A stretch of 64,000 nucleotides of DNA, taken from positions 1 to 64,000 of the forward strand of contig JANYHM010000064.1 in the NCBI GenBank assembly GCA_025359065.1, given 5' to 3'. The position numbers and the translations under genes are program-made. Below the pieces are notes generated by a model. The model ran no database searches. It was not told the DNA's origin and saw nothing but the letters and a program-made list of their open reading frames with translations. Source of the stretch: Synechococcales cyanobacterium GL140_1_metabinner_5_sub (GTDB lineage Bacteria; Cyanobacteriota; Cyanobacteriia; Cyanobacteriales; Chamaesiphonaceae). Shown one piece after another: positions 1 to 64,000 of this stretch (positions within the stretch are counted from its first letter, which is position 1; each line of letters opens with the position of its first letter).

Positions 1-81
1 TAATTGCTGTTGTGTTAACATGACTTCAGATTTGTAAGTATCAATGATTTTCTGTCTCAGATCTACTGAATATGCTTTCAC
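1..81 (-). CDS. IS630-family transposase, N-terminal fragment (runs off the left edge)
   Basis: The reverse strand reads 27 residues beginning VKAYSVDLRQKIIDTY, which matches the typical start of IS630-type transposases, where this stretch leads into the DNA-binding helix-turn-helix. The GTG start at 79-81 is preceded by AGGAG seven bases upstream, and an in-frame stop lies just beyond, so the start is well placed. The catalytic DDE part would lie outside the window, so I cannot say whether the element is complete. A solitary HTH protein is the alternative. Confidence 0.7.
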   Translation of the reverse strand, partial: MKAYSVDLRQKIIDTYKSEVMLTQQQL

Positions 82-177
82 TAAGTTTCTCCTCTAGTAA
101 ATAAGCATATTATACTTCATCCGATCCTGATTTGCTATATGGATGTGGGATAAGTTTAACATTGCGATCCTAGATTT

Positions 178-411
178 TTACCACTTCAAAGCGCTCTCAC
201 CCTCAGCTAGCCGCTTACTATCAGCCTCCAACCAAACCACGATCGATTCTGGCGTTAGCTCCTCGATCGCCACCCCCTGATCCACGGCAATCTTCGCCAA
301 CAGCCGTAGAGAAGAAATAGTAATTCTAGCTAAAAACTTCTCATGGGTAGATAACAGCGCTCGATCAATAGCAGCCGCTTCAGCAGTAGTAATATATTCT
401 TGAGCATCCAT
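178..411 (-). CDS. Small conserved-looking hypothetical protein (77 aa)
   Basis: Soluble, mostly helical 77-residue protein with no signal peptide or membrane segment. It starts MDAQEYITTAEAAAIDRAL and ends EGESALKW. No catalytic motif is visible and I do not assign a family. It sits 47 bases before the double-GAF gene's 3' end on the same strand and could share its transcript. Codon use resembles the neighbouring chromosomal genes, which supports a real gene. Confidence 0.55.
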   Translation of the reverse strand: MDAQEYITTAEAAAIDRALLSTHEKFLARITISSLRLLAKIAVDQGVAIEELTPESIVVWLEADSKRLAEGESALKW

Positions 412-457
412 AATGCAACCAATAAAACGCCATTGTCAATTTTAGACCATTAGAACC

Positions 458-1900
458 CTAAAGCGGACAGCTCTTGATCGATTTTAAAGTAGCCTGCAAT
501 AGCTTTGCTACCTGCTGCTGCTGCGGCTCCATCTCTTGCTGCATAGCCTGCCATCGATCGACATTTCCCTGTAAGCGCTTAGCAATAATATGCATCAAAC
601 GCTGCGTCTCCAAAGCACTTTTTTGAGTAGATTGTATTGTTTCTTGTTCCAACAGCCGAGTCAGACTACGCATCTCTCCCAACACCGAGGACAGCTCTTC
701 GGCAGATACCTGACTAGCAGCATTAGCTGTCAAAGCTGACCGAACATGGTTTGCTATCTCTGTCATCGTTTTTGTCGCTGTCTGCATCATAGATTGTTTC
801 TCTCGCATCCTGGCACTAGTTAACGACAGCCCCGCGTGCATCGCAATCTGCCGCACTCGCTCAATTTCTGCCGGTAGCCAATCACGATACTCAAAACAGT
901 GGTGAGCCACCAGCAAACCTAACAGTACGCCATTGTCTAACAAAATTGGAGCCACTAAGTTAGATTTGACCCCAATTTTATGGAGGGTTTCTACATAGCA
1001 ATCACTCATTCCCGCCGTATGAATATTACTGATCGCCCGCACCCGACCATTTTTATATTGCTCACCATAGCGATAATCAAAGCAAGGATCTACAATTACC
1101 CGTCCTAAAATAGGAGACAGCGCAGGCTGAGTAACTTCTACCGCAATTTTGCCCATCGAGTTAGCTTGTAAACTATACACCACTACTCGATCGCACTTTA
1201 GCAAGCGCTGTGTTTCACTCACCGCAATCTGTAAAGCTTCTAACCGGTTGCGACTGGCATAGAGCCTTTGGTTGATTTTGGGCATTAGCTCGCGCCATTC
1301 ATTTACCTGCTGTAATTCTTGGCGCAGATCGGCACATTCGATCGACTTCGCTAGATGTACCATGGCATAGCCTACTTGGGTGGCAATTTGAATGGCTAGA
1401 TCAATTTCGTTACTTTGCCATTCCCGAGGTGCTGTGCATTGATGCAGCACTAACAGACCATAAATTTCATTGTTTGTAGCAATAATTGGGACTACTAAAT
1501 TGGCCTGGACTCCGATCTTTTCTAGATTTTCGATGTAGCAAGGAGTCATCCCGGCTTGATAGATATTTGCAACTGCTCGCACCCGCCCCATCTGGTATTT
1601 ATCAATATATCTAGCCTCAAAACAGGGATCTACAATGACTGTGTTTAGGGTTTCGGGATAGCCTGCCGCCACCGACTCTGCCACAATCTTGCCGCGATCG
1701 GTGGCCTGCAGATTATAAATAACTGCTCGATCACAGTGGATTACTTCACGTACCAAGTTAACTGTGGTGTTCAGAATTTGGCTTTCTTGCTGGCAGGCAC
1801 GTAGCTTAGAAATAATATCTGTGAGCAGATTGGCTTGCTCAAAAGTATTTTGGACAATATCTGGGTAACTAATGATATCTCTAGATGTATCTCTGGACAT
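458..1900 (-). CDS. Tandem GAF protein with cyanobacteriochrome-like DPCF motifs
   Basis: A 480-residue protein with two GAF domains (about residues 44-185 and 224-362) and a C-terminal helical, probably coiled-coil tail. Both GAFs carry DPCF (91-94 and 271-274), the second-cysteine motif of DXCF cyanobacteriochromes, then GRVRA(V/I) and a cysteine at the canonical bilin position (Cys121, Cys301). The residue after that cysteine is Tyr rather than the usual His. The N(L)V(V/A)PI segment typical of PixJ-like GAFs follows. There is no transmembrane segment and no kinase, GGDEF or MCP output domain, so it would have to act through a partner or its tail. Bilin binding is inferred from motifs only. 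Confidence 0.75.
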   Translation of the reverse strand: MSRDTSRDIISYPDIVQNTFEQANLLTDIISKLRACQQESQILNTTVNLVREVIHCDRAVIYNLQATDRGKIVAESVAAGYPETLNTVIVDPCFEARYIDKYQMGRVRAVANIYQAGMTPCYIENLEKIGVQANLVVPIIATNNEIYGLLVLHQCTAPREWQSNEIDLAIQIATQVGYAMVHLAKSIECADLRQELQQVNEWRELMPKINQRLYASRNRLEALQIAVSETQRLLKCDRVVVYSLQANSMGKIAVEVTQPALSPILGRVIVDPCFDYRYGEQYKNGRVRAISNIHTAGMSDCYVETLHKIGVKSNLVAPILLDNGVLLGLLVAHHCFEYRDWLPAEIERVRQIAMHAGLSLTSARMREKQSMMQTATKTMTEIANHVRSALTANAASQVSAEELSSVLGEMRSLTRLLEQETIQSTQKSALETQRLMHIIAKRLQGNVDRWQAMQQEMEPQQQQVAKLLQATLKSIKSCPL

Positions 1901-1998
1901 AGTCCTGCCTTACAATCTTGGTGGATGATTTCGCTATTTTATCCTGCGAGCTAGACATTTGTAAGTAAGACCTTTGGCTGAGCTTTTTCAGCAGCAGC

Positions 1999-2032
1999 CC
2001 CGCGCTCTACCCGTTTCGGGTGAGCGTCGGGA
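1999..2032 (+). mobile_element. Solo IS200/IS605-type right-end hairpin, upstream copy
   Basis: A 34-base double-stem hairpin: CCCG and CGCTC pair with GAGCG and CGGG, enclosing an inner ACCCG/CGGGT stem with a TTT loop. It has the same architecture as the hairpin at the 3' end of the tnpB gene at 2897-2929, but the inner stem differs by paired changes. No tnpB reading frame precedes it, so it appears to be the orphan right end of a lost element, or part of a nested insertion. Confidence 0.6.
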
Positions 2033-2054
2033 AGAATGCGTGTGAGTAGAGGAG

Positions 2055-2096
2055 TGGTATCTGACTGTTTTGGCAAAGCCAACAGGTCAGATACCA
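2055..2096. repeat. 42-base near-perfect palindrome
   Basis: TGGTATCTGAC at 2055-2065 pairs with GTCAGATACCA at 2086-2096. The inner arms TGTTTTGGC and GCCAACA are also complementary, with two unpaired T, around an AAA loop. It lies between the orphan right-end hairpin and the tnpB remnant. It may be a subterminal hairpin of an IS200/IS605-type or MITE-like element, which is inference. Confidence 0.5.
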
Positions 2097-2116
2097 ACGA
2101 CGAGACGAACTAACCA

Positions 2117-2920
2117 TTGTTATTCAGGGGTATTCTGATTTTCAATATACTGATGATTTTGCATCGTCCGATTCCGGATGGATTTAAAATTAAGACTGCG
2201 GCTATTACGAAAAAGGCTGAGGGATATTACATCACGTTATCCTTGCAAGATGTATCTATACCAAAAATGACACACAATCTACCCACAATGGATAATACCA
2301 TGGGTGTAGATTTAGGACTTAAGTCATTTTTAGTAACAGATGATGGTGAAGAGGTTGCTATCCCTCAACATTATCGAAAAGCTCAAAAGCTTCTACAGCA
2401 GAAACAGCGGGACTTATCCAGAAAGAAGAAAGGCTCGAATCGTCGCAGAAAAGCGGTGAAGCGAGTTGCAAAGGCTCATAGCAAGGTTGCGAACCAGCGC
2501 AAAGATTTCCACTACAAGATAGCCAAAAAGCTGCTAGCAAAGGGGAAAAATATCGGGCATGAAAGCCTGAATATTAAGGGCATTGCCAAAACTAGAATGG
2601 CAAAGTCTACTTATGATGCTGGATGGGGGCAATTCCTGCTAATTCTCGCAGTCAAAGCTGAAAATGCTGGACTAACGACAATTCCAGTGAATCCAAACGG
2701 CACAACTCAAGATTGCTCTAATTGTGGGCAAAAGGTTCCGAAGACTCTTCAAGATAGGTGGCATTCTTGCCCTTACTGTAACTGTTCTCTCGACCGTGAT
2801 CATAATGCGGCCATCAACATCAAACACAGGGCGGTGGGTCATCTCGTCCTTAAAGCTCAGGTAATGCCCGATGCAATAGCAGGGTTCACTGAGAAGCCCG
2901 CGCTCTATGCGTTAGCATGA
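2117..2920 (+). pseudogene. tnpB: IS200/IS605-family TnpB, N-terminally truncated
   Basis: The 267-residue open frame is the C-terminal two thirds of TnpB, the RNA-guided RuvC-like nuclease of IS200/IS605 transposons (usually about 400 residues). The RuvC residues are present: Asp65 in GVDLG, Glu149 in GHESLNIKG and the DRDHNAA motif near 226-232. A zinc knuckle uses Cys200, Cys203, Cys218 and Cys221. The N-terminal region is missing. Just upstream another frame reads GYSDFQYTD, normally TnpB sequence ahead of the RPIPDGF motif, so a frameshift or deletion separates them. No tnpA is nearby. It is probably non-functional, though the nuclease core is intact. Confidence 0.85.
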
Positions 2921-2929
2921 GCGTCGGGA
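2897..2929 (+). mobile_element. IS200/IS605 right-end hairpin / probable omega-RNA scaffold
   Basis: This 33-base double-stem structure has outer CCCG/CGGG and CGCTC/GAGCG arms and an inner ATGC-GTTA-GCAT stem. It overlaps the last codons of tnpB, the usual place of the element right end and of the omega RNA that guides TnpB. The element end is probably within about ten bases downstream, where GTATGTCAC follows. Confidence 0.65.
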
Positions 2930-2990
2930 GTATGTCACATTAATAGATTTGCGGACTCTAAAAAAGCAGTGTCTAGACATTCGTGAGTGA

Positions 2991-4301
2991 TTAGGCCAAA
3001 TGAACCTGAAAATAACGTCGGTACAGCGTGCAGCTTGGCTCTACTAAGTTGCCAACTAGCTTAATCAGACCCATACCATCTAGGCGATAGAGCTGTGACC
3101 AGGCCAAGGCTACAGGTTTCTCACTGGTCACAACAGCGCGCAAAGCTTCCACCAAATCGGGGTGTGCTTGGAGGTTGGCCAAATAATGACGGAGATGATT
3201 ACCATAAATGCCGTTGTAGGTATGAGCAGTCTCTAACAGCTCTGGCAATCCTAGTTGCTGCTGTCCCAGATTGTACAGCGCTATCTGAGTAAGATAGGGA
3301 TGACCGCCAACTAATTCTAGAATTTGATCGATCTCGGGGTTTTCCCAGCCGTGGAGTTCAGCTAGATACAAAGCTTGGGTGCGATCGAATCCCGGCAACT
3401 GCACCGGCAAACCCACGTTAAAAGGCGACTGGTTTAGATCTAAGGAAATATATACCTCGGTGGTATGGGCGACCACCAGACGCAGCCTTTGCCAACTTTC
3501 GGTAAAATTGGCTTCTTCGTGCCACTCCCGCAGCAATGACAAAAAATCTTCGGCCACATCAGGGTATGCAAAGATTGCATCAATATCGTCGATCGCCAAC
3601 AGCAACCCCCCACAGTCTGTCGCCAAGCTCTCTAAAATTCCATCTTGCAAAAAGCCCGTGCAGCTTACCTTGCTGCCGATCGCTTCATCCCAATAATCAT
3701 CTAGTGCCAACTCTAAACCAAGCTGCTTGGTAATATTGGCACAGAGCCAGCGCAGCAGCATATCAATATCCTGAAAAATCTTTCGATCGGCGCGGCGCAG
3801 ATTAATTCTGACGGTCTGATATTGATGAGTCTGCATTTTATCTAGCAGCCAGTTCACCAAAGAAGTCTTACCAGTCATCTGAGAAGACTTGATCCGCACT
3901 AAGGCACCAGGGTTGAGCAATTCTCGCTCACAATCACCTTCGATCGCTGGACGCAGCACATACAAAGGCGAATCAGCAGCCACAGCTCCAGTGGGAAATT
4001 TACCATGGGTAGCTACGGGAGTTTTCTGGCGCTGCAAAGCTTGCTTAAAATTTTGCTTGCCAACTTTTTCTTGCAAGGCCACCGATAGTTTTTGCCACAG
4101 GGCACTGCCCACATCTTTATGAATGTAATCAGCCGAAAGATTCATTTCTAGGGCGATCGACTCATAGGTTCGTCCCTGCCAAGACCCGTGCAGCACCGCC
4201 ACCTCTCGATCAGTGAGGTGCTTGCCGCTGCTTTGCCACACCACTCGATCGGCGATGGCTTTTACCTGTTCCCAACTCAATTCCGCATCCATTGGTGGCA
4301 T
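2991..4301 (-). CDS. AAA-like ATPase with N-terminal HTH (AAA_35 type)
   Basis: A 436-residue protein. Residues about 5-100 look like the LuxR-type HTH domain found on cyanobacterial vWA-MoxR-associated proteins (LTDREVAVL, YESIALEMNLSADYIHKDVG). The rest is an AAA-like domain with a degenerate P-loop (SSQMTGKTSL) and a Walker B at GLLLAIDDIDAIF. It ends soon after the winged-helix-like LYRLDGMGLIKLVGNLVEP segment. Cyanobacterial relatives often carry WD40, TIR or caspase effectors, and none is present here. It is probably a regulatory or signal-transduction ATPase with an unknown partner. Confidence 0.75.
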   Translation of the reverse strand: MPPMDAELSWEQVKAIADRVVWQSSGKHLTDREVAVLHGSWQGRTYESIALEMNLSADYIHKDVGSALWQKLSVALQEKVGKQNFKQALQRQKTPVATHGKFPTGAVAADSPLYVLRPAIEGDCERELLNPGALVRIKSSQMTGKTSLVNWLLDKMQTHQYQTVRINLRRADRKIFQDIDMLLRWLCANITKQLGLELALDDYWDEAIGSKVSCTGFLQDGILESLATDCGGLLLAIDDIDAIFAYPDVAEDFLSLLREWHEEANFTESWQRLRLVVAHTTEVYISLDLNQSPFNVGLPVQLPGFDRTQALYLAELHGWENPEIDQILELVGGHPYLTQIALYNLGQQQLGLPELLETAHTYNGIYGNHLRHYLANLQAHPDLVEALRAVVTSEKPVALAWSQLYRLDGMGLIKLVGNLVEPSCTLYRRYFQVHLA

Positions 4302-4449
4302 GTGCCTAATGTTTTTCTAAGCTTACCCGACTTTTCCCGACATCCTACTAGTTTACAAATAGATCTCCAGCTCGATTTCCCGATTTAATCCCCTCGCCAG
4401 CTTCTGGGGCGTTGCTTATTGTAGAAGTATCATTCAGCTCCTCAAACTT

Positions 4450-5142
4450 ATGACACTTCAACAGCCCGGTACTTTAATTCACTTACTCAAAAACCGCCAA
4501 CACTTTCTTGAAGAAATTCATCACAATGAGCGGCTCAACAGCAAAATTATTTCTCTATTACTTATTAGCTTTGGCGGTTTCTTTGTCTACGGTGGAATTA
4601 TCGGTGCGAGTAATGCCCAAATGCCTTTACAGATTATTTCTTCAGCAATTAAGTTACCGGCTTTATATTTGATCACGCTGTTAATCTGCGTTCCCACCCT
4701 ATATATTTTCAATGCTTTCTTTGGCTCACAGCGGACTATGAAGCAGCACTGGGCTTATTTACTGACAGCGATTACAGTGATTTCTGTCCTGCTCTGTGGC
4801 TTTGCGCCCGTAAGCCTTTTCTTTTTACTAGCAGTCAATAACAAAATGTTTTTTCTACTGCTAAATGTAGCAATTTTTAGCCTCACAGGACTGCTTGGAG
4901 TATCTTTTCTTTATCAAATGATGAAGCCGATCGACAGTGAAGACGAATCATCCAATGTACATCTGCGCACCAATATCTTGCGCTTTTGGTTAGCTCTCTA
5001 CGGCTTTGTCGGGACTCAGCTCGGTTGGACAATGCGGCCTTTCTTCGCCACAGGCAAAGAGTTCTCTTGGCTCAGACCTCGAGAAGAAGCTGGCAGTTTT
5101 ATCATTAGCGTATGGGATTCTTTAAATCATGTCCTTCGTTAA
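4450..5142 (+). CDS. Polytopic membrane protein of unknown function
   Basis: A 230-residue protein with a soluble N-terminus of about 30 residues, then about five hydrophobic segments (near 33-52, 68-90, 104-128, 131-156 and 178-196). I recognise no enzyme motif. The C-terminus FIISVWDSLNHVLR overlaps the next gene by 14 bases, so the two are translationally coupled and probably work together. Confidence 0.65.
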   Translation: MTLQQPGTLIHLLKNRQHFLEEIHHNERLNSKIISLLLISFGGFFVYGGIIGASNAQMPLQIISSAIKLPALYLITLLICVPTLYIFNAFFGSQRTMKQHWAYLLTAITVISVLLCGFAPVSLFFLLAVNNKMFFLLLNVAIFSLTGLLGVSFLYQMMKPIDSEDESSNVHLRTNILRFWLALYGFVGTQLGWTMRPFFATGKEFSWLRPREEAGSFIISVWDSLNHVLR

Positions 5143-5884
5143 TTCTTTCCAATCTTTAGTTTTGATGCAGCGTTATTCAGCTAAAACTATGACTACTTCA
5201 AATATTTTGCAGTTACTGATTCCGCTGCGTGAAATAGAGCATTTAACAGAATTGGAAGTGGGGGAAGTATTTGTATCGAGGACTTATCGAACTTCGGCTT
5301 TAAAGCGACCAATGCCGCTGTTAAACTTCTGCGCCAAGCAGCTACTGGCGGTGGGCTTGGTGTGGATGGTGGGCATGATTCCGATTGGTCGCTGGATGGA
5401 AGGTAATTATGGGCCGATCGATGAAAATTCGCAGGTTTTTGTTGCAATTAATAGCTCGATCGATCTCACCGTTATTACTGGCTGGAATTTATACATGTGG
5501 CGGCGGCAGAAACGGATTAAAACTCTGCTACGCTTGCTGGATGAAGTGGATCAGTTTAATCGGATCATTCAATCAGTGAATGTGGTAAAAGAACTATCGG
5601 TAGCTAAAGGAGATATGGATAGCCCCGATAGTGAGGTAATGCGGGTTTTGCAACTTACTCGTCAAAGTTTATTAGCGGGTTTACAGGTCGATCGGCTACT
5701 GCGGGCATATCAAGATAGCCATCCTATTCAGCGCAGCTTTGTACAAGAAATTGAAACCAATTTAGCCGACTTGCAAGAGCTGCGCACTCATCGAGAGTTA
5801 GATGACTATGGCCAGCTACTCCATCAGGCTTGTCAGATAGGTACTAGTGTTTATCAAGAGCTGCAATCATTGAGTAAGTTTTAA
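5129..5884 (+). CDS. Membrane-associated hypothetical protein, coupled to the upstream gene
   Basis: A protein of up to 251 residues with two hydrophobic segments (about 70-86 and 108-124) followed by a charged, helical C-terminal half that may form coiled coil. Neither the ATG at 5129 nor the one at 5189 has a clear ribosome site, so the exact start is uncertain. The overlap with the preceding gene favours 5129. Function unknown. Confidence 0.6.
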   Translation: MSFVNSFQSLVLMQRYSAKTMTTSNILQLLIPLREIEHLTELEVGEVFVSRTYRTSALKRPMPLLNFCAKQLLAVGLVWMVGMIPIGRWMEGNYGPIDENSQVFVAINSSIDLTVITGWNLYMWRRQKRIKTLLRLLDEVDQFNRIIQSVNVVKELSVAKGDMDSPDSEVMRVLQLTRQSLLAGLQVDRLLRAYQDSHPIQRSFVQEIETNLADLQELRTHRELDDYGQLLHQACQIGTSVYQELQSLSKF

Positions 5885-5968
5885 TCATGATAGCTTAAAC
5901 TAATGAGAGGCAGGTTCACCAATGGAATCCGCCTAAGAAGAATTTCTATATTAATAGGAAGTAAACAA

Positions 5969-6613
5969 GTGAATGATTTTATCTTGGGTAGGCGGCAACT
6001 CCTGTATTTAGGACTAGGTATGGTCGGAACTGGATTAACAACCGCATGTGGAGTTGCCTCTAATAAAGATCAAGGAGGGGCAACGAAAGCCGATCAAGCC
6101 TCTAGTGCGAATGCCATATCTCAAAAAGGTTCTACCAATAAGGGTGAATTTAAGTCGCCCTTGGTACAAACGAAAAAATCTGCTGGCGCAGAATTACAAG
6201 AATTTCAAGGGATCCAAGAATGGTTGAATTCTACCCCACTTACCAAAGCAGATCTTCAGGGTAGTGTAGTTCTGCTCCAATTTTGGACATTGGGCTGCAT
6301 TAACTGTCAGCGCACCTTACCCTACGTCACCAGTTGGCATCAACAATTTGTAGCGCAGGGACTAAAAGTAATTGGCGTACATACCCCAGAGTTTGCTTTT
6401 GAGCGCAAAGTGAGCAATATCCAAACCGCGATGAAGCGTCATGGCATCAATTATCCGGTGGCTGTAGACAATGACTTTAAAACTTGGCAAGCTTATAAAA
6501 ATGAATATTGGCCACATTTATTTTTAGCCGATCGTCAAGGTGTGATTCAATACGATCATATTGGTGAGGGTGCTTATTCGGAGACTGCCCAAATGATTCA
6601 GAAACTGCTTTAA
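5969..6613 (+). CDS. Exported thioredoxin-like (redoxin) protein with CINC active site
   Basis: A thioredoxin-fold protein of about 214 residues. The GTG at 5969 follows AGGAA by eight bases and begins VNDFILGRRQLLYLG, a twin-arginine-like signal ending at a cysteine in TTACG, so it is probably an exported lipoprotein. The redoxin domain has WTLGCINCQRTLPY as its CxxC and resembles the periplasmic redoxin domains of DipZ-like proteins. It heads a three-gene operon with a cytochrome b and a molybdopterin enzyme, suggesting thiol or sulfoxide redox chemistry outside the membrane. Confidence 0.8.
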   Translation: MNDFILGRRQLLYLGLGMVGTGLTTACGVASNKDQGGATKADQASSANAISQKGSTNKGEFKSPLVQTKKSAGAELQEFQGIQEWLNSTPLTKADLQGSVVLLQFWTLGCINCQRTLPYVTSWHQQFVAQGLKVIGVHTPEFAFERKVSNIQTAMKRHGINYPVAVDNDFKTWQAYKNEYWPHLFLADRQGVIQYDHIGEGAYSETAQMIQKLL

Positions 6614-6651
6614 TCATGACTAAGTTTCCAAATATATTCATTTAAAATGCT

Positions 6652-7245
6652 ATGGCTACACCAAAAAAATCTCCACCAATTAACCATCAAAAGTTAATAG
6701 TAAAATTGTTCCACGGTACTATTATTGTTAGCCTGATCTTAATGATCGGCAGCGGCTTACAAATTTACAATGCCACACCAGTATTTGGTGGCAAAGACGG
6801 CTGGCATTTTCCGAAATTTTTAACTCTCGGTCATTGGTTAGCTGGTGGTCGTGATTGGCATTTTGCCATGATGTGGTTGTATTCATTTAATTTGTTGGTC
6901 TACGGTATCTACATTCTTTTAACTAAGCGTTGGAAAAAGCGATTTGTTTCTGGTAGCGATGTGCAGGTACTAAAAACTGGTCAAAACCCCAAACGTAAAG
7001 CCTATGCTTGGCATCGCCTGATTTATACGGGCATTATTCCAATTTTGATCTTGTCGATCGCAAGTGGGTTGGCCATGTATAAGCCTGTGCAACTTGCTTG
7101 GTTAGCTGGCCTATTTGGTAATTGGCAAACCCTGCGCACTATTCACTTCATTACAGTGCCGATTTCACTGCTATTTATGACTGCTCATGTGTTGATGAAC
7201 TTAAAAGTTGGTGGGATAAAAATTGTAAGATCGATGTTTGTATAA
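6652..7245 (+). CDS. Cytochrome b561-like membrane subunit (cytochrome b/b6 domain)
   Basis: A 197-residue integral membrane protein with four hydrophobic segments carrying histidines suited to heme ligation (KLFHGTI, LGHWL, YAWHRL, IHFIT and TAHVLM). This matches the cytochrome b type that anchors molybdoenzymes such as thiosulfate or formate reductase. It would pass quinol electrons to the adjacent exported oxidoreductase, as MsrQ does for MsrP, although it does not look like MsrQ itself. It lies 38 bases after the redoxin gene and 25 before the molybdoenzyme gene. Confidence 0.78.
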   Translation: MATPKKSPPINHQKLIVKLFHGTIIVSLILMIGSGLQIYNATPVFGGKDGWHFPKFLTLGHWLAGGRDWHFAMMWLYSFNLLVYGIYILLTKRWKKRFVSGSDVQVLKTGQNPKRKAYAWHRLIYTGIIPILILSIASGLAMYKPVQLAWLAGLFGNWQTLRTIHFITVPISLLFMTAHVLMNLKVGGIKIVRSMFV

Positions 7246-7270
7246 ATAATTTTGAATCTTAGAGGTTGCT

Positions 7271-7978
7271 ATGAATCCTAACTTGATGAGTCGGCGACAG
7301 TTGCTACAGTTATCTGGGCTGTCGGGGATTGGTTTATTGCTCAATGGCTGTCGTTCTGCCGATTTCGCCGAGGGAGTTGGAAACGCGATCGATCCGCTCA
7401 ATCAACGAGTAGAAGAGATGTTGCTCAGACCCCAAGCCCTGGCAATAGAATATCCAATTAGTTCGATCGAACCTCAAGCACTGATCGTTAATCCTAAAAA
7501 AACTTCTCCTATAATTAATCCTGATACCTTTAAATTAATTATTGATGGGGTGGTGAATCAACCCATGCAGTTGAGCATGAGTGACTTGCAAAAAATACCT
7601 TTGCAATCGATGGTAATTCGGCATGTTTGTGTAGAAGGATGGGCAGCGATCGTGCAGTGGGGCGGGGTGCGACTGCGAGATTTAATTGCTTTGGCACAGC
7701 CTCAAGTTTCAGCCCGCTATGTGTATTTCACCTCTGGGGACGGCTATTATGAAAGTTGGGATATGCCTTCGGCACTACATCCTCAAACTTTGTTGGCCTA
7801 TCAAATGAATGGTCAGCCATTACCGGTAGATAATGGCGCACCGCTGAGGTTAGCGGCTCCCATTAAGCTGGGTTATAAACAAAGCAAATGGGTAACTAGG
7901 GTGACTATCATGAATCAGTTGCCCAGCAAAAAAGGCTATTGGGAAGATCAAGGCTATGAGTGGTTTGCAGGGCTATAG
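7271..7978 (+). CDS. Tat-exported molybdopterin oxidoreductase (sulfite oxidase / MsrP family)
   Basis: A 235-residue protein with a Tat signal (SRRQLLQLSG, then a hydrophobic stretch ending LLNGC) and a sulfite-oxidase-fold molybdopterin domain. HVCVEGW supplies the conserved molybdenum-ligand cysteine. Family motifs such as GVRLRDLI and the GYKQSKWV region follow. Relatives are MsrP/YedY-like, which reduce protein methionine sulfoxide. GAGG upstream of the ATG gives a good start. Together with the redoxin and cytochrome b it forms an extracytoplasmic redox operon whose substrate is not determined. Confidence 0.82.
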   Translation: MNPNLMSRRQLLQLSGLSGIGLLLNGCRSADFAEGVGNAIDPLNQRVEEMLLRPQALAIEYPISSIEPQALIVNPKKTSPIINPDTFKLIIDGVVNQPMQLSMSDLQKIPLQSMVIRHVCVEGWAAIVQWGGVRLRDLIALAQPQVSARYVYFTSGDGYYESWDMPSALHPQTLLAYQMNGQPLPVDNGAPLRLAAPIKLGYKQSKWVTRVTIMNQLPSKKGYWEDQGYEWFAGL

Positions 7979-8019
7979 TTTATTCCCATAATTTGGACAG
8001 CTAAAACCCATGTTCAAAG

Positions 8020-10128
8020 CTACGTATCTCCTGTATCTGGCTTCGGTACAAATACATCATTGTCGTCAACCATTGGCGGTAATTGCAGGATATTATCGGT
8101 GTTTGCTGCTGGCTGTTTTTCTACAATGGGGGCAAATTCGTAGTGTTCATGAGCTTTCACGCCATTTAAGACCATCCCCAACACTCGCTGCTGTGAGCGA
8201 TTTAGTAAGTCTTGAGCATGTTTAAGATCAGCAACTTCAGCGACTTGGGGATGTACCACTAGCAACAAACCATCAGCCATTTTGGCTAACAAAATAGTAT
8301 CGGCAGCTTGAGTAAGAGCACTAGAATCTAAAATCACCAAATCGTACAAAGTAAACCATTGAACTATTAACTCCACCATCGCTGGTGAGCTAAATAATGA
8401 GACTGGGTTAGGGTGCAATGTACCTGCTGGTAACAGCTCCAAATCTGGAGCTACTTCAATTACTGATTCAGCAAACTGGGCATTGTGCTGCAATACATCA
8501 CTAAGACCAACACTGTTGTTCACTTTCCAGAATTTATGCTGCTGTGGTTCCCGCATATCGGCATCGATCAACAGTACCCTTTGACCAGTTTGAGCAGTGG
8601 CGATCGCCAAATTAGCTGCTACGGTAGTCTTACCTTCACCACGAATCGCGCTAGAAATCACAATTACCTGAGCCGGTGAACTGTCATTCAAAAATTTCAA
8701 GTTATTGTGCAGCATCCGAAATGGTTCAGCAGCAGCGTTTTGTTTCAGCGTCAATTGGGGCTGATCTTTAGGGAAAATATTTAGCTGTGGAATACAGCCC
8801 AACATATCGTAGTTAGCAATTTGCTGCACTGTAGCCGCATTTTTTAACCGCTTATCTGCAAAATCTAGCCCGTAGGCTGCAACGCCACCAGTTAACAAAC
8901 CCAGGCCAGCTAATAGCCAGGGGGGCAGAGAATAAGGAATTTCGATCGGCTTACCAGAAACCTTTGCAGGGCTACTAATTTTTGCAGGGGAAAGCATATT
9001 ACTAGGAGAAGCTTTGAGCTTAGTGGCTATCTGTTCGTAGTTGTTGTTGGCATTGCGCATATCTTGACTTAGGATACGCATTTTTTCCTCGATCTGGGGG
9101 AATTCTTCTAAACGTTTTTGGCCAGAATCGATCACATTATTTAGGGCAGCGATTCTTTTCTCTAAGCTATCTCGCTGAGTTTCGTTTTGAATCAATTGGG
9201 AGACAGTCTCGGGGGGAACGCCTGATTGCTGCCATTGCACAGCTTTACCCCGAAATAAAGCGCTGCCGATTAGGTTTTGCTGAGATTCTTTCTGGATGGC
9301 TGAACGCAAAACAGTTTGCTTGCTTTTGAGATCTTGAACAGTGGCCGATTTGTCGCTGGAGCGAGCGCGTTCTACGGCTAACTGCTGCTCGATATTTTGC
9401 AGAGCCAGCAGCGCCCGATCCATAGAAGGGGAATTATTAGCTAAGCTCGATCGAATGGTAGTCATGGTATCTTGACCAAAAAGACCTTTGAGATTCGCTG
9501 ATAGTCCTTGGGCGACAGTTAGCTGTGATTTAGCGGTAGTGACTTCTCGACTGAGATTGTTGAGGGCGTTAACTAGTCTAGCTTTATCGACAGTGATATC
9601 AGAAATTTTAGCGGTGGCCATAAATTGGCGCAGGTTTGCTTCGGCGGTTCGTAAGGCATTAGTGGCTGACGGCAACTGTTTTTCTAACTGGCCACGATTA
9701 CTCTGAGCTTCTTGGCGGCGCAGAGTTAAATCTTGGTCTAAATAAGCTTCCATTAACTTTTGGCCAATTTTAGCGGCTTGTTGAGGATTAGGATCGCGGT
9801 ATTTGACTTCTAAGCTGTTGTCAATATTGTTAATAGTAATGCTGTCGGCAACTTGGTTGGCATTGCGATCGCTTTCGATTTTGCTGAGTGCGGTCTTGAC
9901 TACCGGCAGCGATCGAATAATTTTGTTGGGACTATTGTTTATGTTCATCCCTTCACCAGCAAAAACACTTTGCTGATCTTGAAAGGTAATTTTACCCTTG
10001 GCTTCATATAACGGTTTTTGGAAAGAGTTATAGAGAGTTCCAGCTCCCAAAACTGTACCCACTGCGAGCATTGCTGTTAGCCAGCGCCGTTTTAAGACTT
10101 GCCATGGTTCGTGAAAATTCATTTGCAA
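8020..10128 (-). CDS. Wzz/BY-kinase fusion for exopolysaccharide export
   Basis: A 702-residue protein joining an N-terminal chain-length (Wzz) domain, two membrane segments (about 15-35 and 410-430), an extracytoplasmic coiled coil, and a C-terminal bacterial tyrosine-kinase ATPase. Walker A is in SSAIRGEGKTTVAANLA, Walker A' in VLLIDADMR and Walker B in LVILDSS. Such proteins control capsule or exopolysaccharide polymer length through autophosphorylation. The C-terminal tail has only one tyrosine (HEHYEF) instead of the usual cluster, so tyrosine signalling may be reduced or different. Confidence 0.85.
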   Translation of the reverse strand: MQMNFHEPWQVLKRRWLTAMLAVGTVLGAGTLYNSFQKPLYEAKGKITFQDQQSVFAGEGMNINNSPNKIIRSLPVVKTALSKIESDRNANQVADSITINNIDNSLEVKYRDPNPQQAAKIGQKLMEAYLDQDLTLRRQEAQSNRGQLEKQLPSATNALRTAEANLRQFMATAKISDITVDKARLVNALNNLSREVTTAKSQLTVAQGLSANLKGLFGQDTMTTIRSSLANNSPSMDRALLALQNIEQQLAVERARSSDKSATVQDLKSKQTVLRSAIQKESQQNLIGSALFRGKAVQWQQSGVPPETVSQLIQNETQRDSLEKRIAALNNVIDSGQKRLEEFPQIEEKMRILSQDMRNANNNYEQIATKLKASPSNMLSPAKISSPAKVSGKPIEIPYSLPPWLLAGLGLLTGGVAAYGLDFADKRLKNAATVQQIANYDMLGCIPQLNIFPKDQPQLTLKQNAAAEPFRMLHNNLKFLNDSSPAQVIVISSAIRGEGKTTVAANLAIATAQTGQRVLLIDADMREPQQHKFWKVNNSVGLSDVLQHNAQFAESVIEVAPDLELLPAGTLHPNPVSLFSSPAMVELIVQWFTLYDLVILDSSALTQAADTILLAKMADGLLLVVHPQVAEVADLKHAQDLLNRSQQRVLGMVLNGVKAHEHYEFAPIVEKQPAANTDNILQLPPMVDDNDVFVPKPDTGDT

Positions 10129-10244
10129 TGGGTTGGTCGGGGTTCAAAATAGAGTTATATATCCCTATCCTAGCAACTGTTATAACTTTATCAGACGGCT
10201 ACTGGGATCAGCTAATTTACCTGTAGCAAGCATTTTTTTTGCCT

Positions 10245-10273
10245 AAAAACCCAGCCTCAATAACTGGGTTTTG
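10245..10273 (-). terminator. Rho-independent terminator after ylqD
   Basis: AAAACCCAG and CTGGGTTTT form a nine-base stem around a nine-base loop. On the minus strand the hairpin is followed by a short T run. It closes the acyl-ACP synthetase/ylqD transcription unit. Confidence 0.65.
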
Positions 10274-10324
10274 GGACTGGGTACTAATACCTTCCGCATC
10301 GAAAATTTTTAAACTCGAAAAATT

Positions 10325-10762
10325 TTAAACAGTGCCGCGAATTTCCATGACAACTCCGTCGCGGAGGAGAATTTCTACGTTCATTTTAGAGACGAGGTTA
10401 TCACCTACTGCCACTGTGAACATGCTTTCAATTTGGCCTTGGATGACTTCTTGATTCAGTTCCAGTGTTTGTACTTCTTGGAGCTGTTGGAGGACGTTGT
10501 TTTTCTGCTCTAGGAATTCGCTTTTCTTTTGGTTGACTTGCAACTGAATATTATCAATTTGCTGCATCACTTGAGGGCCGGGTGGTTGCAAGCTCTGCTG
10601 CTTGATTTCGGCGATCGCTCGCTGACCCTGCATTTCGAGCTGTTGCAGTTGACCATCTACTTCATTGATTTGCCCCTGCAAGCCCTGTTGAATTTCGTCC
10701 TTCCAACGTTGAGTGACGATCGCCCGGACGTTGACCGCGCGCTTGAGAGAGAGTTGACTCAT
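10325..10762 (-). CDS. YlqD family protein
   Basis: A 145-residue protein with a long central coiled coil (about residues 25-95, rich in Gln, Glu and Leu) and a small C-terminal beta region (FTVAVGDNLVSKMNVEILLRDGVVMEIRG). This layout fits the YlqD family, whose function is unknown. It begins 48 bases after the acyl-ACP synthetase gene on the same strand, so co-transcription is likely. Confidence 0.8.
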   Translation of the reverse strand: MSQLSLKRAVNVRAIVTQRWKDEIQQGLQGQINEVDGQLQQLEMQGQRAIAEIKQQSLQPPGPQVMQQIDNIQLQVNQKKSEFLEQKNNVLQQLQEVQTLELNQEVIQGQIESMFTVAVGDNLVSKMNVEILLRDGVVMEIRGTV

Positions 10763-10810
10763 AAAATGTTCTACCGAGGTAATTGTAAAATTGCCGATGC
10801 CCTGCCTGAC

Positions 10811-12718
10811 TCAGGAAAACATCTCATTTATCATATCGTGATAGCGTTCCATGACCACATGTCGCTTCAGTTTCAAGCTTTGAGTCAAGGTGCCATCTTC
10901 GATCGAGAAAGGAGTTTCTAACAGTCTAAACACCCCAATTCGATCATCGCTGCGGTATCCAGGACGGTTTTGGACTAGTTTAATCATTTCGGCGCGCAGC
11001 AATGGCTCTAGGCGAGGGTCTGTCAGATTTCCTTCCTGCCAAGGCTCTCCTTGGAGCTTGCCCCAGTTCACCAATGCTTCTTGGTTGGGCACAACCAATG
11101 CTCCTATAGACTTAGCATCTTGCCCTACCAGCATAATTTGATCAATGTACGGGCTAAATAAACAGGCATCTTCGATCGACTGGGGTTCAATATTTTCGCC
11201 GTTGCTGAGGACGATCGTGTCTTTGGCGCGCCCGGTAATAGTCAAATCTCCTTGGGGAGTAAGCATTCCTAAATCTCCGCTGTTGAACCAGCCCGCTGAA
11301 TCGATCGCCTTGGCGGTAGCTTCGGGGTTGCGATAGTAGCCCTGCATAATTTGGGGGCCTCTAATTAACACCAAGCCTTTTTGACCCACTGGTAGAGTCT
11401 TCCCGCTGTCCAAATCCACAATCTTGATTTCGGTGCCAGGTAAAGGCATACCAGAAGTAGGTCGCAGGTTGCGCCAAGGACGACGCACGTTGGTAATAGG
11501 GGCGGTTTCAGTCAAGCCATAGCCGACCAAAATACTCACGCCCACAATTTCAAAAAAGTTATCGATATGCTTGGGCAATGCTCCACCACCACTGATCACA
11601 TGTCGAATATTGCCGCCTGTCGCCTCCCGGACTTTGCTGTAGACCAACTTCTCACCCAAATTATGGAGAGGAGCCAAAACCAGGGCTTTGATCTGGGCGG
11701 CCATGGTGCTGCCCGGCTGCATTTGCCGATCAATGTCTAGACCATTACAGATCCTCCGTGCCGCAATATATTTTTCGCTAATGCCAAAGAAAAACTGCAC
11801 TAGCTTTTGTTTATTGGCCGACTGCTCCCGAAACTGCTTTTGAGCGCCTTCATAAATTGATTCCCACAGGCGGGGCACAGCCACCATATATTGAGGTTTG
11901 TGTTCGCGCAGATCCTGTTTGAGGTAGCGAATATTGGTATAGGTCTGAGTGCAGCCCTGAGCTAGCAAGAAATATTCACAGGTGCGCTCATAGCTGTGCC
12001 AAGAGGGCAAAATACTGAGAATTCGATCGCCAGCAGTGGGCTGTACCACGGTGGCGGCAGCATGAATTTGATGTAACAGATTAGCATGAGTCAACATCAC
12101 ACCTTTGGGGTTGCCAGAAGTGCCCGAAGTATAAATGAGGGTTGCTAAATCACTAGGCTTAAGCTGCGGATTTTGAAATTCGCCAGGTAGAACCAAGACT
12201 TCACTAAAGTTCAGGGTTTTGACTGGACTCTCGGCGGGCACGGCTTCGTCGGTCAGCAAAATCACCAGATCAATTTGCTCATAGAGCTTCTCGCCGAGCT
12301 TCTTGAGAGTTTTGAGGTCTTCGACAATCAGGGTTTTACTTTCGCTGTTGGTTAAAATGGCAAACAATTCTTGGGTTTCAGCTTGTCCACTGCGCACCGC
12401 ATTAAAAGCCCCAGACATCATGGTGCCTTGATCGGCAATGAACCAACGGGGACTATTATCGGCAAACATTGCTACCGATGTGCGGGGCTGGACTCCTAGG
12501 CTTTGTAGACCAGTGGCAAAGGCCAGCATCTGCCGATACATTTCGGGGTAGGTGATGCTAACTTGGGGCTGTAAATGGGGGGCAAAGAGAGCAACCACGT
12601 CACTAAACTTTTTGGCGGTGATCGGCCATACTTCGGGCAGAGATTGAATATCTAAGTAACTAACTGTGCGATCGAAGTTGGCTTGTTCTAGGGCAGTTAA
12701 AGGGTAGGGGTAGGCCAT
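10811..12718 (-). CDS. aas: Long-chain acyl-ACP/acyl-CoA synthetase (AMP-binding)
   Basis: A 635-residue adenylate-forming enzyme. The P-loop motif LIYTSGTSGNPKGVMLTH, the YGLTETAPIT motif and the GWFNSGDLG aspartate motif are all present. Cyanobacteria typically have a single such gene, encoding acyl-ACP synthetase, which reactivates free fatty acids released from membrane lipids. The size and C-terminal SLKLKRHVV segment fit that type. Distinguishing acyl-ACP from acyl-CoA specificity is inference from the organism. Confidence 0.85.
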   Translation of the reverse strand: MAYPYPLTALEQANFDRTVSYLDIQSLPEVWPITAKKFSDVVALFAPHLQPQVSITYPEMYRQMLAFATGLQSLGVQPRTSVAMFADNSPRWFIADQGTMMSGAFNAVRSGQAETQELFAILTNSESKTLIVEDLKTLKKLGEKLYEQIDLVILLTDEAVPAESPVKTLNFSEVLVLPGEFQNPQLKPSDLATLIYTSGTSGNPKGVMLTHANLLHQIHAAATVVQPTAGDRILSILPSWHSYERTCEYFLLAQGCTQTYTNIRYLKQDLREHKPQYMVAVPRLWESIYEGAQKQFREQSANKQKLVQFFFGISEKYIAARRICNGLDIDRQMQPGSTMAAQIKALVLAPLHNLGEKLVYSKVREATGGNIRHVISGGGALPKHIDNFFEIVGVSILVGYGLTETAPITNVRRPWRNLRPTSGMPLPGTEIKIVDLDSGKTLPVGQKGLVLIRGPQIMQGYYRNPEATAKAIDSAGWFNSGDLGMLTPQGDLTITGRAKDTIVLSNGENIEPQSIEDACLFSPYIDQIMLVGQDAKSIGALVVPNQEALVNWGKLQGEPWQEGNLTDPRLEPLLRAEMIKLVQNRPGYRSDDRIGVFRLLETPFSIEDGTLTQSLKLKRHVVMERYHDMINEMFS

Positions 12719-12760
12719 AGCTTAAAAAGAGTGACGTGATACTAATAAGAATAACAGGCA

Positions 12761-12806
12761 TAAAAATAGCCGATCGATCCGCACATGTCAGATTTTTGAT
12801 CGGCTA
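12761..12806 (-). terminator. Probable terminator after the DUF4870 gene
   Basis: TAGCCGATC at 12767-12775 pairs with GATCGGCTA at 12798-12806. On the minus strand ATTTTTA follows the stem. The loop is long (22 bases), so the call is moderate. Confidence 0.45.
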
Positions 12807-12861
12807 CGGCCGCAAGCAGATCTATCGACAATCTTCTAATTTACTAGATGATCCTAGATGT

Positions 12862-13230
12862 TTACAGCAAGCGTAAGATGAATGGATAACGGTAAGGCTC
12901 ATCGGAACTGAGGCTATGAACAACAGCCATGACTGACCAGAAGGCGTGCCATAAAAAGCCTAAGCCCAGCAGTGGCCAAAGAACCAAGCCCAAGAGACCA
13001 AAGGTAAGAAAAGAAAGTACTCCGTAAATGCCACCAATTACGGCTGCCCAAAACCAGATGTTGAGATGGAAATTAATCGATTCTTTGGCATTTTTGCGCA
13101 CCAGATCATCGTCAGCCATCAAAAGAGCGACGATCGGGATAGCAATGGTAATTACTGAAACACCTGCTAGGGTGCAGCCGTGGCAGACCACAGACAGTAG
13201 ACGGTTTTTGGAGCTAATAGTACTAGACAT
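12862..13230 (-). CDS. DUF4870 membrane protein
   Basis: A 122-residue protein with three hydrophobic segments and the family hallmark RKNAKESINFHLNIW, in which the protein reads like a conserved QA(x)NFQI-type element of DUF4870 small membrane proteins. No catalytic motif is present. It is monocistronic, with its own terminator. The role is unknown. Confidence 0.75.
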   Translation of the reverse strand: MSSTISSKNRLLSVVCHGCTLAGVSVITIAIPIVALLMADDDLVRKNAKESINFHLNIWFWAAVIGGIYGVLSFLTFGLLGLVLWPLLGLGFLWHAFWSVMAVVHSLSSDEPYRYPFILRLL

Positions 13231-13397
13231 CGATCGCAGCCTCGCTTGAACTCTAATAGTGTTTTGTTAACCAATAGGTTGACTTTATCATGGGTTTTCG
13301 GTGGTCAGCAGTACGGGAATGGTCTGGTTGACCGTATTATTACCGATATTTACTTTTCTTAATTTATCTTGACAGAATTTTAGCGGTGAGTTGGTAA

Positions 13398-13425
13398 CAA
13401 AAAAGAGAGGACGAGCGCCCTCTCT
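13398..13425 (-). terminator. Terminator of cpcG
   Basis: AGAGAGG at 13404-13410 pairs with CCTCTCT at 13419-13425. On the minus strand a run of six T follows. It lies 31 bases after the cpcG stop codon. Confidence 0.75.
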
Positions 13426-13455
13426 TGGCTATTTTTCAACAGAATTTTTTACAAC

Positions 13456-14223
13456 TTAACGGTTGTAATCTACCTTACGGTAAGGAACAGAACGCTCGAT
13501 GTCGATGTTTTGTGCCGAAACGGTCTGGGGTGCATTGCCGGTTGCTCCGACGTTGCGAGCCATATCTAAGAAGTTCGCAGGGCTGCCGGCCTTTGGTACT
13601 TTGTCTTGAGGAGTGTAAGTTTTGACGACGGATTGCCAAACTGGTTTAGGAAAGCCCAAAATTCTACGATGGTAAGCATCGTAGCGAGGAGACTTAAGGT
13701 TGAAAGGCATTTCACCGCCACTACGTCCCGGCAACACCCGGCGGCGCTGGTAAGGCAAAATATCGTAGCCAAAAGCATCGATATATTCTTTGCTGTTCAA
13801 CAGAGCATCCACAAAGCCCACAATGCCCTTGGTAGTCAAGGTGATTGACCAAGCCAGCTTCTCTTCATTGTTGTAAACATCCCGACCTAGTGCCCGCTGG
13901 ACAGTCTGTTCAACAAAGCGATAATTGCTGTTTTTGTGATAGAAACTGCGCTTGTAGGTGTCTGAAAGTAACAGACCACGGACAAAGTCCCGCACGGTGA
14001 TTTGACCGTTGCGCAGTTGAGATTCTAAAAAACGCTCTCTATCACTAGTAAAAGCATGAAAGAAAAACTGACGATATCCGGCTTCGATGAGATCATCTAG
14101 ATCGGTAGCAGAAAGAATATTTTCTGTAGAATAAATTCGAGCAGATTCATCGCCAGCCACATCTAAAGATGCAACACGCTGATTCTGAGAAGATGGTTTA
14201 TATGCTAAAAGAGGAATTGCCAC
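13456..14223 (-). CDS. cpcG: Phycobilisome rod-core linker CpcG
   Basis: A 255-residue linker that attaches phycocyanin rods to the allophycocyanin core. The N-terminal linker domain (about 10-185) contains [33 protein letters not shown] and [17 protein letters not shown], all typical of Pfam PBS_linker. The C-terminus ends [10 protein letters not shown] with no hydrophobic tail, so it is the core-binding type, not the membrane-associated CpcL/CpcG2 type. It follows the cpcS gene by 125 bases on the same strand, linking assembly and chromophore attachment genes. Confidence 0.93.
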
Positions 14224-14348
14224 GCCTATAAAACTCCTATTTTCACTAAGAAATGTACAAATATCTACAAATCATAAGGCTTAGAGGGGTCATCATTCGG
14301 TTTGGTTTGATGAAAGATTACATAACTTAACCCAAGCCGTTTGGCCAG

Positions 14349-14942
14349 TCATCCCATCAGAGATAAATAGGGCAAAGATGTCTCTGTTGTGGTGGTTTCA
14401 GCAGTTTCAGTCACCCGAAACTCGGTGCAAAAAGTGGCAGTACTAAAGCCCCCAAAGCGCTTGACAGTGCTAGTGCGAATCCGCAGATCGCCACTGGGGA
14501 AAGAAAAACGCTCAATCACGCTCATGCTGTCGTACTCCGTGATTAAAACCAAAGAATCATCTGCATCCATGGAATATTGACCCACCACTGGCACAATCTC
14601 GGCATAGCCCCGTTCACGCAGTAATACTCCTTCGCGGCCAACATCATCGGTTGGTACCAAAGCAAAGACTGTAGAACCATTGTGAGCTTCTTCTTCTTTG
14701 TCCCAACCCATAGAACCGGCCCAGGTTACATAGGCCCCACCGATCGATTTGGCCGGGTCATAGTCGTGCATCTGACAAATTTCGATCACTCGGGGGTCAG
14801 TAGCTGGCAAGTCAGTGACATGAATATCTGATTCTCCAGTCTCCGATCGCCGAAAGGCCAAGTGGTGAGTAGTCCGCTGTGATTTCCAGTTACCGCTGCT
14901 TTTCTGGAAAAACTCCATAGCGTTCATTTGAGGATCGTTCAT
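14349..14942 (-). CDS. cpcS: CpcS/CpeS-family phycobiliprotein lyase
   Basis: A 197-residue lipocalin-like protein that attaches phycocyanobilin to cysteine 84-type sites of phycobiliproteins. The start NAMEFFQKSSGNWKSQRTTHHLAFR and later GGAYVTWAGSMGWDKEE are strongly characteristic of CpcS. Ending near SSLPYLSLMG, it is full length. It lies directly upstream of cpcG. Its partner could be phycocyanin or allophycocyanin, and sequence alone does not decide. Confidence 0.85.
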   Translation of the reverse strand: MNDPQMNAMEFFQKSSGNWKSQRTTHHLAFRRSETGESDIHVTDLPATDPRVIEICQMHDYDPAKSIGGAYVTWAGSMGWDKEEEAHNGSTVFALVPTDDVGREGVLLRERGYAEIVPVVGQYSMDADDSLVLITEYDSMSVIERFSFPSGDLRIRTSTVKRFGGFSTATFCTEFRVTETAETTTTETSLPYLSLMG

Positions 14943-15035
14943 GTATGTAAGGATGCTGAGTAACGTTATGGACTTTAGTTTAACGAGGAAAGAGAAATAT
15001 TTGTTAGAGTTAACACTCTGTTAGGGCGATTTCCC

Positions 15036-15461
15036 ATGCCAGCTAGACTACAGATCAAAGCAGCCGACTGTTCCCCGTTGGGTCGATCGATTCTTGAATA
15101 CATTGCCGACACTGGCATTAGCATGAATCGACTAGCCGAAGAATCGGGGATTCCCCAGCCCCGGCTGCGTGGTGCTTGCTTTAAAGGCACTTGCCCTACT
15201 CCAGAAACCTTGCGTAAGTTGGCGCGAGCCATGGGGCGACATCATTTAGAACTGTATACCTTAGCCTACGAAGGCCGGATCGAAAAGTCGCCGATCGAAG
15301 CTGACGAAAACGCCTTAGATAGTTTGATGCGTGATTTGTTTGAGACAGCGCGAGAGCTGGGAATGCAGGCTCCCAGTCAGCCAGTTTCTAAAGCACAACT
15401 GCGACAGGCTTTGCTGATTTTGGGGTTTGCAGAAGCTCCATCTCAAACAAAAATAAGTTAA
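15036..15461 (+). CDS. XRE-like helix-turn-helix protein
   Basis: A 141-residue protein with an N-terminal HTH (ILEYIADTGISMNRLAEESGIPQPRLRGACFKGTCPTPETL, split into two helices around the turn) and a helical C-terminal part. It is divergent from cpcS, with a 93-base gap, so it could regulate that neighbour, but this is only positional. No known regulator name fits. Confidence 0.65.
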   Translation: MPARLQIKAADCSPLGRSILEYIADTGISMNRLAEESGIPQPRLRGACFKGTCPTPETLRKLARAMGRHHLELYTLAYEGRIEKSPIEADENALDSLMRDLFETARELGMQAPSQPVSKAQLRQALLILGFAEAPSQTKIS

Positions 15462-15658
15462 TTTTTGAGCCGAGAAAACTCTCTTTCTCCAGCATCTGTT
15501 AACATGTGAAAAGTCTATGTCGATCGACTGTGTGCTAGTTTATGGCAGCAGTGCGAATACAGCAGTGGCGGAGAGAGCGATCCCCGCTTTTTTTGCGCCC
15601 TGTGATTTGCCATCGTCTTCATAAACTATCCTCTCACCAATGCTCAAAACTTAGCATC

Positions 15659-16117
15659 ATGACCCATCCTCTAATTCCCCAGATTATCGAGCTAGCTACC
15701 CCTGTAGCAGCAGAACTAGGGCTGGAAGTAGTCAGTGCCGCCATGTATACCCACCATCGCCCGCCTACTTTGCAGGTAGACATTCGCAATTTCAGTGGAG
15801 ATACCGGCATGGCCGACTGCGAACGCATGAGTCGAGCGTTGGACGAGGCACTAGAAACTAGCGAACTGATTCCCCATGCCTACACCCTGGAAATATCTAG
15901 TCCCGGCGTACCTAATAACCTCACCACCGATCGAGAGTTTGAAGTTTTTAAGGGTTTTACAGTTTCAGTGCAGCTAGACCCACCGCTCAAGGGCAAAAGT
16001 GAGTTAAAAGGACAGCTCAAAGAGCGCAGCGAAACTGCCATCTCACTTACCCAAAAAGGTCGCACGATCGAAATCCCTCGGGATTTAGTCCAGGCAGTAG
16101 TTCTCGACACCGATTAG
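15659..16117 (+). CDS. rimP: Ribosome maturation factor RimP
   Basis: A 152-residue protein needed for 30S subunit maturation. The conserved stretch around DCERMSRALDEALE and YTLEISSPGVPNNLTTDREFEVFKGF identifies it. I chose ATG 15659 because family members begin right at this point (MTHPLIPQIIELATPVAAELGLEVV in short), while a longer upstream extension is unlike RimP. It starts the classic rimP-nusA-ylxR-infB order. Confidence 0.92.
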   Translation: MTHPLIPQIIELATPVAAELGLEVVSAAMYTHHRPPTLQVDIRNFSGDTGMADCERMSRALDEALETSELIPHAYTLEISSPGVPNNLTTDREFEVFKGFTVSVQLDPPLKGKSELKGQLKERSETAISLTQKGRTIEIPRDLVQAVVLDTD

Positions 16118-16152
16118 TCGCCGCCTAAGTTTCCCCTTACCCACAACTGAAT

Positions 16153-17460
16153 ATGTCAGACCAAAAAAGTAACAAAACCGTTAGCCTCCCTGGCCTGCGC
16201 AACATGATCGAAGAAATCAGCAAAGACCGTAACTTGCCGGTAACTGCGGTGCAGTTGGCACTGCGAGAAGCTTTGCTGAAAGGCTATGAACGCTATCGCC
16301 GCGCCCAACACTTAGACAAACTGCATTTTGAGGAAGAATATTTTGATACCTTCGATGTGCAGTTGGATTTGGACGAAGAATCTTTCCAAGTAATTGCCAC
16401 CAAAGTCATTGTGGAAGAAGTAGCTGATAACGACCACGAAATATCGATCGCGGAAGTGAAAAAACTCTTGGGCATCGAAGAAGACGACGAAACTACCGAA
16501 CTGCCCCCAGAAGTGCGGATTGGTGGGGAAGTAGATTTGGATGTTACCCCCGACCAAAAAGACTTTGGCCGCATGGCTGCCATTCAGGCCAAGCAAGTCT
16601 TAGCTCAAAAACTGCGCGATCAACAGCGCAAAATTGTCCAAGAAGAATTTGAGCATTTAGAAGGCTCGGTAATTATTGGCAAGGTGCAGCGATTCGAGCG
16701 GCAATCGGTAATTTTAGCCGTTAGCAGCGGCTTTGGTCAGCCAGAAGTAGAAGCTGAACTACCACAAAAAGAACAGTTGCCCAAGGACAATTACCGCATT
16801 GGTCGCCCCTTCCGGGTGTTTATGAAAAAAGTGCGGGACGGTTCCCAGCGCGGTCCACAGCTATTGGTTTCCAGAGCAGCCGCTGGCTTGGTAGTGGAAT
16901 TATTTGCTACCGAAGTCCCAGAAATCGAAGAAGAAATCGTCAGAATCGTTGCCGTCGCCCGAGAAGCAAATCCTCCTTATCGTCATGTGGGCCCTCGTAC
17001 CAAAATTGCAGTGGATACTCTAGAAGGCGATGTAGATCCAGTAGGAGCCTGCATCGGCTCACGGGGATCCCGCATTCAAGTGGTAGTAGAAGAGCTGCAA
17101 GGCGAGAAAATTGACGTAATTCGCTGGTCTCCAGATCCGGCTACCTACATTTCTAACGCCCTCAGTCCGGCCAGAATTGACGAAGTGCGCCTAGTGAACC
17201 CTGAAGGTCGCCAGGCCCATATTTTGGTTGCCGAAGATCAGCTCAGTTTAGCGATCGGCAAAGAAGGCCAAAACGTGCGGTTAGCTGCCCGTTTAACCGG
17301 CTGGAAAATAGATATTAAAGATATCGCCCTATATGATCCCGTCGCTGCGATGGTTGAAGTTCAAGCCCAAATAGATGCTGATGCAGAAGCAAGAGCAGCT
17401 CAAGAGGAGGAAGACGCATACTACGCTAGTGAAGAGGCCGGTTACCAAGAGGATAATTAA
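16153..17460 (+). CDS. nusA: Transcription termination/antitermination factor NusA
   Basis: A 435-residue NusA with an N-terminal RNA polymerase-binding domain, an S1 domain (about 170-245) and two KH domains (VGACIGSRGSRIQ and LAIGKEGQNVRLAARLTGW). It lacks the C-terminal acidic repeats of E. coli NusA, as usual for cyanobacteria, and ends in an acidic Glu/Ala-rich tail. It follows rimP by 35 bases and directly abuts ylxR. Confidence 0.95.
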   Translation: MSDQKSNKTVSLPGLRNMIEEISKDRNLPVTAVQLALREALLKGYERYRRAQHLDKLHFEEEYFDTFDVQLDLDEESFQVIATKVIVEEVADNDHEISIAEVKKLLGIEEDDETTELPPEVRIGGEVDLDVTPDQKDFGRMAAIQAKQVLAQKLRDQQRKIVQEEFEHLEGSVIIGKVQRFERQSVILAVSSGFGQPEVEAELPQKEQLPKDNYRIGRPFRVFMKKVRDGSQRGPQLLVSRAAAGLVVELFATEVPEIEEEIVRIVAVAREANPPYRHVGPRTKIAVDTLEGDVDPVGACIGSRGSRIQVVVEELQGEKIDVIRWSPDPATYISNALSPARIDEVRLVNPEGRQAHILVAEDQLSLAIGKEGQNVRLAARLTGWKIDIKDIALYDPVAAMVEVQAQIDADAEARAAQEEEDAYYASEEAGYQEDN

Positions 17461-17724
17461 ATGCTCAAAAATCACCGCCGCTGCGTAAGCTGTCGGCGGG
17501 TGGCCGATCGAGCTGAATTCTGGCGAGTGGTGGCGGTCTATCCCTCCCGGAATGTGCAGCTAGATGTGGGGATGGGTCGATCGGCGTATCTCTGCGCTCA
17601 TTCAGACTGTCTGACTGCGGCGCAAAAAAAGAACCGCTTAGGTCGTGCCCTCAAAGCCCCTGTCGCCGCTGAAATCTATCAACAGCTATTGAACAGACTC
17701 TCCGCCCGAGAAAATGGGCTATAA
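17461..17724 (+). CDS. ylxR: YlxR family RNA-binding protein
   Basis: An 87-residue basic protein with the YlxR signature: RRCVSCRRVADRAEF at the N-terminus and GRSAYLCAHSDCL, with four cysteines, then a KKNRLGRALK basic stretch. The ATG follows immediately after the nusA stop codon, so translation is coupled. It is a nucleoid or RNA-associated protein of the nusA-infB operon. Confidence 0.9.
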   Translation: MLKNHRRCVSCRRVADRAEFWRVVAVYPSRNVQLDVGMGRSAYLCAHSDCLTAAQKKNRLGRALKAPVAAEIYQQLLNRLSARENGL

Positions 17725-18041
17725 TTGGAGCCTAGTAATTCATACTGCTTTGTAATACCTGGGCATTGGAATACGATTTTTCGACTAGTCTTTCTAGCTG
17801 AGTGAGGACGCTTTGATAGCTTCTAGCTTGCTGATAGCAACAATTTTTATAGTTTTGGATTGAGGTTGGCTTGGCTCTAAATTACTAAACACATTCGCGG
17901 TTGGCCGAGTCTCCACAGAGCCTCATTAGAATCTTAAACAGGTTCTAAAAGGTGCCAAATAGTTCCAAAATCACGCGAAACAACAAAACTTTACGCACCC
18001 CAAAAAACTTAAAACTTGCTCAGCACTACGGAGGACACTGG
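17725..18041. other. 317-base gap between ylxR and infB
   Basis: No reading frame of note and no strong hairpin were seen here. A ribosome site GGAGG lies at 18030-18034. A separate infB promoter could lie here, but no convincing -35/-10 pair was found. Confidence 0.4.
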
Positions 18042-20933
18042 ATGAACAACAACAAAGTCAGAATTTATGATTTGTCAAAGGAACTAAACTTGGAGAATAA
18101 AGATATCTTGTCGATTTGTGAAGGTTTAGATATTGCGGTAAAAAGCCACAGCAGTACAATTTCTGAGTCAGAAGCAGCTAAAATCAGATCTGCTGCTCAA
18201 ACCTATGTGGCGACTCCTGCCCCAGCAAGAAAGCAGCCTGTTGTAGAACGAACCGCGCCAGCACCCAAGGTGAGTAACGAGCAAAAACCCAGAATCTTAC
18301 AGATTCGTAACAGTAATAATCCCCAGCCACCCACGCGCCCAGAGCCTAGTGCGAGTGGTGGTTTGGTTGAACCAGCGAAGCCAGTTCAACCAGGCCAAGG
18401 CAGTCCTGATCGGCCAGTGGCTCGTCCAGCGCCCCGCAGTGCGGGAGGCAGCAACAGCGAGCCACCCTTGAGAGCTAGCGATTCACCAAACAGGCCACAG
18501 TCAAACGCTCCAGCACGACCCGAAGCTGCTGGAGGCAGGCCAGTGCTCAAGCCGTTATTAAAAGCCGATCAGCCACCGGGTGGTAGACCAGCTCCAGACG
18601 GCAATCGCCCTCCTCGAAGTAGCGGCGAGCGCGTTGATAGAGGTGAGCGCCGTCCACCTGCGCGCGACATTCCGGCAGTACCAGAACTCAATCGCCCTCA
18701 GCGGAAGGTAATTGCGGCTAAAGTGCCATCGGCAAGCGGCGGCATGGGTGCAATGGACACCGATGATTCGATCGATGTGATTGATAACGTCGAGACTTTG
18801 GAACTGCGGCGGCCAGCCATGCCCAAGCAGCCCAAGAAACCCAAAGCTTGGACGAGCAAGAGCGAAGAAGAAGAGGCCGAAATCGCAGCTAAGGCTGCCA
18901 AAGCGGCTGGCAAAAACAAGCGCAAGTCGCAGCTCGTGGTCGATGACGATGACGATGATGACGATGACGACGGCAGCGGTGAAGAGACATCAGTAGTGGT
19001 GAGTCTCTCGATCGCCCGTCCACCCAAGCCCGAAAGTACACATCGGATTGCTGCTCCGATCTCTGCTCCGGCTCGCAAGAAGCCCAGCAGGGGCGGTGAA
19101 GATCGCCGAAATAATGATCGACGGAAAGAAGCCAAGGCCACGATCGAACGACCAGAAATCATTACTCTGGTGGGTAGTTTGACGGTCAGAGACTTAGCAG
19201 ACATGCTGGTTGTACCTGAAACCGAAATTGTGCGTCTCTTGTTCTTTAAGGGCATTGCAGTCAGCGTCACACAAATTTTGGATGTAGCAACCGCAACCAT
19301 GGTGGCTGAAGAGCTAGAAGTGGTGGTCTTGACCCAAGCTGAAAAAGCTCCGGCGATCAAAACCACTGAAATGCTCGATGCTTCTGATCTAGAGCACCTG
19401 ATCCGTCGTCCGCCAGTAGTGACCATCATGGGTCACGTAGATCACGGTAAAACTACGCTGTTGGATGCAATTCGCAAAACCAAGGTAGCTCAAGGTGAAG
19501 CTGGTGGTATCACCCAGCACATTGGCGCCTACCATGTAGATGTAGATCACAGTGGGGTAATGCAACAGGTAGTGTTCTTAGATACTCCTGGTCACGAAGC
19601 CTTTACTGCTATGCGGGCAAGAGGAGCTAGGGTAACAGATGTGGCGATCTTAGTGGTGGCCGCCGATGACGGTGTGCGTCCGCAGACGATCGAAGCAATC
19701 CGACATGCTCAGGCTGCGGAAGTGCCAATTATCGTGGCTATCAACAAGATGGATAAGCCCGATGCTCAGATCGATCGGGTACAGCAAGAGCTGGTCGGTT
19801 ACGGCCTGCAACCAGAAGCCTGGGGTGGCGACACCATTATGGTGCCGGTCAGCGCCCTGAAAGGTGAAAACCTAGACAAGCTGCTAGAAATGATTCTGCT
19901 GGTTTCGGAAGTAGAAGATTTGATGGCTAACCCCAATCGGCCTGCTAAGGGCACGATTATTGAAGCTCACTTGGATAAAGCCAAGGGGCCGGTTGCTACC
20001 TTGCTAGTTCAGAACGGCACACTGCGTGTCGGTGACACCTTAGTTGCCGGTCACGTATTCTGTAAAGTCCGCGCCATGGTAAATGATCGCCTTGAGCGAG
20101 TAGATATTGCTGGCCCTTCCTTTGCCGTTGAGGTATTGGGGATGAGTGATGTACCGGCTGCTGGTGATGACTTTGAAGTTTATGTGAGTGAAAAAGAAGC
20201 TCGTTCCTTGGCCGACAAGCGTTCTGAGCTGTATCGCAGCTCTCGTTTGCAACAGATGATGTCTTCTCGTCGAGTGACATTAAATACTCTGTCAGCTCAA
20301 GCTCAAGAAGGCGAACTGAAGGAATTAAATCTGATTCTGAAGGCCGATGTTCAAGGTTCTTTGGAAGCGATTTTGGGTTCACTGCGTAATCTGCCACAGC
20401 AGGAAGTACAAGTACGGGTGCTGATGTCGGCTCCCGGCGAAATTACTGAAACTGACGTAGATTTGGCAGCAGCCAGTGGCGCAGTTATCGTTGGTTTTAG
20501 TACCAGTCTGGCCAGTGGTGCCCGCTTAGCTGCGGACAATGCTGGAGTAGATATTCGAGAGTACGACATTATCTATAATCTGCTGGATGATATCCAAGCG
20601 GCAATGGAAGGTCTGCTAGACCCCGAGATGGTGGAAGAGCCTCTGGGGCAAATCGAAGTGCGGGCAGTGTTCCAAGCTGGTCGTGGCAATATTGCGGGCT
20701 GCTATATGCTAAGTGGCAAGGCGATTCGGAATTGCCACATTCGGGTCAAGCGCGGTAATGAGCTGGTGTTCACTGGTATCTTAGATTCGCTGAAGCGGAT
20801 GAAAGATGATGTGAAAGAGGTTAATACCGGGTTTGAGTGTGGTGTGCGACTCGATCGATTCAATGACTGGAAAGAAGGCGACATTATCGAAACCTTCCAA
20901 ATGGTCAGCAAGCGCCGAACTTTGACTGTTTAA
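18042..20933 (+). CDS. infB: Translation initiation factor IF-2
   Basis: A 963-residue IF-2 that places initiator tRNA on the 30S subunit. The start ATG 18042 is preceded by GGAGG eight bases upstream and begins [17 protein letters not shown], the IF2_N domain. A GTG at 17952 would add 30 unlike residues and is rejected. A long Pro/Arg/Asp-rich linker is followed by GTPase motifs [21 protein letters not shown] and NKMD, then domains II-IV. The linker carries ten consecutive aspartates (18942-18971). Confidence 0.95.
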
Positions 20934-20950
20934 GCTAATCAAATTTAAAA

Positions 20951-20983
20951 CCGAGCAATGGAATATCCATTGCTCGGTTTTTT
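20951..20983 (+). terminator. Rho-independent terminator after infB
   Basis: A twelve-base stem (CCGAGCAATGGA with its complement) and a three-base loop are followed by six T. It is a textbook terminator 17 bases after the infB stop. Confidence 0.95.
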
Positions 20984-21060
20984 GGTCTACATCGCATCAT
21001 CAGCACCTATTCATCCCCAGCATCGGCTAGCATGAGAGGCGTTGCGATTTTGCTGAAGCT

Positions 21061-22563
21061 ATGTTGTCATTTGAAACCATTCTTGGTCTGCGCTGCTACC
21101 TAGAAGCCCAGCCCACCGCCTCGTCTGCGACGATCGGCTTTGTCCCCACCATGGGCGCACTACACCAAGGGCATCGCAGCTTGATTGATCGAGCCAGACA
21201 AGAAAATGACCTGGTGATTGTTAGCATTTTTGTTAACCCCTTACAATTTGCTCCCGGCGAAGACCTAGATCGATACCCTCGGCAATTAGCCGCCGATCGA
21301 CAGCTTTGCATCGAAGCTGGTGTAGACGTAATATTTAATCCCACCAGTGAATCTTTAAATTTGTGGGACGAACTAACTCAAGTTGTCCCGTCAGCTAGTC
21401 TAACCAGCAGCTTATGTGGTCGATCGCGCCCTGGTCATTTTACTGGCGTGGCCACAATCGTCACCAAACTGCTGCAAATTATTCGTCCTACCAACAGTTA
21501 CTTTGGCCAAAAAGATGCTCAGCAAGCTGCGATTATTCGTCAACTAGCCCAAGACTTATATTTACCAGGACGCATTGTGACTTGTCCGATCGTCCGGGCA
21601 GCTAGTGGACTAGCCCTCAGTTCTCGCAACCAATATCTCAGCGCCGCACAGCAGGCAAAAGCCGCCAATATTTATCGGAGTTTACAACAGGCACAGGATT
21701 TATTTACTAAGGGCGATCTAGTTGCCAGTAATTTATTAAATGCTGTGCGATCGACCCTCCAAGATCACCCAGAAATCCAACTAGATTACCTCGAACTAGT
21801 CGATCCCCAAACAATGACTCCTTTAGATGCCATTCAGACTAGTGGACTATTGGCGATCGCCGCTCAAGTTGGTAGCACCCGCCTAATCGACAATTTATTA
21901 CTAACTCAGCAGTCACCAGTTATTGCGATCGATGGCCCTGCCGGAGCAGGAAAATCCACTGTCACCAAATTAGTTGCCAAAACCCTGGGTTTGCAGTTCC
22001 TCGATACCGGAGCCATGTATCGCGCCGTCACCTGGTTAGTTTTAAAGGCTCAGTTACCTCTCGACAGCGCCGCCGAAATTGCCGAGTTAGTTGCTAAGTC
22101 TAAGATCGAATTACAAGGCGATCAAGTTTTAATCAACGGCCAAGATATCAGCACCGAAATCCGCAGCTTAGAAGTCACCAGCAAAGTCTCAGCGATCGCG
22201 GCATTGAGTTCGGTGAGAACTGCTTTAGTTCAACAACAGCAATCGATCGGGCGCAACGGCGGCATCGTCGCCGAAGGACGCGATATGTGTACCCACGTTT
22301 TCCCTGATGCCGGAGTGAAAATATTTTTAACCGCCACGGTGTGCGAACGAGCCAGAAGACGCTTAGCCGATCTGCACGCCAACGGCGAGATGGATATTAG
22401 CTTGGCCGAACTAGAAGCCTCGATCATCGAACGCGATCGCTTAGACAGCACCAGAGCCATCGCCCCTCTCAAAAAAGCCGCCACCGCCATCGAAATTGTT
22501 ACCGACTGCCTGTCGATCGAACAAGTGGTGGCAGAAATTGTGGATCTATATCGCACACATTAA
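21061..22563 (+). CDS. panC-cmk: Bifunctional pantoate ligase / cytidylate kinase
   Basis: A 500-residue fusion characteristic of cyanobacteria. Residues about 1-285 are pantothenate synthetase, with the ATP-binding PTMGALHQGHRSLI and the FGQKDAQQ motif. Residues about 290-500 are cytidylate kinase, with P-loop IDGPAGAGKSTVTK, DTGAMYRA and the EGRDMCTHVFP motif. The first half makes pantothenate for CoA and the second makes CDP/dCDP. The fusion carries both sets of catalytic residues, so both activities are expected. Confidence 0.95.
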   Translation: MLSFETILGLRCYLEAQPTASSATIGFVPTMGALHQGHRSLIDRARQENDLVIVSIFVNPLQFAPGEDLDRYPRQLAADRQLCIEAGVDVIFNPTSESLNLWDELTQVVPSASLTSSLCGRSRPGHFTGVATIVTKLLQIIRPTNSYFGQKDAQQAAIIRQLAQDLYLPGRIVTCPIVRAASGLALSSRNQYLSAAQQAKAANIYRSLQQAQDLFTKGDLVASNLLNAVRSTLQDHPEIQLDYLELVDPQTMTPLDAIQTSGLLAIAAQVGSTRLIDNLLLTQQSPVIAIDGPAGAGKSTVTKLVAKTLGLQFLDTGAMYRAVTWLVLKAQLPLDSAAEIAELVAKSKIELQGDQVLINGQDISTEIRSLEVTSKVSAIAALSSVRTALVQQQQSIGRNGGIVAEGRDMCTHVFPDAGVKIFLTATVCERARRRLADLHANGEMDISLAELEASIIERDRLDSTRAIAPLKKAATAIEIVTDCLSIEQVVAEIVDLYRTH

Positions 22564-22660
22564 ACACTTTCAGCTTTTGAAAAAGGCGAATCATCACTGT
22601 TTGCAGCCTATTTCTGTAAGGCTCTGTCTTTTGTCTTAATGCAGCATTGCGCCTTTTGAA

Positions 22661-22694
22661 GGGAACTATAGTGTGACAATTAAACTATGCTCCC
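22661..22694. promoter_or_regulatory. Imperfect inverted repeat ahead of the nuclease/ATPase operon
   Basis: GGGAACTATAG at 22661-22671 mirrors CTATGCTCCC at 22685-22694, interrupted by one mismatched step each side. The repeat ends 15 bases before the first gene of the operon and could be an operator or a leader hairpin. No -35/-10 pair is firmly identified. Confidence 0.35.
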
Positions 22695-22709
22695 TTAGAA
22701 GATAACCGC

Positions 22710-24800
22710 ATGAAAGCGACCGAAGCCAATCTCCTTGCCTTTATAAAACGATCACCCCAATTTGTGATCCCTATCTACCAGCGCACCTACTCTTGGACAG
22801 ATAAAGAGTGCCGTCATCTGTGGGAAGACATTCTTCGCACCGGAGCCAACGAAGACATTTCTGCCCATTTCGTCGGCTCCTTCGTCTACATCGAACAAGG
22901 ACTGTACCAAGTATCTAGCCAATCATCTCTACTCATTATCGATGGACAACAAAGACTCACCACAATTACTCTGCTCATTGCTGCCCTCGCTAACGCCCTG
23001 GAAACCGGCCATGAACCGGTTGAGGGGTTTTCCCAGCGGAAACTGCGCAACTTCTACCTACTAAATCCGGAGGAAGAAGGTGAACAGTACTTCAAATTAA
23101 TCCTTTCCCAAACTGACAAAACCTCCCTGATTTCTATTCTGAAACAAACGGAATTGCCTAAAAATTACTCAATTCGGATCACTGAAAACTTTAAACTTTT
23201 TGAACAGTTACTCAATGATTGCAAAGATGACCTAATCACAGTTTGTAAAGGGTTAGCTAAACTGGTGGTTGTTGATATTGCTCTGACACGCGGTTATGAT
23301 AACCCGCAGCTAATTTTTGAGAGCATGAACTCTACTGGGCGTGAATTGAGCCAAGCTGATTTAATTCGGAATTATATCCTGATGGGACTTGAGCCTAAAC
23401 TTCAGAGTAAATTGTATGAACATTACTGGCGACCAATGGAGATAGAATTTGGCCAAGAAGCATATGTGACCAACTTTGATGGTTTCATGCGCTACTTCCT
23501 CACCGTCAAAACCGGCACACTTCCCAATGTTGGTGAAGTTTATGATACTTTCAAACAACATGCCCGGTCGCCTCACTTAGTCGAGGCTGGCGTAGAATCT
23601 CTAGTTGCCGATATTCGGAATTATGCCCGCTATTTTTGCGCCATGACCCTGGGGGCAGAACCCAATGCTGCCCTCAAAATTGCCTTTCAAGATTTGCGTG
23701 AATTGAAAGTAGATGTCGCTTATCCCTTTCTGATGGAGCTTTATCGGGACTATGACCTGAAACTGCTAAGTCAGGCGAATTTTCTTACAGCAATTCGATT
23801 AGTAGAATCCTACATTTTCCGGCGGGTAATTTGTGCTATTCCCACCAACTCCATGAACAAAACCTTCGCAACTTTTAGCAAAACCCTAAATAAAGATTCT
23901 TACCTAGAAAGTATCCAAGCCAGCTTGCTTTTACTTCCTTCTTACCGACGCTTTCCAGGTGATGAAGAATTTAAAAGGGCGTTTCAGACTAAAGATCTTT
24001 ACAAATTTCGCAGTCGTAGCTACTGGTTACGACGATTAGAAAATCATCAGCGCAAAGAACGAGTCTTGATCGATGAATACACGATCGAACATATTCTTCC
24101 CCAAAATGAAAGTCTCTCCCCTGTTTGGAAAGAGGCATTAGGAGAGGACTGGCAACGAATTCATCAGACTTATTTGCATACACTGGGCAACCTCACTCTG
24201 ACAGGCTATAACTCCGAATACAGCGATAAAGCATTTACCGCCAAACGAGATATGAAAGGTGGTTTCAAAGAAAGTCCTCTAAGGCTCAATAAGGGCTTAG
24301 GTGAGATCGAGCAGTGGAATGAGACGGCTATTCGCCACCGTGCCGACCTTTTATCTACAATGGCACTAGATGTTTGGATTGCTCCGAGAGTTAAACCAGA
24401 AACTTTAGAATCTTACAAATCGAAGCCTGTCAAAGCTGGCTATTCGATCGCCAACTATCCTCAGCTAACTGCTGGAGCCATGCGAGATCTATTTGAAGCC
24501 TTTCACAAAGAAATCCTCGCTCTCGATTCTTGCGTAACTGAAGAATTCCTTAAGCTCTACATTGCCTATAAAGCCGAAACGAATTTTGTAGATATTGTCC
24601 CGCAGGCCAAGCGACTGCGAATATCTCTAAACATGCCCTTTCCCGAAATTAACGACCCCAAAGGAATTTGTAAAGATGTTTCGACAGTTGGAAGATGGGG
24701 CAATGGGGATGTAGAAGTTGGGCTGGCAGAACTGTCTGAGTTGCCCTATATAATGGGGTTAGTGCGCCAAGCTCTGGAGCGACAGATGGGAAATTTATAG
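22710..24800 (+). CDS. GmrSD-like DUF262/DUF1524 nuclease with DUF5655-like tail
   Basis: A 696-residue protein. The N-terminal DUF262 domain has IPIYQRTYSWTDKE near residues 20-32, IIDGQQRLTT near 76-85 and FESMNSTGRELSQADLIRNYIL. DUF1524 follows with an HNH-type IEHILPQNE (about 458-466) and HTLGNLTLTGYNSEYSDKAF. The last ~100 residues (VTEEFLKLYIAYKAETNFVDIVPQ ... in parts, GRWGNGDVEV) resemble DUF5655. GmrSD proteins are type IV restriction enzymes that cut modified phage DNA. It is the first gene of a three-gene operon, ending ten bases before the ATPase start. Specificity is unknown. Confidence 0.85.
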   Translation: MKATEANLLAFIKRSPQFVIPIYQRTYSWTDKECRHLWEDILRTGANEDISAHFVGSFVYIEQGLYQVSSQSSLLIIDGQQRLTTITLLIAALANALETGHEPVEGFSQRKLRNFYLLNPEEEGEQYFKLILSQTDKTSLISILKQTELPKNYSIRITENFKLFEQLLNDCKDDLITVCKGLAKLVVVDIALTRGYDNPQLIFESMNSTGRELSQADLIRNYILMGLEPKLQSKLYEHYWRPMEIEFGQEAYVTNFDGFMRYFLTVKTGTLPNVGEVYDTFKQHARSPHLVEAGVESLVADIRNYARYFCAMTLGAEPNAALKIAFQDLRELKVDVAYPFLMELYRDYDLKLLSQANFLTAIRLVESYIFRRVICAIPTNSMNKTFATFSKTLNKDSYLESIQASLLLLPSYRRFPGDEEFKRAFQTKDLYKFRSRSYWLRRLENHQRKERVLIDEYTIEHILPQNESLSPVWKEALGEDWQRIHQTYLHTLGNLTLTGYNSEYSDKAFTAKRDMKGGFKESPLRLNKGLGEIEQWNETAIRHRADLLSTMALDVWIAPRVKPETLESYKSKPVKAGYSIANYPQLTAGAMRDLFEAFHKEILALDSCVTEEFLKLYIAYKAETNFVDIVPQAKRLRISLNMPFPEINDPKGICKDVSTVGRWGNGDVEVGLAELSELPYIMGLVRQALERQMGNL

Positions 24801-24809
24801 GTGAATATC

Positions 24810-26126
24810 ATGCTAACAGAATTTACCCTTGCTAATTTCAAAAGTTATCGAAAAAGCAGCCTCCAGCTAGGTTCCCTGACCCTACTTATCGGAGCCAATG
24901 CTTCAGGCAAAAGTAATGTCTTGGAAGGACTACGCTTTCTATGTTGGTTAGCAAAAGGACATCAACTGAACACTATTCAATCCGCGATTAATGTTAACCG
25001 AGCAATACGTGGCCGAGTTGATGACTTATGCTATCGAGGAGAGTCTAGTTTTACGATCAGTTGTCGCTTGGGCATAGAAGTACGGAGTCAATTGAATCTA
25101 ACAATTGGGGTGAATAATGGCGAGATGAAAATTACCGGTGAACAAATATTTGATGTAGATGGTTCGCCTTTATATATCATGGATTCTATGGCTCAAAATC
25201 CACCGGATAGCTCATGGCCATATGAGATCGATGTGATACTTGATGATTTTTCAGAAGGTCAAAATGGTTCGGGTGTGGTGTGTGACAATAGAATGGCGAT
25301 GTTTACTCAATTAGATAAGTCACTTTGGAAAAAAGGATTTACTCAAGAGGGAATCATAGAGGAAAGCATAAAAACTACTCTTGAATATCGCAGGGTATTG
25401 CAGAATATATTATTTCTAGATGCCATACCTACTCAGATGCGAAATTACAGTTATAAATCAGATTGGCATTTACAAGAAAATGGAGTTAATCTTTCTAGTG
25501 CCTTGTTTCACCTATGCGAAAATCAGCCAAAAAATAAACAGGAAATTCTCAAACTCATCCAAAGCCTTCCAGAACAGTTGATCGATGAATTAGATTTTCT
25601 TTTTGGCCCACGAGATGAAGTCATGGTGCGTTTGTCTGAAACCTTTGGTGATACTCGTTATTATTATGAAGCCGCCTTGTTATCTGATGGCACTTTGCGA
25701 GTGCTTGCGATCGCTGCTGCCATGCTCTCAGCCGCAGAAAATAGTTTAATAGTCATAGAAGAAATTGATAATGGTGTTCACCCTAGCCGTGTTAAATCGC
25801 TCATTACCAGTATTCAGGAAATTGCCAAGCGGCGAAATTTACAAGTTCTTATTTCCACTCATAACCCAGCACTGATGGATTCAATACCTGACACTGCCCT
25901 TGGTGACGTAGTATTTTGTTATCGTGATCCAACAGTGGGCGATAGCCGCCTGATGCGGTTAGGAGATTTAGATGAATTCCCCGGTTTGATATTTCAAGGT
26001 TCTCTCGGTCAATTGGTGACTGAAGGAATAGTCGATCGGCTTATCAAATCTCCACATACCCCAGAAGATCGTAAACAGCAAGCAATGGCTTGGCTGTCAA
26101 GGCTACAGGAGTATGAAAATGAGTAG
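24810..26126 (+). CDS. RecF/OLD-like AAA ATPase, no TOPRIM domain
   Basis: A 438-residue SMC/RecF-type ATPase (AAA_21-like). Walker A is GANASGKSN near residue 30; Walker B is LIVIEEIDNGVHPS, followed by the H-loop in ISTHNPALMD. A nuclease TOPRIM domain, as in OLD proteins, is absent. ATG 24810 has AGGTGA five bases upstream; a GTG at 24801 is the alternative. Its stop overlaps the next gene by eight bases. The pairing with a nuclease gene recalls ATPase-plus-effector anti-phage systems such as Septu or PARIS, where the ATPase senses phage and controls the effector. This role is inferred. Confidence 0.82.
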   Translation: MLTEFTLANFKSYRKSSLQLGSLTLLIGANASGKSNVLEGLRFLCWLAKGHQLNTIQSAINVNRAIRGRVDDLCYRGESSFTISCRLGIEVRSQLNLTIGVNNGEMKITGEQIFDVDGSPLYIMDSMAQNPPDSSWPYEIDVILDDFSEGQNGSGVVCDNRMAMFTQLDKSLWKKGFTQEGIIEESIKTTLEYRRVLQNILFLDAIPTQMRNYSYKSDWHLQENGVNLSSALFHLCENQPKNKQEILKLIQSLPEQLIDELDFLFGPRDEVMVRLSETFGDTRYYYEAALLSDGTLRVLAIAAAMLSAAENSLIVIEEIDNGVHPSRVKSLITSIQEIAKRRNLQVLISTHNPALMDSIPDTALGDVVFCYRDPTVGDSRLMRLGDLDEFPGLIFQGSLGQLVTEGIVDRLIKSPHTPEDRKQQAMAWLSRLQEYENE

Positions 26127-26607
26127 CATTTGTTTGATTGACACCAGCATTTTCCTCAACATTCTGAACGTTCCTAATTGCAACCAGGAAAATAAATTAG
26201 TCCTCGACACCTTTAATGTTTATATCGACGGTGATTGTACCTTTTTATTGCCAATGGCCACAATCATAGAAACAGGTAATCATATCTCTCAAAATGGCGA
26301 TGGAACTATTCGCAGAAAAACCGCGCAGCGATTCGTGGAAGCAGTGGCAGCAGCTTTTAATGGAAACGCTCCTTGGAAACCCAGCCAATTTCCTCAGACA
26401 CAAGAGATATTACTCTGGATTGACCAATTTCCCAACCTAGCTGGTAAGAATAAAGCCCCTAGAAAACAAGAAGGTACTAGCTTTGGAGATCTCAGTATCA
26501 TTCAAGAATTCAAAGAGGTCTGTAAAAATTTTCCAACGAGAGAAGTGTTTATCTGGTCGCTGGATAGCGAGTTGAAGGTATACCATCAACTCGCTACAAA
26601 ACCATGA
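26119..26607 (+). CDS. PIN-like nuclease/toxin, last gene of the defence-like operon
   Basis: A 162-residue protein with PIN-like acidic residues in the right order: Asp in CLIDTSIFLN, Glu in IIETGNHI, Asp in SFGDLSII and Asp in IWSLDSEL. PIN domains are metal-dependent ribonucleases, often toxins. ATG 26119 has AGGAG seven bases upstream and overlaps the ATPase stop, so expression is coupled to the ATPase. An ATG at 26113 is less likely. It has no separate antitoxin; the ATPase may hold it in check. Confidence 0.7.
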   Translation: MSSICLIDTSIFLNILNVPNCNQENKLVLDTFNVYIDGDCTFLLPMATIIETGNHISQNGDGTIRRKTAQRFVEAVAAAFNGNAPWKPSQFPQTQEILLWIDQFPNLAGKNKAPRKQEGTSFGDLSIIQEFKEVCKNFPTREVFIWSLDSELKVYHQLATKP

Positions 26608-26633
26608 GCCGGTAAATTTCTCTATTTACCGGC
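26608..26633. repeat. Hairpin between convergent genes
   Basis: GCCGGTAAAT and ATTTACCGGC form a perfect ten-base stem with a six-base loop, right after the PIN-like gene. It overlaps the last codons of the DUF4090 gene. There is no T run, so it may only protect mRNA ends. Confidence 0.5.
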
Positions 26634-26921
26634 ATAATAGAAGGCCACTTCTTTCTCTTTCAGTGGTGCAAAATCAGCAGCAGTTAACATGGCATCTAGT
26701 TCAGCTTGAGCAATATGCTTGACACCAATTCGCACAATCCGCGATCGCATGGTATTAGAAACACCGCTGCGCTGCCGACCAGCTTCCAAGCCCATCACCT
26801 TGTGGTATAGATCTAGCTTGGTGGTAGGAATTGGGGTGCCGTCGAAATCTAGCCCGCTGGCAATTGCCACATCGATCGCATCTGCTCCAGTAGTGTCTGT
26901 GGTGGTTTTGTTGTCGCTCAT
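26622..26921 (-). CDS. DUF4090 family cyanobacterial protein
   Basis: A 99-residue protein. I recall the pattern IASGLDFDGTPIP, RQRSGVSNTMRSRIVRIG and the final FAPLKEKEVAFYYAGK as DUF4090, a cyanobacterial family of unknown role. ATG 26921 is preferred to the upstream TTG at 26930. No membrane segment is present. Confidence 0.65.
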   Translation of the reverse strand: MSDNKTTTDTTGADAIDVAIASGLDFDGTPIPTTKLDLYHKVMGLEAGRQRSGVSNTMRSRIVRIGVKHIAQAELDAMLTAADFAPLKEKEVAFYYAGK

Positions 26922-27010
26922 GAGTTTCAATTTTTATAAGTCTTACTGTGCTTAATCTTAAGCCGAGCGGGAAACATAATGATGAGTCCTTCTATCTATA
27001 AACTACAGTC

Positions 27011-27265
27011 ATGGCTAAGACACCCGACGAATACGCTGTATATCTCATGATTACTGGTGGGCACCGCGAAGAAGTTCGCTTCCCCAGCATTCAAGAATTC
27101 CAGAAATGGTATAGTGGGGAGCTAGTTCCCAAGTCTAGCTCTCAAGACTTCGTGACAGTGCCAATCAAAAACATTCAGGGTGAATACATGGTTGTTCGTC
27201 CTGCAAGTGTCATGGCCATTCGTGTAGAACCCCTTTTCACATCCAGCCACGACCGAGACTACTAG
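27011..27265 (+). CDS. Small conserved cyanobacterial-like protein (84 aa)
   Basis: An 84-residue soluble protein, MAKTPDEYAVYLMITGG onward, with a compact alpha/beta pattern and no metal-binding motif. The EYMVVRPASVMAIRVEP strand region looks like a small RNA-binding or regulatory fold, but I assign no family. It lies 45 bases before mltA on the same strand and may be co-transcribed with it. Confidence 0.6.
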   Translation: MAKTPDEYAVYLMITGGHREEVRFPSIQEFQKWYSGELVPKSSSQDFVTVPIKNIQGEYMVVRPASVMAIRVEPLFTSSHDRDY

Positions 27266-27309
27266 AATCGGCAATATCCATATCTACCACAGATATCTAC
27301 CACAGGTTT

Positions 27310-28512
27310 ATGATTAAAACACTAGCGTTGCTGTCCCTCCAAACGGGAATTGCCCTAGCGAGTACGCACCATCTACCATTGCGTCTTTCCTCTCTGCCCG
27401 AACCCGCAGATATAGCTGCGGCTGCTCGACCAAAAGCCGACGAAAGCTGCTGTGAAGCCCCCAATAATGGTGAAGTAGTTGGTCTAGATGAACAACTGTG
27501 GGGCAAATTAGGCGATCGAAAAGAATTATTGTCTTCGATCGATAACAGCTTGCGCTACTTACAAACAGAAAGTGCTGCTAAAGTTTATAGAGAATATCCG
27601 GTGCCCGGAGTATCTCGTGAGCGAGTTGTGCGCTCACTAACCCGTTTCAAACAGCTAGTCAGCAGTTCCAAGTCTTCTACTCAACTGCGGGATGCCGTGA
27701 AGAAAGAATTCTCTTTCTTCCAGTCAGTTGGCAATGATAATAAAGGAACTGTATTGTACACGGGCTATTACGAGCCTATTCACCAAGGTAGTCGGACTCG
27801 TACCGCTGAATATAAATATCCTTTGTACAAACAGCCCGCAGACTTTGCTAATTGGGCAAAACCCCATCCTACCCGACTGCAATTAGAAGGTATTGATGGC
27901 TTGCAAGCCGCCAAAAGTCCTTTGGCTGGCAGTGAATTGATCTATATGAAAGACCGCTGGGAAGCCGTCCTCGTACAAATCCAAGGTTCAGCGAAGTTTA
28001 AGCTCACCGATGGCACTAGCACCACCGTTGGTTTTAATGGTGGTACTGATTATGCTTATGAAAGCATTGGTAAATCACTGCTTAAGGATAAAAAAATCAC
28101 CCAGGCTCAGGCGACTTTGCAAGGGCTAAAGAAGTTTTTCGCCGAAAATCCTAAAGAGCTAGATACTTATATCTCGCGTTATAACCGCTTTGTGTTTATG
28201 AAGGACACCAACAACAGTCCGCCAATGGGCAGCATTAACGTGCCGGTAACTGCCGAGAGGTCGATCGCTACCGATAAATCGGTCATGCCTCCAGGTGCTT
28301 TAGCTCTAGTGCATACTAGTTTGCCTTATTACCAAGATGGTAAGCTGCAACAGCGTTTAGTGAGCCGCTATGTGTTGGATCAAGATACTGGTAGCGCTAT
28401 CACCGGAGCCGGTCGAGTCGATTACTTTATGGGAGTTGGCAAGGAAGCTGGTGAACGAGCTGGAGTCACTGGTGGTAATGGGAAACTCTATTATCTATTG
28501 CTGAAAAAATAA
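27310..28512 (+). CDS. mltA: Membrane-bound lytic murein transglycosylase A
   Basis: A 400-residue exported enzyme that cleaves the MurNAc-GlcNAc link of peptidoglycan. An N-terminal signal-like segment (about 1-20) is followed by the MltA domain (YTGYYEPIHQG, FAEN, GSINVPVTAERSIATDK) and the C-terminal 3D domain (LDQDTGSAITGAGRVDYFMGVG) with its aspartates. The anhydro-muropeptides it makes are substrates of AmpG-like transporters; one is at 32784. Confidence 0.88.
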   Translation: MIKTLALLSLQTGIALASTHHLPLRLSSLPEPADIAAAARPKADESCCEAPNNGEVVGLDEQLWGKLGDRKELLSSIDNSLRYLQTESAAKVYREYPVPGVSRERVVRSLTRFKQLVSSSKSSTQLRDAVKKEFSFFQSVGNDNKGTVLYTGYYEPIHQGSRTRTAEYKYPLYKQPADFANWAKPHPTRLQLEGIDGLQAAKSPLAGSELIYMKDRWEAVLVQIQGSAKFKLTDGTSTTVGFNGGTDYAYESIGKSLLKDKKITQAQATLQGLKKFFAENPKELDTYISRYNRFVFMKDTNNSPPMGSINVPVTAERSIATDKSVMPPGALALVHTSLPYYQDGKLQQRLVSRYVLDQDTGSAITGAGRVDYFMGVGKEAGERAGVTGGNGKLYYLLLKK

Positions 28513-28536
28513 TTTTTGGACCGGTGGTTCCAAATC

Positions 28537-28570
28537 AAAAAGCGGACTCTGCTACAGAGTCCGCTTTTTT
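28537..28570. terminator. Bidirectional terminator between mltA and the next gene
   Basis: AAAAAGCGGACTCT and AGAGTCCGCTTTTTT form a long stem around GCTAC. A-rich and T-rich flanks let it work for both converging genes. Confidence 0.85.
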
Positions 28571-28595
28571 GGGCTGAGATTGTTCACCATTGGTC

Positions 28596-28991
28596 TCAGA
28601 CTTCTGGCACTAGCATAGGTTCACGATCATTGAATTTTTCCCACATTGATACGAGGGTGTTTTCGATGATCGATGGTAAGTGGGTGACAAAGACTCCTTC
28701 TTCACTGAGAGGGTTATTGCAGAGCCAATAGCCATCTAAACCAATCTCAATTAACTCATCATCGCAAACCGATAGAGAAACCGTATCATTGGCCTCCCGA
28801 CCAATGAGGTGCTCTAACTCTGGCCAGCCTGCCAGGCTGGTGGAAAGGCCAAAAGAAGCGCCGGTTGGCTCTACCGAGATCTTGTTACCTACTCTTAATG
28901 CCAAAAGCACTCTTTGACTAACCCACTCCTCCACCGAAGAGGAGAGTTTTTCCATGTGCAGGTCTGTTTCTGTGTAGATTAATTTCAGCAT
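28596..28991 (-). CDS. Conserved cyanobacterial hypothetical protein (alr0857-like)
   Basis: A 131-residue soluble protein. The start MLKLIYTETDLHMEKL and middle GNKISVEPTGASFGL recall a cyanobacterial family named after Nostoc alr0857; I am not certain of this match. No catalytic residues stand out. ATG 28991 is chosen over an in-frame TTG nine bases upstream. Confidence 0.6.
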   Translation of the reverse strand: MLKLIYTETDLHMEKLSSSVEEWVSQRVLLALRVGNKISVEPTGASFGLSTSLAGWPELEHLIGREANDTVSLSVCDDELIEIGLDGYWLCNNPLSEEGVFVTHLPSIIENTLVSMWEKFNDREPMLVPEV

Positions 28992-29270
28992 GGTTAACAA
29001 AATTTAATATATTCAAGAGACAATAGGACTTGCCGAGGCGAAAAACCTTAACAAATCCTTACTGGGTAAGATGTTTAGAAACCCGGTTAGCAGTTACTAC
29101 AGTCTCAATCTAGGTGATTCCGGAAACCTTCCAAAAAAATTAAAAAGTTTTTTTAGGAATTCACAAAGTGGCTAGGAGAGAGCTTTTCAGATATGTATTC
29201 TAGATTTTGTCCGTGATACCAGGAACTTTTTTGTTGGGTTTTCGATCACATCGTTTAGCTCTAAGGGCAT

Positions 29271-29299
29271 TTGCACTCAGATAGAGCAAGGGTTACAAT
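29271..29299 (+). promoter_or_regulatory. Promoter of the ribbon-helix-helix gene
   Basis: TTGCAC at 29271-29276 and TACAAT at 29294-29299 are separated by the ideal 17 bases. Transcription would start near 29306, which excludes any start codon before that and supports ATG 29343. Confidence 0.6.
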
Positions 29300-29342
29300 C
29301 GTGTTGCTGCAAAAAAAAACATTCTTCGGAGCAAATTTAATT

Positions 29343-29687
29343 ATGATGGGCGTGATGGTCAAAAGAGTTCCCACCACTGAAATGGAAGTAACTAGCATTC
29401 GTTTAGAGCGCGAGCTTAAAGAGAAACTCAAGGAAATTTCTGGCCATCAGGGCTATCAAGCTTTGATCCGTGATGTTCTGTGGCGTTTCGTACAACAGAA
29501 GTCTGGTGAATATCAGCATCAGTACAACATCGAAGATATCCGAGCCACCGTCTCTGGTATTGCCAATGTGGAAGAGCGCTGCTGCCTCAGTGGCAAAATG
29601 ATTGCTGTAGATGATGAAATCATTTTGGGTTGGACAAACCTGGGTGAGTTAGTGCCAATTCATCCCGATGCTTTACCCGAAGGCTAA
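29343..29687 (+). CDS. Ribbon-helix-helix (CopG/Arc-like) DNA-binding protein
   Basis: A 114-residue protein. The segment MEVTSIRLERELKEKLKEIS with the following helix GYQALIRDVLWRFVQQK fits a ribbon-helix-helix fold. The C-terminal half (EERCCLSGKMIAVDDEIILGWTNLGELVPIHP) is cyanobacterial in style and may sense a ligand or metal. The start 29343 follows GGAG eleven bases upstream and a well-spaced promoter. Targets are unknown. Confidence 0.68.
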   Translation: MMGVMVKRVPTTEMEVTSIRLERELKEKLKEISGHQGYQALIRDVLWRFVQQKSGEYQHQYNIEDIRATVSGIANVEERCCLSGKMIAVDDEIILGWTNLGELVPIHPDALPEG

Positions 29688-29815
29688 GGACTGAAGATTA
29701 TTATGGGTTCCATTTGATCATTTCATCTTGGCTATGTCATTTGATAGTCGATCGAAACCCCCAAATATCTGGTGTTGTTCCAAGGTGTGTTACAAAACAC
29801 ACTTCACATACAGCA

Positions 29816-29845
29816 AAAAATCCCCTAGCATGGTAGGGGATTTTT
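29816..29845. terminator. Terminator between the ribbon-helix-helix gene and apcF
   Basis: AAAAATCCCCT and AGGGGATTTTT form an eleven-base stem, followed by T/A-rich bases on both strands. It ends 16 bases after the apcF stop codon and probably serves both convergent genes. Confidence 0.85.
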
Positions 29846-29860
29846 AGTTGAGATATGACT

Positions 29861-30370
29861 TTAGAGGTCTTGCTCGCTAAAATCACGGGTGAGGTGATCG
29901 AAAGGTACATCTACAAAGCTGGTGTCAGCAATGCCAGCGGCAGCTACTGCTTCCTTGACAATGTCCTTCATTATTTGAATCCCTACTACGGTGGGGCCGA
30001 TCGGCACACCGAGAGAATTGTACGTTTCGCGTAAGCCCTGCAATACTCGCTCATCCAACACATTGTTGTCGGCAGCGATCATGGCATAGGTGGCATAGCG
30101 CAAATAGTAATCCATATCGCGCAGGCAAGCTGCATAGCGACGGGTAGTATACGCATTGCCGCCGGGACGAATGAGTTCGGGGTTCTCATCGAACAAACGC
30201 AAACCGGCCTGACGGACGATCGAGGCAGCTTTGCTATTGATGATTCCCGCAGCAGCAATTCTGGCTGCTCCGGTATCAAAATAAGATTTGAGGCTGTCGA
30301 TCGCATTGCCATCGAGGTAGCGCCCAGTAGTATCGTATGTCTTAATTAAATTTGTAACAGCGTCCCGCAT
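29861..30370 (-). CDS. apcF: Allophycocyanin subunit beta-18 (ApcF)
   Basis: A 169-residue phycobiliprotein of the phycobilisome core. The length, the start MRDAVTNLIKTYDTTGRYLD and the C-terminal DHLTRDFSEQDL match ApcF rather than the 161-residue ApcB. Cys82, in RRYAACLRDMDYYLRYATYA, is the bilin attachment site. ApcF pairs with the core-membrane linker ApcE and helps pass excitation energy to the photosystems. It is monocistronic. Confidence 0.94.
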   Translation of the reverse strand: MRDAVTNLIKTYDTTGRYLDGNAIDSLKSYFDTGAARIAAAGIINSKAASIVRQAGLRLFDENPELIRPGGNAYTTRRYAACLRDMDYYLRYATYAMIAADNNVLDERVLQGLRETYNSLGVPIGPTVVGIQIMKDIVKEAVAAAGIADTSFVDVPFDHLTRDFSEQDL

Positions 30371-30460
30371 GAGACTGCTCTCCTATGGAGTAAAAATATC
30401 TATCGTCCAAGTATGCCAGAAAAGCTCCAAACCTTGTTAAATATGCTTTACATTTCGCAA

Positions 30461-30766
30461 TCAGGCGGTTTCTAAAGGAGCCATAGTCAAACCCTCCCGA
30501 CGTAGCTGTTGATGATACAGCTCTGCCTGCTCTTGGGGGCCAACCCACACGATCGCCTGACCTTCGGCATCTACTTGGACTGTCAGACCCCAGGCTACTT
30601 CATCGGTCATGCCCGGAATATACTTCATCAAGCATTTGTGAACATGCTCAAAAGTATTGAAGTCGTCGTTGAGTACAATGACCTTAAAGTTAGGATAGGT
30701 CTTGCGCACGGTCTCCGGCACATTTTCTTTCAGGCGATCAGGAGTGGTAACAGCAGCAGTAATCAT
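30461..30766 (-). CDS. clpS: ATP-dependent Clp protease adaptor ClpS
   Basis: A 101-residue adaptor that delivers N-degron proteins to ClpAP/ClpCP. The core YPNFKVIVLNDDFNTFEHVHKCLMKYIPGM and WGLTVQVDAEGQA match ClpS, including the conserved Asn-Asp-Asp site. The ATG near 30766 is preferred to the in-frame TTG four codons upstream. It lies about 30 bases downstream of the DUF2256 gene on the same strand. Confidence 0.9.
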   Translation of the reverse strand: MITAAVTTPDRLKENVPETVRKTYPNFKVIVLNDDFNTFEHVHKCLMKYIPGMTDEVAWGLTVQVDAEGQAIVWVGPQEQAELYHQQLRREGLTMAPLETA

Positions 30767-30795
30767 AAGCAGTTCCAAGATTTAAAAGTGATATT

Positions 30796-30951
30796 TTATT
30801 CAGCGCTTTGATTTTTGCGTCGCCGACAGCGCTCAGAGCAGTATCGCACCTCTTCCCAGCAGCCTTCCCACTTTTTGCGCCAGGTAAATGATAAATTGCA
30901 AACTGGACAGATCTTGGTGGGCAGATCGGATTTAGCACGTTGACGAGCCAT
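30796..30951 (-). CDS. DUF2256 zinc-binding small protein (51 aa)
   Basis: The minus strand encodes a 51-residue protein starting [18 protein letters not shown] and ending KNQSAE. Paired cysteines CPVC and CSERC, a WRKKW core and basic tail match DUF2256, a short zinc-finger family. It is easy to miss because of its size. It lies upstream of clpS and is probably co-transcribed. Confidence 0.85.
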
Positions 30952-30983
30952 AGCATTGATTTTAAAGGAAGGGACAGGCGCAG

Positions 30984-31718
30984 ATGCAGAGCTTAGATGA
31001 AATTAGAATTGTTTTGGTAGAGCCAGCCGGAGCGCGGAATGTGGGTTCGATCGCCCGGGTGATGGCCAACATGGGTTTGCAGCAGTTGATAATTGTGAAT
31101 CCGCAGTGTGACTGGGTCAGTGAAGAAGCAGAACACATGGCAGTTCGTGGCAGAGATATTTTGACCAACGCTCAGATTGTTGCTGATTTGCCTGCTGCTT
31201 TGATAGATTGTCGGGTGGTGGTAGCCACTACCCATCGAGATATTGATTTACCTCAGATGCCGCAACCGCCAAGACAGGCTTTGACTAAATTGTGGCAAGT
31301 AGCCGGAGATAAAGCAATTTTGTTTGGCCGGGAAGACTGTGGGTTAACCAATCAAGAATTAGACCTGGCTCAGCATTATTTGCGGATTCCGGTAGCTAAG
31401 AATTATACATCTTTGAATCTAGCACAGGCGGTTGGAATTTGTGCTTATGAGCTATGTCAGTTGGCTCAAGCTGATCTGATGTCGGTTTTGCCGATCGAGA
31501 ATTTTGCCACTGCCGACCAGATCGATCGATATTTTCAGCATTTAGAGGATTTATTATTGAAAGTTGGTTATCTGCAAACTCATACGGCTCCTAATCGGAT
31601 GAGCAAACTACGCAAGTTAGCGAACCGAGCAACTTTGAGTGAAGAAGAATTGGCTTTGCTGTGGGGAACTGTGAAGCAAATTGATTGGAAAATACAGCAT
31701 CCAGAAAAAGAATTTTAA
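30984..31718 (+). CDS. trmJ: TrmJ-like tRNA/rRNA 2'-O-methyltransferase
   Basis: A 244-residue SpoU-type (SPOUT) methyltransferase. The N-terminal [25 protein letters not shown], the [12 protein letters not shown] motif and [22 protein letters not shown] form the three SPOUT motifs of the TrmJ/YfhQ subfamily. E. coli TrmJ methylates tRNA position 32. It uses S-adenosylmethionine. A short 33-base gap separates it from the divergent DUF2256 gene. Confidence 0.87.
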
Positions 31719-31724
31719 AAACAC

Positions 31725-31754
31725 TTGACCTATTTAGTACTGAGGATCTATAGT
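31725..31754 (+). promoter_or_regulatory. lexA promoter with internal LexA-like box
   Basis: TTGACC (31725-31730) and TATAGT (31749-31754) with 18-base spacing form a sigma70-type promoter. Between them AGTACTGAGGATCT (31736-31749) matches the cyanobacterial LexA box RGTACNNNDGTWCB as I recall it, with one mismatch. This suggests autorepression. Confidence 0.6.
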
Positions 31755-31910
31755 AAGCTTATATGTGCGTACAAAAAAATTGGTGAGACAATAGTAAGCG
31801 TTGGAATTAGCTGCTGAAGTAGCATTCAACAAAACTTTTGCAATCTCGTGAGCAAACTGATTCCGGTTGGAATCACCCCCACTAAAAATCCTTAAATATA
31901 GGTAAAGCTC

Positions 31911-32519
31911 ATGACGAATCCAAATTTGACCAAGGTTCAGCAAGAACTCTATGACTGGTTGGTAGAGTATATCAGAGAAAATCAACACGCTCCTTCGATT
32001 CGGCAGATGATGATGGCCATGGGTTTGAGATCTCCAGCACCCATTCAAAGCCGTCTAGAACACCTGCGAAATAAAGGCTTTATTCAATGGGCCGAAGGCC
32101 AAGCGCGGACTATTCAGATTTTGAAGAATAGTACTACTGGTATTCCCATTTTGGGCACAATCGCGGCTGGCGGTTTGGTAGAACCGTTTGTAGATGAGGT
32201 GGAGCGGTTGGATATTTCTGGCTTTTTCCAGGGCATAAATCATTTCGCGTTGCGAGTAACCGGCGACAGCATGATCGAAGACATGATTACCGAAGGCGAT
32301 ATGGTGATTATGGAGCCAGTGGTCAATCCTAAGACTGTGAAAAACGGCACGATCGTAGCGGCACGGGTAGATGGTCAGGGAACGACTCTGAAGCACTATC
32401 ATATTACTGGTGATAAGGTGACTCTCAAGCCTGCTAATTCTAAGTACAAGCCCATCCAGGCTCCTGCTGAACAGGTGGAGCTACAGGGGACTTTGGTTGG
32501 CATTTGGCGCGGTTATTAG
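31911..32519 (+). CDS. lexA: LexA repressor
   Basis: A 202-residue repressor with an N-terminal winged HTH (IRENQHAPSIRQMMMAMGL), the cleavage site Ala86-Gly87 in TIAAGGLVEPF, and the peptidase dyad Ser120 (RVTGDSMI) with Lys161 (TTLKHYH). So self-cleavage residues are intact, unlike in some cyanobacterial LexA proteins that have lost SOS function. A LexA-like box lies in its promoter, and a strong hairpin follows the stop. Confidence 0.9.
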   Translation: MTNPNLTKVQQELYDWLVEYIRENQHAPSIRQMMMAMGLRSPAPIQSRLEHLRNKGFIQWAEGQARTIQILKNSTTGIPILGTIAAGGLVEPFVDEVERLDISGFFQGINHFALRVTGDSMIEDMITEGDMVIMEPVVNPKTVKNGTIVAARVDGQGTTLKHYHITGDKVTLKPANSKYKPIQAPAEQVELQGTLVGIWRGY

Positions 32520-32565
32520 CAGCTCTCTGGCTGCTAAAAATTTCTGCACAATAGATATGTAATGA

Positions 32566-32606
32566 TCCCACCTCTTACCCATTGAAGGTAAAAGGTGGGA
32601 CTTTTC
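32566..32606 (+). terminator. Terminator after lexA
   Basis: TCCCACCTCTTACC and GGTAAAAGGTGGGA form a 14-base stem with a seven-base loop, followed by CTTTTCT. Confidence 0.75.
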
Positions 32607-32783
32607 TGGTTTGCGAAACATCACAATCTGGAACCATCTCAGTCAAAATTTGTCAACTTACAAAATACAATGACCTGATATTCAGACATAATTATTGAGC
32701 AAACTTCGTCTCCGTGATACTGAAACCTTTAAAAGGTGAGTGGTATATTGTCCAATTTGAATTTTTATTTAGTAGAGGTTTTG

Positions 32784-34079
32784 GTGAAATCTATAAATTC
32801 TTTCTTGGGTGTGTTTCAAAGTCGCAAAATGCTGGCTTTGTTACTCCTGGGCTTTGCTTCTGGTCTGCCTTCTCAGGTAATTGATGTGCCACTGAAAACT
32901 TGGCTCACCAGCTCAGATGTAGATGTAAAGAAGATTACTGAAGTTGCGGCTTTAGCAGCCTTACCCTATGCTTTCAAGGCTGCTTGGTCCCCCTTGCTAG
33001 ACCGCTATGTACCACCTTTTTTGGGCAGAAGAAGAGGTTGGATATTTCTGACACAGGCACTAATTATTGGGTCGATGTTAATGCTGGCTTTTCAAAACCC
33101 TAGCAATAGCAATCTTTCCTTAATTACAGCTTTTGCTGCTGCGATTGGCTTTTTTAGTGCCTCTCAAGATATTGCATCTGATGCTTACCGTACCGACGTG
33201 CTAAACAAGCCGGAAAAAGGTGCAGGGGCAGCAGTTTTCATCTTGGGATTTAGGTTGGCAATGCTGTTTGCTAGTGGCATCATTTTGGTTTGGACTGACC
33301 CCAAGATTCCTGGCCATATTTCATGGAATACAGCTTATTTGCTGCTGTCTGGCCTAATGCTGATTGGATTAACTACTACTCTGTGGGCACCTCAACCAGT
33401 AGATGAAGACAGAGCACCATCATCGTTAATTGACGCTTTTGTCTTGCCTTTTCGAGATTTTTTTGAACGGAAAGGTGTTTTATCAGGAATACTAATACTG
33501 CTGTTTGTTGTTGTCTATAAGATCGGCGACTATATGGTAAAAAGCGTGTCTCCGACTTTTTTACTGAAGGCCGCCCATTATTCTCAAACAGAAATTGGTG
33601 CTATTTCGGGTGGAATTGGGATCTTAGCTACCATTGTGGGATCTTTGGTGGGTGGTTCAGTCTTAAGTAAAATTGGTTTGAACCGATCGCTGTGGCTTTC
33701 TAGTATTTTATTAGCCATAGGTATTTTGCCTTATGTTTTGTTGGCGCAGGCTGCTCAAGGACTACCTCCTACCCAAACTCCTGGGAATGCACTTTTATTA
33801 TTAGCAATCAATACTGAGTTTTTCTTTGCTGGGATGGAAGCCACTGTGTTTGTGGCATTTTTAATGGAGTTATGTAATCAGCAGTTTTCGGCTACTCAGT
33901 ATGCGCTTTTCTCTAGTTTAATGCTGACTGGTAAGAGTTTTGTGACTGCTCCCATGGGCGATGTGGCCAAAGCTGTAGGCTGGCCAGGATTTTTTGCTCT
34001 CAGTGCTTTCTCAGCTATTCCTGGTTTGATTCTGCTGTATTTTGTTGCTCCTTGGAATGGAAGAGAAGCTGTAGATTAA
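32784..34079 (+). CDS. AmpG-like MFS permease
   Basis: A membrane protein of about 431 residues with roughly twelve hydrophobic segments. The FASGLPSQVIDVPLKTWL and FKAAWSPLLDRYVPPFLGRRRGW motifs and SQDIASDAYRTDV are typical of AmpG-type permeases that import peptidoglycan-derived muropeptides. GTG 32784 has AGAGG five bases upstream and matches family starts; GTG 32736 would extend it by 16 residues. It may recycle products of MltA. Confidence 0.8.
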   Translation: MKSINSFLGVFQSRKMLALLLLGFASGLPSQVIDVPLKTWLTSSDVDVKKITEVAALAALPYAFKAAWSPLLDRYVPPFLGRRRGWIFLTQALIIGSMLMLAFQNPSNSNLSLITAFAAAIGFFSASQDIASDAYRTDVLNKPEKGAGAAVFILGFRLAMLFASGIILVWTDPKIPGHISWNTAYLLLSGLMLIGLTTTLWAPQPVDEDRAPSSLIDAFVLPFRDFFERKGVLSGILILLFVVVYKIGDYMVKSVSPTFLLKAAHYSQTEIGAISGGIGILATIVGSLVGGSVLSKIGLNRSLWLSSILLAIGILPYVLLAQAAQGLPPTQTPGNALLLLAINTEFFFAGMEATVFVAFLMELCNQQFSATQYALFSSLMLTGKSFVTAPMGDVAKAVGWPGFFALSAFSAIPGLILLYFVAPWNGREAVD

Positions 34080-34110
34080 TTGCAGGAATTTAAACAAGAT
34101 ATTTTCACTC

Positions 34111-34140
34111 TACTCCGAAAATCGGAGTATTTTTTTATTT
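34111..34140 (+). terminator. Terminator after the AmpG-like gene
   Basis: TACTCCGA and TCGGAGTA form an eight-base stem with an AAA loop, followed by seven T. Confidence 0.85.
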
Positions 34141-34162
34141 GTCGATAGTTCCTCGACCTGCC

Positions 34163-34735
34163 TCAAGCTGAACCAAAAGAGATCGGGCTGACTTTGGCTC
34201 GGCTTAATAATCGATCGCCCTGCTGATAACCGGGGTAGCGAATTTGGACTGGGGTTATGGGCGAAATTTGGCCTTCTAGAGATTGGTGAAGTTGGGGGTT
34301 AAAGGGAATGATTTCGCCCACTTGCCCGATCGATTGGATTCCCCAACTGGCTACTAGGCGATCGATCGATCCTACCAATGGCAATAATTTACTGGCAGGG
34401 AAGCGGGGATCTAGCTTGGCTTGGTGGGCTGCGGCTGGCCAGTAGGTCAAAAATGATTCGATGATTTGGAAACTAGCATATGAGAAATCATTAGGTTGCG
34501 GCGTGTCTGGACGATCGATGAGTTCTAGCTTTTCCAGCAAAGATGCCAGTGAGATTTGCAGTGACTTGCTCAGTTTTTGCAATTCGCTTATTTTCCAGGT
34601 GGCTAGTTGTCTCCGGCGGAGCTGGCGCAGTCGAGAAACTGATATGCCACTGGTGTTGGCGAGTTGTTGCCAGCTAGAAATCTTTGCTGTCACCAATAGG
34701 GGGCGCAAAACCGGGTCGAAAGGATAGGCTGCCAT
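34163..34735 (-). CDS. HTH protein with GrpE-like C-terminus
   Basis: A 190-residue protein. Residues about 15-70 form an HTH (WQQLANTSGISVSRLRQLRRRQLATWKISELQKLS in two helices plus recognition helix). The last 60 residues (GEIIPFNPQLHQSLEG, VQIRYPGYQQGDRLLSRAKV) resemble the C-terminal beta domain of GrpE, the DnaK nucleotide-exchange factor, but the long GrpE coiled coil is missing. Such proteins exist in cyanobacteria; role unknown. Confidence 0.6.
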   Translation of the reverse strand: MAAYPFDPVLRPLLVTAKISSWQQLANTSGISVSRLRQLRRRQLATWKISELQKLSKSLQISLASLLEKLELIDRPDTPQPNDFSYASFQIIESFLTYWPAAAHQAKLDPRFPASKLLPLVGSIDRLVASWGIQSIGQVGEIIPFNPQLHQSLEGQISPITPVQIRYPGYQQGDRLLSRAKVSPISFGSA

Positions 34736-34751
34736 AAGGTCACAAATATAG

Positions 34752-34782
34752 AAAAAAAGGGAGTGTCTATGTTAGACACCCC
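34752..34782 (-). terminator. Terminator after dps
   Basis: On the minus strand GGGGTGTCTA, loop ACA, TAGACACTCCC are followed by seven T. It lies 20 bases after the dps stop. Confidence 0.85.
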
Positions 34783-34801
34783 GTCGATTACTAAAGGAAA
34801 T

Positions 34802-35272
34802 TTAATTATCCAACAAACTGCGTAGCATCCATGCGGTTTTTTCGTGAAGCTGTAACCTCTGTGTCAATAAATCGGCAGTGGGCTCGTCGCTGGCTTTAGC
34901 AACTAGCGGGTAGATTGATCGGGCGGTGCGGCAGACAGCTTCTTGAGCTTCTACTAAGAGCTGGATCATCTCGGTAGCTTTGGGTACTTCGGTAGTTTCT
35001 GGAATAGAGCTGAGCTGAGCGTAGGCGCTGTAGCTACCAGGAGCAGTGTGGCCTAAGGCTCTAATCCGTTCGGCAATAAGGTCTACTGCGAGGGCTAATT
35101 CCGTGTATTGGGTTTCAAACATCAGGTGCAGAGTCTGAAACATTGGCCCAGTAACGTTCCAGTGAAAGTAATGGGTTTTGAGATACAGGGTATAGGTATC
35201 TGCCAATAACTTGCACAGTCCATCGGCGATTGCCTTGCGATCGCCAGTTTCCATGCCGATATCGATATTCAT
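34802..35272 (-). CDS. dps: Dps family ferritin-like protein
   Basis: A 156-residue dodecamer-forming protein that binds DNA and stores iron, detoxifying hydrogen peroxide. The signature [21 protein letters not shown] supplies the ferroxidase His, and [17 protein letters not shown] the second helix's Asp/Glu. The N-terminus is short with few lysines, so DNA binding may be weak. It has its own terminator. Confidence 0.9.
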
Positions 35273-35519
35273 GAATTTACTCCTGTTGTTGGGTCTTAGA
35301 TACTTAACTCTATTTTAGAACTGAATCTGAGCAAGAGTTTTAAAGATCCGTGGACATAATCTGTGCGACATTGATTACTAACTCGGAAATAGCGCCATCA
35401 TGCTATGATGATGAATCGCTGTGTTTTGACTACTCAGCCTTTGCCACTTAAAAACTGGCCAGCTTGAAAAAGCCGCAGATGGCAAAGCACTAAACATCGT
35501 ACATTCCTTAAGGTCCAGT

Positions 35520-35690
35520 ATGGCAAAACGCCGCAACCTGAAAAAAGAAAAAGCAGAACGCAACCAAGCGTATGCCCGCAAGTTCCGTAAACGTCCTGCC
35601 AATGGCCGGATGTTTAAATCTAGATTCCGCTCTCCTTCCTCTACATCAGCAGAAGAAGACAACGAAGAAACTTCAGCAGCAGCTACCTAG
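35520..35690 (+). CDS. Small basic conserved protein (56 aa)
   Basis: A 56-residue protein starting MAKRRNLKKEKAERN, with about twenty Lys/Arg, ending in an acidic/Ser/Ala tail. The strongly basic N-terminus suggests RNA or ribosome association, as seen in small cyanobacterial proteins of this kind, but I know no function. ATG 35520 follows AAGG. A longer opposite-strand frame here is a shadow. Confidence 0.65.
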   Translation: MAKRRNLKKEKAERNQAYARKFRKRPANGRMFKSRFRSPSSTSAEEDNEETSAAAT

Positions 35691-35805
35691 TTTTATTACT
35701 GGGTTTCTGTTTCGCACTGCATAAATTACACCGTACAGCTTAGTTTATAAAACTCAGTTGTGGCGGTGTGTTTTACTTTTAAATAATATTTGAGGAATCA
35801 GTTTT

Positions 35806-36543
35806 ATGCAGCTAGCCCTGAGTACTTGGCCAGAAGTGGAAGAATATTTGACTCGATCGACTGGCATCATTATTCCGATCGGTTCCACTGAACAGCATGG
35901 TCCGACAGGTTTGATCGGCACTGATGCAATTACGGCGGAGGGAATCGCGATCGGGGTAGGTAAAGCGACTAATGCTTTGGTGACTCCGACGATTAATGTA
36001 GGAATGGCCCTGCACCATACGGCTTTTCCGGGGACGATTAGCCTGCGGCCAGCGACTTTGATGCTGGTAATTCGAGATTATTTGGTGAGTTTAAGTCGAT
36101 CGGGTTTTACTAAGTTCTTTTTTATCAATGGCCATGGCGGCAATATGGCCACGGCCAAAGCGGCTTTCAGTGAGACCTATGCTCATTTGCAAGATTTGCA
36201 GATGGAGCAAGAGATTCAATGCTATTTGGCTAACTGGTTTATGGGTGGTGCGGTTTATCAGTTAGCTAAGGAGCTGTATGGAGATAAAGAAGGTTCTCAC
36301 GCTACGCCTTCGGAGGTGGCAGTGACGCAATATCTTTATCCTGATGCGATTAAGACTGCTTTTTTGGAGCCGTTGATTCCGAGTACTCACGGTATCTATA
36401 GTCCGAGTGATTTTCGGCGACGTTATCCCGATGGACGAATGGGTTCGGATCCTAGTTTGGCTACGCCGGAGCATGGGCAAAGGTTTTATGATGCAGCGGT
36501 GCAGGAGTTGAGTAAGAGCTATCATAAGTTTCTACAAAGTTAA
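35806..36543 (+). CDS. Creatininase family amidohydrolase-like protein
   Basis: A 245-residue protein with the metal-ligand motifs of the creatininase fold: IPIGSTEQHG, IGTDAITAEG, FFINGHGGN and GSHATPSEVAVTQ (Glu). Related enzymes include creatininase, MftE and formamide amidohydrolases such as ArfB. The actual substrate cannot be told from sequence. The gene stands alone. Confidence 0.8.
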   Translation: MQLALSTWPEVEEYLTRSTGIIIPIGSTEQHGPTGLIGTDAITAEGIAIGVGKATNALVTPTINVGMALHHTAFPGTISLRPATLMLVIRDYLVSLSRSGFTKFFFINGHGGNMATAKAAFSETYAHLQDLQMEQEIQCYLANWFMGGAVYQLAKELYGDKEGSHATPSEVAVTQYLYPDAIKTAFLEPLIPSTHGIYSPSDFRRRYPDGRMGSDPSLATPEHGQRFYDAAVQELSKSYHKFLQS

Positions 36544-36578
36544 GGATTCAACAATATCGATTCATGAGTGTCAATTCA

Positions 36579-37121
36579 TCAGATTGAAAAATCTTTTGGT
36601 TGAAACTTGGCAAAACCCAGAAAGTTTGTGATTGTTTGTGCGAGATCTTCATAATATTGCTGTTCGTTAGGAATCGAATTCATACTTTGTATTCTGATGG
36701 GCTTACTGTTATTAATTTTTATTTTGATGTAATAATATTCATATCCGTCAACGTCAGTATCTCTTTCTACTTGAAGATCTTGAATATCGAAGATAGATCG
36801 GCGAATTGTTTTTTTGTACAACAGCTTTCGAGAAGTCCAGCAAAATACATCTCGCCCTTTATCAAAAACACCAGATAGATAGATCTCCTGAAGAAACATC
36901 GCCATTAAAATGAGTACAATACCTGCTAACAAAAGCATTGAGCCAAAAGCGTGAACACCTTGCTGATCAAAAGTATGTGGCACACCATAACGATTTTGGC
37001 TAAGAATCAAACATCCCAATATAAACATCGAGACTCCCCATAAGTAGGGTGTATTTACCTTATTACTATTAGCCACCGCACGAATTTCTAGATACTGGTG
37101 AGTTTGCTGATAAATTTTCAT
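36579..37121 (-). CDS. Membrane protein with PH-like domain, unknown
   Basis: A 180-residue protein with two hydrophobic segments (about 27-40 and 61-80), then a soluble beta-rich part (FDKGRDVFCWTSRKLLYKK ... VDGYEYYYIKIKINNSKPIRI in parts) that may be PH-like. No assigned family. Its A/T-rich codon use differs a little from neighbouring genes. Confidence 0.55.
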   Translation of the reverse strand: MKIYQQTHQYLEIRAVANSNKVNTPYLWGVSMFILGCLILSQNRYGVPHTFDQQGVHAFGSMLLLAGIVLILMAMFLQEIYLSGVFDKGRDVFCWTSRKLLYKKTIRRSIFDIQDLQVERDTDVDGYEYYYIKIKINNSKPIRIQSMNSIPNEQQYYEDLAQTITNFLGFAKFQPKDFSI

Positions 37122-37216
37122 GGGTTAAAATATTAATTTTTTCTCAAAAGAGATCAATTTTAGCCAGTCCCAGTAAACCAGGGGAGAGACTTTAACTCCC
37201 CTGATCATATTCTCAC

Positions 37217-38641
37217 TTATTTTTTCACCGGGACAAAGTCGAAGCCTAGCTTTGATTTATTTCCGGGAACAACCTTCACCAGTTGGATATTGGCATTTCG
37301 ATCGCCTGAGGGTTGGAACTTCACATTCCCAGAACTACCAGTAGTCTGAAAAGTAGGATTAGATAAAGCTATTTGTACTCCAGCCCGGGTGGGGTTGGTT
37401 TTTAGGGCTGCGGCTAGCGCCTGCACTGCATCATAAGACAGCGCTGTGCGCCAATTCACTTCGGCTTTCCAGAATTGACGAGAAGATGTGGCAAAAACTG
37501 CTTTAGGATCACCATCAATGTGCCAAGGCACTGCTACGACTAAGCCTTCGACTTTAGCCTTGCCCAGTTCTAGAGTTTTGGGTGAGTATACGTCATCCCC
37601 ACCTAAAAGGGGTAATTTTTTGTTGTTGATATCGGCTACCTGCATGGCCTTAGGCAGGGTACCGGTGTTGGCAGCCAGCATAATAACGTCAGCGCCAAGG
37701 GTATTAGCCTGGGTTAGAGCAGTACTGGCGTTAAAATCTGCGGCATTCATATCTACTTCTTGAACTACGGTACCGCCGCCTAACCCCATATCAGTAACAA
37801 ATTCTGATTTCAAAGATTTGCTATAACCACTATCACCATTAAAAAAGACGATCGCTTTTTTGCGTTTGATTACATTCAGTGCATAATCGCTTAGAGCTTT
37901 GGCTGCAACCGCATCGCTGGGTATAGTGCGGAAAGCATACTTACTAAATCCTGATAGTTTTACTGAACTACTGATGGGTGAAATATTCACAAGTTGAGAT
38001 TTTTTATAAACTTCTGCCGCAGAGATCGAAGAATCACTACTAAAGTGCCCTACTACTCCCAAGATTTTGTCATCTTTGCCAAAGGACTCGGCCACGTTGC
38101 CAGCGGTTTTGGCTTCATCAGCGTCATCGGCAATCATCACTTTTAATGGAGTGCCATTAATTCCGCCAGTTTTGTTGATTTCGGTCTGGGCTTGAGCCAC
38201 ACCTCGCAGCATTTCTAGTGCTCCAGGAGTATCCGATTTCATGGGCACCGCTACCCCAATAGTCAGAGCTTTTCCGTCGCCGATTTTGGCATTATTGGCA
38301 TAAATATGGGTTTCTGGGGCGTTGGGGGTGACTTTGAGAGCTTTTTCAAACTCGGCAGTGGCTTGAGCATAGTTTTTGTTGCCTAAAGCTGCTATGCCAG
38401 CATTTTTGGCCTGTAAAAATTCATTAGAACTTTGACCTTCAGCACCACCAATGTTTTTATCGCCAGCGCTTAATGTACCTGGAGATCCTTGGTTGTCGGT
38501 ACTACTCACAGAAGGAGAGGGGCTGCTGCCGTTGGAGGGTTTGTTTTGATTGCTAAACCACCAATAACCTCCGGCCAAAACTCCGCCGGTGATTAATAAA
38601 GAGCCAAGTAAAATAGGGATTTCGTTTTTAGAAGAGTTCAT
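37217..38641 (-). CDS. Membrane-anchored periplasmic-binding protein with TPR unit
   Basis: A 474-residue protein. An N-terminal anchor (ILLGSLLITGGVLAGGYWWF) is followed by a Ser/Gly linker, a TPR-like stretch (NAGIAALGNKNYAQATAEFEKALKV) and a Leu/Ile/Val-type periplasmic-binding domain (GKALTIGVAVPM to the end, with ILGVVGHFSSDSSISAAEVY). No ABC permease is nearby. Its start is three bases after the stop of the Ser/Thr kinase gene upstream, so it may be a sensory, not transport, partner. Confidence 0.78.
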   Translation of the reverse strand: MNSSKNEIPILLGSLLITGGVLAGGYWWFSNQNKPSNGSSPSPSVSSTDNQGSPGTLSAGDKNIGGAEGQSSNEFLQAKNAGIAALGNKNYAQATAEFEKALKVTPNAPETHIYANNAKIGDGKALTIGVAVPMKSDTPGALEMLRGVAQAQTEINKTGGINGTPLKVMIADDADEAKTAGNVAESFGKDDKILGVVGHFSSDSSISAAEVYKKSQLVNISPISSSVKLSGFSKYAFRTIPSDAVAAKALSDYALNVIKRKKAIVFFNGDSGYSKSLKSEFVTDMGLGGGTVVQEVDMNAADFNASTALTQANTLGADVIMLAANTGTLPKAMQVADINNKKLPLLGGDDVYSPKTLELGKAKVEGLVVAVPWHIDGDPKAVFATSSRQFWKAEVNWRTALSYDAVQALAAALKTNPTRAGVQIALSNPTFQTTGSSGNVKFQPSGDRNANIQLVKVVPGNKSKLGFDFVPVKK

Positions 38642-38644
38642 TAT

Positions 38645-40066
38645 TTATTTATTCAAACCAGATAGTAAGCGATAGATTAGTCGAAACAATATAGCAGTAG
38701 TAATAGCTGTCATCACACCCCCGATCGCTGCGGCGGCAAACGAAACAAAATCTAGTTTAGCCATTACTAGGGCAATTACACCAGAAACAGCGGCTACTGC
38801 GGCCATAGTTATTTTGTTTAGTAGCCTTTGCCACTGAAAGTAGATGAGTACTACTGCACCCAGTATCACCAAGATCGGAGTTGGCAAGCTGAGATGATTA
38901 GAAACCACTCCGATCAGACCGCTTTGCCAACCAACAAAGCCAGCTCGACCGACGTATTCTGGTAACGGAAGCTGGTGTAGAGGCAGGCGACGATTGGTTT
39001 TGGTTTGCGGAATGGCCGGTTCAAAGACGTGGGCTGGTGCATAGACTCCTGCCGAAGCTGCTAAATTGGCTGGTGCAAGATTGACTGTGGGAGCTGAGGG
39101 AATCACTGTGGGTAATGGCAGCGAAATTGGCGTATTGCCAATTAATGCCTTGCGGGTTTCGGCTACAGATTGGAACCGATCGAAGGGGGCATTTTGCAGC
39201 ATTTTGTTCAGGACTGCGGTGATATGCTCACTAACTTGGGTGTAATTTTCCCACTGCCAGCGATCGCGCACGGTATCAAACAGGTTTTCGTGGCTTTCGT
39301 TGGTAAGCAAGACAACGCAGGTGGCGGCGAGAGCGTAGAGATCGGAGGCAAAAAAGACCTGCTGGCCGCGCAGTTGCTCGGGTGGGGCATAGCCTTGGGA
39401 GTAAATAATGGTGGAGCCAGGTTTGGCGATGTTTTTAATTGCACCAAAGTCCAACAAGTACAGGCGGCCATTAATGTGGCGCATGATGTTGGAGGGTTTA
39501 ATGTCACGGTGGATGACGTTGTGGCTATGGATAAATTCCAAAATGTTGAGCATTTCGGTCAGAATTTCTATGATGTCTGCTTCGCTGAAGCGACCGCGAC
39601 GAAACATTTCTTGTTCGAGGTTTTCGCCTTCGACGAATTCTTGCACCAAGTAAAAGAATCGATCGTCTACGCCAGTGTTAGCGTTGGGTGCCGGTATGTC
39701 AAAAAAGGCAAAGAGGTTGGGAATTTGGGAGTGTTCGCTGCCGAGCTGTTCAAGGATTTCGGCTTCGCGATGAAAGAGTTCTCTGGCCATGGTGAGTTGC
39801 TGGGGAGTCATGACCATGGCAGGTTTAAATTGTTTGATGGCGCATTGACGCATTCTAGGAGTGAGTCGATCGCGCCCCAAATACGCGGTGCCAAAGCCGC
39901 CTTCGCCGAGTATTTTAGTAGTAAGGTAGCGCCCTTCTAAAATCAGGGGCATGCCGCAAGACATACAAAACTGTTGTTTGACCGTTTTTAAAGTTTCGGG
40001 GTCATCCAGGCTGGGGAAGATGTTTTGGGGTTTGGGGCAACTCGGATGGGTGCAATACAGCTCCAT
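38645..40066 (-). CDS. Membrane-anchored Ser/Thr protein kinase with N-terminal Cys motif
   Basis: A 473-residue kinase. The N-terminus has CTHPSC and CMSCGM, a probable zinc-binding motif seen in SpkB-like cyanobacterial kinases. The kinase core includes GEGGFGTAYLG, CAIKQF, HSHNVIHRDIKPSN, LDFGAIK and YAPPEQ. The C-terminal third has three or four hydrophobic segments. ATG 40066 is preferred to the upstream TTG 40084. It is transcribed first, followed directly by the binding-protein gene. Confidence 0.85.
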   Translation of the reverse strand: MELYCTHPSCPKPQNIFPSLDDPETLKTVKQQFCMSCGMPLILEGRYLTTKILGEGGFGTAYLGRDRLTPRMRQCAIKQFKPAMVMTPQQLTMARELFHREAEILEQLGSEHSQIPNLFAFFDIPAPNANTGVDDRFFYLVQEFVEGENLEQEMFRRGRFSEADIIEILTEMLNILEFIHSHNVIHRDIKPSNIMRHINGRLYLLDFGAIKNIAKPGSTIIYSQGYAPPEQLRGQQVFFASDLYALAATCVVLLTNESHENLFDTVRDRWQWENYTQVSEHITAVLNKMLQNAPFDRFQSVAETRKALIGNTPISLPLPTVIPSAPTVNLAPANLAASAGVYAPAHVFEPAIPQTKTNRRLPLHQLPLPEYVGRAGFVGWQSGLIGVVSNHLSLPTPILVILGAVVLIYFQWQRLLNKITMAAVAAVSGVIALVMAKLDFVSFAAAAIGGVMTAITTAILFRLIYRLLSGLNK

Positions 40067-40176
40067 AGACACTCGCAAGGACAACTAATAGTCTAATGGT
40101 ATCGCAAGGGGCTGGTGTTCGATCGTCATTGCCAAAGACTATCTTCGTCAAGAAGCAAAATGCTGATCATAATTCT

Positions 40177-40409
40177 GTAGATGTCTTTGGTATCTGAACA
40201 ATAACCTGACTAAGTTGGTAGCCGCAGTACGTCTTAGCCACAAAGCCCAAAGCGTTATTCAGCAGAATGTGGTTTTTGCTTTGGGCTTTACTGGAATTTT
40301 GGTAACTGGTAACTTTTTGGGGTCGATCGGTTTACCTTTGGCGGTGCTCGGCCACGAAGGATCCACAGCGCTGGTAACTCCCAGTGGTCTGCGACTGTTG
40401 CGCTCTTAG
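40177..40409 (+). pseudogene. Heavy-metal P-type ATPase, C-terminal remnant
   Basis: The frame from 40200 to 40409 reads NNLTKLVAAVRLSHKAQ, IIQQN-like VIQQNVVFALGFTGILV, and GHEGSTALVTPSGLRLLRS, the last membrane segments of a heavy-metal P-type ATPase. The preceding bases at 40177-40199 resemble the DVVLVSD stretch with a one-base insertion and small deletion. Everything upstream, including the ATP-binding and phosphorylation sites, is gone. It ends two bases from the convergent DUF4272 gene. Confidence 0.8.
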
Positions 40410-40410
40410 A

Positions 40411-40974
40411 CTACGCTAAATTCACATTGTCCCAAGAATCACCCAAACCTACTAACCAGCTAATGGCATAGCGGCGCTCGTAAATAATATCTGGATCGAT
40501 CGATTCGTTAATCTTTTTAGCCTTCTTCGCTGGCTGCATGGCTTGCCAATGAGCTTGGCAATGCTGTTCTTCGGCAATGCTTAGGGCATCATTATGGCGC
40601 AGGCAAGCATCACCTAAAAATTGAGCAGTACTATTGGTAATTTGATAAAGATAAGGAATTTTTTCCAAAGCAAAGCGCTGATCAAGCTTCGGCATTTCTT
40701 CTATATAGCCCAGCGCCCAGAGCATGGGAGGAAGACTTTCTGTCAGCCAGCCAAAATCGGCTCGGTCTTCATCGCTGACTGTCGTCGAGAAGTAAAACTC
40801 TCGCTCAGCTTCAGAAAAATACCGATCGATGTTGTAAGCATAAACCCAATCTACCGTAGGAGCAGCTTCTATGGAACAAGCTCGATCCAAGACGGCCAAA
40901 ATTGCTAAAACCCGCTGCGCCACCTCAAAGGGATGACGAACATTAATCTGAAAGCTAGGGTCTGGTGCATTCAT
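40411..40974 (-). CDS. DUF4272 domain protein
   Basis: A 187-residue soluble protein. The pattern WLTESLPPMLWALGYI and IIYERRYAISWLVGLGDSWDNV matches DUF4272, a family of unknown function. Neighbours give no hint: a decayed ATPase on one side and ddl on the other. Confidence 0.7.
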   Translation of the reverse strand: MNAPDPSFQINVRHPFEVAQRVLAILAVLDRACSIEAAPTVDWVYAYNIDRYFSEAEREFYFSTTVSDEDRADFGWLTESLPPMLWALGYIEEMPKLDQRFALEKIPYLYQITNSTAQFLGDACLRHNDALSIAEEQHCQAHWQAMQPAKKAKKINESIDPDIIYERRYAISWLVGLGDSWDNVNLA

Positions 40975-41045
40975 GGCGATTTAGCTAAAACAATGACTAG
41001 GTTCTCTTAGTCAATTTACCCAAACCTCCAGCAAGAATTTGCCCT

Positions 41046-42254
41046 CTACTTAAATAATGCCTTCATTCCCTCTTGACGTTTTAAAGAAAGCTTAGTACCC
41101 TGGCGCTTTTCAGCCTGTTGAATAATTCGGTTCAAAAGTTCGGTATAAACTAGCTGTGGTCGTGATTTCATCCACAGATAAAAAGATAGAGAACCTGGAA
41201 GCGTGTTGATTTCATTGAAGTACAGTTGATTGGCATCGGCATCAATAATGAAATCAATGCGGGACACACCACTACAACCCAAAAGTTGGAAAGCTTTTTT
41301 AGCATAGTCAATACCAGCTTGCTTTAACCCCTGATCCATCTCTTGGGGGTCAATAATTCTCGACAGACTAGCCATCCCTTGAGATTCGCTGTCACCGGTT
41401 TTTTTGGCTCCATCATCCCGCAGATATTTTTCTTCGTAGGTCAACACCCCACTGATAGAAACTGGCATCTCTACTACCGAGGCTAGCACTTCGTCTTCAT
41501 CGCCCACTACCGAGACGTTGATTTCTAAGATATTTTTGACGCAGGGTTCAATAATGGCCTGACTGTCATAGCGAAAGGTGTTTGCTAAGCAACCATTTAA
41601 AGAAGCTTCGTCTTTGGCTACTCCAATTCCGATACTAGAACCCAGGTTACAGGGCTTGACAAACAGGGGGAGCTGTTCCAAGCCGGGAGTGGCAAAAATC
41701 TGATCTCGCACCTGTGCCAAACTTTTTTGGGCGATCGATCGATCAACCACAGCAGCGGGTAAAACTGGAATTCCGGCAGCTTCGAGAGTTTTCTTACACT
41801 TATACTTATTCATGCCCAAAGCCGCTGGCAACACCGTACAGCCGGTGTAGGTGGCATCCGCCATCTCTAACATGCCTTGGATACAGCCGTCTTCGCCGAA
41901 AGTACCATGAAAAGCCAAAAAGTATACATCGATCGGCACGATGTCGCTAGTAGATTTACCAAAGCTAAACAAACCACGCTGAGGATTAATTACTGTTAGC
42001 CCTTTACTGCCAGCGATCGGAATCAAAGCCACCTCTTGGACTTCCCGCAGGGATCCGGGCAAGCCGCGATAAAAAGATTTCTCCAACAGCCGATCTCCCA
42101 CATACCAGCGCCCAGACTGGGCAATATAGACCGGAATCGGCTCGTACTGAGTGACATCCAAGACGTTGATTAACTGGAGGGCTGTAATTACCGAGATTTC
42201 GTGTTCGACTGATCGACCACCAAACAACACTGCAATATTTTTTTTCTTGGTCAT
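41046..42254 (-). CDS. ddl: D-alanine--D-alanine ligase
   Basis: A 402-residue ATP-grasp enzyme making the D-Ala-D-Ala dipeptide for peptidoglycan. VLFGGRSVEHEISVITALQ opens the protein; HGTFGEDGCIQG, LPLFVKPCNLGSSIGIG and YFNEINTLPGS provide binding and catalytic residues. ATG 42254 (MTKKKNIAVLFGG) is chosen because an upstream frame extends 31 residues unlike any Ddl. The protein is longer than E. coli DdlB, within the DdlA range. Confidence 0.9.
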   Translation of the reverse strand: MTKKKNIAVLFGGRSVEHEISVITALQLINVLDVTQYEPIPVYIAQSGRWYVGDRLLEKSFYRGLPGSLREVQEVALIPIAGSKGLTVINPQRGLFSFGKSTSDIVPIDVYFLAFHGTFGEDGCIQGMLEMADATYTGCTVLPAALGMNKYKCKKTLEAAGIPVLPAAVVDRSIAQKSLAQVRDQIFATPGLEQLPLFVKPCNLGSSIGIGVAKDEASLNGCLANTFRYDSQAIIEPCVKNILEINVSVVGDEDEVLASVVEMPVSISGVLTYEEKYLRDDGAKKTGDSESQGMASLSRIIDPQEMDQGLKQAGIDYAKKAFQLLGCSGVSRIDFIIDADANQLYFNEINTLPGSLSFYLWMKSRPQLVYTELLNRIIQQAEKRQGTKLSLKRQEGMKALFK

Positions 42255-42494
42255 CTCTCTAAGCCATTTCTCAAATCTTTCGGGTGATACTGGGCGGCAA
42301 ATCGAGCATCGTTTTACGCACCTGCGACCGCCAAACATGAATATCATATCCTCTCCTGTTCACATCCTCACCTACCGCGAACAGAAAGATCTACATTATT
42401 TGTGGAGTTCGGAGCACGAGTGAAGCCATAAATCTGGCAAAAGACCTAGGGCTTCACAGAGCATTTTGATGAGGCAATATCCTACGAACTGAAC

Positions 42495-43245
42495 CTATAG
42501 CAATATCCCCAAAATTTTCAGGGTTTTGGCTCCCACTACTCCATCGGCACCTAAGCCTTTTTTATCTTGAAACTTGTGCACCGCCGTTGCTGTAGCTCCG
42601 TCAAAGTTGCCATTGACCGGCACCGGGAATCCGGCATTAGTCAGAGCCTGTTGAATTCTTTTGACTACTTCGCCCATTGAACCGATAGTAAAAATGCGAG
42701 TGGTCACAAAACCATCGATCAGTGATTTATTCATTCTGACGGCGCTCTGCTCACCAAAGTCACCGTCTACAGTCATTTGGTCATTAGGATTATGGCGATT
42801 CCATAACTTTTGAAATGCCTTGACTCCCAAGTCGCCTACATCATCGCGACCGCTATCGTTATAAAAGTGAACTGGATCGCTTTCGCCCTGCCATTCCCAG
42901 CCGTTTTTTTAGGAGCAGTGCTTTCCAGTCACCAAAATTATCTACATCGATCGCTAACCCGTCTTCATGATTACTTCTACCCGGTCTGGCTGCCAAGGGC
43001 ACTAGTTCTCGATGACCGCGCTCATAAATTTGGCGCAAGATGTGCTGCTACACCACTGTACGATAGGCCGAATTGATTTTCATCCGCATTCCTGGCTTTT
43101 GGTTGATTCCTTGGCGCAGAACCGATCGTAGTGATTCTTTGGGGCCAGATTGTAAAAAATAATTCAAGAATGCTTCACTAAAAAGGTTTGAGCCGGTATG
43201 CCAGACAACCGATAAGCTAATTTCTTAATGAAAATTCACTGCTTT
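42495..43245 (-). pseudogene. Decayed M15-type peptidase with peptidoglycan-binding domain
   Basis: The minus strand encodes, in order, LSVVWHTGSNLFSEAFLNYF, PGMRMKINSAYRTVV, SNHEDGLAIDVDNFGDWKALL, NGWEWQGESDPVHFYN, and two peptidoglycan-binding-like repeats ending near KTLKILGILL. The His/Asp motifs of M15 D-Ala-D-Ala carboxypeptidases are visible. It is broken by stop codons at 43225-43227 and 43048-43050 and by a one-base loss in the T tract at 42904-42910. The last 111 residues remain as an open frame. Confidence 0.8.
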
Positions 43246-43441
43246 ACCTCTAATTGAATTAAGCCAAACCATTCTCAAACACCAAAAATTGCAGAGATCT
43301 GCTTAGATTTGGATCAATCTCACCACTTTTGGTGTGCTAACACACCGCCAAAAAAAACTTCCGGATTAGCTGGTATGAACCTCGAATGCTGGGGTATGTT
43401 CTGAATTGCCTACTCCCCCACCAGACTTTAGAGGTATTGCC

Positions 43442-44215
43442 GTGTTGAAAAAAATTCTAGTTGTTAGCCTGCTATTGACCACCGCTGTCATGGTCAGCAC
43501 TGCTGCCCACGCTGAAAATGCCAATCATTTGAGCCAGTTGTTATCGACCAAAGAATGTAGCAAGTGCAACTTGGTCAATGCTGGATTGGTGCTTGGTGAA
43601 CTGAGCGGTGCAGATCTCAGCCAAGCTAACTTGGTGGGTGCTAACTTGAGTCAGGCTAGATTAATTGGTGCTAACTTAAAGGGCGCAAATCTCACCGGTG
43701 CTTCTTTGAATGGTGCCGACTTGACTGGTGCTGACCTAACAGGGGCAGTTTTGAACTCCACCGACTTGCGCGATGCTTTCTTGGGTGGGGCAAATTTGAC
43801 TGGTGTTAGTCTGCAAAATTCTTATATTCAAGGTGCTGTTGGTTTGGCTGGTACTGCTGGTAGTGCTGATGATTTTGCCAAGTGGGGCTACGCTGAGTGG
43901 CAAAAAAACAACTACAAAGGCTCGATCGAACACTTCAGTCAGGCAATTCGTCTCAATCCTCAAATGGGCAATGCCTACTATGGCAGAGCTATGGCACGCT
44001 ATCGCTTACAAGATGATGCTGGTGCTACTGTTGATGCTACCAAAGCTGAGCAAATCTTTAAGCAAAAAGGCGATATTGCTTCTGCCACTAATGCCCAAAA
44101 TTTTGTGAAGTCGATCGAAATTGCTCGTCAACCAACTAAGCCTAGTCAAGGCGGCGGTGGTAGCTTTGTAGACGTAATTACTGGCGTAGCTTCTACCCTG
44201 CTCAAATTCTTCTAA
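43442..44215 (+). CDS. Exported pentapeptide-repeat and TPR protein
   Basis: A 257-residue protein. GTG 43442 with GAGGT upstream opens a signal peptide (LKKILVVSLLLTTAVMVSTAAHA). About eighteen pentapeptide repeats of A(D/N)LxG type follow (about 40-130), making a right-handed beta-helix, then a TPR pair (GYAEWQKNNYKGSIEHFSQAIRLNP). Probably a lumenal or periplasmic scaffold of unknown target. Confidence 0.75.
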   Translation: MLKKILVVSLLLTTAVMVSTAAHAENANHLSQLLSTKECSKCNLVNAGLVLGELSGADLSQANLVGANLSQARLIGANLKGANLTGASLNGADLTGADLTGAVLNSTDLRDAFLGGANLTGVSLQNSYIQGAVGLAGTAGSADDFAKWGYAEWQKNNYKGSIEHFSQAIRLNPQMGNAYYGRAMARYRLQDDAGATVDATKAEQIFKQKGDIASATNAQNFVKSIEIARQPTKPSQGGGGSFVDVITGVASTLLKFF

Positions 44216-44333
44216 ATAGATTCCTCGTTCTGGGCGGTTTGTGGAGCCGTTAGGCGATCCCTAAAAAATTGCTCAAGATCGAGTCCAGTGTTAATCTGAG
44301 TGCAAAGCATTGACGCGGCAAAAACGAGGCAAC

Positions 44334-46061
44334 TTGGCACTGGACTTCCGTAATATCAATACTCTCTGGGCTTCGGCTTTAGTTGGCACCCTCGAACATT
44401 TAGGGGTGTCTCTGGCCGTAGTCTGTCCGGGGTCTCGATCGACCCCCTTAGCTGTGGCTTTTGCCCAGTCTACAAAAATTGCTGCGATTCCAGTTCTTGA
44501 TGAGCGATCGGCGGCTTTTTTTGCTTTGGGTCATGGTAAACGAACTGGTCAACCTGCTGTGGTGCTTTGTACTTCGGGCACTGCGGCAGCCAATTTTTAT
44601 CCGGCGGTGATCGAAGCCCGCGAAAGTCGGGTGCCATTGCTGGTTTTGACTGCCGATCGACCGCCAGAACTAAGAGATTGCCATTCGGGTCAGACTATTG
44701 ATCAGCTCAAAATTTATGGCAATTATCCCAACTGGCAAGCCGAGATGGCAGTGCCTGCTGTAGAGCTGTTGACTTATCTTCAGCAGACAATCATTTACGC
44801 TTGGGAGCGTGCTTTGGTTCCCAATGGTGGAGCTGTCCATTTAAATCTGCCTTTTCGGGATCCGCTGTCCCCAGTAGCGCAGCCAAAGATCTTGGCGCTA
44901 GCGGAGCAGATTTCTCTGAAGTTTCCAGATGTACCAGCGATCAGTAGTAAATCAATTCTCGATTGGAAAATCCCAGCAGCTTGGTCTGAACAACGGGGCT
45001 TACTTGTAGCGGGGATCGCTCAACCTGCTGACCCAGCGGCTTATGCTCAAGCGGTTAATGATATTGCGCTGGCATTAGGGTGGCCGATTTTAGCAGAAGG
45101 TCTATCGCCTTTGCGCCAATATTTTAGTGAGCAATTAGTCACCACTTATGATCTGATTTTGCGGCAGCCAGAATTGGCATTAAAGCTACGACCAACGGTG
45201 ATACTGCAACTGGGGGATCTGCCTACCAGTAAGGAGCTACGCCAATGGTTAGCTATGGTGCGGCCTCAAACTTGGATTCTAGAATCCTCTTTGCAAAATG
45301 TTAACGCTCTACATTTAGATGCTACTTATCTGCGATCGACTGTAGTAGATTTAGCTGAGAAACTACAAACTGTCCTGCCCGGAAATCTAATCACTACAAA
45401 TAGTTACACTGAGCAGTGGCTGAAGCTCGATCAACAGGTACGGGTGGCGATCGATCTCACTATGCTAAAACTAGAAACTCTCTGTGAGTGCAAGATCCCT
45501 TGGCTGCTATCTCAAATTTTACCCCCAGAGACAGTAGTGTTTGTGTCTAACAGCATGCCGATCCGCGATGTGGAATTTTTTTGGCGACCCAATCAGCAGC
45601 GGTACCATATTTTGGGTAATCGGGGGGCTAATGGAATTGATGGCACGCTCTCTACGGCTCTGGGGGCTTTGCATCAGCACAACCAGCCAGGAATTTTAAT
45701 CACCGGAGATCTGTCTTTGCTCCATGATACAAATGGCCTGCTACTGCGTCGGCAGTTTCAGGGAAGTCTGACTATTTTGCTGATCAACAATAATGGTGGT
45801 GGCATTTTTGGCATGTTGCCAATTAAGCATTTCGACCCCCCTTTTACGGAATTTTTTACCACCCCCCAAAATGTAGATTTTGATACGCTCTGTGGTGCTT
45901 ATCAAATTCCACACCAAAAAATTGAGAGCTGGTCGATGCTTCAAACAAAAATCACTCAGCTTGGTATGCCGGGGATCACTTGTTGGGAGGTCAGCACCAA
46001 TTCTGAACTCGATAATCAATGGCGCAAAGAGAATTTGACACAATTTGTTACCAATATTTAA
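44334..46061 (+). CDS. menD: MenD (SEPHCHC synthase) of phylloquinone synthesis
   Basis: A protein of about 575 residues using thiamine diphosphate to join 2-oxoglutarate to isochorismate. VVCPGSRSTPLAVAF, LTADRPPELRD and the ThDP motif GDLSLLHDTNGLLL with NNNGGGIFGMLPI identify it. A TTG at 44334 is the likeliest start, as the family opens just before DFRN; TTG 44310 is possible. In cyanobacteria this pathway makes photosystem I phylloquinone. Confidence 0.9.
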   Translation: MALDFRNINTLWASALVGTLEHLGVSLAVVCPGSRSTPLAVAFAQSTKIAAIPVLDERSAAFFALGHGKRTGQPAVVLCTSGTAAANFYPAVIEARESRVPLLVLTADRPPELRDCHSGQTIDQLKIYGNYPNWQAEMAVPAVELLTYLQQTIIYAWERALVPNGGAVHLNLPFRDPLSPVAQPKILALAEQISLKFPDVPAISSKSILDWKIPAAWSEQRGLLVAGIAQPADPAAYAQAVNDIALALGWPILAEGLSPLRQYFSEQLVTTYDLILRQPELALKLRPTVILQLGDLPTSKELRQWLAMVRPQTWILESSLQNVNALHLDATYLRSTVVDLAEKLQTVLPGNLITTNSYTEQWLKLDQQVRVAIDLTMLKLETLCECKIPWLLSQILPPETVVFVSNSMPIRDVEFFWRPNQQRYHILGNRGANGIDGTLSTALGALHQHNQPGILITGDLSLLHDTNGLLLRRQFQGSLTILLINNNGGGIFGMLPIKHFDPPFTEFFTTPQNVDFDTLCGAYQIPHQKIESWSMLQTKITQLGMPGITCWEVSTNSELDNQWRKENLTQFVTNI

Positions 46062-46597
46062 GATCGGCTAACCCCACTTCTACCCCACCCTCTAAAACAT
46101 AAGGTCTATGGGATTCTGGAATTGGGTGTAATTGGCCTGTAGGAAGTTAGTATTCAAGCTTTCTGTAATGGGACTAGGCGGTGCTTTTCACCAAAAAGCT
46201 TTTGGTGAGGCACCCTTTACTCCAATCTGTTACAAAAACTGCAACGCCTGACAGCCAAAGGTTTTTTTGTCGTAAACTGAATTCCCCACGCTTAATAATT
46301 AATTAAGTTTTGGAACAAAATTTTTCTGTTAATGTCATAAATAACCAATAGCTGAACAGTTGTTGGAATTTGCATCAGGTTAAAGTTAGTCATAGGCTTT
46401 TCGTCTGTGAACTAACCGGAAATTGGTTAATGACTCGGTTAATAAGTCTTAATCTTTAAATTACCTTTTGCAACTTTTGACCGCTCCTCACCCAGTTAAC
46501 TTAATATTCCCGTTAACTTATTTGACTGTACAGATTAACTTTTGGATTACCTCCAAAACATCAGACAAACTCGTTGGATCAGGAGCGTACTGGAACT
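46062..46597. other. Long leader region before the sigma factor gene
   Basis: This 536-base gap has no plausible gene. It holds a hairpin at 46180-46214 (GGTGC/GCACC outside CACCAAAA/TTTTGGTG) without a T run. Near the gene there are two GTTAACTTA repeats (46495-46503 and 46512-46520) and a TTGACC hexamer. It probably contains promoters for the sigma factor, not resolved here. Confidence 0.45.
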
Positions 46598-47578
46598 ATG
46601 CCTAACCTTAAAACCATGACTGATAGACAGCCTAAGTACACCGGCGATAGCATCCGCAGCTATCTTCACGAAATCGGGCGCGTTCCCCTGCTGAGCCACG
46701 AAGAAGAAATTACTTTGGGCAAACAGGTGCAGCAAATGGTGGTGCTGCAGGAACTCCAGCTCAAACTACAAGAAGATTCTGGCCAGCCCGTGCCGGACAG
46801 TGATTTGGCGTTGGCTGCTCAAATTGATGAGCATGCGCTGAAACGGGTTTTCTTGCTTGGTCAACGCGCTAAAAAACGCATGATTGAAGCTAATTTGCGT
46901 TTGGTTGTAGCGATCGCCAAGAAATACCAGAAGCGTAATTTGGAATTTTTAGACCTTATTCAAGAAGGCTCTCTCGGTCTAGAGCGTGGCGTAGAAAAGT
47001 TTGACCCCACTCGGGGCTATAAATTTTCGACCTATGCCTACTGGTGGATTCGGCAGGCCATCACTCGGGCGATCGCTCAACAGGCGCGATCAATTCGGTT
47101 GCCAATTCACATCACCGAGAAGCTGAACAAAATCAAGAAAACTCAGCGCGAACTTTCCCAGTCTTTGGGTCGTAGTCCCACTACTCAAGAAATTGCGGTA
47201 GTGCTGGAGTTGGATCCGGCACAAATTCGTGAATACCTGAGTATTTCACGACAGCCTGTGTCGTTAGATATCAAGGTGGGTGACAACCAAGATACTGAGC
47301 TTTCGGAGCTGCTAGAAGACGGTGGCCCTTCCCCCGAAAGCTATACGGTTCAAGACAGCTTGCGCCGCGATCTGATTGGTATTTTGAATGAACTGTCACC
47401 GCAACAGCGTCAAGTCCTGAGCTTGCGCTTTGGCTTAGATGGAGATTCAGAAATGTCGTTGGCTAAAGTTGGCCAAATCCTCAATCTCAGTCGCGAACGG
47501 GTACGCCAGCTAGAGCACCAAGCTCTGTCTCAGCTCCGTCGTCGTCACCGCGATTTCCAAGACTATGTGGCTAGCTAA
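46598..47578 (+). CDS. Group 2 RNA polymerase sigma factor (RpoD/SigA family)
   Basis: A 326-residue sigma70-type factor. Regions 1.2 (DSIRSYLHEIGRVPLL), 2 (LRLVVAIAKKYQKRN, KFSTYAYWWIRQAITRAI), 3 and 4 (QVLSLRFGLDG, LNLSRERVRQLEHQALSQLRR) are complete. Region 1.1 is absent, so it is a non-essential group 2 factor of the SigB-SigE class; I cannot pick which one. ATG 46598 is the probable start. A strong terminator follows. Confidence 0.88.
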   Translation: MPNLKTMTDRQPKYTGDSIRSYLHEIGRVPLLSHEEEITLGKQVQQMVVLQELQLKLQEDSGQPVPDSDLALAAQIDEHALKRVFLLGQRAKKRMIEANLRLVVAIAKKYQKRNLEFLDLIQEGSLGLERGVEKFDPTRGYKFSTYAYWWIRQAITRAIAQQARSIRLPIHITEKLNKIKKTQRELSQSLGRSPTTQEIAVVLELDPAQIREYLSISRQPVSLDIKVGDNQDTELSELLEDGGPSPESYTVQDSLRRDLIGILNELSPQQRQVLSLRFGLDGDSEMSLAKVGQILNLSRERVRQLEHQALSQLRRRHRDFQDYVAS

Positions 47579-47600
47579 GGCAGCTTAGAGCGTAGTTAAC

Positions 47601-47654
47601 AATAAAGAATCTGGAGTAGCAATGTCCCCACTACTCCAGATTCTTTATTTTTTG
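47601..47654 (+). terminator. Strong terminator after the sigma factor gene
   Basis: A 19-base perfect stem, AATAAAGAATCTGGAGTAG with its complement at 47631-47649, and an 11-base loop are followed by a T run. Very stable. Confidence 0.95.
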
Positions 47655-47787
47655 TACTGAAATGCTCTTGTTTCTGCGAAAAAATAAGTTATAACTGTGT
47701 TAGCGAGATTCAGGTATACTCATAGATACCGAGATTATCGGCTCCAAGTTCACCCCTATTTAAATAATTCGTCTCAGGCGTAAAGCT

Positions 47788-48327
47788 ATGTTGCTCCATC
47801 AGGTCGTTCGGTTCTGTTTTTCAGCTACTAAGGTTTGCTTAACTGGCCTCTTAATTAGTGCTGTTTTGACCAGCGGTTTTACTCTCAGCGCCGAGGCTAA
47901 GCCTTTGGCCAGTCGTCCAGCTTTGCAGTCTACTTTATCTAATGGAGATGTGGCTACCAATAGCCGCTCACTGGCAAATGGTACCTACATGTATGGTGAA
48001 TCTAACCAGCCCGGTGAAACTGGGCGAGAATACGTGGTTTTTGAAAACCATGGTGGTGTGGCGATAGGAGCAGTATTCTTAGCTAATTCAGAATATAGCT
48101 GTTTCTCTGGACAAGTAAAGCCACACCAGCTAGACATGATGGTAGAGGATACTTACGACAACGTTAGTCGTCCTTATGCGGTTAGCCTAGAATCGATGTC
48201 TGGTGAAACTACCACCGGTTTAGAATACCGATCGGTGCAGCAGATTGGGCAAAAAGAAGTGAATCTTCTTCAGACCTGCCGCAGGTTCTACCAGGATCGC
48301 TTCAGCAAGAAGGCGATCGGCGGCTAA
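47788..48327 (+). CDS. Exported conserved hypothetical protein
   Basis: A 179-residue protein with a signal peptide (about 1-35, ending in SAEA). The mature part (NGTYMYGESNQPGETGREYVVFENHGG, in pieces, then CRRFYQDRF) is a small beta-rich exported domain; two cysteines could pair. A TATACT -10 element lies at 47715-47720. A terminator follows at 48348. Confidence 0.65.
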   Translation: MLLHQVVRFCFSATKVCLTGLLISAVLTSGFTLSAEAKPLASRPALQSTLSNGDVATNSRSLANGTYMYGESNQPGETGREYVVFENHGGVAIGAVFLANSEYSCFSGQVKPHQLDMMVEDTYDNVSRPYAVSLESMSGETTTGLEYRSVQQIGQKEVNLLQTCRRFYQDRFSKKAIGG

Positions 48328-48347
48328 CCAAACCTGTGATTTTTACT

Positions 48348-48373
48348 AAAAACCCTGTAACCGCAGGGTTTTT
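48348..48373 (+). terminator. Terminator after the exported protein gene
   Basis: AAAAACCCTG and CAGGGTTTTT form a ten-base stem with a six-base loop ending in a T run. Its presence shows that the next gene must start downstream, at about 48393. Confidence 0.85.
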
Positions 48374-48392
48374 GACTTTTGGAGCATCTACC

Positions 48393-50564
48393 TTGAAAAT
48401 ATCAATTAGCCTGTTGTTGTTGGGGAGTTATTTATTATTCCCGCTCTTCGCCTTTGCTCAGCCAGCTAGATCCCCTAACCCAGTGAAAACCATGGTGAAT
48501 GATCCCCATCAGTGGCTAGAAGATGTGGAAGGTGCTCGATCGATCGAGTGGGTGAAGAAACAGAATGATCGATCAACCAAAATTTTGCAGGCTCGCCCAG
48601 AGTTTGAGCCGAGTCGCCAAAAAACTTTAGAACTTTTGAACAGCAAAGATAAAATCCCCTACTTTAGACGGATTGGTAATTTTGTTTATAACCTGTGGAC
48701 AGACCAAAAGAATCAGCGGGGTCTGTGGCGGCGGACAACTTTGGCAGAATACCAAAAGCCGTCGCCTGCTTGGGAAACTGTATTAGATATTGATGCTTTA
48801 GGGAAGACCGAAAAAGAAAGCTGGACTTGGGGTAGGGCTGATTGTTTTGCTCCAGAGTATCGCCGCTGTTTAGTTTCTTTGGCACGGGGTGGCTCGGATG
48901 CTGTGGTGGTGCGAGAGTTTGATTTAACCACTAAGAGTTTTATTATTGGTGGCTTCAGTTTGCCTGAAGCTAAGTCCGATCTGTCTTGGAAGGACGAGAA
49001 CACTATTTACGTGGGCACCGATTTTGGTGCGGGCAGCATGACCAAATCTGGTTATCCACGGGTGATTAAAGAATGGCGACGCGGTATGCCGTTAGCTAGT
49101 GCGGTAACGGTATTTGAGGTAAAAGAAAGTGATGTTTCCGCTTCGGCTTCTTCGATCAATCATTTGTATGGCGGTCAACGACGCATTCTATTTCAGCGTA
49201 GCATCGATTTTTATCACAATGAGGTGTTTGATCTTCAGGATGGTCAACTAGTTAAAATCGATAAGCCCAGTGACGCTATTTTTTCGCCATTTGCAGGTAA
49301 TGTGACGCTGAAACTACGCAGTGATTGGCAAGTTGCTGGAAAAACTTATAAGGCCGGATCACTGCTATTGGCTAGTTATAGAGCCTACAAGGACTATGTA
49401 ACTGGAAGGCAAAGCTTCAAGGTGTTGTTTGAGCCAACGGCTACTAAGAGCTTAGTTGATTACAGCTTTACCCGAGAGCATGTGATTTTAAACATTTTAG
49501 ATAATGTTAAAAGTCGCTTGGTGGAGATCCGACTCTCTAGTCCTAAGCATATTTTTCCTCTCAAGGATCAGCAACCAATATCGATTAACCTACCCAAAAA
49601 TGGCACAATTTATCTAGATAGTCTGTTTGATCCTAGTTTGCCTGATGATCCTTTGGGCGATCAATATGTTATTAACTACAAAGATTTTTTGACTCCTGAT
49701 AGTTTGATGTTAGGGTGGGCTGGTGGCGGCCAACAGTTGCTTAAGCAACTGCCCCAGCGTTTTGATAGCAAGGGGATGAAGGTAGAGCAGTTTTTTGCAG
49801 TTAGTAAAGATAAAACTCGGGTGCCTTATTTTGTGGTTTCGCCGAAAGGGGTGAAAACCGATGGCTCTAATCCGACATTGCTTTATGGTTATGGTGGTTT
49901 CCAGGTAAATCAACAGCCCTGGTATAGTGGTTCTTGGGGGAATAATTGGCTAAAGAAAGGGGGGGTGTTGGTGTTGGCGAATATTCGCGGTGGTGGGGAA
50001 TACGGTCCAGCTTGGCATCAAGCGGGGATTAAAGTTAAAAAGCAGAATAGCTATGATGATTTTATCGCGATCGCTGAAGACCTAATTACGCGTAGAATCA
50101 CCACTCCACGCCATTTGGGAATTATGGGTGGCAGTAATGGTGGTTTGTTAGTGGGAGCGAGTTTTGTACAGCGGCCAGATTTATTTAATGCGGTGGTTTG
50201 CCAGGTGCCGCTGCTAGATATGCAGCGTTATCATCGTTTATTGGCAGGTAATTCTTGGGTTGCGGAGTATGGAGATCCTGATCAGCCTGCGGAATGGGAC
50301 TATATTCGTCGCTATAGTCCTTATCAGAATGTGAAAAAGGGTGTGAAGTATGCTAGGGTGTTTTTTAATACTTCTACGAAGGATGATCGAGTACATCCGG
50401 CTCATGCACGCAAAATGGTGGCGAAGATGCTGGAGCAAGGCCATGAAATACTGTATTTCGAGAATATTGAGGGTGGCCACGGAGGCGCAGCCGATAATAA
50501 CCAACGGGCGACGTTGAGTGGTTTGGAATTCGCATATTTATGGATGCAGTTAGGCAATAAGTGA
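48393..50564 (+). CDS. S9 prolyl oligopeptidase family protein, exported
   Basis: A protein of about 723 residues: signal peptide (LKISISLLLLGSYLLFPLFAFA), beta-propeller, then alpha/beta hydrolase domain. Catalytic residues are Ser in GGSNGGLLVGA, Asp in TKDDRVHPAHA and His in EGGHGGAAD. I chose TTG 48393, because a GTG at 48336 lies before a terminator hairpin that belongs to the previous gene. It would cut short proline-containing peptides outside the cytoplasm. Confidence 0.85.
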   Translation: MKISISLLLLGSYLLFPLFAFAQPARSPNPVKTMVNDPHQWLEDVEGARSIEWVKKQNDRSTKILQARPEFEPSRQKTLELLNSKDKIPYFRRIGNFVYNLWTDQKNQRGLWRRTTLAEYQKPSPAWETVLDIDALGKTEKESWTWGRADCFAPEYRRCLVSLARGGSDAVVVREFDLTTKSFIIGGFSLPEAKSDLSWKDENTIYVGTDFGAGSMTKSGYPRVIKEWRRGMPLASAVTVFEVKESDVSASASSINHLYGGQRRILFQRSIDFYHNEVFDLQDGQLVKIDKPSDAIFSPFAGNVTLKLRSDWQVAGKTYKAGSLLLASYRAYKDYVTGRQSFKVLFEPTATKSLVDYSFTREHVILNILDNVKSRLVEIRLSSPKHIFPLKDQQPISINLPKNGTIYLDSLFDPSLPDDPLGDQYVINYKDFLTPDSLMLGWAGGGQQLLKQLPQRFDSKGMKVEQFFAVSKDKTRVPYFVVSPKGVKTDGSNPTLLYGYGGFQVNQQPWYSGSWGNNWLKKGGVLVLANIRGGGEYGPAWHQAGIKVKKQNSYDDFIAIAEDLITRRITTPRHLGIMGGSNGGLLVGASFVQRPDLFNAVVCQVPLLDMQRYHRLLAGNSWVAEYGDPDQPAEWDYIRRYSPYQNVKKGVKYARVFFNTSTKDDRVHPAHARKMVAKMLEQGHEILYFENIEGGHGGAADNNQRATLSGLEFAYLWMQLGNK

Positions 50565-50654
50565 GGACTTAGGAGGTTGGCTTGAAACGTTCTGTGGTGA
50601 TCCGTCATAAGCATCTGGTTGCTATAGCCAAATGGTTGGTGATTGCCTATGTAG

Positions 50655-51263
50655 TTAGAACTCAATGCCGGGTTGGGCTTTAATGCCTTGTTCCCGGAAG
50701 GGATGCTTGAGGGGCTGCATTTCTGTGACTAAATCGGCGTGTTCGATCAGTTCTGGAGGTGCGCCGCGTCCGGTGAGAATGACGTGGGTGTTGGCGGGTT
50801 TTTGGCGGAGTCCGGCTAGGACTTCTTCGATTTGGAGGTAGCCTAGTTTGAGGGCAACGTTAATTTCATCGAGTAAAACGGTGCGATAGTTTGGGTCTAG
50901 GATGTATTCTAGGGATTTTTGCCAAGCGGCTTGAGCCATTTGAATATCTCGATCGCGGTCTTGGGTATCCCAAGTGAAGCCTTCGCCCATGGCATGAAAT
51001 TCTAGCTGGTCGGCGAATTTGGAGAGGACGTTTTTTTCGGCGGGTTCCCAGGCTCCTTTGATATATTGAATAATTGCTACCCGGTAGCCGTGACCCAACG
51101 ACCTTAAGACCATGCCCAATGCGGCGGTGGTTTTGCCTTTGCCGTTGCCAGTGTTGACTATTACTAAGCCTTTTTCGGCGATCGCGTTGGCTATGCGATC
51201 GGCCTGAACTTCTTGGCGACGCTGCATTTTTTGTTGGTACTGCTCAGTTGTAAGGTCGGCCAT
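50655..51263 (-). CDS. cobO: Cob(I)alamin adenosyltransferase
   Basis: A 202-residue CobO/BtuR-type enzyme adding adenosyl to cobalamin. The P-loop GLVIVNTGNGKGKTTAALG, LEFHAMGEGFTW and LLDEINVALKLGYL are diagnostic. ATG 51263 (MADLTTEQYQQK) is chosen; a frame extending 22 residues upstream is unlikely. In cyanobacteria it serves pseudocobalamin or cobalamin synthesis. It converges on the S9 peptidase gene. Confidence 0.9.
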   Translation of the reverse strand: MADLTTEQYQQKMQRRQEVQADRIANAIAEKGLVIVNTGNGKGKTTAALGMVLRSLGHGYRVAIIQYIKGAWEPAEKNVLSKFADQLEFHAMGEGFTWDTQDRDRDIQMAQAAWQKSLEYILDPNYRTVLLDEINVALKLGYLQIEEVLAGLRQKPANTHVILTGRGAPPELIEHADLVTEMQPLKHPFREQGIKAQPGIEF

Positions 51264-51483
51264 GACTGTCTGAAATATAAGGGGTATTTGGATTGTAAGC
51301 GAATTGATTGCTAACTTTGGGTTTTGCATTCAATTTCTTGACCACCGTAATTATACGGAAGCTGCTGTTTTCTTCCGGATAGGCGATCGGTATTTGCGTA
51401 GAACTACGGATCTCGCTTAGTTATAGAAGTGGTTATGTTGGTCATGGCGATGTTTCATCTCACTGCAACTACTGATCCTGATC

Positions 51484-52458
51484 ATGCTTAAAAAATTCTT
51501 CTTGCCTTGTCTCGCTGCGGCGATCGCTTTACCGCTGCCCTTGAGTGTTCATGCAGCGACTACGACTCCTGTTGTTTTTCCATTGAGTCTCGCTGTATCT
51601 AGTAAAACTTTATCTAATTCTGATCTTAGCAGCATCAAGAAAGAAGTTGCTGGATTGATTCAAGCAATGAACACCCGAGATACCAAGAAATATATAGGGT
51701 ACTACTCTAAAAAGTATCAGGCCGATCGGGGTGGTGTTAAAGTTGACTATAACAATATTCTGACATACGCTAAAACTTCGATAGAAATGCTTAAAGCATT
51801 TGGAATTAAAATTGATTCCCAAGATGTCAGAATTGCTGGTATTGGTAATAACAAAGCAACTGTTGAAATAATTTACAAGGTAGATTTATCTAAAGATTCT
51901 CCATTGGCTAATAATCCACAAGTAAATGCCAAGAAAGATAAACCAAATGGCATATTTATGACTATGGAAAAAGTTAATGGCAGATGGTTAGTTATTTCTG
52001 ATGAAAACTTGATAGTTAATGAGTCAGCACCGATCGCCTCTAATGGTCAAAAGCCAAGAGCCAATGACAAAACATCAGCAATGGCAGTCACCGCTCAAGA
52101 CCAACAGTTTTTCGCGGTTTTCTTTAATCGTCACCTAGATGCCTTAAACCGTAAGAACCTTAATGATTATTTAGCTACTCTGGATGCTAGTTCTCCACAG
52201 TATAAAAAAATCAAAGTAGAAACAGCGCAGTTGTTCAAAGAATATACCTTGAAATATACTGCGCAGTCTGTGAAACTCGTTTCACGAAATAAAAATGAAG
52301 CTGTAGTAGAGATGGTAGCTACTGTTAAAAAGGTCAGCGGTGGTGGCTTTAAAGACAGCAAAATGAAAACCACTAACTTTCTCAAAAAAAGTGATGGCAG
52401 GTGGCGGATTGTTGATACATCGATCGACTCTGTAACTGATTTGGTAGCCAAGAAATAA
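51484..52458 (+). CDS. Exported protein with two NTF2/SnoaL-like domains
   Basis: A 324-residue protein with a signal peptide (LKKFFLPCLAAAIALPLPLSVHA). Two similar alpha+beta domains (about 45-180 and 200-320) each have an initial helix with MNTRDTKKYIGYYS or LNRKNLNDYLATLD, then four strands ending in GRWLVISDE or GRWRIVDTS. This is the NTF2-like pattern duplicated. No active-site residues are apparent. Confidence 0.65.
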   Translation: MLKKFFLPCLAAAIALPLPLSVHAATTTPVVFPLSLAVSSKTLSNSDLSSIKKEVAGLIQAMNTRDTKKYIGYYSKKYQADRGGVKVDYNNILTYAKTSIEMLKAFGIKIDSQDVRIAGIGNNKATVEIIYKVDLSKDSPLANNPQVNAKKDKPNGIFMTMEKVNGRWLVISDENLIVNESAPIASNGQKPRANDKTSAMAVTAQDQQFFAVFFNRHLDALNRKNLNDYLATLDASSPQYKKIKVETAQLFKEYTLKYTAQSVKLVSRNKNEAVVEMVATVKKVSGGGFKDSKMKTTNFLKKSDGRWRIVDTSIDSVTDLVAKK

Positions 52459-52526
52459 TACGAAGCCAAAAATTATCTGAAATCATTGTTTCACCCTCAC
52501 CCGTTGGAGAGCCAAAATGCGGGTGA

Positions 52527-53555
52527 TCAACTGCTCAATAAATCCATTAGCTCTTTGCTGTGCTTAGATTCTGTGCCAAAAATATAGTTAGGGGTAAAAA
52601 CTGTGATGTCGTTGCCGCCCAGGTTGCGGAGATGACTGACCGCATCGCGCCATTGGCTTTGGTTTACCACGATCGTCACTGCGTACCAGTTAACATCTTG
52701 GTTGGAATAAACTTTGGCAACAGTTGGGCCGCGCATTCCAGCTAATTCGGAAACGTGGCTGGCTAGGAGTTTTTTGCCGATGCTGTCAGCACTACCGTCT
52801 TGGATATTGGCGGTGATTGAAGTGAATTTCTTGGCTTCTAAGTGGGCTTCGATCGAATCTAAAACCACCTTAGTAATTTCTTGCTTGCGGGGATCTGCCT
52901 TCAGCAAGTCTCTATTAGCAATCATACAAGCCTGAGATTTCAGCATCGGTGCGCCGGTAATTTGGCGCAGGCGATTTTCTCTTAAAGTAGTGCCGGTACT
53001 GCTAACATCGGCAATCATATCGGCATAGCCCATTTTAGGAGCGGCTTCTAAAGCTCCATTGGCATCTACCAGCGAACAGCGAGTAACCTGGTGTTTCTGT
53101 AGCCAGTTTTTGGTGAGCTGAGGATACTTGGTGACAATGCGCAGATTACGGCCTTTTTGTTGATAAAAGTCGATCGCTAGATCAGCCAAATCGGCCATGG
53201 AAACCACATCAATCCAGCTTTCTGGAACAGCTAAGACTAGCTCGCAGCGCCCAAATCCTAGTTCTGGATAGACATTAATGATGTGCTCATAACCAATGCT
53301 TTCTTCGGCTACTAGGTCATAACCAGTAATCCCTAAATCGACGCTGCCTTCTTGTACCTTGGTGACAATATCCGAAGCACGTTGAAAGATCACCTCCACT
53401 TCTGGCAGGCTGGGAATTTTGGCAATGTACTGTCGATCGTTGGGGCGAGATATTTTGAGACCCGCAGCAGCCAATAGCTCGGAAGTAGATTTTTCGAGGG
53501 CACCTTTGCTGGGAATCGCAATGCGCAGTTTATCGTCGGCTCTTTTGAGGTTCAT
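52527..53555 (-). CDS. hisG: ATP phosphoribosyltransferase, long plant-like form
   Basis: A 342-residue HisG catalysing the first step of histidine synthesis. The catalytic part has RIAIPSKGALEKST, GSVDLGITGYDLV and ADMIADVSSTGTTLRENRL. Its C-terminal part (ITANIQDGS, MRGPTVAKVYSNQDVNWYAVTI, HLRNLGGNDITVFTPNYIF) is a HisG_C-like regulatory domain as in plant enzymes. Cyanobacteria commonly use the short HisG with HisZ; here a long form sits nine bases after hisZ. Confidence 0.85.
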   Translation of the reverse strand: MNLKRADDKLRIAIPSKGALEKSTSELLAAAGLKISRPNDRQYIAKIPSLPEVEVIFQRASDIVTKVQEGSVDLGITGYDLVAEESIGYEHIINVYPELGFGRCELVLAVPESWIDVVSMADLADLAIDFYQQKGRNLRIVTKYPQLTKNWLQKHQVTRCSLVDANGALEAAPKMGYADMIADVSSTGTTLRENRLRQITGAPMLKSQACMIANRDLLKADPRKQEITKVVLDSIEAHLEAKKFTSITANIQDGSADSIGKKLLASHVSELAGMRGPTVAKVYSNQDVNWYAVTIVVNQSQWRDAVSHLRNLGGNDITVFTPNYIFGTESKHSKELMDLLSS

Positions 53556-53564
53556 GGTTAGTTG

Positions 53565-55031
53565 TTAGGGCTGCTGGATCTGGTTAATGGCGGTGATAGC
53601 TTCGCTTACACCAATAGAGAGGGACTGTTCTCGACCATTTTGTTGAAGGCGGAGGGTTTGGCTCTGCTGTTCGGCAGCGCTCACCTGGATAGTCCAAGAA
53701 TGACTTGAAAAATGATTGGGTACTGCGTCTCGATTGAGTTCTACGGCAATTCCGGCCTGACGTAGGGCTGTGGCAACTTGGATGCCATAGGCAAGGCTAT
53801 CGTTGCAGAGTAACAATACAGATGCTGGAAAATCTTCGGGCACAAATTTGTTTTCTTGTTTGAGAGCTACCAGCAGCAAATCCAGATCAAAAGAACAGCC
53901 AGTTGCCGGGGTGGGACTGCCACCCAAATTGGCCACCAAATTATCGTAGCGACCACCACCACAGAAAGTTCGATCGGCTCCTAAAGCAGGATGTCCCACC
54001 TCAAACACAATGCCGGTGTAGTATTGGAAATCTTTATCCATCCCCAGGTCGATCGAAATTTTACTTTCGTCTACCCCATAGGCTTGCAAAAGCTGCAAAA
54101 TTTCTTGCAGTTCTCGTAAGGCTTGATTATCGCACTGATATTTGTCTAAGAAAACTTGGATTTGACCAAAAACAGTCTGAGGCGAACCCTGCATTTGACA
54201 GAGATCAGTCATGAAGTCTAAAGCTTGGTCAAGTTCTTTGGTGCAATCACGGCGCTTAATTTTGGTCAGCAGGCGATCAGCGATTTCGTCTTCGCTGCGG
54301 TTGCCGGTTAGCTCGATATTTAAGCTATCCAGCAATTCCAAAATTGTTGCTTTGGCCTGATCGACATCTTGTCCCGCAAATAGCTGGACTAACTGGCTTT
54401 CCTGTTCGTTCTGCCCAAAGTTTGGATACATTTCACTCAGCAACTGGTGCAGCCGATCGCGTCCCGCCACTGATCTCATTTCGGCCAGGTTACTTAAGAG
54501 TAGATTGCGCAGCCGATCTTCTAAGCCCAGCTTTGCTAGGAATTGAGTCAAGATTCCCACGTGGCTAAGAGTTAGCCGAAAATCAGCCACTGCCAAATTT
54601 TCTAGACAGCGACAGGTAGCAGCAATGACCTCCGCATCGGCGAGGGTGCCCACTGCCCCGATCGCTTCTATCCCGACCTGGGTAAACTGCCGATCGGACT
54701 TAAACACAGCCCCGCTGTATTGAAAGCGAGCTGGTAGAGCCACTGGGTTGAGCTGACGATCTACATAAGCCCGCGCCACCGAGGCGGTGATTTCTGGCCG
54801 TAGACATAGGTGACTATTTTGATGGACAAATTCCTGCATTTTGGCGATGACTTCGCCGCCAGATTTCAGCAGATATAGTTCTTCCTGCACCACGATCGGC
54901 AGCTCGATCGGCTGGTAGCCAAAAGACCGGAAACACTGCTGAAGCTGTTCGGTTACTTGTTTACTGTAAGCGTACTCGCGAGGAGAAACATCCTGAGCGC
55001 CAAGCACTCGCTCTACTTTGGGTGATTGCAT
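53565..55031 (-). CDS. hisZ: HisZ, ATP phosphoribosyltransferase regulatory subunit
   Basis: A 488-residue histidyl-tRNA-synthetase-like protein. It has class II core elements (LCLRPEITASVARAYV, KSDRQFTQVGIEAIG, CGGGRYDNLV) but the catalytic Arg of the RGLDYY motif is replaced by Lys (GMDKDFQYYTG), so it is not an active synthetase. A C-terminal domain of about 90 residues resembles the anticodon-binding domain. Start ATG 55031 (MQSPKVERVLG) fits the family. It precedes hisG. Confidence 0.75.
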   Translation of the reverse strand: MQSPKVERVLGAQDVSPREYAYSKQVTEQLQQCFRSFGYQPIELPIVVQEELYLLKSGGEVIAKMQEFVHQNSHLCLRPEITASVARAYVDRQLNPVALPARFQYSGAVFKSDRQFTQVGIEAIGAVGTLADAEVIAATCRCLENLAVADFRLTLSHVGILTQFLAKLGLEDRLRNLLLSNLAEMRSVAGRDRLHQLLSEMYPNFGQNEQESQLVQLFAGQDVDQAKATILELLDSLNIELTGNRSEDEIADRLLTKIKRRDCTKELDQALDFMTDLCQMQGSPQTVFGQIQVFLDKYQCDNQALRELQEILQLLQAYGVDESKISIDLGMDKDFQYYTGIVFEVGHPALGADRTFCGGGRYDNLVANLGGSPTPATGCSFDLDLLLVALKQENKFVPEDFPASVLLLCNDSLAYGIQVATALRQAGIAVELNRDAVPNHFSSHSWTIQVSAAEQQSQTLRLQQNGREQSLSIGVSEAITAINQIQQP

Positions 55032-55159
55032 TACTGCGGGGATTTGACTTGAAGAATTATGCCGAAGTTTAGCATACCGTGCTGGGTGCATCGATTGAAC
55101 AACCGGTCTGGAAAAACTGTTTGAACCATCATTACTTTACTCACTGATTTAGTCCCTTC

Positions 55160-55189
55160 TTGATCCTTATTGACAATAATTCGCATAAT
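55160..55189 (+). promoter_or_regulatory. Candidate Fur-regulated promoter of feoAB
   Basis: TTGATC (55160-55165) and CATAAT (55184-55189) with 18-base spacing form a promoter. TGACAATAATTCGCA at 55171-55185 matches the 7-1-7 Fur pattern TGATAATNATTATCA at 11 of 14 defined positions. The leader to feoA is about 190 bases. Confidence 0.45.
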
Positions 55190-55385
55190 AGTTAGGATAG
55201 GAACAAATCAGAAATAACAGCCTCGATACTTGCAAGAGTAAATGCTTATAGATTGGGCATCGCTCATTACAGTCTGAGGGTTAGGAAGTTTCAGCCATAC
55301 CCAGAAGACAGCATCTCGATCAAGATTCCGAGCAACAAATATTTCTTACTAAAAATATTATTTTTTACCCTCACAGGAAAATTAC

Positions 55386-55619
55386 ATGTCATTGTCTGAA
55401 CTCAGCGCCCTCCCGATGGGTACCACTGCATCAATTTTAGGAATTAGAGCAGAAAGTGTTTTAGAGCAAAGATTGCAAGCATTGGGTTTTAGGGTAGGCC
55501 GGGAAATATCGATTATGCGCAAGGCTTGGTTGGGTGGCCCCTTGCATGTACGAATCGGTACTACGGAAGTGATTATGCGTCGTCGTGATGCCCGAGCCAT
55601 TCAAGTTCAACCTGCATAA
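55386..55619 (+). CDS. feoA: Ferrous iron transport protein FeoA
   Basis: A 77-residue SH3-like protein that assists FeoB. The core MGTTASILGI, RLQALGFRVGREISIM and GGPLHVRIGTTEVIMRR is typical. The stop codon abuts the feoB frame. Confidence 0.9.
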   Translation: MSLSELSALPMGTTASILGIRAESVLEQRLQALGFRVGREISIMRKAWLGGPLHVRIGTTEVIMRRRDARAIQVQPA

Positions 55620-55631
55620 TTGGCTAGCTTT

Positions 55632-57500
55632 ATGACTAATTCTGTTAACTGCAACAAGTGCAATTCTGATGGCAGCCCGCTGCTAGATGTGATGAGTACC
55701 GATGGATTGAAGCAAATTGCGGTGTTGGGAATGCCCAATACTGGCAAATCTACTTTCTTTAATCGGCTGACTGGAGCCAATGCGAGCATTGGCAACTGGC
55801 CAGGAATTACCGTTGATCTGTTAGCAGCAAAAATTAAGTTAGGGCAACAGCAAACCCAGGTAGTAGATTTACCCGGGATCTATGACCTGCGAGGTTTTTC
55901 GGAAGATGAAGAAGTGGTCAGGCGTTTCTTAGAAAGCAACCCAGTCCACTTGGTAATTATTATTCTTAATTCTACCCAGCTCGATCGGCAAATCAGTCTG
56001 GCTTTGCAAATTAAGCATCTGGGTTTACCAGCTTTACTATTGTTAAATATGGCCGATGAAGCACCCAAATTTGGGGTGCATATCGATGCCAAACAGATTT
56101 CTCAGCGGCTCCAGATGCCGGTGTTTCAGATTAGTGCCAAGTATGGTCAGGGCTTTGCCCAAGCTAAGAGTTTAATTGCTGAAAGGTTGGGTCTACAGTC
56201 TGAGCCAGTGTTAGCCGGGGTAGTCGATCGCAATTTAGTCAGTGATGAGCAGTTCACGGCGGAAATGGAAGATTTAATTTCCAGTGGCTTTGAGGTTTCG
56301 ACTAAGTTTAAAAATACTCTGACCACTAAGCTCGATCAGGTACTGCTGCATCCGATTTTTGGTTTGCCGATTTTCTTTGGGGCAATGTACCTAATGTTTC
56401 AGGTGGTCTATACCATTGGTAAACCCCTACAGGACGGATTAAATCAAGGAGTGGAATGGTTTAAAGTAACTGCTTTAGAGCCATTGCTAAGCTTTCTACC
56501 CAAGTTTCCCCACGATTTGTTGATTGATGGGTTGTATGGCGGGGTGGGCACGGTAGGCGCGTTTATTCCGGTGATTTGGATATTCTTTATCTGTATGGCG
56601 ATCGTCGAAGATAGTGGTTATCTATCTCGATCGGCTTATTTGATGGATGCCTTTATGGAAAGGCTGGGCTTAGATGGTCGATCATTTGTGATGTCTTTGA
56701 TGGGTTTTGGCTGCAATGTGCCCGCGATCATGGGCTTAAGAGTAATGCGATCGCCTGCGCTGCGCTTGCTTTCGATGTTGGTGATTCCGTTTTCGCTTTG
56801 TTCGGCACGGTTAAATGTATTCATTTTTATGACTACGGCTTTATTTAGTGCTAGTGTTGCACCAGCAGTACTATTTAGCCTCTATTTATTTAGTTTTGCA
56901 GCGGCTATTTTGACGGCATTTATCTTTAAGGGCAAGTATCCCAACCAAGAACCACTGGTGTTAGAACTGCCGCCTTATCGGTTTCCGACGGTGCGCCAGA
57001 TGTTGCTGAGAGCATGGATGGAAACTCAGCATTTTCTGAGGTTTGCTTGGAAGTTTATTATTTTGGGTGTGGTGGCAATTTGGCTCTGCAATAATTTACC
57101 CCAAAATGTCGAACCAGCGAGTGCCGGTACTATTTCTGGGATGATTGGTCATTTTCTGCAACCTGTTCTTGCTCCTTTGGGGATCAATCCTAAACTATCA
57201 GTGGCGCTGATTTTTGGGTTTATTGCTAAAGAAATTGTGTTGGGTGGGTTGGCGGTAATCTATGCAGCAAAGCAAGATGCTGGTTTGGCTGGGGTCATCG
57301 CCAAAGATATTGATTGGGTACAGGCTTATAGTTTTATGCTGTTTACTCTGCTCTATGTCCCTTGTCTTTCGACGGTGGCGGTGATTAAGGCCGAATCTAA
57401 AAGTAATAAGTTTGCGATATTGGCGGTAGCTTGGTCTTTGGGGTTAGCTTGGGTAGCTAGCTTTGTTTTTTACCAGGGTGCCAGAGCCTTAGGGTATTAG
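55632..57500 (+). CDS. feoB: Ferrous iron transporter FeoB
   Basis: A protein of about 622 residues. The N-terminal G domain has GMPNTGKSTFFN, DLPGIYDL and LLNMAD; a series of membrane segments follows (FIPVIWIFFICMAIVEDSGYLSRSAYLMD, GFGCNVPAIMG). Usual FeoB is near 750-800 residues, so this is a short form. Start is either ATG 55632 or TTG 55620, which abuts the feoA stop. It imports Fe2+ under low iron or oxygen. Confidence 0.92.
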   Translation: MTNSVNCNKCNSDGSPLLDVMSTDGLKQIAVLGMPNTGKSTFFNRLTGANASIGNWPGITVDLLAAKIKLGQQQTQVVDLPGIYDLRGFSEDEEVVRRFLESNPVHLVIIILNSTQLDRQISLALQIKHLGLPALLLLNMADEAPKFGVHIDAKQISQRLQMPVFQISAKYGQGFAQAKSLIAERLGLQSEPVLAGVVDRNLVSDEQFTAEMEDLISSGFEVSTKFKNTLTTKLDQVLLHPIFGLPIFFGAMYLMFQVVYTIGKPLQDGLNQGVEWFKVTALEPLLSFLPKFPHDLLIDGLYGGVGTVGAFIPVIWIFFICMAIVEDSGYLSRSAYLMDAFMERLGLDGRSFVMSLMGFGCNVPAIMGLRVMRSPALRLLSMLVIPFSLCSARLNVFIFMTTALFSASVAPAVLFSLYLFSFAAAILTAFIFKGKYPNQEPLVLELPPYRFPTVRQMLLRAWMETQHFLRFAWKFIILGVVAIWLCNNLPQNVEPASAGTISGMIGHFLQPVLAPLGINPKLSVALIFGFIAKEIVLGGLAVIYAAKQDAGLAGVIAKDIDWVQAYSFMLFTLLYVPCLSTVAVIKAESKSNKFAILAVAWSLGLAWVASFVFYQGARALGY

Positions 57501-57600
57501 TTCGACGACAAATCTGGGGTTTGATGCTGTTCTGGAAAACCAGACGGTTAACAGTCGATCCTCTGGGTTAAGATTTATGGAAGCGCTTGTATAGAATCCA

Positions 57601-59847
57601 ATGTCATCTCAGCCCCCTCGAAAAACTGTTCTCAATCAAATCACTCAGGTATTACAAGGTAAAGCTAATGTTCTACCACCTGCTCTAAAACGTAATGCTC
57701 GGGTGCCAGAGATTTTGGTTCAGGATGCCGATGCACCCCAGCCCGATAAATATCCGCTGCTGGGCGAAAAATACCTGCTGGGGCGCAGTAGCTCCTGCAA
57801 TATTGTGGTAGATAACCAGGTGGTCAGCACCACCCACCTTTCGGTGAGCAAAGATCCTCGCCGTCCGAAAGTTTTTATTCTTAAAGATGAAGGCTCTACT
57901 AATGGCATTTATCGGGGCAAAAAAAGGATCGATCGAATCATTTTGCGCCATGGCGACAGCTTTACCCTTGGCCCGCCAGAGCTAGCTGCTGCTGTTACTA
58001 TCAGCTTTCAAGATCCGCCCCCTTGGTATTTGCAGACCATGCGTCTTGGTCTTTACGGTGTTAGTGGAGTGCTGGGGATCTTATTGACCTTCATTTTAAT
58101 GGAAGTAGCCAAAGCTCCTTCAGTGTCGCTGATTCCAGATAGCACTGGTCCGGTGGTAGTGTTTGGCGATGGCATGGAAGAAACCTTGCGGAAGCCGCGC
58201 ACCACCGCCCATCGAGATTTACCGACGATCGATAGTTTTTCGCCATATTTACCAAAGGCTCTGATTGCTTCTGAAGATGCCCGTTTTTATTGGCATCCCG
58301 GCGTAGATCCATTGGGAATTGCTCGATCGGTGGCGGTTGCCCGAGGTAAAGGTAAGTTTACTCAAGGTGCTAGTACCTTAACCCAGCAAATGGCGCGCAG
58401 TTTGTTTCGGGGATATGTAGGTACTGAGGATTCGATCGGGCGCAAAATTAAAGAGGCAGCAGTTTCTTTCAAATTAGAAACTTTTTACAGCAAAGATGAA
58501 ATTTTGCGGTTTTATCTAAATCGGGTGTTTTTGGGCGAAGACACTTCTGGTTTTGAAGATGCTGCACAATATTATTTCAAAAAGTCCGCAAAAGATTTAA
58601 CCCTGTCAGAGTCGGCGACTTTGGTGGGGATTTTACCAGGGCCAAATATTTTCAAACCCTGTGGTGGCGCGGTTAATGACCAGGCTATTACTCGTCGTAA
58701 CTTAGTATTAGAAAGAATGTTGGAAACCGGCGCAGCCAGCCCTGCTGAAATTAGGGAAGCTCGTCGATCGCGCTTAGATGTGAACCCGGAAGCCTGTAAA
58801 TCTTTTACCAACACCAAAGCTCCCTACGCTTATGATTACGTTTTTTTAGAATTACAGCAGATTTTGGGTGGTGAAATGGCCAAAGAAGGCAACTTTATTG
58901 TGGAGACGGGTCTAGATTTAAAAATGCAGGCCAAGGCTGAAACCGCTTTGGCAAATCATATAGCCAGTACTGGCAAAAGCTACCGGTTTTCGCAGGGGGG
59001 TTTGGTGACCATGGATACCACCACTGGCTTAGTGAAAGCGATGGTGGGTGGGGTAGATTACCCCAAAAGCCAGTACAATCGAGCGGCAGTAGCTCAACGG
59101 CAGCCCGGTTCTACATTTAAGCTGTTTGCCTATGCTTCAGCGATCGAACAGGGTATTTCACCAAACAAAGTTTATTCTTGTGACCCCATGTCTTGGGAAG
59201 GGCGAACTTTTAAGGGTTGTGGTCACGGTGCTAGTGGTGGAGCAAATATGTATAGCGGTTTTGCTTTGTCAGAAAACATTACGGCGCTGCGGGTAGGGCG
59301 AGATGTTGGTTTACCCCGAGTGGCAGAGTTAGCCCAAAGAATGGGGGTGCGATCGAAGCTAGAGCAGGTGCCCGCAATGATTTTGGGGCAGAGCGTGGTG
59401 ACTGTGCTAGAAATGACTGGAGCCTATGCAGCGGTAGGCAACAAGGGAGTCTGGAATCAGCCTCGGGTGATCAAAAGAGTTTATGACAGCAGCGTTTGCA
59501 AAGATCGCAATAACTTTCGCACCTGTCGAGAAATGTATTCTTACCAAAACGATGGCCAGCATAACAAGAAGGTGATTAGCCCCAGCGTAGCCAGCACCAT
59601 GTATGGCTTAATGCGGGGGGTGTTGGGTGCCACGGGTAAAGATGCTGCTCTGGGTCTAGGGGAAGCCGGTAAAACTGGGACAACCGATCGAAATGTGGAT
59701 TTATGGTTTATTGGTTTCGTCCCCGATGCCAAGCTGACCACGGGCATTTGGTTGGGTAACGATGACAATTCGCCGGCTAGTGTAAGCAGCAGCAGTGCTC
59801 AGTCTGCTCAGCTATGGGGCAAATACATGAGTTCGATTTTGCGCTAA
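57601..59847 (+). CDS. Class A penicillin-binding protein fused to an FHA domain
   Basis: A 748-residue protein. A cytoplasmic FHA domain (LGRSSSCNIVVDNQVVSTTHL ... GSTNGIY, about 57-135) binds phosphothreonine and precedes one membrane segment (about 150-170). Then come GT51 transglycosylase (ASEDARFYWHPG, GASTLTQQMARSL) and transpeptidase (Ser in RQPGSTFKLFA, KTG in AGKTGTTDRN) domains. FHA-linked PBPs occur in cyanobacteria and tie wall growth to Ser/Thr kinase signalling. Confidence 0.9.
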   Translation: MSSQPPRKTVLNQITQVLQGKANVLPPALKRNARVPEILVQDADAPQPDKYPLLGEKYLLGRSSSCNIVVDNQVVSTTHLSVSKDPRRPKVFILKDEGSTNGIYRGKKRIDRIILRHGDSFTLGPPELAAAVTISFQDPPPWYLQTMRLGLYGVSGVLGILLTFILMEVAKAPSVSLIPDSTGPVVVFGDGMEETLRKPRTTAHRDLPTIDSFSPYLPKALIASEDARFYWHPGVDPLGIARSVAVARGKGKFTQGASTLTQQMARSLFRGYVGTEDSIGRKIKEAAVSFKLETFYSKDEILRFYLNRVFLGEDTSGFEDAAQYYFKKSAKDLTLSESATLVGILPGPNIFKPCGGAVNDQAITRRNLVLERMLETGAASPAEIREARRSRLDVNPEACKSFTNTKAPYAYDYVFLELQQILGGEMAKEGNFIVETGLDLKMQAKAETALANHIASTGKSYRFSQGGLVTMDTTTGLVKAMVGGVDYPKSQYNRAAVAQRQPGSTFKLFAYASAIEQGISPNKVYSCDPMSWEGRTFKGCGHGASGGANMYSGFALSENITALRVGRDVGLPRVAELAQRMGVRSKLEQVPAMILGQSVVTVLEMTGAYAAVGNKGVWNQPRVIKRVYDSSVCKDRNNFRTCREMYSYQNDGQHNKKVISPSVASTMYGLMRGVLGATGKDAALGLGEAGKTGTTDRNVDLWFIGFVPDAKLTTGIWLGNDDNSPASVSSSSAQSAQLWGKYMSSILR

Positions 59848-59875
59848 GGGGTTTGTACAATTTTGGATCAGAAGG

Positions 59876-61594
59876 TCAAAGTTGGGTAACTTTCCAAATA
59901 GCGGTAGCTTGTTTTGCCATCCAATTTTGACGCTCTGTAATACTTCTGATGTTCCAGTCTTCGTATTGCTCTGCCAGCTCTTTCGTGAGCAGAAAAGTAC
60001 TTTGTTTATATTCTGCTCGTTTAATCAGATAGTTATCGTTACCTAGCTTTCGATTAAGATTGGTTTCACACAGCGTCATATTGCCCAGGCGATATTTAAA
60101 TGCTTCTACCTCTTCATCATTAAAATTGACCCAATCATTATCACGGTTTTGGGGCAGAATGTGTTCGATATTAAAAGTGCTGCTATCCATATCATACTTT
60201 ACTTGGTGAAGATGATACTCTAGTTCGCAGAGAATATGGCGAACAATGCGATTATTTCGAGCTTTTTTTGTTAGGAATATCTTGGCAGCAAAAGCGGCCT
60301 GAAAGGTTTTATTATCAGGATAAATTTCCTTTAAGGCAACAATCACTTTTCCTACGTTATCTAACGTTTTGTTAGACAGTTGATTGGCGACTTTAGTGTA
60401 AACTCTTTCTTGATCTTGCGGTGGTAAGCTGCAAATAGTATTGTACCGAAAAGAAATAGCAACACATGCTTTTAAAGTCTTCTCAAAATCTAGATCAGTA
60501 AAATTCCGACGGGCAGCCAGCAGTAAAGTAAAAGGTTGTTTAACTCCTAGCATTTTTAGTTTTTCAGCAGCAGCTTTTGTTTCCGGCAGCCAGTCCGCAA
60601 GCTCTGGCTGAGATAATCCTAAATAAGTATCGATATCTTCATCCATCGATCGCAATAGCTCAAAAGCTGCTTCTCGATCTTTCACTCGTCCTCTAATCTT
60701 TTTAAAAAGCTCACTATGGCGAGCAAAACTATAGCGACTATTCCAATGAATTCGTAAAAAATCAGGAAAGCTTTCACTACCCAATCTACCAACCATACTT
60801 TCCCATCGCTCCTCTAAGTTTTGCAGCTCTCGCTCGTGTTCATTTGATTTATGAATCACAGAGAAAAGATAATTTTTGAGTAAATCTGTAGATGATAGCT
60901 TGACACCTCTGGCATTTAAAGTTTCAAAGACTCGATAAGCGTTAAGTTCATCAGTAACGGTAATAACAGTAAAAAACAATCCGTCACTCAATCGCTCGAT
61001 AAATTGAGCTGTTGCCATACCCTTATCTGCTTCTGCCAAACTATTAATATATTTTTCCAATCGATCATCAAACCAAGTAAATGCTTTTCTTAAAAGATGC
61101 TCAGAAGCTTTAAATCCTCTCTGAGGCAGTTTGTCGAGCAGCGGTACTAAATATGTTTGATAATAACTATTATTATTGCGATTGAGTAATAGCTTGGATT
61201 TTGGCAGTAAAGTTACAGGGTCAAGATATCCGACATAGGTTTGTCTGAGTTGATCCAAACGTTGCTGACTAGGCTCGGGATCTTTACCCGCAGAAACCAA
61301 TCTTTGCAGGTTTTTGAGTGCAGCAAGAACGATTAAACTTAAAGTGGTCAGTCGCTGTTGTCCGTCAATAACATCAAAAGTCCGCTCGTCTTGGGATTGT
61401 AAAACTATGTAGCCTAAATAATGATTGTTTTCTCCTGTGGGTGATAGGGTATCAAGAATATCTAGCCACAGATCTTCCCACTCCTCTTCCGTCCAACTGT
61501 AGTCTCTTTGAAATCGGGGAATTCGATAGTTCAATCCATTTCCCATCAGTTTGCGATAGGTGGAATTACTAGTATTAAAGTTAGACGCAGACAT
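59876..61594 (-). CDS. Solo DUF262/DUF1524 GmrSD-like nuclease
   Basis: A 572-residue protein, the second such family member in this window. DUF262 has IPRFQRDYSWTEEE (about 25-38), DVIDGQQRLTTLSL and FETLNARGVKLSSTDLLKNYLF. DUF1524 has FNIEHILPQNRDNDW and RLGNMTLCETNLNRKLGN. There is no DUF5655 tail and no partner ATPase or nuclease. GmrSD enzymes restrict modified DNA; this one could be defensive. It converges on the FHA-PBP gene. Confidence 0.85.
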   Translation of the reverse strand: MSASNFNTSNSTYRKLMGNGLNYRIPRFQRDYSWTEEEWEDLWLDILDTLSPTGENNHYLGYIVLQSQDERTFDVIDGQQRLTTLSLIVLAALKNLQRLVSAGKDPEPSQQRLDQLRQTYVGYLDPVTLLPKSKLLLNRNNNSYYQTYLVPLLDKLPQRGFKASEHLLRKAFTWFDDRLEKYINSLAEADKGMATAQFIERLSDGLFFTVITVTDELNAYRVFETLNARGVKLSSTDLLKNYLFSVIHKSNEHERELQNLEERWESMVGRLGSESFPDFLRIHWNSRYSFARHSELFKKIRGRVKDREAAFELLRSMDEDIDTYLGLSQPELADWLPETKAAAEKLKMLGVKQPFTLLLAARRNFTDLDFEKTLKACVAISFRYNTICSLPPQDQERVYTKVANQLSNKTLDNVGKVIVALKEIYPDNKTFQAAFAAKIFLTKKARNNRIVRHILCELEYHLHQVKYDMDSSTFNIEHILPQNRDNDWVNFNDEEVEAFKYRLGNMTLCETNLNRKLGNDNYLIKRAEYKQSTFLLTKELAEQYEDWNIRSITERQNWMAKQATAIWKVTQL

Positions 61595-61843
61595 GCCAAT
61601 TTCCTCAGTGATAGAGAGTCTGTAGACGCACGATAGAAGTTATCACATTTTAGCCAGAACAAGAACTAATAGGCTTTACCAACAAACAAGTTGAAATCTT
61701 GGCCACAAGTCGCTATGGAGATCCAGCCTAGGTACACGGTAAGACTTTGGTACTAGCTCATGAAATGAATGATTCAGCCGGATGGCACTGTTCGATCGAC
61801 TATTGCCATCGCGTACAATAGGTTAAAGTATCATACTGCTTTC

Positions 61844-63109
61844 ATGCAAAAAATCTTTCGCAATAATATTTTTTCTAATAGCATCGCGGTACTGCTATTG
61901 CGAGGAACCACCATTTTCACCCGGATTGCGGCACTGTTTGTAATTGCCAAATTCACCAATAGCCAAGAGTTTGGCATGGTTTCGGTAGCAGTAGCTCTGG
62001 CTGAAATTGGTAAAGTAGTGGCCGATTTTGGCACCGATACTCTGTCTTTAAAAGAATATGCGATCGCCTCGGAACCCCAGCGTTTGAGTAAGTTTGCTGG
62101 AACTGTTGCCCAGACTAAGTTTATCTGTTGTTTGCTGGTGTACGCTGGCCTATCGGCTTACTTTTTGGCAGTGGAAACTTTGCCCCATGCCCTAATTGGG
62201 ATAGTGGCGGGGCTATTATTAATTACGACTTCTTTCAGTAATTTTTCGATTAATTATTTTCAGGCGAGGTTAAGAATTCCAGAAATTCTGTGGCCGATTA
62301 TTGCTAATAACTTGGTGGCGCTGGCTCTAGTGGCTTTGGTGCTGACGCTATATCCCAGTGCTTTGTTGGGGGTGGCTATTTTGCCTGCTGCTGAAGCAGT
62401 GAATGCCCTAATTTTATATCTGTATTTTCGTAAGAATGTGCGGTTAAAGTTAAAGCAAATCGATCGCACAGATGTGTGGGCTTTGCTACGTCAGGGGCTA
62501 CCGATCGCGATTTCGATCATTATTGTTGCTATCTATACCCGCCTAGATGTAATTGTCTTAGAGAAGTTTTTTGATAAGTCGATCGTCGGGGAATATGGGG
62601 TGGCTTTTCGCTGTACAGAGCCATTTCAACTGGTGACTTCGGCTTTTGCCATTACCGCCTACAGTCATTTATCGGCGATTTTAGATCAGCGTAAGTTCAA
62701 AGAAGCCAATAAATTTATTGTGAAATACGGCTCGATGATTTTGACCTATGGTTTAGTAATTTGTGGATTTTTGCTACTTGCGGCACCCCCTTTGATTCAA
62801 GCCTTTTTACCCCAATATCAAAATTCGATTCCGATCTTACGAGTGTTGGCCACCGCAATTATTTTTAGGACTCCTAGCGCCAGTCTTACCTGTATGATTC
62901 AAGCCTACGGTCACTATCGTTGGATTACCTATGTATCTGTGTGGAACCTGCTGTTTATTGCTTCACTGCTGGCAATTTTGGTACCCAGAATGTCGTCGAT
63001 CGGCGCGGCCTATTCTTTGTTGACTGGGGAAATAGTAAATGTGCTGATTCAGGGTTCTATCTTGCTATACGTGAGTCGCCATCAGCTTTTGGTTTCTAGC
63101 AGCGCCTAA
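61844..63109 (+). CDS. Polysaccharide flippase (Wzx-like)
   Basis: A 421-residue protein with about twelve hydrophobic segments, fitting oligosaccharide-lipid flippases of the MATE/PST family. Motifs such as LLLRGTTIFTRIAALFVIAKFTNSQEFGMVSVA (in two parts) and YTRLDVIVLEKFF are characteristic. ATG 61844 is a natural start; ATG 61769 would add 25 residues. Wzz/BY-kinase at 8020 suggests an exopolysaccharide system, but the two are far apart. Confidence 0.78.
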   Translation: MQKIFRNNIFSNSIAVLLLRGTTIFTRIAALFVIAKFTNSQEFGMVSVAVALAEIGKVVADFGTDTLSLKEYAIASEPQRLSKFAGTVAQTKFICCLLVYAGLSAYFLAVETLPHALIGIVAGLLLITTSFSNFSINYFQARLRIPEILWPIIANNLVALALVALVLTLYPSALLGVAILPAAEAVNALILYLYFRKNVRLKLKQIDRTDVWALLRQGLPIAISIIIVAIYTRLDVIVLEKFFDKSIVGEYGVAFRCTEPFQLVTSAFAITAYSHLSAILDQRKFKEANKFIVKYGSMILTYGLVICGFLLLAAPPLIQAFLPQYQNSIPILRVLATAIIFRTPSASLTCMIQAYGHYRWITYVSVWNLLFIASLLAILVPRMSSIGAAYSLLTGEIVNVLIQGSILLYVSRHQLLVSSSA

Positions 63110-63184
63110 AAAGCCCCAAACTAAGGGAGCAGTTTTTGAGGAGCCATCGCAAAGTCGCTGCCGTTAAATCGTCGGTAATCTAAA

Positions 63185-64000
63185 CTACAGCTTGTTTTTA
63201 TTTTGATAGTGACGAGCCACCGTGTGAGTGGAAAAATCTTGAGCTAACTCAGTATTAGGAAAAATCGCGCGGGCGGCCTCTAATAAATCTTCCAAAACAA
63301 TTGGGTTGCCGGGAGCATAGCGAGGACTAAAGTGAGTGAGCACCAACTGTTTGACTTGAGCACTCAAAGCGACCTGTGCCGCCATCGTACAGGTAGAATG
63401 CAGTCGATCGAAGGCCATTTGGGCATCTTCGTGAGCAAAAGTCGATTCATGAATCAGCAAATCTGCTCCTTGAGCTAGGGTAATGGAGTTTTCGCAAAAT
63501 ACTGTATCGGTGCAGTAAACTACCACCCGACCTTTCTCAGTAGCACCACAAAGATCTTGACCCTTGATTTGCCGCCCATCGGGCAAAGTAATAGTTTCAC
63601 CGTTTTTGAGCTGACCAAGCATTGGCCCCGCAGGAATTCCCAAGGCTGCGGCTTTGGCTACATCTAGCTTGCCAGGTCGATCGACTTCTTCTACCCGATA
63701 GCCAAAGGCGGGCACCTTGTGTTTAAGTGGAATGCAGCTAACCTTAAATCCTTCTTCTTCATACACAACGCCCTCTTGAACCGTGTGGACTTTGATGGGG
63801 TAGTTGAAGTGAGTATAAGAATATTTTTGGCTGGCATGAAGATATTCTGACAGTCCAGATGGACCATAGATATCTATTCGAGTAGGATTTCCGGCCATGC
63901 CATAGGTTGCCAGCAAGCCCATCAAGCCAAAAATATGGTCGCCGTGTAAATGGGTGACAAAAATCCGCCGGATTTGGCCGATTTTGACATCACAGCGCAA
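63185..64000 (-). CDS. rnz: Ribonuclease Z, C-terminal part (start outside window)
   Basis: The visible 271 residues are the tRNA 3'-processing metallo-beta-lactamase RNase Z, cut by the window edge. THLHGDHIFGLMGL is the metal-binding histidine motif; YCTDTVFCE, LIHESTFAHED and LTHFSPRY supply further ligands and AHED. The complete protein is usually a little over 300 residues, so about 45 N-terminal residues are missing. Confidence 0.92.
   Translation of the reverse strand: MRCDVKIGQIRRIFVTHLHGDHIFGLMGLLATYGMAGNPTRIDIYGPSGLSEYLHASQKYSYTHFNYPIKVHTVQEGVVYEEEGFKVSCIPLKHKVPAFGYRVEEVDRPGKLDVAKAAALGIPAGPMLGQLKNGETITLPDGRQIKGQDLCGATEKGRVVVYCTDTVFCENSITLAQGADLLIHESTFAHEDAQMAFDRLHSTCTMAAQVALSAQVKQLVLTHFSPRYAPGNPIVLEDLLEAARAIFPNTELAQDFSTHTVARHYQNKNKL

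Follow-up and report, generated by a model that had tools for sequence, protein, structure and literature searches.

A family of cyanobacterial proteins with twin DXCF-type GAF domains and a conserved C-terminal tail

Twin-GAF gene and predicted fold

The window, which is the whole 64,000-nucleotide stretch of contig JANYHM010000064.1 that was analyzed, carries near one end an open 480-codon frame with an ATG start (458..1900, − strand, stop codon included), which was delimited from the open reading frame and its full-length relatives and encodes a twin-GAF protein of 480 amino acids. The contig begins 457 bases past the stop codon. Two GAF domains were recognized (Pfam PF01590, whole-protein E value of 5.9e-35, with GAF_3 overlapping), and beyond GAF no Pfam domain was found in the protein at an E value of ≤0.01. 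GAF1 covers residues 37 to 184 (1349..1792, − strand) and GAF2 covers residues 214 to 364 (809..1261, − strand), both being assigned from Pfam and TePixJ similarity, and residues 366 to 480 (461..805, − strand) form a C-terminal tail. The GAF structures of TePixJ are the best solved relatives of the protein, with a phmmer E value of 2e-34 when the whole protein is the query and of 3.2e-27 when only GAF2 is, which indicates homology rather than chance similarity; GAF1 and TePixJ share 37% identity over the GAF domain.

The full-length AlphaFold model, built with 20 family sequences, had a mean pLDDT of 80.0 and a pTM of 0.53, and a long helix connects GAF1 and GAF2 in it. The predicted GAF1 (model residues 35 to 184) was aligned by VIA-align with TePixJ (4glq) over 149 residues with a Z score of 25.0 and a root mean square deviation of 1.9 Å, and it has the cyanobacteriochrome GAF fold. 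A transmembrane segment was not apparent in the protein, the highest 19-residue mean Kyte-Doolittle value being 1.83, in a stretch that starts at residue 315 within a GAF strand. A preliminary description of this DNA had already recognized twin DPCF GAF domains with Cys-Tyr, related to PixJ and without a membrane domain, and all of this is borne out here. It had also denied the protein any output domain, and Pfam indeed finds none, but the conserved 115-residue tail had been overlooked.

In its DXCF-type GAF domains, both cysteines, and fold, the protein resembles TePixJ and PixJ1 (TaxD1), the blue/green phototaxis receptors. PixJ1 is described in the available text of PMC5812497 as having two transmembrane segments, two GAF domains, of which only the second binds a chromophore, and an MCP module. 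The window protein differs from PixJ1 as described there in lacking an apparent membrane part and any Pfam MCP match, so that it does not qualify as an MCP-type receptor, which is marked by an MCP signaling domain and transmembrane segments.

Distribution and phylogeny of the twin-GAF family

Among the 291 genomes searched in the order, 48 had matches to the window protein at an E value of ≤1e-60. Some of these matches are stand-alone proteins of about 450 to 540 amino acids, most of whose length was aligned, and the others are longer multi-GAF proteins. Genome contigs were searched with an alignment, a scan with the single protein having found no relative. In total, 30 stand-alone members from 28 genomes were gathered, with L130 and L140 being dropped from 32 “standalone” proteins for their tree placement among the multi-GAF proteins. 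A truncated PixJ of one genome was also considered and rejected, copies of about 450 to 540 amino acids being present in many genomes. Members with a titled record belong to Chamaesiphon, Pleurocapsa, Waterburya, Hyella, Hyellaceae, Myxosarcina, Xenococcus, and Xenococcaceae, with a same-genus copy in an unclassified “Synechococcales” bin, and a full-length copy is present in 7 of the 10 other searched genomes of the window's taxonomic family. One copy, on contig C81 of genome G226, has its tail match and its GAF match in different frames (97 and 301 amino acids) and is probably broken.

A midpoint-rooted tree of 138 GAF domains, for which 70 of the 234 domains from multi-GAF relatives were drawn at random, placed the 60 domains of the twin-GAF family in one group (support 99/86), with the multi-GAF proteins as the nearest GAF neighbors of this clade. 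All 30 GAF2 domains formed their own group (100/99), and the GAF1 domains lay beside it in two branches (99/92 and 100/94). The window protein belongs to the family by both features, its GAF domains falling in the GAF1 and GAF2 groups and its C terminus carrying the tail. The topology would fit a single origin of the two-GAF protein before the lineages split, or one transfer. GAF pieces of <60 bits or <110 residues were excluded from the domain set, and L065 and L078, which are the same gene, were counted once in the cysteine and Tyr counts and twice among the neighborhood and tail-search rows.

The family is under purifying selection. Seven gene pairs compared over three regions gave dN/dS values of 0.05 to 0.33 in 20 of 21 comparisons, the remaining one being saturated; several of the underlying dS values are above 1 and therefore rough. 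Over the seven pairs, dN/dS was 0.08 to 0.25 for GAF1 and 0.05 to 0.23 for GAF2. A literature search returned no paper on a stand-alone GAF protein of such a kind or on Chamaesiphon phototaxis, only an unrelated paper for the twin-GAF theme, only a review of chromatic acclimation for cyanobacteriochromes in Pleurocapsa, and three papers for degenerate MCPs and PixJ, and absence from print is not claimed for any of these themes.

Chromophore cysteines and pocket residues

The DPCF motifs of GAF1 (residues 91 to 94; 1619..1630, − strand) and GAF2 (residues 271 to 274; 1079..1090, − strand) aligned with D492 to F495 of TePixJ, which makes both domains DXCF type, and both of their cysteines (Cys93 in GAF1) fell on C494. 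The later cysteines, C121 and C301, fell on C522, the canonical chromophore Cys, and are followed by Tyr at the position of H523 in both GAF domains (Cys121-Tyr122, 1535..1540, − strand; Cys301-Tyr302, 995..1000, − strand). Across 13 TePixJ positions compared, eight (D492, C494, F495, Y503, R507, C522, L527, and N535) are kept by both window GAF domains, and five are changed (H498R, W499Y, D513N, H523Y, and Q526N in GAF1 or Q526T in GAF2).

Nine of these positions are named in print as pocket or chromophore linked: D492, C494, H498, W499, C522, H523, Q526, and N535 in the available text of PMC6955287 and L527 in that of PMC7504144. The other four, F495, Y503, R507, and D513, are conserved neighbors that we added, R507 being mentioned in the available part of PMC6955287 solely for a crystal contact. 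An absence of the remaining pocket residues, which would count against the preliminary description, was not found, but the outcome is mixed, with D492, C494, C522, L527, and N535 kept (5/9) and H498, W499, H523, and Q526 replaced (4/9). As described in the same part of PMC6955287, the TePixJ pocket includes H523 and Q526, and the B-ring propionate is bonded by H498 and W499. Judged from these residues, the predicted pocket of the window protein is not a copy of the TePixJ pocket.

Most of the replacements are usual among the relatives. In the 234 domains of multi-GAF proteins, Tyr499 was found in 231, Asn513 in 183, Tyr523 in 145, and Gln526 in 187, and His498 was not among the five commonest residues at its position; the replacements at 498, 499, and 523 are usual there, and the one at 526 is unusual. 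Position 526 is, on this alignment, the point where the twin-GAF family departs from its multi-GAF relatives. The 234 domains leave out 23 lower-scoring ones (60 to 150 bits), among which the DXCF Cys was found in 2 and the canonical Cys in 3.

The window genome encodes three ferredoxin-dependent bilin reductases (E values of 8.7e-81 to 3.1e-76). Isomerization of phycocyanobilin to phycoviolobilin is typical of DXCF cyanobacteriochromes and not universal, according to the available text of PMC11284453, and it is unreadable from the DXCF motif alone.

Conserved C-terminal tail

The tail was recognized in 29 of the 30 family members, the remaining one (L070) being cut by a contig end. A search of 388 genomes of the order with a tail profile of 27 rows from the twin-GAF family found 28 genomes at an E value of <1e-20, most of which had supplied rows to the profile; they are confined to two families, with 8 in the window's taxonomic family and 20 in the other. 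A 29th genome (G172; E value of 8.4e-4, a 73-amino-acid frame with a stop) looks like a chance match. The phylum-wide search gave 3 matches in 386, of which two were known members and the third (G514; E value of 9.6e-4, 46 columns) was marginal and also looks like chance. The window tail itself matched the profile, which includes its row, with an E value of 7.5e-28.

In gene pairs, the dN/dS of the tail was 0.05 to 0.33 in six of seven, the other being saturated. In several pairs, no region is less conserved than the tail, which shares 56% identity with the same-genus copy. Its family-wide presence and its dN/dS values indicate that the tail truly belongs to the protein and is under selection. 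Folded alone, it was predicted as an antiparallel two-helix hairpin with a pLDDT of 89. In the full-length model, its pLDDT was 56 to 73 per ten residues from residue 371, with more, broken helices, and the two models break the helices differently.

The tail is conserved and missed by standard databases. Pfam gave only weak, mixed matches under the cutoffs for the three tails searched, and Foldseek gave no match at an E value of ≤0.001. VIA-align returned tied rows of helical hairpins with a top Z score of 12.2, among which a HAMP-Tsr fusion (Z score of 11.2) was inseparable from unrelated hairpins. Against 61 distinct tails of multi-GAF relatives, no convincing match to the twin-GAF tail was found (best E value of 0.022), and hhalign of the tail family with these tails gave a probability of 18.4% (E value of 0.0013). 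No MCP similarity of the tail family emerged from hhalign with a three-sequence MCP profile (probability of 0.45%).

Multi-GAF relatives and their eroded MCP outputs

The multi-GAF DXCF proteins, found mainly in Pleurocapsales and Nostocales, are soluble like the window protein and show the same choice of Cys-Tyr or Cys-His. They differ in having two to eight GAF domains and an MCP-derived tail, 286 to 301 amino acids long in 36 of the 61 distinct tails, whereas members of the window's family have exactly two GAF domains and a tail of about 115 amino acids. Of 11 multi-GAF proteins searched with Pfam, one had a strong MCPsignal match (L049, 140.9 bits), four had a weak one, two of them above and two below the 34.6-bit cutoff, and six had none at an E value of ≤0.001. 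A profile of the three MCPs of the window genome matched 45 of the 61 tails at an E value of <1e-5, and hhalign of the tail set with this profile gave 99.8%.

The tip of the MCP hairpin is the contact for CheA and CheW. It was readable in 45 of the 61 tails (L065 to L154), in an alignment that is approximate for the weakest profile matches, and the conserved tip is lost in 44 of the 45. All 22 conserved tip residues were present only in L143, and the next best tail had 12. The three reference MCPs keep 20 to 22 of these residues but had built the profile, and L143, which lies outside it, is the fair positive control. The 61 tails are a sample of close relatives, not of all PixJ proteins; the intact MCP of genome G086 (L049) is outside them, its GAF domains scoring too low.

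Five Nostoc proteins (L135, L137, L149, L151, and L152) have four GAF domains and end 11 to 15 residues past the last one, and no MCP-like tail was seen by eye in the next 1,500 bases on the same strand. They are a parallel case of a GAF-only architecture. A cyanobacterial-type multi-GAF gene was also met in a record of Candidatus Gracilibacteria (L107), whose contig is probably mis-binned.

Proposed function

We consider it probable, if by a modest degree, that the protein is a soluble DXCF photoswitch with two GAF domains in tandem that signals to a partner through its hairpin. Derivation from PixJ-like receptors, with output through the family-specific hairpin, would be the most economical account. 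The homology to TePixJ, the fold, both cysteines, the conserved tail, the purifying selection, and the supported single clade are the basis of this reading. The chromophore, the colors, the signaling by the tail, and the partner we infer. Phycocyanobilin, possibly converted to phycoviolobilin, would be taken up on the canonical cysteines C121 and C301, and the DPCF cysteines C93 and C273 would form a reversible second link. Light may convert a blue-absorbing dark state to a longer-wavelength photoproduct, and the change could pass through the helices after each GAF domain (residues 163 to 214 and 343 to 392) into the C-terminal hairpin, which would bind or release the putative partner protein. 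The preliminary description had left a choice between a photosensor with a partner and a chromophore-free relative of PixJ, and the first of these appears to be the best reading of the window protein.

The twin-GAF protein is a variant of a known photoreceptor and not a new kind. Cyanobacteriochromes are usually read as sensors placed before a known output, such as a kinase, a cyclase, or an MCP. A selected, lineage-restricted family whose tail lies outside Pfam, close to proteins with eroded MCPs, points to signaling by direct protein contact, and as a compact two-switch module the protein is testable by standard expression.

A tentative extension, which we regard as unlikely, is that coupling to chemotaxis was lost stepwise and that the family stands at the end of this loss. 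A PixJ-like receptor would have become soluble, its MCP tip would have lost the conserved residues as GAF domains were added, and in the branch of the twin-GAF family its output would have been reduced to a short hairpin with a new, non-chemotaxis partner. Were the loss of coupling true, a blue-light route without a kinase, a cyclase, or Che proteins would operate in sessile, baeocyte- or exospore-forming cyanobacteria.

Gene neighborhoods and a possible link to Che proteins

The twin-GAF protein could instead serve a PixJ-type phototaxis complex as an accessory subunit, which pairs with a PixJ receptor or the CheA kinase and tunes it and has no pathway of its own. In G086, response-regulator-like, CheW, multi-GAF MCP, and CheA genes stand in a row, and the twin-GAF gene follows on the same strand, 209 bases further downstream; in G267, it adjoins two multi-GAF proteins, and in G262, a gene in the BLAST cluster of the G086 CheA lies about 2 kb away. 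However, among the matches listed, an MCP-signal match within 10 kb was found only in G086 of 27 genomes, and about one such neighbor is expected by chance by our estimate (4 to 20 matches per genome). In addition, the best other GAF domain of the window genome scored 145 bits against the family profile, compared with 229 and 216 bits for the window GAF domains, which are themselves in the profile. A link of the twin-GAF protein to the Che machinery is possible, although it is not plain from the neighborhoods outside G086, and we think a purely accessory role unlikely.

No consistent partner gene was found beside the twin-GAF gene in the neighborhoods compared. Ten copies have, immediately upstream and on the same strand, a gene for an alpha/beta hydrolase, all in genus g21 (L050, L051, L052, L053, L054, L056, L057, L059, L060, and L070). 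NCBIfam assigned the one tested, that of L051, to MenH (263 bits, cutoff of 208.55), which acts in phylloquinone synthesis. The clustered gene in G031, a genome of the window's genus, encodes another hydrolase, below the NCBIfam cutoff in all 25 matches listed. A pathway shared with the upstream hydrolase was rejected, the ten same-strand copies being confined to g21 and the G031 gene being different.

Tyr after the canonical Cys

The preliminary description had linked the Tyr after the canonical Cys to altered bilin use. In a red/green cyanobacteriochrome, a His-to-Tyr exchange increased biliverdin incorporation and fluorescence (PMC9378818, available text), which by analogy supports the importance of the site, but in another lineage than that of the DXCF domains. 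Among the relatives of the window protein, Cys-Tyr is the majority state, with 143 Tyr and 79 His in the 222 domains of multi-GAF proteins that keep the Cys, a sample that leans to query-like domains (the best 80 of 386 stretches in one search), with search patterns that exclude the Tyr site. In the twin-GAF family, the Cys-keeping GAF1 domains have 17 Tyr and 12 His (n = 29), and all 24 such GAF2 domains have Tyr. The idea that Cys-Tyr is a rarity was therefore rejected, and since Tyr is the majority state in the relatives, it is by itself no sign of a lost or altered bilin. Cys-Tyr is a common natural state of DXCF-type domains, and its comparison with the Cys-His type is worthwhile.

These counts also bear on a bilin-binding, non-photoconverting protein, fluorescent or for storage, which the Tyr might produce. 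According to the available text of PMC9378818, the red/green NpF2164g5 and miRFP670nano H87Y have high fluorescence with Cys-Tyr, and biliverdin uptake by SPI1085g3 C448S rises on the His-to-Tyr exchange. NpF2164g5 and miRFP670nano share the Tyr with the window GAF domains, but these two and SPI1085g3 are of another lineage, and red/green (XRG) domains are defined, in the available part of PMC11284453, by a WXDXXL motif and no DXCF second Cys, which is present in both window GAF domains. Moreover, Tyr is common across many dual-Cys domains of the multi-GAF relatives, and the DXCF Cys is retained in 59 of the 60 family GAF domains, a retention more readily understood if this Cys acts in a switch. 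A bilin protein that does not photoconvert is, in our judgment, quite improbable.

GAF2 domains without the canonical Cys

In the twin-GAF family, 29 of 30 GAF1 and 24 of 30 GAF2 domains have both cysteines, the canonical Cys being absent from six GAF2 domains and both cysteines from one GAF1. All six members of Chamaesiphon genus g2 (L062, L063, L066, L071, L072, and L074) have a GAF2 without the canonical Cys and Arg507, still with DPCF or DPCL, and a GAF1 with both cysteines. This cysteine-less GAF2 is under purifying selection (dN/dS of 0.08 in the one g2 pair tested), which indicates that a GAF domain can be useful without the usual bilin link. By this pattern, the main sensor of g2 members would be GAF1, with GAF2 able to serve a structural or regulatory role, and a chromophore-free reading may fit this GAF2. 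For the window protein, a chromophore-free GAF scaffold that retains its motif by descent is very unlikely, five of the nine printed positions (the two cysteines, D492, L527, and N535) being kept, even though the other four are replaced, and both cysteines being present in nearly all GAF1 domains of the family.

Other genes of the window and its genome

Between the twin-GAF gene and an AAA_35 gene (2991..4301, − strand) lies a TnpB-like (OrfB_IS605) gene of 267 amino acids (2117..2920, + strand). In G031 (L048), the twin-GAF gene and a relative of the AAA_35 gene are neighbors with no open reading frame of 90 amino acids between them, and the TnpB-like gene therefore looks like the insertion of a mobile element. 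The AAA_35 gene has a weak match, below the cutoff, to a LuxR-type helix-turn-helix near its N-terminal end. A row of thioredoxin-like, cytochrome b561-like, and molybdopterin oxidoreductase genes (5903..7978, + strand) is possibly a redox system. Elsewhere in the window genome, contig C103 carries at about 44141 to 46681 a 1,656-amino-acid frame with three GAF domains, one of them with DTCF and Cys-His, which is a probable further cyanobacteriochrome.
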